Shown one piece after another: positions 1-64,000 of a stretch of 64,000 bases of DNA (positions are counted from its first letter, which is position 1; each line of letters starts with the position of its first letter). Location of the stretch: NCBI RefSeq assembly GCF_036373705.1, contig NC_089856.1, positions 13,174,501 to 13,238,500 on the forward strand, written 5' to 3'. Source of the stretch: Amia ocellicauda (lineage: Eukaryota; Chordata; Actinopteri; Amiiformes; Amiidae). Under the pieces are notes generated by a model. That model was not told where the DNA came from, searched no databases, and saw only the letters and a program-made list of their open reading frames with translations. Position numbers and translations under genes: made by a program.

Positions 1-1140
1 GTAGAAAGAGCTAGAATAAGGGTATTGCTTGCTATTTTATTCCCACTACCCACATAAGTCATTGAAATCAGGAACACAGGAACCTTTTTGGTTGTCGTCT
101 TATTCTTTTAAAACTATTGTTTGCTGATGGGCAAATTCAGCAAATTGGAAATTATATTGACTAGATTTATTTATTTATTTAAAGAGAGAGCGTGCAAGAG
201 GGAGAGAGAGAGAGGGAAGAAGAGAGAACTACACCAGAGCAAAACGTCTTTGAAAGTCTTTGCTGTGCACACAGGCAGCTCAAGTCTGTCTGACAGGTCC
301 CTCCTTGGAAGCAGCGCTGCTTTCTCGCTCAGAGAGATGGGAACCAGCAATTCCTGCCAAAGCCATGCAACACTGGGGGACTTTTTCATTTCCGACACAG
401 GTCTGGCTGCACTGAGAGAACCCAATAAATTAAATCGCAAAACTTTCTTGGAATCCGGAATTTATGGCAAAATCCTTACAGGCTTTTCCCTACTAAATCA
501 CTGGGAAAGCTCTGGATTTTTTTTCCACTCTCCCCCCCCCGCTGTCTCTTTACAGTGCAGCTGTAGACCAAGGCAAGAGTCTGAACGTCAGGACTGGAAA
601 GCAGACGGAATGAACCGCTCTCATTTTCTCTGATGTGCGTGGAGGATTTCAAGCATTCTTAAAAAAAACAACATTAGGACTTTGAGGAAAAATGTTCCAG
701 CACCAGTCTGAACTACACGTGGTCAGTAACGATCCTATTTATGAAAAGCCCGGGTGCTTACTCAGGCTTATATCCAACACCCTCTATTCTCAATCAGCCT
801 AACTACCTAGACTGGCCCCTCTGGTCTGATAATCACAGTACAGTACAGTACAGTACAGTGCAGTGCAGTCTAGCACAACCCAGTCTAGCCTGGTCTTGTC
901 CAGTGCAGTGTAATCCAGTCAAATTGGCTGAGTGCAGTCTAATATTGAGTCCAGTCTTGTCCATCCAGCCTTCATTCTGTCCACCCCACCAGAATGAGTG
1001 CTTCACTGCAGCAGGGGCCACAGCGCTCTGGGTCCCAGGACAAGGGTACCGCACAAGCACCGTGGCAGCTTCGGACTCCTGTATAACACTGTTGATATCA
1101 ATAGCGGCTCCCGCACCAGGGGCCCACGGTTACTGCCTAC
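1..1140 (-). other. spryd3 intron, continuing past the window edge
   Basis: No exon of spryd3 could be found here on the minus strand although the next expected residues of the first SPRY domain are well conserved, so this is read as intron. It contains a purine-rich tract near 183-230 and a degenerate 5-bp repeat (CAGTA/CAGTG) at about 836-925. Confidence 0.6.
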
Positions 1141-2045
1141 CTCAAAGTAGACGTTCCCCTTCGACAAGGGCCTAGGAGCCACGTAGCAGCCGACCTCGTC
1201 CGAGTTGCCTTGGTAACTGCAAGAAAAGGGAAGGTTCTGAGGAATTCCATTTAAAATTCCATCTGTTCCGCCAGGGTTGCAGCAGGGTGGGGAGGGGGAG
1301 TTTCCAAGTGACATCACAGAGCCCTAGGAACGCCAACGCACTGGGAAAACGCTTGCGGGTTCACAAGGTAGCAACCAAACAATGCAACAAGATGATCATT
1401 GGTTTAAGATCATTATCCCGTCACCCCACCTGCCCATAACAGAAGCAACCTTATCCACCACTTCATTTCATATCGACACCACCACCCCCGAGGCCAATCC
1501 ATAGCACCCACTCTGACAGATAAGGCCACAGGCACCAGGGTGTAGCACTGCACTTATTCACCTGGTTTCCTGCAGCAGCTGTATCGGGTGGCGTGTCAAT
1601 ATGACCCGTTATATTATGCTTTATTCAACAGTCACAGTTCATAATGGCTATTGAACATACAACTCCTTGGATAAAAGTCATGATCTGAATTAATAATATT
1701 AATAATAATAATAATAATAATAATATTTATTAACTGATCATTAGCATCTCCAGCAATTGGGATCCTATTTCCCCTTGAACGTGAGCTCAATGACTATGGG
1801 AAGAGAGGATGTGCCGCCACACAGCCCAGCTGAAAGTCTGGGATGAGATCCTGCTTCCCAGTTCTTTCCACTGTCTGTGGGCTGTTCACACACACACCGA
1901 GCCCCGCCACCGCTGGAACTGCTCTGCCCCCCCCGCGGGTTCACTACATTTGCTGTGTTTTTCCAATCGAGAAAACGTGATGCTTTGTTTGGTGTTTTTT
2001 TCATGTGGTGTGCCTTTCATCTCCACTGGGCAAAAATCGAATGAG

Positions 2046-2102
<57 letters not shown>

Positions 2103-2924
2103 CCAGACTTTTCTTTTCTTTTTTTTACTGACAGTCTTGAGATCATAATTGCTTCAATCAGTGGGCTGAAGGCGTCAGGATTATTTGCGTTTTGGGGAGG
2201 GGGAAGGAAAAAACCTTCTGAGCTGCACGCAAAGCTGGACATTGTGAGAGGACGAGCTTTCACACAAAAGCGCGTCAGGAAGACTGACATGGCTGGGACT
2301 ACAATTGCCCCCTGCCCCTGACCTCCTGCAACGCTGAGGGGGGTTCCAAACACTCACCCTTCTGTGGCAGACTTGGCACAGCCCAAGTACGAATTAGGTG
2401 ATGTCTAACAGAAAATGGAGGTGGGGGTGTGTGGGTGGTTGGGAGTGTGTGGGGGGGGTGCGGGGTGTCCACTGTGTGTAGACACGTCCTGTCACGGTGA
2501 ACAGTTGGCTGCTAAATATCAGCCAAAGAAGGGGCACTGCGGCATCAGCATCAGCAATGGGGTGATATGCAAAATGCTGAGACGATGCCCCTGGTTGAGT
2601 CACCCCTAGCAGCCCGTCTTCACACCCACTGAACCAACGCTGCTGTTCCCATAGGCTTTCTGAGTGTCCTTTACTGCTTTACTATTGCTTTATAGGAGGT
2701 TTATAGGTACACCCCTGACAGGACACAGTCAAATCGGTTTAGAGGTGGGAAGCCCCTGGCACTTCCCCTCACCTGGAACACCGGGCACAGCCTCACCTGA
2801 GTGTGTCTCCATCCACCAGGATGCGTTTGTAGCGCTCCTGGTAGCGCACAGCACGCACCTCACGGATCTCTCGGATTCGCCGGCGCCAGTTCAAGAACCT
2901 GTAGTGTAGGTTGATGTCGTCCAT
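1141..2924 (-). CDS. spryd3: SPRY domain-containing protein 3, first two recognised coding exons (partial)
   Basis: Two minus-strand exons join in frame: 2924-2797 (128 nt) and 1216-1141 (76 nt). The first starts MDDINLHYRFLNWRRR and ends in phase 2 before GTGAGG. The second begins after TTGCAG and restores a Ser codon, giving SYQGNSDEVGCYV, then ends GAG before GTAGGC. Both match the N-terminal region of SPRYD3, a cytosolic protein with two SPRY domains and no established biochemical role; the second exon is the start of the first SPRY domain. The remaining exons are not in 1-1140 and must lie left of the window. The human protein has about 14 more residues before this Met. Here the codon three before it is a stop (TAG), but that TAG could be the end of a splice acceptor, so an upstream coding exon is possible. 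The gene lies head-to-head with igfbp6, as in human. Confidence 0.93.
1217..2796 (-). other. spryd3 intron between the two exons
   Basis: Bounded by GTGAGG at 2796 and TTGCAG ending at 1217 on the minus strand. It holds an AAT-rich microsatellite (about 1690-1726) and an A-then-(TA) tract (about 2046-2100). No gene is visible. Confidence 0.8.
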
Positions 2925-3229
2925 CCTGCTGCGCTATGTCGACAGAAAACACACAAACACAACCACTCAGTCAGGCCACACACACACACAACCTGGGATT
3001 TGTGTGGGTGTGGGTGTAGGTGAGAGAGTGAGTGTGAATGGCTGCATGTACAGAGACAGATATGAGGCTCCCATTGTGTAGCAGTTGAAGGCATTCCAGT
3101 TCCTGTGTGTCAGCCAGTGTTAACTGACTATGAGATAATCTGAGTGAGATTAAATGGCATGCTAAATTCATATCTATTATATTATAAAATATTGTCATAC
3201 TTGCAAAAACACCTGAAGACCTGTAGCTT

Positions 3230-3910
3230 CAATTTCAAGAACTCACAGATGCAAGCAAACAAACTAGACTTAAAATGAACCAGAGTAAAACAAAAGTCAT
3301 TTTTAACAGCCTTGTTAAAGCTAAGATAATTGAAGTAGATCAACAGATACCCAATGAAGTCAAATGTTATGTCTACCTTGGACAACTAATCAGCACAAAT
3401 GAGATATTATGGAAGAAATAAAATGAGTGAAAATGGGAGGGAGTGCAATGGGAAGAAACAGTAGGTTGTTGAAAGGAAATCGTCCCACTTCCCTCAAAAG
3501 AAAAGTATGAGATCGATGCATACTACCAGTGCTTACTTATGGCTGTGAAACCTGGTCACTTAAGGCAAAAATGATACAGAAAGTAAGGACAACACAAAGG
3601 AGCATGGAAAGAAGTCTGCTTGGAATAAAAAGAAGAGACGGAACAAGAAATTAATGGATCTGAGAGCCAACCAAAATATGTGACATGTAAAATGGCAATG
3701 GGCTGGACACAATGCAAGAACAACAAGTCAAAGATGGACAGGGGAAGCTATTGAATGGATACCAAGAGATGAATAAAGACCTAGAAGATGTCCACATAAA
3801 AGATGGGAAGATGAAGTAAACTTTGCAGGCATGACATGAAAACAGAAGCTGTAGATCCTAGCAAGTGGAAACATCTTAGGAAGGCCTTCATCCAGCAGTG
3901 GATCAATATA
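3230..3910 (+). mobile_element. LINE reverse-transcriptase 3' remnant, RTE-like
   Basis: Read on the plus strand with several frameshifts and stops, the stretch gives pieces typical of the C-terminal part of RTE-type LINE proteins: CYVYLGQLIST near 3367, LPVLTYGCETWSLKA near 3526, then RSMERSLLGIKRRDGTRN, a KWQWAGHNAR block near 3693, RW(T/E) blocks and a final W..LRKAF..QWINIG ending in TGA at 3910. The sequence ends in a short ATTG-rich tail. It is a dead 5'-truncated copy. Assignment to the RTE clade rests on motif memory; another LINE clade is possible. Confidence 0.75.
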
Positions 3911-4849
3911 GGCTGATTGATTGTGATGCGCTGATATTTTCACAACAGAAATAATAATCCTTAATGGTTTATAGTTTCATCAGTACTATTTTTAACCAGG
4001 AGCCCAGGTAACTGACAAAAACAAACAGATGAAAACACTTCTTTCCCTCCCTGACGTACACGTGTGTGCGTGTGTATCGACGTCACTTATTGGCGGGTAT
4101 ATAAAGTATGCTGAAATGGGCATCAACACGACTCAGTTAACGCTAATTAATGCTATAACTGCGGAGCGGCTGAAGAAAAAGGCAGTGTTTAAAACACAAA
4201 CAACTAATATCAATACCGTACAACCTAGGCCACCTTGGATGGAGTTCCTTTATCAGAAACTTACATTTATTTGTTTATTATAACATTTACTTTTAAGGAC
4301 ATATTTCTAAACATGTACTGTTTCTTCAGTATCCATCTAAACAGTCTTGTAATCAGTTTGTTGATATTGCTATCGTCTGTCTGTGCCTGTGTGTGTAGCC
4401 ATTCAACGGAAATAGAGGGTTAATTACAGGTGAAGCCACTAGAGAACTTACATAAACTTCCGAGCACTTGACAGAAGCTACATGTCCGGTATAGATACTA
4501 AATAGTGATGGCAGAACCACACATTTGGGGAAATACGTGAGAAAGAAATGCTTTCATTTCAGCCGGCCCAATGTAGAAACACGCAAAGTAAGTGACTAAG
4601 GGTAATTATAATATCGTCCCAAAAAGCCCACGTCACTCCAACTCTATGACATGGTACTTTTCAACTCGAGAGACACTGTTGTTACACTCAGACAGCCCGT
4701 CCCTTCATTCGGGATTAACCGCAACGCCCCCGCTGCTGCCCCTACCTTACTCTGTCCCCTTCGACATTAATCTATTTTCAAAGGCCGGGTTGTTGTTGTT
4801 GTGATTGTTCACTCCCCGCCGCAGAGTTTCGGTCTCCATTAAACACAAA

Positions 4850-5215
4850 TCCGCCACTCAAGACTGGACAACCCGGCGCTTCCTGGTGACGTCCGCAACT
4901 GACAGAAAAACCCACCTCAAAATAGCAGCAGCCAACCACACGGCACCCTGCGATTGAGTGGCGGCTGGGCGGACCAATCAGGCGGCGCGCTGCGGGAGGC
5001 GAAGTTTAGAAAGTTGGGTAGTTTGTAGTTTGCGTGCGGCTGCTGGTGCGTCAGTGGCTCGTGCGAGGGGGGCGCGTCATCACGCATTAAAATAACTCCA
5101 TCCTGATGCACAGGGGCGGCGCGTCAGATCTAAGCAGGACCGATTGGACGCGTTATCCGCTGCGCCTCTAATTAACGCGCCACAGACGTGCTGGAGAGAG
5201 TGGTTACAATATAAC
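4850..5215 (-). promoter_or_regulatory. GC-rich promoter-like region, candidate spryd3 promoter
   Basis: The local base composition changes sharply to CpG-rich DNA. It contains CCAATCA at 4974-4980, an inverted CCAAT (ATTGG) at 5143-5147, and a CRE-like TGACGTCC at 4887-4894. On the minus strand a GAG followed by GTGGGT near 4920 could be the donor of a non-coding first exon. Distance and orientation suit spryd3, whose first coding exon lies 2 kb downstream. Without transcript data this stays inferred. Confidence 0.5.
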
Positions 5216-8200
5216 TTGTGCACAATACTGTGTTTAAGTCGATTATGAACTGACCTTTGCATTTCTAGCTTCATGAGGACAGGCGTTTGGCTAAAACGCA
5301 TTTGCTGATTTTCAATGTGACAAAATGCTAGAAGTTGTATAATTAAAATGAGCTCAATAGTTCATCTTCTCCTTTTGTTATTGATTTATTTTGTGATTTA
5401 CATAAGTACCCATTTAAACAGTTGGGAGTGTGCATGGGTTGTGAGGGATTGAGTGTTAAGAGGGAGTGTGTGTGTGTTGTGGGGAGGGAGAGAGACAGTT
5501 TTGGATCTCCGTCGGAACAAAACCACTTCAATTCCAAAGAAGGGAGAAAGAGAAGGAGAAGGAGACAGAGAGGGAGATGGGAGACCAGGAAACAAAAATG
5601 GGAACTAGCCAGGGAAAAGGAAAAATGAGTAACACAGGAAGAATAGAAAAAAAAGAAAAAAAAACAGAGAGAGAGAGAGAGAGAGAGAGACCCCGGCCTG
5701 GCAGTGTGTGTGGAATAATCCCACGAAAAGACGAGTGGAAACGAGAGGAATGGGAAGTGGACACATGAGAGCTTTTTGGACTCCCTCTCGCTATTAATCA
5801 TTGCTGATCAGGGCGAGGGAGCAGCTGATGACAAAAACAAAGACTGGACAGCCCTGGCAAACTCCCTGGAGGGGAGCAGCCTGGGAGAGAGAGAGGGGAA
5901 AAGAGTGGGAGAGGGAAAGAGGGAAGGCGAGGTAAAAAAATAATTGTGTCAATTTAGATAGTTGCAAAAGACATACTCTCTTTATGCCTGCATGTCTGTG
6001 TGCTTTTATGTGGGTGTGTGTCTGTCTGTGTCTGTGTGAAATTGTGTGCCTGTCAGTCTGTGTCTCCCTGAGCTTTGAAAGTGAAATACAGATATGTTTT
6101 CAAATCAAAACTAAATTGAAACAAACATTTCTTAATTTTTTGGCCACTTTCTTTGCTTCTTCTCTCACGACCCACACCCTCTTTCTTGCGCCAGCTCTGT
6201 CTCAGTGAAACACACACAGCCCAGCCCAGGTTGTGAGTTTTGTACTAATATATATTACTATTATTCTACATCATGCCAACTTCACAAACACAGTGGGGTC
6301 AGCAGGGCGACTGGCTGGAACAGAGGACGAACCAAAACAAACCGCATCCGATCCCAGCTCCAGAGAACTCCACCGCTCCAAAGTAGAATTCCAGAATCCC
6401 GGAGCGAACATTCCGCTGTTGCTGGGGCCGCCATCTGGCATCACGACCGATGACTCTCTGTTTCGTTCCATCTTTCTTATTTTGTTGGTTTTGTTCTTGT
6501 CAATAAAACACCTGCTGGTAAAGAATTTTCTATGCCTTCAGATTTGCCATTCAGACTTTTATTCCTCTCATGTAATAGTTTAGTACTCTGGGAGTTTCTC
6601 AGTTAGCAGAAGCTGTTATCTGACTGACACCACTCTCTGAAGAAACAGGGTGAACTATGGCATCCACTGGACTGGACTGTCCTTCTGAAGAGTCACTGAC
6701 TTGACTGGTCTGTGTAGCATTGCACTCTGTCACTCTGTCACTGTGCTCAAGCCAAACCCCAATTAACAACAAGTCTCCTCACCTCCCGCTCACGCACTGG
6801 GGGCTCGAGCGAGAAACGAGCCATCCAATTAAAAGTGATCGATGTCTTGATTACAGGGGCCTGTGCCGCAACGCACCCTGACCGACCTCTTGCTTTTCCA
6901 CAACAACAAATAAGAGCAGGGTGTTTATATGATGTTGACATCTCCAGTAAAAGCCGCCCCAATTCCAGGAACAGCAAGTGGAGCTAGCATTCCCCAGGGC
7001 TAGTTCTCCGAATCGCAATTACAATTACTACTACCATCCCCTGATTTTCATGAGTATTATTTATTTATGTTTCTGTTGTGTGTTTTTTTAATGGACATTA
7101 AAAACACACACAACATGCTCACACACTCACACAGAATACACTCACATTCATACTCACACAACATGCTCACACACAACACACTAACACACAACACACTCAC
7201 AAAGACAGACAGACCGACAATCACGCACACACATACACGCACACACAGCAACCCTTGAATCTTCTGCACCTTTTTGCAAAAGAGACCACGGAGTATAACC
7301 CATTGAACGTGGTGTTGTGTCAGAAGTGTGCAGAGAAAGAGAGAGAGCAGTCAGTGCCTTCTCCTCTGTGAGCATCAGCCAGCGCCCCCTAGCAAGCACA
7401 ATGCAGAACTGCAGCCAGTCAACACGGGAAGAGACAAGTTTGTTTGGTCCATCACTGAGTACAGTGCATAGACAGGGTAGACACAAACAAAAACTCAAAC
7501 AACCCCCCGCCCCCTTGCCCCCTATCAAAAACCCCATAACACTAATTCTGTACTTCTCCCGATATGATCGATTGATTAACCCATCAATCAATCAGACATC
7601 GGGTTATCAGTTCCAGCACTGTGGCCTTGGCCTATCCATTACTGAGTATGGAGAGGAAAAATGAGAAGAAAAGAAAACCATCACTCCTCTTTTCCATCGG
7701 CCTGTTTATACTGGATTCTCAAACATTCTTTCACACGTTTCTCCCAGAGTTCTTTCCACGTCTGCCAGCCAGCGGCGAGATAGGAACCCACACCCGAGGA
7801 AGGGAGGCAGAGAGAGACGCAAAGGGTAAACTCTGGTAAATCTGTCCACCTTTTCCCTCTCCAGCTGCCACTGAACTGAGGTAATATTCCCTCAGTACCT
7901 GGGTGGGATGTCACTGGGCTGCACTACACCCCAAAAGCAGAGTGGGGTATATGTAGGCCAGCACAATAAATGCTTAACTAGACTTTAGTCTGGGGAGAGG
8001 GCATTTTAGTCTAATGCAGCAACACCAGTGGAGAATGGGAGCAAAATAAACATAAATAAATAAAGTAGCATTCTCCTCCTTGTTAAGAAAGAAAGAAAAT
8101 TAAATGAAATGGATACACACTTACAAACATACATTGCAGGATAAAGCAGCTACAGGACAGCGAAAGCAATGTGGGTTCAGACGTGAGCATGTTATCATTC

Positions 8201-9040
8201 AGTGACCCTGGCACTTTCACTTTAAGAGGAGCAGTTAAGAGTCTCTTGGATAAGAAGCACAGCTGGTTTTGCACAGCTGTGTCAGTCAGTGTGCGGCTTA
8301 ACTGCTTTCTTCTGTGCAGCCCTGCGGACTCCTCAGCGCACTGCAACTCTGTCACTCTGTTCTGCCTCCATAAAACCTACCACTGCTCTCACACTCTCTC
8401 TGTCTCTCTCTCTCTCCCTCTCTCTCTGTCTCTGCCATGCTCCTGGCTCTGCTCTGTGCAGCGCAGGACTGACAACACGGCCCCATGGCCCCAGAACACC
8501 GCCGCCGTCTTCCCCCCTTTGTGAAGGAACAAAGCGAGCAGGCAAAGACTTCGCCCTGTGTGAGCTGTCAGCTATGATTTCTGGCTAGTTTAAACAATCA
8601 CAGTTTCTCCCTCCCTCCCTTCTTCCCTCCCGTCCTTCTAATCATGATCGTTGGGCTTTGTTCTGTGGAGGAATCAGAATTTTCCACCACTGATTAAAAA
8701 AAAAAAAACCTAAGCTGTGTGCACTAGGATGTGTTTGTACAGTAAACTCCCCCACACCAATTTGTTTTAACCCTCATCCCCCCCATGTTATGTTGTTCTG
8801 TACTGGGGCATGCCTGATTTATGCGGTAGACTAATACAGAGGTTTAAAAGTTGTGTGTGTGTTTGTGTTCCTGTCGGGCGATGTCCCTGGGAGGCAGAGC
8901 AGTAGGGATGGCGTTGGGGAGCAAGGTGACTGGGCTGCATTAACAAGACAGGGCAGGGAACAAGAAGATGGGGGGGGGAGGTGGGAGGAGAAGAACTTGG
9001 CAAGTCCCGCAAAAGGAAAAAATAAAAAAATTCTCTCTCT
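5216..9040. other. Intergenic DNA between spryd3 and igfbp6, no gene recognised
   Basis: Open frames here are short and arise from simple repeats: purine-rich DNA at 5480-5695 and 5885-5930, GT-rich DNA near 6000-6065, CA-rich near 7105-7250, CT-rich near 8395-8435. A minisatellite-like CTGGACTGGACTG plus GAGTCACTGAC unit sits at 6668-6705. No RNA gene or conserved protein was recognised. Confidence 0.6.
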
Positions 9041-9083
9041 CTTTCTATCGTGTGAGTTCCAGCCCCTGAAGGTGTCATAACAG

Positions 9084-9086
<3 letters not shown>

Positions 9087-9138
<52 letters not shown>
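9087..9138. repeat. (TC)26 microsatellite upstream of igfbp6
   Basis: Uninterrupted TC dinucleotides over 52 bp, about 400 bp before the igfbp6 start codon. It faces a (GA)26 tract at 9255-9307, so the two can pair. Confidence 0.97.
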
Positions 9139-9140
<2 letters not shown>

Positions 9141-9250
9141 CACCTTTCAGATCTTTAAAAGCCAGCTCTCGCTCCTTCTCTCCTGTGTTAGTTATCCACA
9201 CTCCTTGGGGCTGGGCACTGGCTGAGTGTGAGGATCACATACTGCGAGAC

Positions 9251-9254
<4 letters not shown>

Positions 9255-9309
<55 letters not shown>

Positions 9310-9325
9310 GGAGAGAGAGAGAGAG
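9255..9325. repeat. (GA)n microsatellite in igfbp6 5' region
   Basis: 53 bp of pure GA repeat, then CGG, then another 15 bp of GA. It lies 220-290 bp before the ATG, so it may be in the 5' untranslated region or core promoter. Confidence 0.97.
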
Positions 9326-9542
9326 TCAGGAGAGTAGAGAGCCAAACAGAGAGGAGGAAAGCACAAGTCTCAGAAGGAGAGAAAAGAAGAAGAGAGAAGA
9401 GGAAAGAAGAGAAGAGAACACCAACAACCAACAACAAAGATACAGACATTAAGACTTTTTCCATTGAATTATTATTACTATTAGGTTTTTTTAAACTTCT
9501 GGAACCAGAGACTGCCACCGCTGCCCTGTGCTCGCTCTCACC

Positions 9543-10405
9543 ATGCCAACTCTCCCACGCCTGCCTGCCCTTCTGCTGACCCTGGCCTGCCTGCGCTGCC
9601 TGGCCCTGAGTGCCCGCCTGCCTCCCCCCCGGGGCTGCCCGTCCTGCAGAGAGGCAGGGGCCGCACGGGGGCTTCGGGAGCCGAGTGCGGAGGGGTCCAC
9701 AGCCACGCTGGGCATCGGGGAGCCCTGTGGCGTGTACACACTGAGCTGCGCCAAGGGGCTGCGCTGCGTGCCCACCCCTGGGGAGAGGAGCCCCCTGCAA
9801 GCTCTGCTCCAGGGCCGTGGCATCTGCACCAGGAACCTGGCACCCAGCAAGCCCAAGAATCGCACCACAGGTGGGCAGGGACTGGCATCGCACATAGGCT
9901 GGTCCCTTTAATATATTTCTTATTTTATTTGTTTCATGAAACTGTTACTACTAGATTTAGTAGTAGTAGTAGAAGTAATAGCTATACTTAATTGTAGAAG
10001 AATTACTTCAGTAGATTTAGGATTGTTATTATTAGTAGTAGTGTTAGTAGTAGTGGTAGTAGTGTAAGTACCCTTATGCAAGATTACCCTGGTAAGTTTC
10101 CCACAGAATTCTTGCACTTCTGACACAGTTTTACTGGTGGCTCTCCCTCAGTTTTACAATGGCTGCCCGTGGTGTTAACACCCTCACCAGGCTGTACTGC
10201 TCTCTAACCAGAATAAGCCCTGGTGCAGCACAGCTGACAGGCCTGGGAAAGATTGATCATGGTGCATCGTGCTGTTCCCACGGCCAAGTGAGGTAGAGCA
10301 CAGGGAAACCATGGTCAGGCTGTGGTATAACCACAGAAACAGCAAAATCACCACACTGTGATTTTACAGGAGCAATTTTCATACAGGAACTGATACTACT
10401 GCTTC

Positions 10406-10455
<50 letters not shown>

Positions 10456-10502
10456 CCTACTGATTACAATACCAATCCACTGAAGTAATACTGCTATAAT
10501 GA

Positions 10503-10581
<79 letters not shown>

Positions 10582-13500
10582 ATGTGTCTATGATAATAAT
10601 AGTGATGATCCTTGTTCAATAAGGCAATGATCATGGCAATATTTTAGAGAGTGAACTCATTAAAACAGCGAACAGACTCAATGCTATGGCAGTTTCTGTG
10701 TATGTATGTATGTATGTATGTATGTATGTATGTATGTATGCATGCATCTGTGTATCTATGTGTGCATTTGTTTGATTTGATTTGCTTGGATGTGCTCGTC
10801 TCCGCCGACGGCTCTGTGCAAGGGTGACTCAACAGCCAGCACAGGCACAGTCTGGAAGTAGGGCCAATACAGTAACCCAGCCGCCGCAGTGCGCAGCCAG
10901 CAGTGGAGGAACACACACAGACAGGGCAGGACTGGACTCTGTGCCGACTCTGTGTTGTTTTCATTTAACAAGATAGATAGAAGGGCTGTTTTGTTTTTGT
11001 TTAGTTTTTTCCAAAGAGGAAATGCCAGGGTGTAGCAGGGGGGGTCTCGTCTGTGAGTTTGCAGAGCAGAGACAGACTCAGTGTGTGACTTTATTACTGG
11101 GAGGTTGCCGGGGTCTAGAGGGGAGAGAGAGAAGGTAAGCAGAGTGGATTTGCTGAGAGAGAATAGAAAGAGAGAGAGGGAGGGAGATTCACTTGGAGCT
11201 CCTGTTATTGCAATCTTAAACTGAGCTGGCACTGAGTTACACTGCTCCCCAAGTGGTTTTCCAGGGTTGTTTAGTTATTTGTTTATGTAAGCTGTGGTGC
11301 AAAAGATTCATCCCAGTGTGGAGAAAGTGGTGTAGAGAGGTGCAGTTCTAATCTGGTCTGGAAGAAAGAGACATTCACTTCAATAACGTCTACTTTTCAT
11401 GGTGGTAACCTGTTTATCAATAAATTACACTTGAACTTAACAGGGGGCAAAAAGATATACATACATATATATAGTGATAGTACCTTGGAGACCATTTGGC
11501 TGGGACGCCCCCCTCGCCCTCCTATAGGAAACTCAATGGTCACGAGCGGGCAGACTGTCGTTGCGTTGCATTGCATTGTGTTGTGCGTCAGGGTGGTCCC
11601 CAGTGTGGGCAGTTGTATACAATTAGGCCCACAGCCTTGTTACCCTCAGAGCATGGCCTCGCAGCACAATCACAATCATCACAGCCACTGGTTAGGAGAG
11701 GCTGCGGAGGGGGCGGGGCTGTGGTGTGTGTGTGTGTGTGTATGTGTATGAGTATGTGTGTGTGCCTGTGTATATATGAGTGTGTGTGTGTGTGTGTGTG
11801 ATCATTTAAGATCCAATTGCACACTCAGACCCACCCCCTCTTAAGTATCCGAGCCACTCACATGTGGAAAGACTCACATGTTTTTTTAACATATATTTTA
11901 ATAATGAATATATATGTACTTATATAAGTTTTCCATATGGGCAGCATGAGAGAGACAGAACAACAGTAATGTTGCCGGCTGACCACAGCATACTCAGGGT
12001 TGGGGAGGACGCTGGGCACCCCCCTGTGTTAACTGTTAAGAAGCTGATTGTCTGTGCTTTGCCTGTAGCTGTACCTGTAGTGGGGTCGGGGGCAGTCCCT
12101 CTGCTGAAACCTGTGCTGCTGTAGAGTCACTGACTAGAGGACGAGGGTTTGACGCCTGAAGCACAGGAAGGTTCAGTACAGTTCAGTACAGTACCCTCAG
12201 GTTCAGTTCGGATCTCACTTTGGGTAAACACACCGAGTCACAGGACGAGTCACAGGACAAGTCCAGGAACCCCCGTAACAGATTCTCTAATGCTGACCTG
12301 CTGAACATGCATCCCTGCTCTGACAATGCATACACTACCCTCTGCTGGCAGGACAGAGTCAGGACGCCCTCTTCACTGGGCTGTACTGTGCTGTACTCTA
12401 CTGTCCTGCAGATCGTTGCACTCTATTGTACTGTATCGTAATGCACTGTGCTGCACTACACTGTACTGTATTCTACTGCACTGCAGTTTTTCTTATAGTG
12501 CTCACACCTTGTGGGATAATACAGCAAATCAGCACCAATCTCTAATTTAATTATTTTGTGTGTTTTCTCCTAGGCCCACCAGTTGTTAAGGTCACCACTG
12601 GCAACGCGGAGGAAAACGTGAGTCCCCAGGTCTTGACTCTTCTGATATTTTAAACCAATAAAAATAATGTGAGAAGATAGTTCAGCCAATGAGAGATGGA
12701 AGGGGAGTGTCAGGTGGAGTGTGGGCACCCAATGAAAGAGCAGGGTAAAACAGGCTGAAGAGATGGAACAGCCACTAGATTTAGAGGGGAGGACAGTGAG
12801 AGGGGAGACCAATGAATCTAAATCACAGATTACATGACACATCGCACGCACGCTGTGGGGCAGACTTGTCTTACTGTTTCCCTCAATTATAAACAGACCC
12901 ATCTTTCTCGTAACACACATTACACCACAGTATTGTGGCATATTAGTACAGTTTAGCACAGAAGAGCTGTAGTCTCACCTCTCAGCTGACAGCACCTGCC
13001 CTCTCTCTGTGTCCAGGCCCCCTGCCGCCAGCTCCTCAATGCAGTGCTGCTGGGCCTGAAGCCCACCGTGTTCCAGCCCCCAAACGACATCTACATCCCC
13101 AACTGCGACACCCGTGGCTTCTACCGCAAGATGCAGGTAAGCAGGGCACCGCCTGTGCCAGCAGTATTTGGTGTAGCTTCTTCTGCACTGTACTGTACGG
13201 TATTGTACTGCACTGGCACATACATTCTGTCATTCTGTACTGCACTGTACTATTGTACTGTATAGTACTGTACTGTATTGTGTCATGCTGTACTGTATTG
13301 CACTGCACTGTTTGTCGTACGGTGCTGTATTGCACTGTACTGTATTGTGTCATACTGTACTGTATTACACTGTACTGTTTTACTGTCTTGCACTGCAGTG
13401 TACTGTACTGTGCTGTACTGCTGTGTACTGTACTGTGTTGTTGTACTGTGTCATACTGTCTTGTGCTGTACAGTACAGTGTTGTGCTCTACTGACCTGTT

Positions 13501-13685
13501 CACGTATGCAATCCTACAACTACTGCCATTGCTATGATGGTGCTGAGTGCCTGCTCTCTCTGTCCCCACAGTGCCGCTCTTCCAAGGGCACCCAGAGGGG
13601 TGAGTGCTGGTGTGTGGACGAGCTCGGCCAGCTGCTGCCCTCCCCTGACCGGGACCCGGCCACCCTGCGTTGCGAAAGGGAGTGA
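9543..13685 (+). CDS. igfbp6: Insulin-like growth factor-binding protein 6
   Basis: Four exons, 9543-9870, 12574-12617, 13017-13136 and 13572-13685, join in frame to 201 aa; all introns are GT-AG. The product is a secreted protein that binds IGF-II and limits IGF receptor signalling. Residues 1-23 are a hydrophobic leu-rich signal peptide. The N-terminal IGFBP domain keeps Cys32, 35, 62, 69, 75 and 95, with CGVYTLSC and GLRC motifs, but lacks the GCGCC-type motif of other IGFBPs and several cysteines of human IGFBP6 (240 aa). A short linker carries a possible N-glycosylation site NRT at 106. The C-terminal thyroglobulin type-1 domain (127-198) has six Cys and the CWCV motif at 176-179. The start is chosen because CTCACCATGC is the first ATG followed by a signal peptide. 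It lies head-to-head with spryd3, as in human. Confidence 0.97.
10504..10580. repeat. Compound (TA)n(GA)n microsatellite
   Basis: TA dinucleotides over 10504-10546 pass directly into GA dinucleotides over 10547-10580, inside igfbp6 intron 1. Confidence 0.95.
10699..10742. repeat. (TATG)n tetranucleotide repeat
   Basis: About ten tandem TATG units within igfbp6 intron 1. Confidence 0.95.
13180..13498 (+). repeat. Degenerate pentamer repeat (ACTGT/ATTGC/ATTGT) in igfbp6 intron 3
   Basis: For some 310 bp the intron is built of 5-bp units, mostly ACTGT with ATTGC, ATTGT, GTCAT and TTTAC variants. Period five leaves several frames open, so long Tyr/Cys/Val/Leu-rich reading frames appear; these are not genes. 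The same unit occurs elsewhere in the window. Confidence 0.9.
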
Positions 13686-14940
13686 GGGAGCTTGGCACCC
13701 CGTGGAGGAGAGAGAGAAGGCGAGAGGTGGAAAGAAAGGGAGGATGGAGAAGGAGAGAGGAGGAGGAGGAGGAGGAAGACCACAGTGTGTGCTGGACACT
13801 GCACGTCCCCATCCCACCCCCCAACCCATCCCAGAGAGATGCAGGCCACAGACTGGGAACCCCCCCCCCCCCCCCACAAAAGATCATCTGCTCTCAACAC
13901 AAAACACACACACAACACCAGCACCCTGGACACAAGCATATCCCTCAACCATGCTTACTTTATACTCTTCCATTATGTTTGCAATGCAAGGCACACATTT
14001 CCCGGGGGTGACCATAGTTCCCCTAGTTGACACCGTAAAGCAGCGCGAACGTCGTTGAGAGTTCACTATAAGACTGTAGTGCCACACTGCCCTCTAGCGG
14101 TAATCTTATACCAGTCTCGCTGCAGAAATTTCTGTTCTCACGATGAGCATGTTTTTACCAAGAGGAGTTTATTTATTTATTTATTTATTTTAGGGAGTTG
14201 TTCTCGGGGAGGGGGGGGGGGGTCAGGGAAGGCCACTACCTGCCTAAATGAATTAGTAGTGGTCTTTTCCATCTTCCATTGTGTTCATGTGTTCATGTGG
14301 CGGTGTTCATTGTGTACCAAACACTATCTGTAATCACCACACAAGTATAGTTGAAAAGACCCACTGCCAAAATGACCTGGGGAGCCACACAGAGTTCAAG
14401 CGGATAAGCCGAATGATTGTAATGAAAGACTGAAGAAAAAACTAACAGTTGAGTAGAAAATTGCTGAAGTCAAAATTTTGCCGTGAATCAAAACCCACCC
14501 CCCCACCCCAAGACCACATTCAACTCCTTATTAATAAAAACACAATAGGGTACAGGTTTTGTGCTCGGCGATTGGTTGGCAGGGCAGAGTTTGGGTTTGG
14601 TCCCGATAAAGCATTGATCACACGTGCAGTTCGAACCCTCCGCCTCTCCCTCCATTTCCTTGGAGACACTGACAACATTACATATGATTATACCAAATGT
14701 TTATATTTAATTTATTCTGGAGTGATATGTTATTTTCTGTCTCACACACTTACACATACGCATATATGCAATGTATACAATCTATAGAAATCTAGAAACT
14801 CAACAGCTGTCTTCCATTTTTTCCCATATTTCCAACACCATCCTATAAACAACCAAAGAATTAATTTTAAAAAGCAACATGTCATCACATAATTTCCCTG
14901 TTTAACTGTTTTCTGGAGACTGCTGTACTTTTTGAGAATA

Positions 14941-14946
14941 AATAAA
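14941..14946 (+). terminator. Candidate poly(A) signal of igfbp6
   Basis: AATAAA about 1.25 kb after the stop codon. Other copies lie near 14531 and 15336, so the true 3' end is uncertain. Confidence 0.3.
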
Positions 14947-15539
14947 CAAATCAATTGTTAAATGTATTTTTCATACACGTAAAAGCTTTAATATTAAAGT
15001 CTGTTCATATTATTTAATTAACGGCTATGTATTGTTTTTAATATGTATAATGGATTTTTCCACTTATTATTGTTTTATTCTTTTGAGACTGTCTATTTAA
15101 GAACTTTACAGTGTGTTTGTACATCAGGAGAGATGACACTGTTTAGTGGAAAACACTTTGAGCAGTTTGTCGTTTCGGGCCTGTTGTGCTGTTTGTACTG
15201 CTGTACGTCCATCTCACCACTTCGGATGATTGTGTTACTATTTATACTGTACGAGTGTCCTTTTGTTATTGAAATTACAAGTAATGAACATGTTAAGTTT
15301 TGCTTTTCAAATGCCACGTGATGCCGTGCAGCATTTTAATAAATTAAGTTTACACGTTCTTGAATGCGTTCAATCATCTTGTCTTTGTTCTTGTTAAATA
15401 ACCCAAACTCTATTTCTTGGGACTTCAATGATTGCTGTATTCAGCTGATTTGCAATGACTGAAAGACAGTCATGAAATCTGCTGTTGCTGGAAGAACTGA
15501 AATAGACAAATATTTGTAATGCCTAACTAGACTTTAAAG

Positions 15540-15849
15540 CAGGGGTATCAGACTCCAGTCCTGGGGGGCTGCAGTGTTTGCTGGGTTTTGTTCCAGCCCA
15601 GCTCTTGGCTCCTTAATTGGTCTAATTTAACAATTAACAGGATGAATTTTACAATTTTCTCCATACTCTGAAATGTTCTATGGGATCAAAGTTTGGAGTC
15701 ATCAACAAATAGTAAGGTATCGGCTATAAACACAAAACATGAAAGATTTAGATAAGTTGATAATTACAGTAATTAAGTAATTGGGAGCTCCTTTTGGAAA
15801 AAAAGCAACATCCACAGCAGGCACCCAGGACTGGAGTCTGACACTCCTG
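15540..15849. mobile_element. Non-autonomous hAT-type transposon (MITE), 310 bp
   Basis: The ends are inverted copies: CAGGGGTATCAGACTCCAGT at the left, and the reverse complement of the right end reads CAGGAGTGTCAGACTCCAGT. They are flanked by CTTTAAAG (15532-15539) and CTTCAAAG (15850-15857), an 8-bp duplication with one mismatch. CAG-starting ends with an 8-bp target duplication are typical of hAT elements. There is no transposase frame inside. Confidence 0.85.
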
Positions 15850-16955
15850 CTTCAAAGTGTCTGAATACTTTGTCAGCATGTGACAGTAATATCGGCATGA
15901 TATTGTAACAGTTGTAAACTGGGGTTGCCAGACATGGAAACAGCACACTGTGGCTTGAACAGGACCTGCTCTTTGTATGGATGGCAAGACCCTTACACAG
16001 TCTTAGACTAAAGACTGCACTCCAAGATGCAGACAGAGGGGGAAGGCAGGAAGCTGAAGGGAAATAGGGCACACAGGACACTAAACGGACACTCCCCAAC
16101 ACCCTCAGACTATTTACAGCTTTGCTCCCCTGCCCATTGTGGAAGGGGGGGGGGCACTCCCAACATAAATCTGTCCCAAATGTCTGGGCAAGTGCCACCA
16201 GCAGGTGGCGTCACAATGTATTATGTGAAAATAATTATTTTTCTGGTAGTATACAGGTTAATATCAGTGATAGTTTGTTATCGAAGTAGCAGTAGTATAA
16301 TATGGTCGATGTGTATGTATTTACACTATACTATCTACATCACACTGCACATCAGATTTTACCATGTTTTTACAATGGTACACTGTATTTTACCATGATT
16401 TGACCACCCTCTTATTGTCACACTACATTTTTAACGTGTTTACCTACACTTCAGTGTGCAAAGAGAGGGTTTATGAAATCTACTATTCCTTTCAGTGGCA
16501 TTTTGTGTTTATTTTGATCGTTTACAAATCAATACATCCAGAAAAAAGAAAAAAAAAATCACAAGCAACATACTAGGTATCACGATGGATCACTGTGTGT
16601 AGAGTAAGAACTGTGGGAGGCTAGCAACTCGTCTAATTAAGTTATTGTGAAGCTCGGTTACAAAAAATACATAAAATCAGTGTCAACCGATCAGAGGACT
16701 GGGTAAAACCGCACCACATCTGCTGCTGCTGCTAGTATCACTAGTATTACTGTTTTATTTGGTGAAGTATTTTACATTTCAAGAATAAAAACATTCATAT
16801 AAAATGTGATTACTACTATTACTACTAAGCTAGTGCTAAACTGTAGCTGCTGCCGCCCTGCCCTGCGTGCACACTGCCATAAACCTCCAAATCCCTTTCA
16901 TATGACGGGCTAGGGGTGGGGGCGCAGGGGGGGAGCTGCTGCACCCCCCAGGCCA

Positions 16956-17112
16956 CAGGCGGACTGGTCCATGTTTTATTTCGGTGGGCCGGTCACCCCG
17001 TGTAGACACCCGGACCGCACATTGCCAACACCCCCCACCGGACCGGACCCTATTGGGACGTCGCCCCCCTGGGTAAAAGTCCAGGCCGTCTTTTGGTGCC
17101 AGTCCGGCCCTG
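16956..17112. mobile_element. Possible small inverted-repeat element, 157 bp
   Basis: CAGGCGGACTGG at the left matches the reverse complement of CCAGTCCGGCCCTG at the right with small differences, and the DNA between is unusually CpG-rich for this stretch. The flanks show no clear target duplication, so the call is weak. Confidence 0.35.
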
Positions 17113-18022
17113 CCCCCGTCCTTAGAAACACCAGGGCATCTGGCACGCATCGTGCGGCCGCTAAAACGAAATGAAGGTCAGAGCGACCAGACAGCGGCGA
17201 AGACGCTGCGCGCAGTGCCGGCGGGATTACGGTACCGCGCCCCTTTTTGCATATTGTCTCTCGGAATGTGTCCGTTTTTATTCATATTAATAATAAGAAT
17301 GGAGATATTTACAGCCTAGCAACAATAAACCAGTTCGTCGCGACAGCTCGCACTGCGGTCCGTTGTGACTCCAGTGTCACACCGTTTTGAATTCTGAATG
17401 CCGCGGAATTGCCGAACCCGGTCTCCACCCACTGTGGCGCTGGTCCTGGGATAATTAGCTCTGCTTTATAAACTGTCATCACCAGCGCAGTCCAGCAGAA
17501 CAGAGACTGTTTGTTTGTTTGTTTGTTTACTGCCAGAGCAACAGTGCCGTAGCCCATGTTCGCCCCTGTCTCTCTCTCTCTCTCTCTCTCACACCGCATT
17601 TCATCATGACTTTTTTCTTTCGCTGGGCGCAGTTTCGGACCCGCGGCCGCAGTAAAGCCACGCGCTCTGCAGCCCAGCCCGGGGGAGCACACAGCCGCCT
17701 CTATTTCTAATTCTTTCGGATCATGAAACATAAAACGACATTCAGACGTGATTTGGATTTAGTTTGGGTTTAATACCATGCAACGAACCGATTTGCTACT
17801 GCTCTACACTACAATGCTGACAGTATAAAGGCGTCCCATTTACTGTGTGTGTGAACATGGCCACCGAAATACAGAAACTGGGAGACGAATCACATTATAC
17901 TGAAGTCCGGGTTTGAATCAGCACATGCAGATTGTACATTCACTGCGCACGCACAACCCGGCCCCTGTACGAGAGCCGCCAAATCCCCGTGTGTGCGCCG
18001 TACCTGTCCTTCCACATTCCGG

Positions 18023-18188
18023 CACATGACACATGCTTTTAAATCACGTGAGAGGGGAGTTTTGATTATGTGTTTGTTTGTTTGTTTTCCCCTCTTGCTG
18101 GGCTTCTAATGCGGGTCCCACCTGATCACATGACAGGGGCTGTTACCTGCACCTCACTCACCTGGCCGCCCGCAGCTGGTCATGTGAC
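18023..18188 (+). promoter_or_regulatory. E-box cluster upstream of pip4k2c
   Basis: Four E-box type sites in 166 bp: CACATGAC at 18023-18030, palindromic TCACGTGA at 18044-18051, TCACATGAC at 18126-18134 and GTCATGTGAC at 18179-18188. The flanking bases resemble the GTCACGTGAC site bound by MiT/TFE and USF factors. The cluster lies 470-640 bp before the pip4k2c ATG. Binding is inferred from motif shape only. Confidence 0.5.
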
Positions 18189-18661
18189 GGGGGTGGGTGG
18201 AAGCAGGTGAGCCGAGGGAGAAGTTCCTGTTGATACACAGCTGTCGTGGTCGTTTTGTCCCCCCCCCCCCACCACCACCACCGACACACATTTACAGTTT
18301 TTACTACTTGGAGAGCGGAGAAAGAGGGAGCGAGTGGAAGAGAGCGACAGGGAGGGAGGGAGAGAAAGAGCGAGAAGGGGGAAGGGTGCCGTGAAAGTGA
18401 GAGTGCGAAACAGACCGAGAGAGAGAGAGAGAACGATTTGAGAAGACTCGACCGACTGAGCACCGCGACACGCAGAAATAACAGCCCCACAGACAGCAGA
18501 GAGGACAGGAAGAGACACAGGCGGGTCGAGGGGGAAAGATAACAAACCAAAAGAAAAGAAAAAAGTTACCGGCAAGCGTTCTTTACGGGCTCGCACCGCA
18601 GCCCCCTTCCCGCTCCACTGCCACCCTTCCCCGGTCCGCCGGACTCGGGCTCCGCGCTCTC

Positions 18662-19805
18662 ATGGCGTCGGCCGGCGGCTCCAGCGGCGGCTCTGGCCCG
18701 ATGGTCATTCTGGCTCCCAAGACCAAGACCAAGAAGAAGCACTTCGTGCAGCAGAAAGTCAAGGTGTTCCGCTCCAGCGACCCGGTGCTCAGCGTCTTCA
18801 TGTGGGGGGTCAACCACTCCGTGCGTATGCCTTAACACTATTATTATTACTATCATTGTGTGTGTTGTTGTGAAATCACTGTGATCTATGCATCTGTTTG
18901 ATTATTACTGTCACACATTATACCAGTAGAAGTTCATCCATGAGTATTGTTATTAATTCACTCAGGAGAGAACTAGAATACAACCGCATTAGTTCTGCTA
19001 AATTGCACATGGTTGTGAATATAAAATATCATGATCGTTACACATCAGGTGAGGTCATGAGTAGTGAAGGAGGATGCGCCGCAGATAATGACATCCATCA
19101 GGCGCTTGATGCTCAGTATAAACAGGACGCTTTGCGTGGTTCGGCTCGGTTCGCTCGACCCGCTGCACTGTTGCTCTGTTATCCGTGATAATGCAGTGGA
19201 TGGTTTTTATTATTATATTATTTTATTTTCCCTGCTGTAGAAGAAGAAGGCAAATTTTGTTCGCGAGGCTCAGTTACAGGGCTGGTTTCTAATTTGACAG
19301 CTGGAGAGTTTGAGGGTGTTTATATATATAATTGGTGTGGTCGAGGATTGAAAGAACTAGGTCATTCTCCAGCCTCTTATTTAGAATTGCCGTTTCTGAT
19401 AGTATATGCAATACTAACCTCCATTATAATAATAACGACTTGAAATGATCTGGAGATACTTTGTCTGCACAATTGCACAATGTATGATTTGAATATGTAA
19501 TATTTGTATGGTAGTTTGCAGGTTGGTATCAGAGACAGATTGTAGGTTAGTGGAGCCAGTAGCGATATTTAGGTTAGCAGTGGTGTTCAGCAGTGACAGT
19601 GTGTGATATGTGCTGTAATTGCTGTTAAATACCCTGGGGGGAGAAATTTAACTTTAATTATAATAATAATTCTCCCTCCCCCTCCCAGATCAATGACCTG
19701 AGTCAGGTGCCTGTACCGGTGATGCTGTTGCCTGACGACTTCAAAGCCAACACCAAAATCAAGGTGAACAATCACCTGTTCAACAAGTGAGTCAGTGCCA
19801 GGGAT

Positions 19806-19862
<57 letters not shown>

Positions 19863-22800
19863 TGATGATAATAATAAGACAAATATTAGTAATAATTATA
19901 GGTAAGTAACTTAATAAAATAAAACAGGATTTAGAAGTCTTATTAATACAAATTAAAGCATCCAGTTACTAAAGTGTGATTGTGTAGCTGTATGTATTAG
20001 TGTGGAAGTTCCTATGTGTGTGCTTGGGTGCATTTTGACTGTGTGTGTACCTGCATTTTCTCTGCATGTGTCTGTGTGTGTGTTAGTGTCTGCATTAGAT
20101 TCTGCTTTTGTGTGTCTGTGTGCATGCATGGGGGGCGGTGGGCAGTTGCTGCCTGATTATTAGAGGAAAACCGAATGTAATTTCCCACAATGCACTGCAG
20201 CAGTCCCATAATCCCTCCAGGAATCCATGGCTGGCCTGTACGATGCCCCGGTCTGTGCACTACACTCCTGCTCCTGATGCACATTTCACCCACTGCATGT
20301 TTATCCAGTCCAGTTGCTTATCTGAGTGTGTGCAGGGCTGTGATCAAAGGACTGTGCCTATTTTAAACAAAGCGAAACCGACCAACCAAGAACAGTGCCT
20401 GCATTGTGTAAAAGTGTCTTTGAGGCAGTGCTGTTTGGTAGCTGGTTCTCAACACGCAGAGGCCAGCCGTTGTGGCGTGAGAGACACTCTTGCCTCTTGC
20501 ATGTCAGCAAAGTGTGTGAAATTCCTTCAGCTGCTGTGTGAGAGAGGGAGGGGGTTTGGAGCTAGTGGTATCTGTGCATGTGTGTGTGCGCTACTGTATG
20601 CATGCAGTACTGTGTGTTTGTGTGTATGTGCTAGTGTTGTTGCAGACTGTGTGTGTTGCTGTGTCAGTGGGTGTTGCCGTGTGCTCCTCTCTGCAGGGAA
20701 AATCTTCCGGGACACTTCAAGTTCAAGGAGTACTGTCCACAGGTGTTCAGGAACCTGCGGGAGAGGTTCGGCATCGAGGACCAGGACTATCAGGTAGGGC
20801 AAAAAAAGGCTCGGGCACATCTCTCCCTCCCTCTTTATCTGGCTCTCTACCTTATTCTCCCCCTCCCTCTTTTCTTCTTCCCCTCTTACTCAACCACTCA
20901 CTGTCCATCACCCTCTCTCTCAGCCTTTTTCCCAACCTCTCTCCTTCCCTCTCACTCCCTGCCTTCCTCCCTCACACGCTCTCCATCACTGCCTCCCTCA
21001 CTCCATCACTCTCTGTGTTTCAGGTGTCTTTGGCCCGCAGCCCCCCGCTGGGCTCAGGAGAGGGTCGGGGGGAGGGGTTACTGCTGACCTCATATGACCG
21101 CACCCTGGTGGTCAAGCAGATCTCCAGCGAGGACGTCGCCGACATCCACAGCATCCTGTCCCAGTACCACCAGGTCTGTCCTTGTTTGTTTCTGTATGAC
21201 TCCAGAGTCAGTCTTTTACTGTCCAGCAGTCAGTCCATCCATCCTGTCCCAATACCATCAGGTCCATCTGTCTTGTCTTTGTGTCCAAGTGAAATCATGT
21301 TGTCTCTCTTTCTCAGTACAGAAATACTCACTATTTGCGCATCTGTAATCTCAAAGTAATGTGAAGTGTCCCTCTATTGGTCTCTTTGTCTGTGCATGTC
21401 CGTGTGTCCATCAGCACATTGTGACGTGCCACGGCAACACGCTGCTGCCACAGTTCCTGGGGATGTACCGGCTGGGTGTGGACAGTGAGGACACCTACAT
21501 CTTGGTCATGAGGAACATGTTCAGCCATCGGCTCCATGTGCACAGGAAGTACGACCTCAAGGTGAGAGGGAGGGAGGGAGAGTGAAATTAAACTTTCTAT
21601 GTCCACAAAGTTTAGTCCCATCCCAGCTGTGCAGACAGACAGGTAGGTGAGTTACTAGTTATAGCCACAGGAGGGAGCCCTCCTCCCACACACTCACACC
21701 AATGTAAAACACTCTTAGCATTGTGCTTCTCAAACAGATGCACACGTTCAGAACCACACTCTGCTACATTCCAGACTGCTCCTCTTTTCCTGTGTTGCGT
21801 TGTGTTGCTGTGCTCACAGCCCTGTTGGTGCCATTTACAGATGGTGTCACAAGGGGGGTCCTATTATTAACCATGGAAACAAAACACACTTTAAAATCCT
21901 GTTGCTTATAGTCATGTCCTGCAGCTTTGTGCAAATGGTGACATCATGGACAGCTTTTAAAATAAGGTGTAGTTTTTCTTTCTTTTTATAAAGGAATGAT
22001 TATCATCATTATTATTATTGTTGTTATTAATAATAATTATAAAAATAACAAGTGCCTGTCTGTGTTCCAGGGCTCACTGGTGTCCAGAGAAGCAAGTGAC
22101 AAAGAGAAGGTAAGATGGACAGCCACTGGATTGCTCCATTACTCTTCCCTCTCTCTCATATCTCTCTCATATCTCTTTCTCTCTCTCTTCCTCCTCCTCC
22201 CTGGCACTGCTGTCTGTCAGGTGAAGGAGCTGCCCACCTACAAGGATGTGGACTTCAGGAACAACATGCAGAAGGTGTACGTCAGTGAGGAGCAGAAGGA
22301 GAAGTTCCTGGAGAAACTCAACCGTGACGTGGAGGTCAGAACCCAATGCTTCTCCCCCATCCCACCCCCTCTCTCCCCCTCTCCTTCTCTTACCTAATTT
22401 CTACAAATTTAATTTCCATACTGTGTCCACACGGTACTCAAATGAAAAGCATTAAATGAAAGCATGCCAGGCTGTCCCCACAAACTGTTCTTCCATGTAA
22501 TGACTCTATACCTAGAATGGTAACCATGGCAATGACTGTAAATGCAGTGTTAAGATGCAGTTTTTATATGCAATATACACCGATCAGCCATAACATTATG
22601 ACCACCTGCCCATGGACTCCACTAGACCTCTGAAGGTGTGCTGTGGTATCTGGCACCAAGACGTTCACAGCAGATCCTTTAAGTCCTGTAAGTTGCGAGG
22701 TTGGGCCTCCATGGATCGAACTTAATTGTCGAGCACATCCCACAGATGCTCGATTGGATTGAGATCTGGGGAATTTGGAGGCCAAGTCAACACCTTGAAC

Positions 22801-25196
22801 TCGTGATTCATTAGACCAGGCCACCTTCTTCCATTGCTCCGTGGTCCAGTTCTGATGCTCACGTGCCCATTGTAGGCGCTTTCGGCAGTGGACAGGGGTC
22901 AGCATGGGCACCCTGACTGGTCTGCAGCTACGCAGCCCCATACGCAACAAACTGCGATGCACTGTGTGTTCTGACACCTTTCTATCAGAACCAGCATTCA
23001 CTTTTTCAGCAATTTGAGCTACAGTAGCTCGTCCGTATGATCGGACCACACGGGCCAGCCTTTGCTCCCCACGTGCATCAATGAGCCTTGGCCGCCCACG
23101 ACCCTGTAGCCGGTTCACCGCTTTTCCTTCCTTGGACCACTTTTGATAGGTACTGACCACTGCAGACCGGGAACACCCCACAAGAGCTGCAGGTTTGGAG
23201 ATGCTCTGACCCAGTCGTCTAGCCATCACAATTTGGCCCTTGTCAAAGTCGCTCAGATCCTTACGCTTGCCAGTTTTTCCTGCTTCTAACACATCAACTT
23301 TGAGGACAAAATGTTCACTAATATATCCCACCCACTGACAGGTGCCATGATAACAAGATTATCAGTGTTATTCACTTCACCTGTCAATGGTTATAATGTT
23401 ATGGCTGATTTGGTGTATATTTTAGCAATGGTGTTCAAAAATTATCCCTTCAAAATCCATAACTAGTACTAGAGTAGAATTGATTGCCCCAGCACTGGTA
23501 ATTATAGGACACTGTCCTAAAATATATGCCCAATAATAATTGGATAATAGTATCTGCATACCTTACGCCCCTGTCCATTTACGTGGTTTAGATCCTTCTA
23601 TACAGGATAGTCAACTAAAAAAAAAAAAAAAAAGTTTCTCTCAATTCCTGAGCTTCTCGAGATTCCTGACTGCAGTGTTGAGCTGTTCATATTCATATTT
23701 AGGTCACCTTTCTGCCCCTCAAAAAATTTAGGCCGGGTCAAAAAGCGGGACTAGTTTTCACCCGGCTCAGGGCCGCCTTAAAACTATGACCCCCCTTCCC
23801 GTTCACATTTAAGTTAAGGCGCCCCTGGGCCAGCCTAAATCTCAAATGTAAACGGGGAATATTCACCCCATGTTTTTATCAGAATTTTAATGTCAACCGA
23901 CATTCTTGTGCCGTTGCATAGACTCTCACAACAGTCAGCACCGTGCCAGTGTCAGATATGAAAGGATGCTGGCACGGCATGGTGCTGACGCGGCAGGGCA
24001 CAGTAAGGATTTGTAAAAACATTGTGGAAACAACTCGGCACACTTTCACTACAGTGTCAGCACCATGCCACCATGGTGTTGCAGTGTTGTGGAAAACAAG
24101 GCATCTCTTTCTCTCTCCCCCATTTGTGATGCACCATTTCCCTCTCCCTGTTCCTCTTCAACTATGTCTCTTACAGAGGGTAAAACAAAAAACGTTTCTA
24201 CCATGGCTCCCTGTATAACTAGTGGAGCCCCCCTCCCTGTTTTATGTACAGACAGAACGGCTCCTCTAAGCTTCCCAAATTAATTCACTCTCCCATTGAA
24301 TCTGAACACAGTAACTCATTATGTATCTTCCCTGTCAGGAAAAGCAAACTAATTTATTAGTTCAATAATAATTAACAAAATATTTATTCCTCTCCGCCTC
24401 CTCACTTTGTATTCTCACTCGCTCCCCTTGTGTCCCTATGCCCTGGTTCCTGCTGTTTAGTTCCTGGTGCGCTTGAAGATCATGGACTACAGCCTGCTGC
24501 TGGGGATCCACGATGTGTCCCGGGCCGAGCAGGAGGAGGAGGAGGAACAGGCGAGCGGGGAGGAGGCAGAGCCTGAGAACGGGGTCTCCGGCCCGGTCGT
24601 GGGTTCCTACGGCAACTCCCCCGAGGGTATCGCTGGGTACCTAAATGCACACAAGCCCCTGGGACCGGGCGAGTTCGACCCTTACATCGATGTGTACGCC
24701 CTGAAGAGCGCACCCAGTGAGTGTCACTGTTAGTGGGGCTGGGGAGGAGGCTCTGGGTGTCTCTCCCTCCCTCTCTGTGTGCTGTTCCCTCCCTCTGTGC
24801 ATCTCTGTCCCTGTCCTTCCCCGTCTCTCTCTGCATGTGTCCGGTGCAAATGTTACCCGGGATATGCATTTGTCTCGCAGGCGCCCCCCAGAGGGAGGTG
24901 TACTTCATGGGGCTGATCGATGTGCTGACGCAGTACGACACCAAGAAAAAAGCTGCCCACGCCGCCAAGACTGTGAAACATGGGGTAAGATGGCAGGGTG
25001 AGAGAGGGAGAGACTGGTCAACTTATAGTGTGATCATTATGTATCCACTCTATTCGTTACAGAGCTGTACTTGATAAGTAAAACCATTGTCTGCTTGTCT
25101 ACCTTCTCCTCCCAGGCTGGGGCAGAGATCTCCACAGTCCACCCCGAGCAGTATGCCAAGCGCTTCCGAGACTTTATCGCCAACATCTTTGCATAG
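18662..25196 (+). CDS. pip4k2c: Phosphatidylinositol-5-phosphate 4-kinase type 2 gamma
   Basis: Ten exons join in frame to 414 aa (human about 421): 18662-18820, 19689-19786, 20697-20793, 21024-21173, 21415-21561, 22071-22109, 22221-22334, 24461-24716, 24881-24984, 25116-25196. The enzyme adds phosphate at position 4 of PI5P to make PI(4,5)P2; the gamma form has weak activity and is linked to autophagy and mTORC1 control. Visible motifs: [14 protein letters not shown] near 24-36, [10 protein letters not shown] with the probable ATP-binding Lys, [32 protein letters not shown], an acidic EQEEEEEQ insert, [10 protein letters not shown], the MGLID metal-binding motif, and an activation segment with [14 protein letters not shown]. 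The C-terminus ends [11 protein letters not shown]. All introns are GT-AG; donors of exons 1, 4 and 7 (GTGCGT, GTCTGT, GTCAGA) are weak. The ATG is the first after a GC-rich 5' region and fits the family start. Confidence 0.98.
18821..19688 (+). other. pip4k2c intron 1
   Basis: Starts GTGCGT and ends TCCCAG. AT-rich, no exon or RNA gene recognised. Confidence 0.9.
19807..19861. repeat. (GT)27 microsatellite in pip4k2c intron 2
   Basis: 55 bp of uninterrupted GT starting about 20 bp after the exon 2 donor. The rest of the 910-bp intron is GT-rich with no gene. Confidence 0.97.
22335..24460 (+). other. pip4k2c intron 7
   Basis: The largest intron of the gene (2.1 kb). It carries a Tc1 deletion copy (22576-23417), a stretch at 23700-23870 with GC-rich dispersed-repeat character, and a set of related inverted copies of a CAGCACC/GTGCCAG sequence at 23934-24090. 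Confidence 0.85.
22576..23417 (-). mobile_element. Tc1-like transposon, internally deleted copy 1
   Basis: Inverted ends (TACACCGATCAGCCATAACA left, TGTTATGGCTGATTTGGTGTA-type right) are flanked by TA. The minus-strand frame 23331-22564 keeps the paired helix-turn-helix region ([20 protein letters not shown], a [18 protein letters not shown] block) and the start of the catalytic domain up to VAWSNESR, then jumps to DNA that in another frame encodes the block ending in PDLNPIE. The central part with the second catalytic Asp is missing, and the first Asp is Asn. It cannot make active transposase. Confidence 0.93.
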
Positions 25197-25491
25197 CGCC
25201 CCCTGCCTCCCAGCACTGGTACTGCAGCCCCCAGGGTTGTACCTCACAGCATGAAGAAGTTTTTAGTTTTTCCATTCATAAGGTTTTTTTTTCCAATCTT
25301 CCATTCCTACCTCTTTCTGCTATGTTTTGTTGATGTTATGTTTTTTTTTTTTTGGAGCTGTAAATTATACTTATTTAAAACGGCATGATAAAACCAAACC
25401 AGAAAAATGATAAAATAATAATAAAAAAAAAAAGCAAAATGATCAAATATAATCTTGTAGAAAACTGTTATTCATATGCTGCGTTTACATG

Positions 25492-25497
25492 AATAAA
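25492..25497 (+). terminator. Candidate poly(A) signal of pip4k2c
   Basis: AATAAA 296 bp after the stop codon, followed by GT-rich DNA. A weaker A-rich candidate lies near 25415. Confidence 0.6.
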
Positions 25498-25499
25498 CC

Positions 25500-27490
25500 T
25501 GTGCAGCTGAGCCGGTGTGGTGCAGGTCCGCAATGTCTCTGTATCCACCTGCTCTGGATCTCCTGTCCACTCTCTGGGCTGGACGCCAGGTCATTCATTT
25601 ACAATACTGGGGAGTCTGAGCCTGGGTGTGCCTGCAGGAGTTTGAAGGAGGGAGAGTTAGAGAGGAAAGAAATGGATGAAAGAGTGAGTGAGGAAGGGGG
25701 AGGGAGGAGATGGAGAGAGAAAGTGAAGGAGGGAATTGGGGATAGAGAGGGGAAAAGGGAGAGTGATGGAGAAAAATAGAGCAACAGACAGAGTGGGACA
25801 GAGAGGAAGAGGTGAAAAGGAGACTGCAGGAGAAGTACAGACAGACAGACAGAGAGGGAGGTTGGGAGGCATGTCCCCTACAGCAGAAGCTGGTACTCAC
25901 TGTACACAGTTGCCGGGGGCAGGGGGTGTTATTGTGACCCTGCCGAGAGGACGGGTCGAGGCTGAGCTGCGATTCGCCCTGTTCCAGAAGCCGTGATTCT
26001 GCTGACAGACCCCTTCCTGTCTCTGCAGGGCAGAGTGAGCGTGAGAGAGGAAGAGAGAGAGAGAGATAGAGCACCATTTTCTTTTTGTTATGGAGCATGT
26101 TATGAAATGAAACCCTCTGACTGGGGAAAAAAAAAAAAAAAAAATCTGAGATAACAGACGGAGAAACTGCTGACTTACCAGAGAGAGGGGGATGGGGGGC
26201 ACTGCTGCAGAACATCAAGTCCTCATTAGGGGCTTGACAATGTGCAATCTGCCAAGGTAAACTGGGCTCTTTTGACACCCTCTTTTGGGGACGTAACACT
26301 GGGGGGGCTGTGTTATTGAAGCAGACTTGTTTGTCTGGGGTCTCAGGATTGGTAACTGCGGACCCTCGGCTGGTCCTGATGGGGAAAAATGTGTGGAAAT
26401 ACAGGTCTAGTTTTAAGGTCCAAGTTTTTCCAACCCAGCCCCCTCTCCGACTCCTCGGAGAATATCACTCACTGTTATTACTGTTGCTCTCACACTGATA
26501 ATCTCACACACCTGTAGGGACTCGCATGTGTATATTAGAGGAAAGAAAACAAATCACACATATGTAAACCATGTTGTACTGACTGCACTGCACTGTGCTG
26601 TGCTGGATTGCCACCGTACTGCAATGGTACTGGTCCACGTGGTCTGTCCACATGCCCCGCAGCAATGGGTGCGGTCTGAGGGGTGTCCACATCAAACGGT
26701 CACGCTGAAGGCACAGCGGACCTGTCACTGAGCCTGGGAGCCCAGTGCCATTGCTTTGGCAACACTGATGTCACCTTGTCATGTTAATAAAGCTTTTTTC
26801 TAACAGAATTTAAGTGAAATAAGAGATTGGGGGAGGTGGTGGTGGTGTGGTGATTAATGGGGTCCTCTTCCTTAATGAGTGTTTAATGTCCTGCAGGCTT
26901 CCTCCGCCCTCTCCCCCGCTTCCCCCTGCTGTGCTCTGACTAGGGGTCTTCCTGGCATTGTGTGTCAAAGGCGAGTAAATCATCACCTTGTGCCCGGCCA
27001 CACTTTTTTTCCAGGAGGATTTCATAAAAATAAACATAATCCTTCGAAAAATAAAGTGCTCAGTCTCTCACTCTCTTTCTCTCTGTCCCTTCTCTACCCG
27101 CCTCCCCGTCCCGATGTCTCCACACCCCACTGAGCCCCCCCTCCATCCTCAGGGTTACCAGGGATCAGAACCCGGGCCAGGCTGGAGCACCAGTGGGACG
27201 GGCCCTGGAACCCTCCCTGTCCCTCCTGATCCGAACTCTCAGCACCACCTACTGAATACACCGGGCCAGAACAGAAGCCATTGAAATGACCCCCCCCCCC
27301 ACCTCCCTCTATCTCTCTCTCGCATCCTGTTTTCACACCCTCTCCCCAGTGGAGGATGTCCTGTGTAAATGCTGTGCTCTCAGGCAATGCATGGGCAGTG
27401 GGTTTGCCTGGCCGGTGGGGGTGGGCGTGGGGGTGTTGGGGGGGGGGGGGTGTTTAATGTCTCAATTGCACACTGCAGAGCCCAGACTGT
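25500..27490. other. Intergenic DNA between pip4k2c and gpr182
   Basis: Purine-rich tracts (25640-25860, 26040-26070), an A-run at 26130, and CA/CTG pentamer traces at 26575-26640. No conserved frame or RNA gene was recognised on either strand. Confidence 0.6.
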
Positions 27491-27499
27491 CTCCGCACA

Positions 27500-27748
27500 A
27501 CGCAGTGGCTGCTATCTCTGCACACTTGGCTCCTGCCCAATCTTCGAAACAACAACCTCCCCCGTACCCCCATCTCTCTCTCCAACTCACAGCTGCGCGC
27601 CCGGTCCTCCAGCATCCAGCGTCCAGTCCGGTCTCCAGCCTTCAGTGTTTGCTCCTCTTCTCCAGCTCTTCAACCCAGACACCACGGCTGTCCTGCGTCT
27701 TCGCTGCAGTCTGCGCAGCTGAGGGCTTCTCTCCCTGCTGATTCGAGG
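27500..27748 (+). other. Candidate non-coding first exon of gpr182
   Basis: A C-rich stretch ends GATTCGAG before GTACTAAA, a plausible donor, about 890 bp before the acceptor CTCTCCAG at 28639 that precedes the coding exon. The gpr182 gene is known to have a 5' untranslated exon and one coding exon. The left edge is a guess. Confidence 0.35.
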
Positions 27749-28270
27749 TACTAAACACTTTGCTTTGCTTGTGCAACTCTCAGAAGACTTGACTGTCTCC
27801 CACTGCATTGTCTCCTTACATAACTATATATATGTGTGTGTGTATGTATATATATATATATATATATATGTGAGTTCCAAAAATTGCTGGCGCTACAATA
27901 GTTTTAATAAACCTTAAATGCGGGGTGCCTTAGCTGCTGTCGTTCCTTCCTTGAATGGATAATCCACTTAACATTGATTTTTGAACTTGAAGTGCTCTCT
28001 TAATTTTTTCCAGAGCTGTATATGACAGGGGGGTGGGGGGGGATTGTCTATAGGCTGAGTATGATTTTTTTTCTTTGAGACTTCTTTTTGCTGTCAATGT
28101 ACAGCTGGTTTTTGCACTGGTTTCTCTCAGTAATCATTAAAACAACATGGGTTCACACTGTCACTCGCTGTTAACAGTCATTGTGCTTCATGGTAAAAAC
28201 AATTCTCAATAATGTTGACAGGAGTATGAAATAAAAAAGTCAAGAAAAATTTGGAACTTATTACATTTAC

Positions 28271-28307
<37 letters not shown>

Positions 28308-28639
28308 TAACATAACTTAATAAGATACATGCAGAAAATGCACAGTTACGTAGTAAGTCTGCCGTAGTATCTGAGCCCATCCACTGTGCCCCGTGTCGTC
28401 AGTCTTCATAGTGTCAGTCTGGTCCTCAGACACCAGCCCTGGGGACATCACAGGAGCCTGAGACACGCAGGGGAATGAGAACCACAGCTGACACACATAT
28501 AGGGGTGGTCCAAACGAGGGGGCCGTCGAGATCCCCTGACCTCCAGAAAAATTTAACAAAAAGCTGAAAATTGGGGGGGGGGAAACGAACTAAAAAAAAT
28601 TCTCTCCCTCTCCCCTCACTCCACTCTCCCTCTCTCCAG
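27749..28639 (+). other. Putative gpr182 intron with AT microsatellites
   Basis: Contains TA tracts at about 27847-27870 and 28271-28304. No gene recognised. Its 3' edge is a good acceptor (polypyrimidine, then CAG at 28637-28639). Confidence 0.45.
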
Positions 28640-28652
28640 GCTACCCACCACC

Positions 28653-29741
28653 ATGCACGCCCACAATGCGTCAGAGGCCAACCACTTGGACACTAACTTC
28701 TCCATGCCCTGGTTCGTGTACGAATGCACACTGGAGCTGGATGTGCAGTATCGGCGGATCACGCTGTTCCTGCTCTACCTGCTAGTGTTTGTGGCTGGGC
28801 TGGCGGAGAACGGGCTGGTGGTGTGGGTCAACTGGCGCCGGCGCCACTCTCGAAGCGCAGTCACCTTCTGCGTGCTCAACGTGTGCCTGGCAGACCTGGT
28901 CATGGTGCTGGTGCTGCCCTTCTACATGCTGGAGGTGGCGCTGCACAACGTGTGGCTGTGGGGCCGGGCCCTGTGCAAGATCAGCCACCTGCTGTACATG
29001 GCCAACTTCTACGGCGGCACCTTCTTCCTCGCCTACATGGCGGTGGAGCGCTACCTGGCCCTGGTGCAGCCCCCACCCAGCTGGGGCCCACAGGAGAAGC
29101 GACGGCGGGCGCTGGTGTGTGGAGGGCTGTGGGCCCTGGCCCTGTTCCTCACTGTCCTTGAGAACGTGCACGTGGACCTGCTAGAGTGGGATGAGCCCGG
29201 CTGCTATATGATCCCTGAACACAGCTACACGGAGTGGTACACCACCCTCACCATGCTGTCCATAGTCTTCCAGTTCCTGCTGCCAGGCGCGGTCATCATC
29301 ACTTTCAACGTGCTCCTGGCCCGCGCTGTGCGCTCAGCCCCTGGGGTGGAGGGCCGGCGCGACACTTGGGTGGTGCACCTGTACTCCCTGGTGTTCGTGC
29401 TGTGCTACCTGCCCTATCACCTGATCATGGTCCTGCTGATGGTGGATGAACTTTTACCCCTGGCCTTCAGCTGCAACATGATGGAGTTCCTGTACTTCTC
29501 TTACAGCATCATGCAGTGCCTGTCACTCTTCCACTGCATTGCCAATCCCATCCTCTACAACTTTCTGAGCCCTGCCTTCCGCACGCATCTCGTCAATGCT
29601 CTGCTGAGCCACCTCTCCCGCACCCCTGCCCCCACCAACCAACTCAACGCCAACACCAATGCCAAATCTGCCAGCCCCCCTGTCCAGGAAGGGAGAGAGA
29701 TCCAGGATTCGGACACCAGCCACTCGGACATTGTGACGTAA
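28653..29741 (+). CDS. gpr182: G protein-coupled receptor 182 (atypical chemokine receptor type)
   Basis: One open exon of 362 aa with strong start context CCACCATGC, 13 nt after a splice acceptor. The mammalian protein is an endothelial seven-helix receptor that scavenges chemokines (also named ACKR5). Two N-glycosylation sites lie at the outer N-terminus (N5, N15). Seven hydrophobic segments are visible, roughly 35-58, 69-92, 106-130, 153-172, 197-222, 241-263 and 278-303. Cys108 and Cys184 can form the usual disulfide. Helix 7 has NPILY at 298-302 followed by NFLSPAFR, matching the family closely. Two microswitch changes stand out: ERY at 132-134 in place of DRY, and CYLP at 251-254 where most receptors have CWLP. 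The tail is Ser/Thr/Asp-rich. Position next to zbtb39, tail to tail, agrees with the human order. Confidence 0.96.
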   Translation: MHAHNASEANHLDTNFSMPWFVYECTLELDVQYRRITLFLLYLLVFVAGLAENGLVVWVNWRRRHSRSAVTFCVLNVCLADLVMVLVLPFYMLEVALHNVWLWGRALCKISHLLYMANFYGGTFFLAYMAVERYLALVQPPPSWGPQEKRRRALVCGGLWALALFLTVLENVHVDLLEWDEPGCYMIPEHSYTEWYTTLTMLSIVFQFLLPGAVIITFNVLLARAVRSAPGVEGRRDTWVVHLYSLVFVLCYLPYHLIMVLLMVDELLPLAFSCNMMEFLYFSYSIMQCLSLFHCIANPILYNFLSPAFRTHLVNALLSHLSRTPAPTNQLNANTNAKSASPPVQEGREIQDSDTSHSDIVT

Positions 29742-30477
29742 AGGAAAACGCATCCAGAAAACGACAACGCAGGAAGCGCAGTTTCTGCACCAAGAACACC
29801 GTGTGATGCAGCATGCAAGCCTAACATCGCGCCGCCAGCACATCCATTTTTTTTTATTTTTTATAATACATATTGTGTCTCCTGTGCATATTCTCATATT
29901 CTCTACAGACCAGATCTGAACACGACCTAAACAAACACAGCAACATGACACAGACGCATCTCGAATGCCCTTGTCAGAACTGTGCTCCAACCCCTCACTG
30001 GTGTCCCTGACCAGGACAGAAGATACAGAAACTACAAGCTTGCAAAGTCGAGCAAAATATTTCAAGGACCTCTTCTTGGGTTTTCAGGTCACCTTCCAAC
30101 AGATAAATCTCTCCCGGCGACTCAGCGGCGAGCGCCTGCGAACGCAAGGAAGGAAGCACTTTTCACAGCTTCCTCCTGTGTAAACATGGCAGCAGAGTCT
30201 TGATTTATTTCACTGATATGTCTTTTATTATTCTTGGAATTATTATTTTTTTACATATCCTTACTATGTAAAGTCAACATCCATGAGCTGTACAACCACA
30301 CAGGTGTTGCGATTATTTCCTGTGCAGAAAGTGTTCCTGCTGTGGAGAGGGCAGCCTGGGGGGGGGGGCAGGGAAGATGCTGTTGAGGTCTATATTAACT
30401 CGTGTACCTTAACGCCTGTATACTGTTGCACCCCTAATCTGTTTCGGCTCAATCAAGTATGAACCCATCACCTTTTA

Positions 30478-30483
30478 AATAAA
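30478..30483 (+). terminator. Candidate poly(A) signal of gpr182
   Basis: AATAAA 737 bp after the gpr182 stop. Confidence 0.55.
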
Positions 30484-30539
30484 AATGTACATGGCAACAC
30501 AACCAGACTGATTTTCTCTCCTGTCAGTCCAGACTTTTT

Positions 30540-32240
30540 AGTTTTAATACTGATCATCATCGGCTGTCGCATCCATCAGTTTTTTCAGGCTTGCTGAGGC
30601 GACGGTCGTTCATACGGCTGGATCCACCGGTTGAGGACAGGGCCCCGTGGCTTAGTGTTGGGAGGTTTGAATGATGTATTGCTGGACTGGGAAAAAGTTC
30701 CTGCCACTGCTTGATAGCCTTCTGACCCTGATACAGTGAGAGAGAAGATGGGAGGGGATGGGGGATGCAGGGGAAGAGCAAGAGAAACAGCGAAGGGCAC
30801 AATAGGAGGAAGCCACACAAAGCGGAATGAGCTCCTGGAAAGTTTAGGGTTCAAAGGTCAGAGGTCAAGGGCTGGAGAAGTGGGGGGCTTTGTTCCTGTA
30901 GGAAAGTTCGTATCAGATAGGATAGCGTACATAGTTCTCCAAGGTCGGTCTCCTGGCTCCAGGAGTATTGGCGCAATCGATCTGAGAGCGCAGGGTTGGG
31001 GGGGCTTGGGTGCTCCTCCTGTTCCCAGACAACCTTTATCGGGGAGGCTGATCAGCTGACCCGTCAAACAAATGAAGTGTTGTGACATCAGGGGTGAGGA
31101 AGTCCCTCCCGGGACACGCTCTGTAAATGGTCTTGTTCTTCTGCAGTTTGAAACAAAGATTTGTATTTACATACTTTTTACTTTCTACAATTTATTTTAC
31201 AGAAGATTCTCGACCAGGGGCTGAATTTCTAGCTGTCCCTATCCCCCACTGTTTTACAGGAACTGGAGCCACGCTTTATATACAGCCAGCGCACAGACAC
31301 TAGCACTTGACAACACACAAGTGTAACACAAGTGAGGATTGTTTTTATTTTATTCTAAACAGAACAGACAGAAAACATTGTTAGAACAGTATAAATACTG
31401 TTTTTAAACATAAACAGTACCGTATATTGTGACTCTCAAACACAACAAATGTGTAAAAGATTAAAATAAATCTTTTAGGAAAAAACAAAACCTCACTGCC
31501 AGTGTGGAGAAAGCAGCCTGAGCTCTGGGTCTGAAGTCCTCAGGGCACTGCAGCAATGGGTCTGTCACACTGAGGCACACTGGGGGCTCAAAAGTGGTGA
31601 ATTCAAAATAAAATATATTGTAAACAAGGAAAATAAATTCAAACATTACAACAATATTTTATCTCAACATCCATTATTTCACTTTTCCTCGAAAATATTG
31701 TTATGTTTTCAACTTTATTTTTCTTGTTTACGATATTTTACGCGCACTCCACCATTCAAAGCAATCCGTCTCTCCCACAAAGTCACGGCAAATCAGCTGG
31801 TGCTGCCACCCAGTGTCAGTGGTGCTGAATTACGTTTTTTTTTTTTTTTTTTTAAAGGTCTTTTTTTTATTTAATTTTTTTATAAAGAACCTGAACCTAA
31901 ATTAACCTCACCTTTAAGAGTGTTACATGTCAACAGCACACACACACTCTCACACACATCTCAGAATGTGTTTGCATGAGAGTGGTTGTGTTTCATGTCC
32001 CCCCCAAATGATCTGGCTTGCAGTTGAAGAAGAGTAATACAAAAATAAAAAAATAAAATAAAATCCAAACTGGGGTTAAATATTAAGTATGGAAAATAAT
32101 TTTAAAAATTATAATCAGGTATTCCAAAATAAATATATTCATTGTCGTAAGAACAATAACACTAATACCATTCATATTAAAATCAGTTTTCTGGTTATGC
32201 AGCACTAGAACTAGAACCGCACCCTGAGACAGAGTGGGTG
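30540..32240. other. Intergenic and 3' untranslated DNA between convergent gpr182 and zbtb39
   Basis: AT-rich, no conserved frame. Minus-strand poly(A) signals for zbtb39 are likely here, for example the inverted AATAAA at 31867-31872. Confidence 0.6.
31867..31872 (-). terminator. Candidate poly(A) signal of zbtb39
   Basis: TTTATT on the plus strand, AATAAA on the minus strand, 370 bp after the zbtb39 stop. It sits in a T-rich run, so chance is possible. Confidence 0.35.
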
Positions 32241-32241
32241 C

Positions 32242-35200
32242 TCAGCTGTCCAGGCCGGGGGGCAGCGGCTCTTTGGAGTGGTCATTGTACATGAAGGTGC
32301 TCTCGATGCTGAAGTCGGGGGGCAGGCGGTCACGGTGCAGCTCCATGTGCGCTGTCACCTGCTTCAGCGTGGAGTAGAACAGGCCGCACTCAGTGCAGCG
32401 GTACATCAGTGCCCCCGCGTGCGTCTTCAGGTGGCAGATCATGGTGGAGCGACCACGGAAGAAGCGCAGGCACACCTGATAACAACAATGGGGATGATCA
32501 TGTTAATAATAGTAAAATTAATAAAATAATGAATAACAATACTAGTAAAATTAATAATAAATATTATGAATAATAATAAAATCTATTTTATATAGCGCCT
32601 TTCTCTGGATGACGAAGGCAGGTTGGAAATGAAAGCTGGTGCCAAAAACACTAAGACCCTCAAAGAGACAATAAGGAAAGTTAGTTAGTGACGGGGGCGC
32701 TGTCAGTGTAGCACAGGGACTGGGGGGGTGACAAGAAGTTGAGCCCTACCTTACACTGGTAGGGCTTCTCCCCTGTGTGGATACGCAGGTGGTAGGTGAA
32801 CTCCCCGGAGTGAGCAAACCGCTTGCCACAGAATCTGCACCGGTACCACTTGGGCTTGGCAGGTGGGCCCTGAGGTACGGTGTGGAGGTGGAGGGTACCG
32901 GGAGCGGGCACAGGGCCAGGGAAAGCAGGGAAGCTATTTGTGGGACCCGAGCCAGATCCTTGACCCAGCAGAAGCCCGTCCTGGATTCCGAAGCACGCCC
33001 TCCCCCCACCGCCACCGCCCGCTGTACTGTTACTGATAGAGCTGTCGCTGTGGGCGTTCATGTGGCTGTTGGGGACACTGCACCCTGCCAGCGAGGAGGA
33101 GGAAGAACAGGAGGAGGAAGACTCCAGCAGGCTCTCTGCCTTCCTCTTGCTGTGCTGCCGCTGCTGGGGGTGGTTTGACCCAGTCTCCCCGGAGTGCAGG
33201 CTGAGGTGGTACTGGAAGGCCAAGGGGGAGTGGAACACCTGGGGGCACAGGAAGCAACGTATCTCCTCCCTCGCCCCTCCATCCCCCTCCTCCTCATCCT
33301 CGTCCTCCTCATCTCCCTGCCGCGCTCTCTCCCCGGCGTGCAGTGTCAGGTGCCTTGCCAGCAGGGGGCGCTGCAGGAACGCACGGGGGCAGCGGGGGCA
33401 ACAGTGGAGGGCCAGGCCAAGGTGGGAGAGGGCGTGGCGCAGCAGGGCACACAGGGAGGGCAGCAGGCGCTCGCATACCCCGCAGCGCAGGGACGACGTG
33501 GACACGTGCTGCAGGAGGTGCTCCCTCACAGCCTTGGGGGGGGTAGGGGGATGAGGGAGGGAGGTTGGAGGAAAGGGGAAAGATAGAAAAGATACAGAAG
33601 GGAAGGAAGAGAGGAAAGAGAAGGTTAGACAGACACACACTTCCTCCTCATACCGATAGGCCTTGCACAGTTCTCTGGGTGATCAATGTCTGCAGAGTAC
33701 CGGTACTGTGATGTACTCTAAATTAAACCTTCCTGTATTGCAGCTACACAGTGGGAGTCCCATAAGCCCTTCCTATGGAGTTCATAATGCTCACAAATGA
33801 ACTAACATCCAGAAGACAACCTGTAACAACATGCGTTACTGTACTGTTAGTGATCAATTGATGCTGAATACAAGACACAGTACTATGAACCACTGTGCAG
33901 TTTAATGCAAGACAAACATCACTCAAACATGATGTCACTTCCTCACTGACCTGGAAGTCCTTGCCGAGGGCTTTGTGACAGACAGCGCAGTGCAGTTCCC
34001 CTTGGAGCCCCTGGGTGGTGCTGGGGGTGGTGCTGGCGAGCAGTGGCAGGGCAGGGGCGGACATGGAAGAGCTGTGGCGGCGGTGCTGTGCGAGCTGGGC
34101 CTGGCTGTGGAATTGCAGCTGGCACAGGTCACAGGGGTACAGGGGCAGGCCCAGGTGCGAGAGGGCGTGGGCCAGCCGGGCGCCGCGCTCGGGCAGGTGG
34201 ATGCCGCAGAGACGGCAGGCCCCACTCTCAGACAGGTGAGTCTCAGCGTGCGCTCGGATGGCAGCTGCATCGGGGGGCAGCACGGCCCCACACGCCTGAC
34301 ACGCCCGGAAAGACCCTGCCCCACGCCCTGTGCTGTAGTCCTCATTTTCCAGACACACCAAGTCTTCCTCCTCCTCCTCCTCCTCTTCCTCCTCGAGCTC
34401 TTCAATATAGTGCTCCTCGTCATCGCTCAGCTCAATTATCTCACCCACCATCCCTCCACCTTTCTCTTCCTCTCCTCCTTCTTGCAGACGCCCATCTTCG
34501 AAAAACAGGTCCCTGACCCCCAGCCCGACTTCCTCAGCCTCCTCCCCCACTTCCCCACCCAGCTCCCCTTCGCCCGCCACAAGTCTCAGCCCATCCAAGG
34601 GGTCCCCGGAGGAGGATGAGGGGGCACAGGTCTCCCCCAGCTGGGCAGAGGAGTCAGGGAACGCCTGCGGGACAAAGATGCTCAGGGTCTGGGGCGTGCA
34701 CTCTTCCCCTGGTGTCCCCTCTCCCTTTTGATTTGCCTCAGCCTCACTCTCCCCCCTCATAACTTCCTCTGTGTCCACCTCTTCGGTCTTGAGGCAGTGC
34801 AGGGGGCCCAGTGGGGGCAGGGACTCTATTTCTGTGCAGGAGGGGTGACCGTTTGCGGGGGATGGCAGCACCAGGGGCTGGCTGGGGGCGGATGCCTGAC
34901 AGTACTCCATAAGAGATTCCTCATCCTCTGTTTTCGGGACCAGGGAGAGAGGGATGGGGGCAGAAGGAGCAGGGGAAGTGGAAGTGGAGGTAGAGAGGGA
35001 GAGGGAGGTGGAGGAGAAGGAGGGGGCCTGGGGACAACTGCGGTCGGCCAAGAGAGGGAGAGGTGCAGGGGGAGGGTGTGTGGGAGGGGGGACAGTCAGA
35101 GAGGACAAACTGGAAGTGGAGGAGGACCAGGAGGAATAAGAGGAAGCTGGACACACAGCAGCAGCAGCAGCAGCAACATTGGTGTCAGCAGTGGGATGGG

Positions 35201-35609
35201 CTGCCTCTGCGCCGAGTCCCTGCAGGTCGGGGAAAGTGGTGTGGCAGGCACGCACCAGCTCCCGCACACCCAGCCTCTCGGCCACCTCGTACAGCACGCC
35301 CACATCCACGAGCTCCGTGAACAGCTCGGCCGTATAGATGAACGTCAGCACCTTCTCGAAATTCGCCGGCGACACGAAGTCCACCTCAAAGGTCCGGACG
35401 CTGCCACCGCCATCTTGCCCCGCTTCTCCGCCGGCTGCAAACAAGCCCCGGAAGTAGGCAGCGGCGCAGGCCAGGATGGCACGGTGGGCGGGGAAGGAGC
35501 GCCCCCCCACCTGGAGCTGCACGTCACACAGCGAGCGCGACAGCCGGCAGCGGTTGAGCTCGGTCAGCAGGCTGGACGCGTAGCCCGGCCCCTGCAGACG
35601 GACCCTCAT
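32242..35609 (-). CDS. zbtb39: Zinc finger and BTB domain-containing protein 39
   Basis: Three exons, 35609-33951, 33532-32750 and 32475-32242, join in phase 0 to 891 aa (human about 712). It is a predicted nuclear DNA-binding regulator. The N-terminal BTB domain (about 1-125) shows [20 protein letters not shown] and [21 protein letters not shown] long Ser/Pro/Glu-rich linker follows, with an acidic run near 400 and the IELSDDEE motif. C2H2 fingers fill the C-terminal half; the last ones, [38 protein letters not shown] and [19 protein letters not shown], and the tail [19 protein letters not shown] match the human C-terminus. Both introns are GT-AG and short (418 and 274 nt). I use the Met of MRVRL; the human start MGMR suggests an upstream exon (see 36749-36812). 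The extra length over human lies mainly in linkers. Confidence 0.95.
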
Positions 35610-35878
35610 CCCTATCGCCACTCACCCCGCCCCCCCCCCCCCCCCGTCTCAACTGGGATGACACAAGCAGAGATGCACGAACACACACATACACAGAGAC
35701 AAGCGCACACATGCAGAGAAGCACAAAGATGCAATCCCAGGAATGGGAAGCACAGAGAGGACCGATGGGAGGATAAGGGGGAAAGACAAGGACAAGAAAG
35801 AAACCGCCAAAGACATACAGACAGCACGACACAAACACCCACATTTACATAGCCAGGCAGAGGACCAGACACACACAC

Positions 35879-36022
<144 letters not shown>

Positions 36023-36748
36023 TGTGGTTAAGTGGTGCAATCGGTGTCAGGTTCACAAAACATTACGCTGCTTTGTGGTTAGTCCTGGAACTGGATTGTA
36101 CAGTCTCGAATACGGAATACAGCAGAGAAGCAGAGTTAGAATGAACCTGTTAGATACCCATCGGCTTCTACCGATTTCGACACATTACAATACTAAAATA
36201 ATAAGACCAAGACTTATGAGCGATAGGTCCATTTTTTATTTTTACCTATTTGTTCATTCAGCCAAGATGACAGGTTTCACAGACCCAGATCAGCACTAGT
36301 CACGGACTACCCAATGTTATTTTAATTACAGTAGTCCTAGTGCTGACCGAGGTCCGTGCACCCATCCATTAAAGTCTTAAACTAAGCAATTTATTTGGAT
36401 TTTATGTCCGCGCTTGAAGTACTAGTAGTAGCAGAATAAAAATAAGAATAAGAAACACAACCGAGCAACAGTTCAGACGAACTTATTAATGTAAATAACA
36501 AACAACCACCAACACTGTAAATAAAAACTGTACATACGATGAACACTAGCAATTTACAGACACGTTTAAATTACAATACTGTACATTTAATGAACACAAA
36601 GATGGGATCTCACACAGATATATTTGCATCTATATGAACTGGAATAACAGTCTAACGAACTGTGTTGAGAAAGAACAGCCACATCGTTAAGGTGTCTGAG
36701 GGGCTATATTTTACACACACTGTTCATGTCAATAAATGATGGACTTAC

Positions 36749-36812
36749 CCATGAAATACACCTGGTCCGAGACAGTGTCTTTCTGCAGCCCCAGTCCCCG
36801 ACATAGCACCAT
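36749..36812 (-). other. zbtb39: Candidate 5' exon of zbtb39
   Basis: On the minus strand an ATG at 36812 opens MVLCRGLGLQKDTVSDQVYF then Met, ending ATG G before a consensus donor GTAAGT. The main coding exon is preceded by GATAG, and joining there (35611) gives Met-Gly-Met-Arg, the same four residues that begin human ZBTB39. So translation may start at the last Met of this exon (36752) or 20 codons earlier. The proposed acceptor lacks a nearby pyrimidine tract, which is the main argument against. Promoter-like ETS sites lie directly upstream. Confidence 0.45.
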
Positions 36813-36836
36813 GAAGCCAGCACCATTAGCAACAAT

Positions 36837-36894
36837 AAGAGTTCTACTTCCGGTACGCAAAACAGCTGTTTCTCTTACCGGAAGTAGAACTCTT
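36837..36894. promoter_or_regulatory. 58-bp palindrome with mirrored ETS sites, candidate zbtb39 promoter core
   Basis: Perfect 19-bp inverted arms (36837-36855 and 36876-36894), each with the ETS site CCGGAAGT, enclose a 12-bp palindrome AAACAGCTGTTT (36860-36871) on the same centre. It sits just upstream of the candidate zbtb39 5' exon. ETS/GABP sites mark many housekeeping promoters. Confidence 0.55.
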
Positions 36895-37105
36895 CTTCTT
36901 GATCAATATTATTGAGTTTCTATATCTGTGGTTACTAGCTTCACGCTACATCTGTGCCAGTTTAATTAGAGGATCTTTGCTCTCGGCTAAAACTCAAATC
37001 TGGCTCTCCACAGGCAGCGGATAGCGCCACACAGCGGTCGGAGGTGAGAAGTGCAGAGACTGGAATGAATGGAACTGAGCTATTAGAACTAGACAGCTCG
37101 TTATA

Positions 37106-38030
37106 TACACTGATCAGCCATAACATTATGACACCTGACAGGTGAAGTGAATAACAATAATAATAACTATTATTAAATAACTGATAATCTCGTTATCATG
37201 GCACCTGTCAGTGGGTGGGATATATTAGGCAGAAAGTGAACATTTTGTCCTCAAAAGTTGATGTGTTAGAAACAGGAAAAATGGGCAGCGTAAGGATCTG
37301 AGCGACTTTGACAAGGGCCAAATTGTGATGGCTAGATGACTGGGTCAGAGCATCTCCAAAACTGCAGCTCTTGTGGGGTGTTCCCGGTCTGCAGTGGTCA
37401 GTACCTATCAAAAGTGGTCCAAGGAAGGAAAAGCGGTGAACCGGCGACAGGGTCATGGGCGGCCAAGGCTCATTGATGCGCATGGGGAGCGAAGGCTGGC
37501 CCGTGTGGTCCGATCCAACAGACGAGCTACTGTAGCTCAAATTGCTGAAAAAGTGAATGCTGGTTCTGATAGAAAGGTGTCAGAACACACAGTGCATCGC
37601 AGTTTGTTGCGTATGGGGCTGCGTAGCCGCAGACCAGTCAGGGTGCCCATCCTGACCCCTGTCCACTGTCGAAATGCCTATAATGGGCACGTGAGCATCA
37701 GAACTGGACCATGGAGCAATGGAAGAAGGTGGCCTGGTCTGATGAATCACTAGTTCAAGGTGTTGACTTGGCCTCCAAATTCCCCAGATCTCAATCCAAT
37801 CGAGAATCTGTGGGATGTGCTGGACAAACAAGTCCGATCCATGGAGGCCCCACCTCGCAACTTACAGGACTTAAAGGATCTGCTGCTAACGTCTTGGTGC
37901 CAGATACCACAGCACGCCTTCAGAGGTCTAGTGGAGTCCATGCCTCGACGGGTCAGGGCTGTTTTGACGGCAAAAGGGGGACCTACACAATATTAGGCAG
38001 GTGGTCATAATGTTATGGCTGATCGGTGTA
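37106..38030 (+). mobile_element. Tc1-like transposon, internally deleted copy 2
   Basis: Ends TACACTGATCAGCCATAACA and GTTATGGCTGATCGGTGTA-type, flanked by TA. Plus-strand pieces encode the transposase helix-turn-helix region (37373 on: [40 protein letters not shown]) and, after a frame change near 37757, [19 protein letters not shown] through the C-terminus ending KGGPTQY at 37995. The middle of the catalytic domain is absent at exactly the same join as in the copy at 22576-23417. Not coding for an active enzyme. Confidence 0.93.
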
Positions 38031-38765
38031 TATACACTACACACTGGCTTCTTTAGTATAACTACATCTGAGGTACATATTCTTAAAAATGCTATCATAG
38101 ACACAAATATACCTGCTTTTATACTAATGCTACTAACCTTCTTACCTGTGTGGAAGAAAACTCAGTCTTCATTCAGGTTGTTGTACTAATCAAGCAAATT
38201 ATTTATTCATGCAGCATGAAGAGAGAAACAGTACCCTAGCAGTGTAACATTCCTCTTTCCCTCAGTTCCTCTCAGCAGGGAGTTTCATACTCCTGCACGG
38301 ACAAAGAGGCTTGTTATCAGACCAAGAAAAACATCATAAAGAAATAAATCAAGCCCCAGATTGAGCTGGCCTTCGGTTGTCAGCTTCAGCAGACTACAAC
38401 CCGCCAGTCGGACTAATCAGAAAAGACACATATGTTCACCTTCCTAAACTAAAAGGGGAACAATTCTTGCTCTGTATTTCACAAACTAACTAGTTTTAAT
38501 ACTTGCAACTATAAAATATAAAATAATAACATATTTTATATGAAATATTAACATGAAAAAGTATTTCAAAATGTATTTCTACACCTGTCACATACTATCA
38601 CAACTCCTACATTGTACTTCAACTAACCCTAATCACTGATACTAACCAGCCTATTACCATACAAAATAATACATAATCAGTAATATATTATGCAAAACGT
38701 TCTGTGCCACATAGACAAAATATCTGCAGGTTCTTTAACATTGTGTAGAGCTTGTAGAGCCACTA
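38031..38765. other. Spacer between two transposons
   Basis: AT-rich, no frame or RNA gene recognised. Confidence 0.6.
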
Positions 38766-39958
38766 TACACTCACCTAAAGGATTATTAGGAACACCTGTT
38801 CAATTTCTCATTAATGCAATTATCTAACCAACCAATCACATGGCAGTTGCTTCAATGCATTTAGGGGTGTGGTCCTGGTCAAGATAATCTCCTGAACTCC
38901 AAACTGAATGTCTGAATGGGAAAGAAAGGTGATTTAAGCAATTTTGAGTGTGGCATGGTTGTTGGTGCCAGACGGGCACAATCTGCTCAGTTACTGGGAT
39001 TTTCACGCACAACCATTTCTAGGGTTTACAAAGAATGGTGTGAAAAGGGAAAAACATCCAGTATGTGGCAGTCCTGTGGGCGAAAATGCCTTGTTGATGC
39101 TAGAGGTCAGAGGAGAATGGGCCGACTGATTCAAGCTGATAGAAGAGCAACTTTGACTGAAATAACCACTCGTTACAACCGAGGTATGCAGCAAAGCATT
39201 TGTGAAGCCACAACACGTACAACCTTGAGGCAGATGGGCTACAACAGCAGAAGACCCCACCGGGTACCACTCATCTCCACTACAAATAGGAAAAAGAGGC
39301 TACAATTTGCACAAACTCACCAAAATTGGACAGTTGAAGACTGGAAAAATGTTGCCTGGTCTGATGAGTCTCGATTTCTGTTGAGACATTCAGATGGTAG
39401 AGTCAGAATTTGGCATAAACAGAATGAGAACATGGATCCATCATGCCTTGTTACCACTGTGCAGGCTGGTGGTGGTGTAATGGTGTGGGGGATGTTTTCT
39501 TGGCACACTTTAGGCCCCTTAGTGCCAATTGGGCATCGTTTAAATGCCACGGCCTACCTGAGCATTGTTTCTGACCATGTCCATCCCTTTATGACCACCA
39601 TGTACCCATCCTCTGATGGCTACTTGCAGCAGGATAATGCACCATGTCACAAAGGTCGAATCATTTCAAATTGGTTTCTTGAACATGACAATGAGTTCAC
39701 TGTACTAAACTGGCCCCCACAGTCACCAGATCTCAACCCAATAGAGCATCTTTGGGATGTGGTGGAACGGGAGCTTCATGCCCTGGATGTGCATCCCACA
39801 AATCTTCATCAACTGCAAGATGCTATCCTATCAATATGGACCAACATTTCTAAAGATTGTTGAATCAATGCCACGTAGAATTAAGGCAGTTCTGAAGGCG
39901 AAAGGGGGTCAAACACAGTATTATTATGGTGGTCCTAATAATCCTTTAGGTGAGTGTA
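38766..39958 (+). mobile_element. Tc1/mariner-type transposon, nearly full length, 1193 bp
   Basis: Inverted ends (TACACTCACCTAAAGGATTA left, matching inverted copy right) are flanked by TA, the usual target duplication of this superfamily. It contains a single long transposase frame (38916-39863). It differs in ends and protein from the two deleted Tc1 copies nearby, so it is a separate family. Confidence 0.96.
38916..39863 (+). pseudogene. Tc1-like transposase, DD36E spacing, damaged at both ends
   Basis: 315-aa frame. It has a paired helix-turn-helix domain (LLGFSRTTISRVYKEWCEKG), a GRKCLVDARGQRRMGRL block, and a DDE domain with VAWSDESRF, YLQQDNAPCH and [12 protein letters not shown]. 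Between the second Asp (QQD) and the Glu (PIE) I count 36 residues, not the usual 34. Two lesions are likely: the first helix is short by several residues after MVVGARRA compared with relatives, and the frame stops at ISKDC while the normal ending (VESMPRRIKAVLKAKGG) continues in another frame from about 39863, so a small deletion shifted it. Probably inactive but young. Confidence 0.85.
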
Positions 39959-40530
39959 TACTGAGATGTGTGCATGGTGACAATTGCAATTATCCTAATG
40001 CAATCGTGTTCATGAATGTGAGAGGAGTTGAATGTAAGTGTCAGCAAAATAAATACTGCCACTACCACCACTACTATTACTACTGCTCCTGCTACTACTA
40101 ATGTTCCTGTACTATAAATATCAGCTTTCGCAGCACTCTGTCAGATCCTAACAGGGCCAGAATTACAGCAGATCCAGGCACCGTTATGTTTTGTGCTTGG
40201 TGTTGTTTTTTAATAGCAAAACTAAATGAGAGTGAGAGGGGGATTGAGAAAGAGAGGGAGAGAGACAACCTTCCATGATTCACAGAAAACCAATACAAAA
40301 ACCTCCGATCACACAGATTGTCATTTCTCTTCTTTTTCCGTATAAATTTTATTGTATTTTTTTATTGTACAGCAGATAAAAGTTTCACTTTTTTTCATCA
40401 TCATATTAATAATAATTACAATAATCATCATCATCATCATAAAAAAAACTCTTGCAAAAAAAGAAAACATTGATTGAAACAACAGAAATAATTCTGTTCA
40501 AAATTCAAAAATTCTAATCCAAAAAAAATC

Positions 40531-40573
<43 letters not shown>
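40531..40573. repeat. (CAA)14 trinucleotide repeat
   Basis: About 43 bp of perfect CAA units downstream of the transposon cluster. Confidence 0.95.
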
Positions 40574-40574
<1 letters not shown>

Positions 40575-40814
40575 TAAAACCAGAATAGGAAAATCACACG
40601 ATCACATTGACTGGACTGACAGGCTGTCTCGGACCCAGTCTGTTGTTCAGAGGCAGACCAGCTTTGACCTGTGCCGCACTTACCCCTACACTTTTCTGGT
40701 CAGCTGTCTGCCAGACCCCTCTGTCCCACTCCCACTGTGCTGTCCTGGAATATTATGGGATGCACCTGTTTCAGTTTGGAAATCAAAACACCAAAAGCAG
40801 TCGTTTTCTGCCGT

Positions 40815-41290
40815 ATGGCATTGTGTTGTACTGTACTGGGTTTTATTGCACTACACTATCTCTCCTACAGCACTTTCTATTACCAAACTGGGTCAAAGTG
40901 CACTTGACTGTACGGTGCCTGAACTGTATGAATATTTGATTACACCGCACTGTACCGAATGGCGCTGCACTGAACTATATGACCTTAACTGTACTGTACT
41001 CACCTATGCAATTCTGTATTAAGTCTGTATTACTGTGTTTGTGTCTGTGTTGTACAGATTGTACTCTGCTGTACTGCACTATGTTATAATGTATTGTGTA
41101 CTGTACTGTTTTAAATTTGTGTTGTGCTATTCTGTATTCAATTTTTATTGCAGTGTGGTGTTGTGCTATACTGTATTAAATATGTATTGCTGTGTGGTGT
41201 TGTGCTGTATTTAGTCTGTATTGCTGTGTTGTGTGCTGCTCTGTGGTGTTGTATTTATCCTGTATTGGTGTGTTGTGTTGTGTTGTGTTG
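40815..41290. repeat. Degenerate pentamer repeat (CTGTA/TTGTG/CTGTG)
   Basis: Runs of 5-bp units such as TACTG, TATTG and TGTTG for about 470 bp, the same family as in igfbp6 intron 3. Confidence 0.75.
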
Positions 41291-43512
41291 TTTGTGTGGT
41301 GCTGCTCAGTGACTCTGGAGGTCCAGGAGGGGAGAATCTGACCAGCACTGTGTCCTGCAGGACAGCACAGCACTGCAGCCCAGCCCAGCCCAGCCCAGCA
41401 GGACACCCCTTGAAAACCAACAGCGGGGGAAAAAAACAAAGAAAACATCAACAGCTGCTAGTCCTACTACTGCTACAACAACAACAACAGCGGCAACAAC
41501 AACAACAATAACAACAACAACAACGGCGGCAACAACAAGAAATACTACAACATCTGTCTTCATTAGAAAATATCAAATGTCTTTAAAAAAAAAGTTGGCA
41601 CTAGAAAAACAGAACAAAAACCCAAAACAGAAAAATAAAACGGCTGGATCCCGAGTTCATGACCCACCGCGTTGTGAGTGCTGCTGGGGAACTCGCACAC
41701 ACTCCATTAGGTACAGTTACAATCTTGTACATACATTGCAATAATAATAATTATAATCACCATTGTCATTATATCATAGTATTTATCTCTATATATATTT
41801 GTCTTTTTTTTCTTTTTTTTTACAATACTCTTATTTCTCCCTCTATTTTTCTCTGCTTAAATAAGACTTCAAATAGTTTCTTCAAATTGGCAGTTTGTAA
41901 CTTGGGACTGGATTCAGCTGTGTCCCCGACATCCCTGTCACTGCTTATGTCACTTCCTGTTCTAACACTGCATGGCTGTAACACTGATCCTCCTCCTGCA
42001 CTGCCCTGTCACACTGTCAGCTTGTGTGTCACAGCGATGGCCTCTCTGCTGCGCACTGCTTAATAGCAGCAGTGTGGGCTGCTGTGTCAACACCTGATGT
42101 TATGTATATGTAAGATAATTAGAACTTGCCAGGCAATTCAAAAGTTGGTCCCCTGTTGTTCATGATGTATTACTCTATTAATCTATTTATTTATTTATTT
42201 ATGTAAAAACTAAACACATGGGAGACACAATATACCAGGTACGGACACCAATACCCCCCCCAATCGGGACAGGGACACTCATGCTAAAACGGAGTTACTG
42301 ATATTTGTCTGTACACCCTCCCTATTTCTTTCTCTCTCCTACATGTCTTCCTCTGATTTCTCTCCATCTCTCTCTCTGGATTTGGCTGTCTAAGCAAGGA
42401 CCCCCCCCCCCAATTTTGTCACATTTTAAGTAGATCGAGGGTGCCTCTGCCCCCCACACTCCTCTCTAAGTGCCCAGTGTGTTTGAACCTGTTTCCCGGA
42501 CCAGACAGACAGGTAGGTAGGCACGTCACGTCTTGACCTTTCACCGTGTCCCTGTCGTTAGGGGTGCCCGGAGCACACCCGCCTATCCGTACTGTTGGAG
42601 GGGATGGTGGCGGGGGGCTGGACGGGCACTGGCAGTGCTGGCGTCAGTGCCCGTGTCCTGGTGGCAGCGTGCTCTTACTCCCTGGTAAAATTGCTGGCAT
42701 CTGCTGTTGCATTTTCGGGAGTTGGATGCTTCCCATGTTGCTGTTGCTGCTGCTCCAGAGAAGAGTCGTCCATCCCCCCTACCCCAAGAAACTCCCGTCT
42801 CCTTCAGCCCTGTTTTAATCATGTCTAATATTTAATCATATTTAATATTTTTGACTTCATTTGTATAGTTCTGAACCAAGTTAATCAGACTAGCGGTGTA
42901 GGAATTGGTCCCTGTCACATTCTCCATTAAGGAGGTGCTTCTAACAGCTGAGCCCCCACCCCGCACTGGCTTCTCCTGCTTGTCCAGAGAAGGCTCCCCT
43001 GGGTCAGTCTGCAGGTCTGTGGTTCACTGGGCACTGGACTGCAGCATCGCCATTATAATGTCATTGTCGTATTTGTGAGCCCCCTCCTGGGTCAGCAGTC
43101 TCCTCCAGTCTCTCCAGTGTGTGGGGGTGGTGACTGGTGAGCCGGAGCCTCTCCTCTCCTCTCTTCCGTGACCATCAGCGATCGTTTGTCACAGTCCGTG
43201 CGGGAAGAGGGGAGGCGGCAAATGAAAAAAGAAAAATTCCACAATCTCCAGGCAGGATATAAAAGAAATAAAAGATAATAAATAAACGAAAGACAAAAGC
43301 AGGACAGGGAGCTCAGACCCCCTCAGCACTCTTCGTCCTGTGACGCCCTGGGCACAGGTCCACATGTCCCCCAAGACACTGACTGAGCCTGGGTACTGGC
43401 ATTGAGTGTGCTGACCGCACACCGCCCATAGAGCCCCCTTGTTCCTGTCGAAGCCCATGCAAGCAGCACCCCCTCTCCAGTCCTACCTCCCCCCAGCCCA
43501 CCCAGCACAGTG

Positions 43513-43518
43513 TTTATT
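43513..43518 (-). terminator. Candidate poly(A) signal of agap2
   Basis: TTTATT on the plus strand (AATAAA on the minus strand), 309 bp after the agap2 stop. Confidence 0.5.
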
Positions 43519-43550
43519 TATACTGGGCTACACCTGTCAGAGCACCAGTC

Positions 43551-43616
43551 ACCTGTCAGTCAGTCAGTCAGTCAGTGTATCAGTCAATCAGTCAATCAGT
43601 CAGTCAGTCAATCAGT
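43551..43616. repeat. (CAGT)n repeat with CAAT variants
   Basis: Tandem CAGT/CAAT tetranucleotides just downstream of agap2. A related CAGT run lies at 63322-63375. Confidence 0.9.
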
Positions 43617-43826
43617 CCCAAATGCTGTATCCCAGTAGCCCCTGTATCACGGATATCCTCTCTCTCTTTCTCTCCCTCCTTCCTTTGCTCCTTCTCTCTC
43701 TCCCTCTGGAGACAGGGTGGGTGGTTGGTGTCCAGCAGGGGGCAAAGAGTTCTTGTTGTGTCTGGTCTGGGGAGGGTCGTGTCGGGGTCTGGGCTTCGTT
43801 GTGGTGGGCGTGGTCACGGGAGGAGG

Positions 43827-58931
<15,105 letters not shown>

Positions 58932-58954
58932 GGGCTCCAGATTCAGGGGACACA

Positions 58955-59350
58955 CCATAGACGTCTGCCGCTGGGGTAGGGTGGCCAGACCAGAGCACAG
59001 GGTTAGAGCGGTCGGGCTGTAGGCCTCTGCAGAGCTAGGTAGAGTGGTTGGGCTGTAGACTGCTGGAGCCAGGCTGGACCATAGACGTCTGCAACTGCTT
59101 AAAGAGGCTAGGACCACGGACAGCAACAGTCCAGGGTGGAGCGGTCACTCTGTAGATGGTGTAGGGTAGAGGTAGAGTGGCCCAACCATAGAAAGTGAAT
59201 GTCAAGGTAGAGTGGCTGTAGGCGAGTACTCCAAGGTAATCTGGTTTGAATGCAGACAGATCAATCTAGGCAAAGAGGGTGGTCACCAAAGACCACAGAC
59301 GGCTAGAGCTGGGGTTGGACGGATGGACCATAGTCAGTGATGAATTTAGT
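58955..59350 (-). repeat. Degenerate tandem units upstream of the agap2 start
   Basis: Related segments such as GGGCTGTAG, TAGAGTGG and CCATAGACGTCTGC recur with irregular spacing (for example 58955 and 59079). This may be 5' untranslated DNA; the open frame through it is not conserved. Confidence 0.4.
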
Positions 59351-60393
59351 GGAGGTAAGGGGTGACTCAGGGGATGGTGGGACAGGCGATGTGTGGGAAG
59401 AGTGCCAGCTGGAAGACTGGGAACAGCGCATGGGCTCTCTGCCTCAGGGGTCAAAGGTCACCACAAACCAGACAAGGATTTCCTCCAGGAAGTGTCCGGG
59501 TATCATTATATGTCCGTATCGAAAGTCCAGTGGGTCACACACACACGCGCACACACACGGAAAAAAACACGGAGGAATAGAACTAAATCAATACAGCAGA
59601 ACAAGCAAGGAAACAAGGCAACAGAGAGAGAGTGGGAGAGAGAGAGAGAGAAAAAAATGGAGGGAGCATGAATACCTGCCCCCTCCTTTCCCTCTCCTCC
59701 TCCTCCTCTTCTGTTTTTCCCAGGAAAGAGAAAAAGAAAAAGGAAAAAAAAAGGGGAGCGCTTTAAACAGGAGAGGCGCTGCTATCCTTCTCCTCCTCCT
59801 GCCAGCCTGCCCTTCCCTTCATTCCTGCCCTCCTCCTGTCTGTGTCTCCCTCTCTCTCGCTCTCTCGTTCACGGCGTGGGGTGCATCCTCTCCCCCTCTC
59901 TATTGCCTCACTCCCCTGTCTCTCCTCTCTCCGCACACTGTATTGTAGCTCCTTGCAGGATGGGCCGGGACCATAGTCAGGACTCTGTAAACGCAAGCGG
60001 CCGCAGACTGGAAACTGTATTGATTTGTTTGTTTATTTATGTATTCATTTAATGTTATTTATTTATTTCACTTCTGCATTGTCTTCAGTCTCCCACACCT
60101 CAGCGGCAAAGGGTTGTTTGGTATTTATGCTTCCTCCCAGAGAGTCAGAATCAACAGCCAAAATCTTTGTTTATTATTTATTTGTTTCGTTTTGCTTTGC
60201 CACCCTGGCCGTCTCCGGTTTCTGACGATCTTTTTAAGTTTTTTTTCTTCTTCTACCTCTCCTTTCACATTTTTCCTCTTTGCTCCAGCATCTATCACCC
60301 CCCCCCCCACCCCCCCACCTCTTCCGCTCCCCCTTCCCTACCTCTGGGCTTCTCTCGCTGTCTTTGTGCCTCTCTTGCCCGCCTGCCTGCCCG

Positions 60394-60449
<56 letters not shown>

Positions 60450-60828
60450 AGTTGTAATCCACCAGAGAACGAGCTGCGAACGAATGAGACGAAAGGTGCA
60501 GGGAAACGAATTAAAAAAAAGAATCCAGACTGAAACAACGCAGCCCCTGCCAGGAACAGCCCTACTGCCTCGCAGAACGAGTCCCCGCCGTTCAGTAGGA
60601 TGTTTGCGTGTTTGAATTAAAAAAAAGACAAATAACAGTAACAATCAACAAGCACAACAATCCTGTTCTTCTCCTCCTTCTCCTCCTCCTCTTGTTGTTC
60701 CTTTCCTTCTTTTCTTGTGTATTTTGTTTTTATTCCCAGTGCAGGTCGGGGCTCAGCCAAATCCCAGTGTGAACGGAAGGAATCAGTGATCAATGGATCA
60801 GTCACAGCTAGCGTAAGAGACACAGCCG

Positions 60829-60863
<35 letters not shown>

Positions 60864-61341
60864 TCTTGCGCGCGCGATTGCTCTCTCTCTCCCTCTCTCT
60901 CGCTCTCTCTCTTTTTCTGTAGGATGGGGAAGTGAGAGCAGCTTGGGAAAGATGCAGGAGGAGGAGGAGGAGGAGGAGAGAAGTGAGGGCCGTCACCAGA
61001 AAAAAGGAGAAGAAGAAGAAAAAGGAGGAGGAGGAGGAGGTAGGGGACAGTGGAAGCGACAGACTGAAGGAAAACAGGAAAGATGCACAGCCCCAGACTC
61101 TTGTTGCGCACTCGATATCTCCAGTGTCAGTGTGAGGGAATTAGCAAGTCAATATGAACAGACTGTCAGCAAGACTGGGTTGGCTACCCCCCCCCACCAC
61201 ATCCATTCCTCCCAAGCCCTCCCTCCTTCCTTCTACACACACTCTCCCCACTGATAATAACACTGCCTCTTAGATCCTTGCATGCACACACACATGCAAA
61301 CACAGACACAGATATGGACACGGACACGGATTCAGATCTGG

Positions 61342-61372
<31 letters not shown>

Positions 61373-61689
61373 CCCCCCTCCTCTCCTCTGCTCAGCTATG
61401 GAAGGAGCAAGAAGCCAACAAGCCAGGGGAAACAAGAGAGAGATGAAATCAAAGGGGAAGGCAGATCAGTATGTTGCTGCCAGACTCTCTCCCCACTCTC
61501 TCTGCCTTTCTACCTCTCCCTCTACCTCTCCCTCTCTCTGTGAGTGTGTGACTCTCCTGCTCTCTCTGTAGCTTACATCCTACCCAACAGGGCACAGGAA
61601 AAGAAAAAAGAAACACTCCTCCTTCTCTCTCTCTCTCTCCCTCTCTCTCTCTCCGTCTTGCTCTCACGAGGCAGTCTCCAGGCAGTCCT

Positions 61690-61733
<44 letters not shown>

Positions 61734-62649
61734 GCTTGGGAGGACAGGGAGGAGAAAAGGGGGAGGGAGGGAGGCAGGGAAGGAGAGAGAGAAAGGGGAG
61801 GGTGGCAGTGATGCACAGAAGGACAGAGAGGGAAGCCCCCCTGCGTGACATGGAAAGAGAGAGAGAGAGAGAGAGAGGGAACAGTGTGTACATGAAATGA
61901 CATGAACAAAAGCAGAGGCAAGGAGAGAGAGAGATAGAGAGGTGAGAGAAAGGGAGAGAGGAGGGAGGGGGGGGTGCGTCCTCTCCTTCTCCACACCAGC
62001 AGCCTCAGTCAGTGACAGCCACACATCTCCTGGCTCAGTGCGAATCCGACAGGCTGCTGTTACCAGGGCAATGGGATCCTCAACACGCTGTCAGCTCACA
62101 CGTCCTCCCCTGCTCTTCCCTCCGTTCTCTCTCTATGCACCTCTGCCTCTCTTTCTCCCTCTTTCTCTCTATCCCTTCCTCTCCTCAACCTCCCATTATC
62201 CACCTCATCTCCTCCTCCTCCCCCCTCTCTCTCTCTCTCTTTCTCTCTCATTAGTGTTAGAGATAGTTCCAAGAACAGACATGGCCCGAGTTGCAGAGTG
62301 AGTGGCATCACAGTTATAGTTACAGTGTGAGCTGTAGTCACGGTTACCGGCTGCGTGTCGTGTGTTCCAGCAGCTGTTCTCAGCGCTGACGGGATTATCC
62401 CGCTACGGACACCCCCAGAAAACTGGGAACATGCCCGCCCCCCGGCTGCGATTACCCACTCTCTCCCACACACACAGATACACACACACAGTCAATCGTT
62501 ACACACTCTGATACACATACACAGACACATCAATACACATACACTTATACAAATACAAAGACACACCGATACACATACACTTCCACCCCCCCAGTCATCT
62601 CTCCATTCTCCATCCCCCCTTCATCTCTCCAATCACACTAGCAAGGGCA

Positions 62650-62682
<33 letters not shown>

Positions 62683-62765
62683 ACTGCTTTTAGTTTTATT
62701 TTTCTTTCCAGTCGTTCTGTTGCTTTTTTGAAGATGGGTTCCGGGGGCGTTCGACATCCTACCCC

Positions 62766-62804
<39 letters not shown>

Positions 62805-64000
62805 ACTCAGAAACACGTCTCAAAGGCGACCTACTTATCCCGCACTCATCTCTTTCCTTTCCTTTTCTTTTTTCAATTCTGTTTGTTTTATTTCTGCCTG
62901 GTTGCCCTGTTCCTTCCTGCATCTGAATCTCAGAGTTGGATCCAAAAAAGCTTGCCTTAACTTTCAAGAGACAGTATTACGGAGTTAGAATCAATACAAG
63001 TGCAGCGTATATTTATTATAGAAAGAAAATGTGAAGGAATTAGACTAGGGCACTATTTGGCAGATGAACTGAGAATCACTGGCTTCTACGGCCACCACTA
63101 CGATTACAACTACAGTACTCCTACTGCTGCTGCTGCTAATAATGACAGTGGTTGGTGACTGTGACAGCGCAGGGTCTGTCTGCACAATAACAAAGGGATT
63201 CCAGAAGTATTCCGGCAGCATTCCCCACATTCCCAGCATTCCCCACATTCTGACGTCTTCCGTACATTTCCAGGGGACGAAGAACAAAAATGGAAGCTGC
63301 ACCGAGGTGTATCAGTGGGATGTCAGTGTATCAGTCAGTCAGTCCGTCAGTGTATCAGTCAGTTATTCAGTCAGTGCGTTAGAGCTGAGAGATGGAGGGA
63401 GTGAGGGAAGGAGGAGAGAAAACGAGGAGAGGGAGGGAGGCTGCAGTAATTAGGTCATCTTTCGTTACAGGATTAGTCTCGTAAATAATGAGCTGAGGGC
63501 TCCCAGTGCGGGGGCTGGGGGTTGGGGGGGTGCGCCTGTGCACGGCGAATCGTGATTAGACACAGGGCTTCACAACACTCAACCCCCCCTGCAATAAACA
63601 CTGTGCACAGACCAGACCCACTCTCACTCGCTGCTCCTGGTGCCTGGCTATTAATATTATTAATAATACTGTATCCAAAGAAGTATCTCCCATATCTTGG
63701 ATATCAAACACACTTTCAATAGTAATCGAATTTGGTATCATCATTCTCACACTTGGCAAAGCATGCTGGGAAGGGTTGGTGGGAATGGTTATACTGACTG
63801 ATACACTGGCACTGCAGAGCACGAAAAGTAAACAAAGACATAAGAAATACAGGCTGTTTGACCTCTGACACTGCCCTCACACCCCAGGCGTCTGGCGGAG
63901 TGTAACTGACGAGCTATTAATATCCCATATGGGGGGGGCAGCGTGACAGAGCGGGGAGTGGGGGGGGGTTGGGTTGAGGCCTGAAGCTGGCTACAGCCCC
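59351..64000. other. Upstream region of agap2, no gene recognised
   Basis: Dominated by pyrimidine and purine tracts (for example TC at 60833-60860, 61694-61729, 62771-62797; CA at 61346-61370), so most reading frames are Ser/Leu- or Glu/Arg-rich artefacts. A CAGT-type run lies at 63322-63375. The agap2 promoter should lie in the left part but no clear core motif could be fixed. Confidence 0.55.
60381..60448. repeat. (GCCT)17 tetranucleotide repeat upstream of agap2
   Basis: 68 bp of GCCT units with one CCCG interruption, about 1.45 kb before the agap2 ATG. Confidence 0.95.

Follow-up and report, generated by a model that had tools for sequence, protein, structure and literature searches.

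The zbtb39 candidate and its surroundings

The window, that is the whole 64-kb stretch of DNA that was analysed, carries a minus-strand open frame from 33744 to about 35609 with a BTB domain (Pfam, E = 3.2e-22), and the next minus-strand open frame has zinc-finger matches, one of three lying above the curated cut-off. We take this BTB/zinc-finger gene to be zbtb39 and the BTB frame to be its coding exon, with an acceptor-like site that would set the first base of the exon at 35652. Both frames fit zbtb39, and the 60 PDB matches listed of 92 are other BTB or zinc-finger proteins. Next to it, 28557-29741 encodes a receptor with atypical chemokine receptor 3 as its best PDB match. This would fit gpr182, which adjoins ZBTB39 in the human genome.

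Further upstream on the minus strand there is a donor-like site, ATGG/GTAAGT, with its GT at 36748. It would end a candidate first exon of zbtb39, or the rest of one, at 36749-36836. If this donor is joined to the acceptor at 35652, the zbtb39 frame has stops before an ATG, so the first exon would be non-coding, and a coding one was set aside. The candidate exon holds an open frame of 22 residues, for which no PDB match was found at E values up to 10. On the other side of the palindrome described below, the plus-strand donor-like site GAG/GTGAGA (GT at 37044) would end a speculative divergent exon at 36895-37043. When donors were ranked with an approximate matrix over 7759 GT sites, the site at 36748 came 69th and the one at 37044 came 34th. 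These two sites suggest, but do not prove, that the palindrome is flanked by an exon on one side or on both. The minus strand between 35600 and 37100 has four donor-like words and four acceptor-like sites, 36748 and 35652 being one of each; together with the rank of the donor this means that the candidate exon may be wrong.

Read along the minus strand, the near edge of the palindrome precedes the donor-like site at 36748 by 89 bp. The first-pass annotation had placed the palindrome directly upstream of a candidate zbtb39 first exon, and this placement is plausible for a non-coding exon given the BTB coding exon, the acceptor-like site at 35652 and the donor-like site at 36748. The signals that bear on adjacency to a zbtb39 transcription start are splice-like ones, the donor- and acceptor-like sites. 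No CpG island was found at the palindrome; the GC content is 0.45 and the observed/expected CpG ratio 0.52 at 36701-36900, and the corresponding values at 36801-37000 are 0.40 and 0.64, which counts against a promoter here. None of the literature matches listed is evidently about the zbtb39 promoter. Work listed on ETS sites together with palindromes or cruciforms concerns the SRF site of c-Fos and p53, and work listed on GABPA and NRF1 concerns binding maps in nine species. A long GA/CT dinucleotide tract, whose translation shows RE and SL repeats, occupies about 35870-36040 in the candidate first intron.

Mobile elements are found close by. A Tc1-like element at 37102-38034 has 31-nt terminal inverted repeats that are 97 percent complementary, and the longest open frame listed for it, at 37340-37753 on the plus strand, encodes 137 residues with a Tc3-type HTH match. 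An open frame of this length makes the element look decayed. A second Tc1-like element, at 38761-39963, is bounded by inverted repeats of 36 nt that are 94 percent complementary, and its open frame at 38916-39863 encodes 315 residues with HTH_Tnp_Tc3_2 and DDE_3 domains. Elsewhere in the window, a 264-residue open frame at 22564-23358 (minus strand) resembles the transposase of the first element by eye, and overlapping open frames on both strands at 12947-13893, with repetitive YCTVLY-like and QYSTVQ-like residues, suggest a degenerate short DNA repeat.

A concentric palindrome with two ETS sites

The palindrome is striking to the eye, and the analysis confirmed it. Two perfect 19-bp arms at 36837-36855 and 36876-36894 are reverse complements of each other, and they share their centre, 36865.5, with a perfect inner 12-bp palindrome, AAACAGCTGTTT, at 36860-36871. 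The letters and coordinates of the arms and of the inner palindrome are exactly as first annotated. It had also been claimed that four bases on each side break the symmetry. The arms and the inner palindrome are indeed perfect, but only three of the four pairs between them are mismatched and one is matched, so that the 58 bp from 36837 to 36894 have 26 of their 29 pairs matched. This extent is symmetric as claimed, but it is not the full one; a weaker symmetry continues outside it, and the whole quasi-palindrome at 36830-36901 has 31 of 36 pairs matched around the same centre.

Such symmetry is far beyond chance. Counted outward from the centre with +1 for a matched and -2 for a mismatched pair, the palindrome scores 21, as compared to best scores per window of 7 to 11 in 40 first-order Markov shuffles of the window. 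The longest perfect pair of inverted arms with a spacer of up to 100 is 19 bp here and 14 bp in 100 shuffles. The 15 best centres listed in the window (scores 22 to 18) belong either to this palindrome or to (TA)n, in tracts near 2060-2101 and 10504-10547. Inverted 15-mer pairs with the same spacer limit number 108 in the window, five of them from the palindrome and the rest from (TA)n, which also forms such pairs at 28274.

Each arm holds one copy of the 9-mer ACCGGAAGT, which we take to be the ETS/GABP consensus. In the left arm it is read on the minus strand at 36846-36854, appearing as ACTTCCGGT on the plus strand with its core TTCC at 36848-36851, and in the right arm it is read on the plus strand at 36877-36885 with its core GGAA at 36880-36883. 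The mirrored pair described earlier is thus present in full, once per arm. These are the only two copies in 64 kb, against 0.28 expected from 100 shuffles. The word CCGGAAGT occurs three times in the window (1.12 expected), the third time at 35448 in the coding exon. The looser CGGAAG occurs 15 times where 15.86 are expected, so ETS-like words as such are not enriched. A donor-like site, CCG/GTAAGA at 36878 on the minus strand, overlaps the ETS site of one arm and ranks 68th of the 7759 GT sites by the approximate matrix.

The two GGAA cores stand back to back and point away from each other, 32 bp (32.0) from core to core, which is 3.05 turns at 10.5 bp per turn. The locus thus has two features of a GABP paired ETS promoter, two consensus sites close together and a spacing near a whole number of turns. 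In the TERT promoter, GABP tetramers are reported to favour two ETS sites in phase with a 10.5-bp periodicity; a spacing of 22 bp was best, and activity was partly regained near 30 bp, never as high as at two turns (PMC9481613). These spacing tests were made in human cancer cell lines (PMC9481613). Among human promoters that carry a pair of inverted ETS motifs, GABPA is described as preferring closely spaced and ETS1 distantly spaced motifs, the preference of GABPA being on a coarse scale of +/-1000 bp; helical phase was analysed in that study for ETS1 and mutant p53 rather than for GABPA (PMC3964217). The reading of the palindrome as a paired ETS/GABP site is upheld in part: 32 bp, about three helical turns, is a meaningful distance in the light of this work (PMC9481613, PMC3964217), but the E-box at the centre is not special. 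Its core, CAGCTG, occurs 44 times in the window, and we no longer regard the E-box as a meaningful part of the arrangement.

Origin of the symmetry

The reading that we prefer, with a probability of about one half, is that an inverted duplication arose by template switching at the candidate zbtb39 promoter and left a paired ETS site, most likely one for GABP. During replication the nascent strand would have folded back at or near the small inner palindrome, and a promoter segment with an ETS site would have been copied as its reverse complement. Such an event is a template-switch mutation of short range, and a few pairs would have diverged later. The concentric inner palindrome would fit either a once continuous palindrome or a fold-back primed there. 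The two back-to-back consensus sites, about three helical turns apart, could then serve as a paired ETS activator site in the core promoter of zbtb39, and possibly one that fires in both directions. GABP is reported to be linked to bidirectional transcription (PMC4089025, citing Collins 2007). The locus shows what such a mutation would leave behind, a near-perfect local inverted repeat beyond chance. Template switching is reported to make short, local and perfect inverted repeats (PMC8794818, PMC7954356), and a study in yeast describes that it also homogenises the arms (PMC8604942).

The mismatch pattern is roughly compatible with random decay of a once perfect palindrome. If five mismatches are placed at random among 36 pairs, an unbroken stretch of at least 19 matches has p = 0.10 and three mismatches within four pairs have p = 0.12; with three mismatches in 29 pairs the values are 0.13 and 0.02. 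The last value puts a mild strain on simple random decay, as the mismatches are clustered in the middle. The values of about 0.1 for the long run mean that the perfect arms by themselves do not prove selection, and arm identity was set aside as evidence for it.

The same pattern also suits a relic without added function. A template switch may have left an inverted duplicate near a promoter, where one of the ETS sites may work and the symmetry itself is idle; this is possible, although we consider it rather unlikely. The mismatches are roughly as expected from neutral decay, and inverted repeats made by template switching arise across genomes (PMC7954356, PMC8794818). Against a relic speak the full 9-bp ETS consensus, kept in both copies, and the spacing close to three helical turns. 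These points are not strong, because both would follow if the duplication is simply young. In that case the palindrome would be an inverted duplication of an ordinary kind.

A stronger form of the template-switch reading is that a single event turned a promoter with one ETS site into a symmetric bidirectional promoter for a GABP tetramer, with a donor-like site on either side, at 36748 (minus strand) and 37044 (plus strand). We find this form doubtful. Were it true, the locus would be a direct example of a replication error that builds a cooperative promoter in one step.

It is improbable that the palindrome is instead the end, or the whole, of a dispersed element, either a very short MITE-like foldback or the 3' end of a Helitron. 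The Tc1-like elements are near; the first begins about 210 bp from the palindrome and the second about 1.9 kb from it. The 3' ends of Helitrons have a hairpin and a CTRR word, and on the minus strand the CTRR-like CTAA follows 7 nt after the perfect arm, beside the hairpin. This is a weak hint; by our estimate a CTRR word falls within such a distance by chance in about one case in ten, and the stem and loop exceed those of typical Helitron ends. Moreover, no target-site duplication was seen by eye, and BLAST with 7-base words and E up to 1 found no other copy of the palindrome in the 64-kb window, so within this window the check proposed earlier for a dispersed repeat gave a negative result. 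A search of viral contigs, which has very little power as a test, gave no match to the exact 19-bp arm. An exact 17-bp part of the arm was found at 11 loci in genome contigs of bacteria and archaea, where by our arithmetic about 30 chance matches are expected in 257 billion bases, and at none of the 11 was there an exact second arm within 60 bases upstream.

Still less probable is that the palindrome acts as RNA. Were transcription to begin at 36895 or further out, the 5' leader would carry a strong hairpin, which could limit translation or be processed as the precursor of a small RNA. The minus-strand 58-mer folds at -35.6 kcal/mol and a minus-strand stretch of 203 nt has z = -6.2, but any near-perfect palindrome folds equally well. 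ETS sites usually stand at or just upstream of transcription starts, which would leave most of the hairpin outside the RNA. An Rfam search over 36000-38000 gave a match to mir-3145 (E = 0.001, 31.4 bits), which is on the plus strand and falls well short of the 98 bits set as gathering score; a microRNA gene of this family was rejected, as was WsnRNA46, the second match, with 21.4 against a gathering score of 65.3.

To extrude a cruciform whose stem is 19 bp long and whose middle of 20 nt is partly paired, strong supercoiling is needed locally. That this happens here, as a regulatory or fragile DNA structure, is highly improbable. As single-stranded DNA the palindrome folds at -20.9 kcal/mol (z = -8.7), but this energy follows from the symmetry. 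One study states that in vivo observations point to cruciforms in genomes, and it examines a promoter transcription-factor site in vitro (PMC11613138). Folding as RNA and as a cruciform are both consequences of the symmetry alone and give neither explanation independent support.

If a template switch that left a paired ETS site is the right reading, the locus is a clean and testable case of a single error in replication that gave an activator site a second copy, at a helical phase favourable to GABP. It would link a known mutation mechanism to promoter evolution, as a neat but fairly ordinary promoter change.

Comparison with known systems

The ETS sites of the TERT promoter are not known to stand back to back. 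The mutations and duplications described for that promoter (PMC9481613) share with the present locus a pair of ETS cores whose distance is close to a whole number of helical turns, whereas the sites here are mirrored, back to back and 32 bp apart, in a candidate fish promoter known from its sequence. The human promoters with inverted ETS motifs (PMC3964217; Collins 2007 via PMC4089025) share the inverted and closely spaced pair, the arrangement that GABPA is reported to prefer. In contrast to these, our sites lie inside a long concentric palindrome, and the divergent transcript is a guess from splice signals.

A promoter is also known in which a pair of ETS sites surrounds a CRE, and it shares with the palindrome the second ETS site on the opposite strand. 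Between the sites here there is no CRE (TGACGTCA), and the CAGCTG palindrome takes the middle instead.

Hairpins ascribed to template switching (PMC8794818, and a study of great apes, PMC7954356) resemble the palindrome in being short, near-perfect local inverted repeats of tens of bases. Those examples concern microRNA or rRNA genes, whereas ours is at a candidate promoter, and the event proposed here is deduced from the present sequence rather than from a reconstructed ancestral state.
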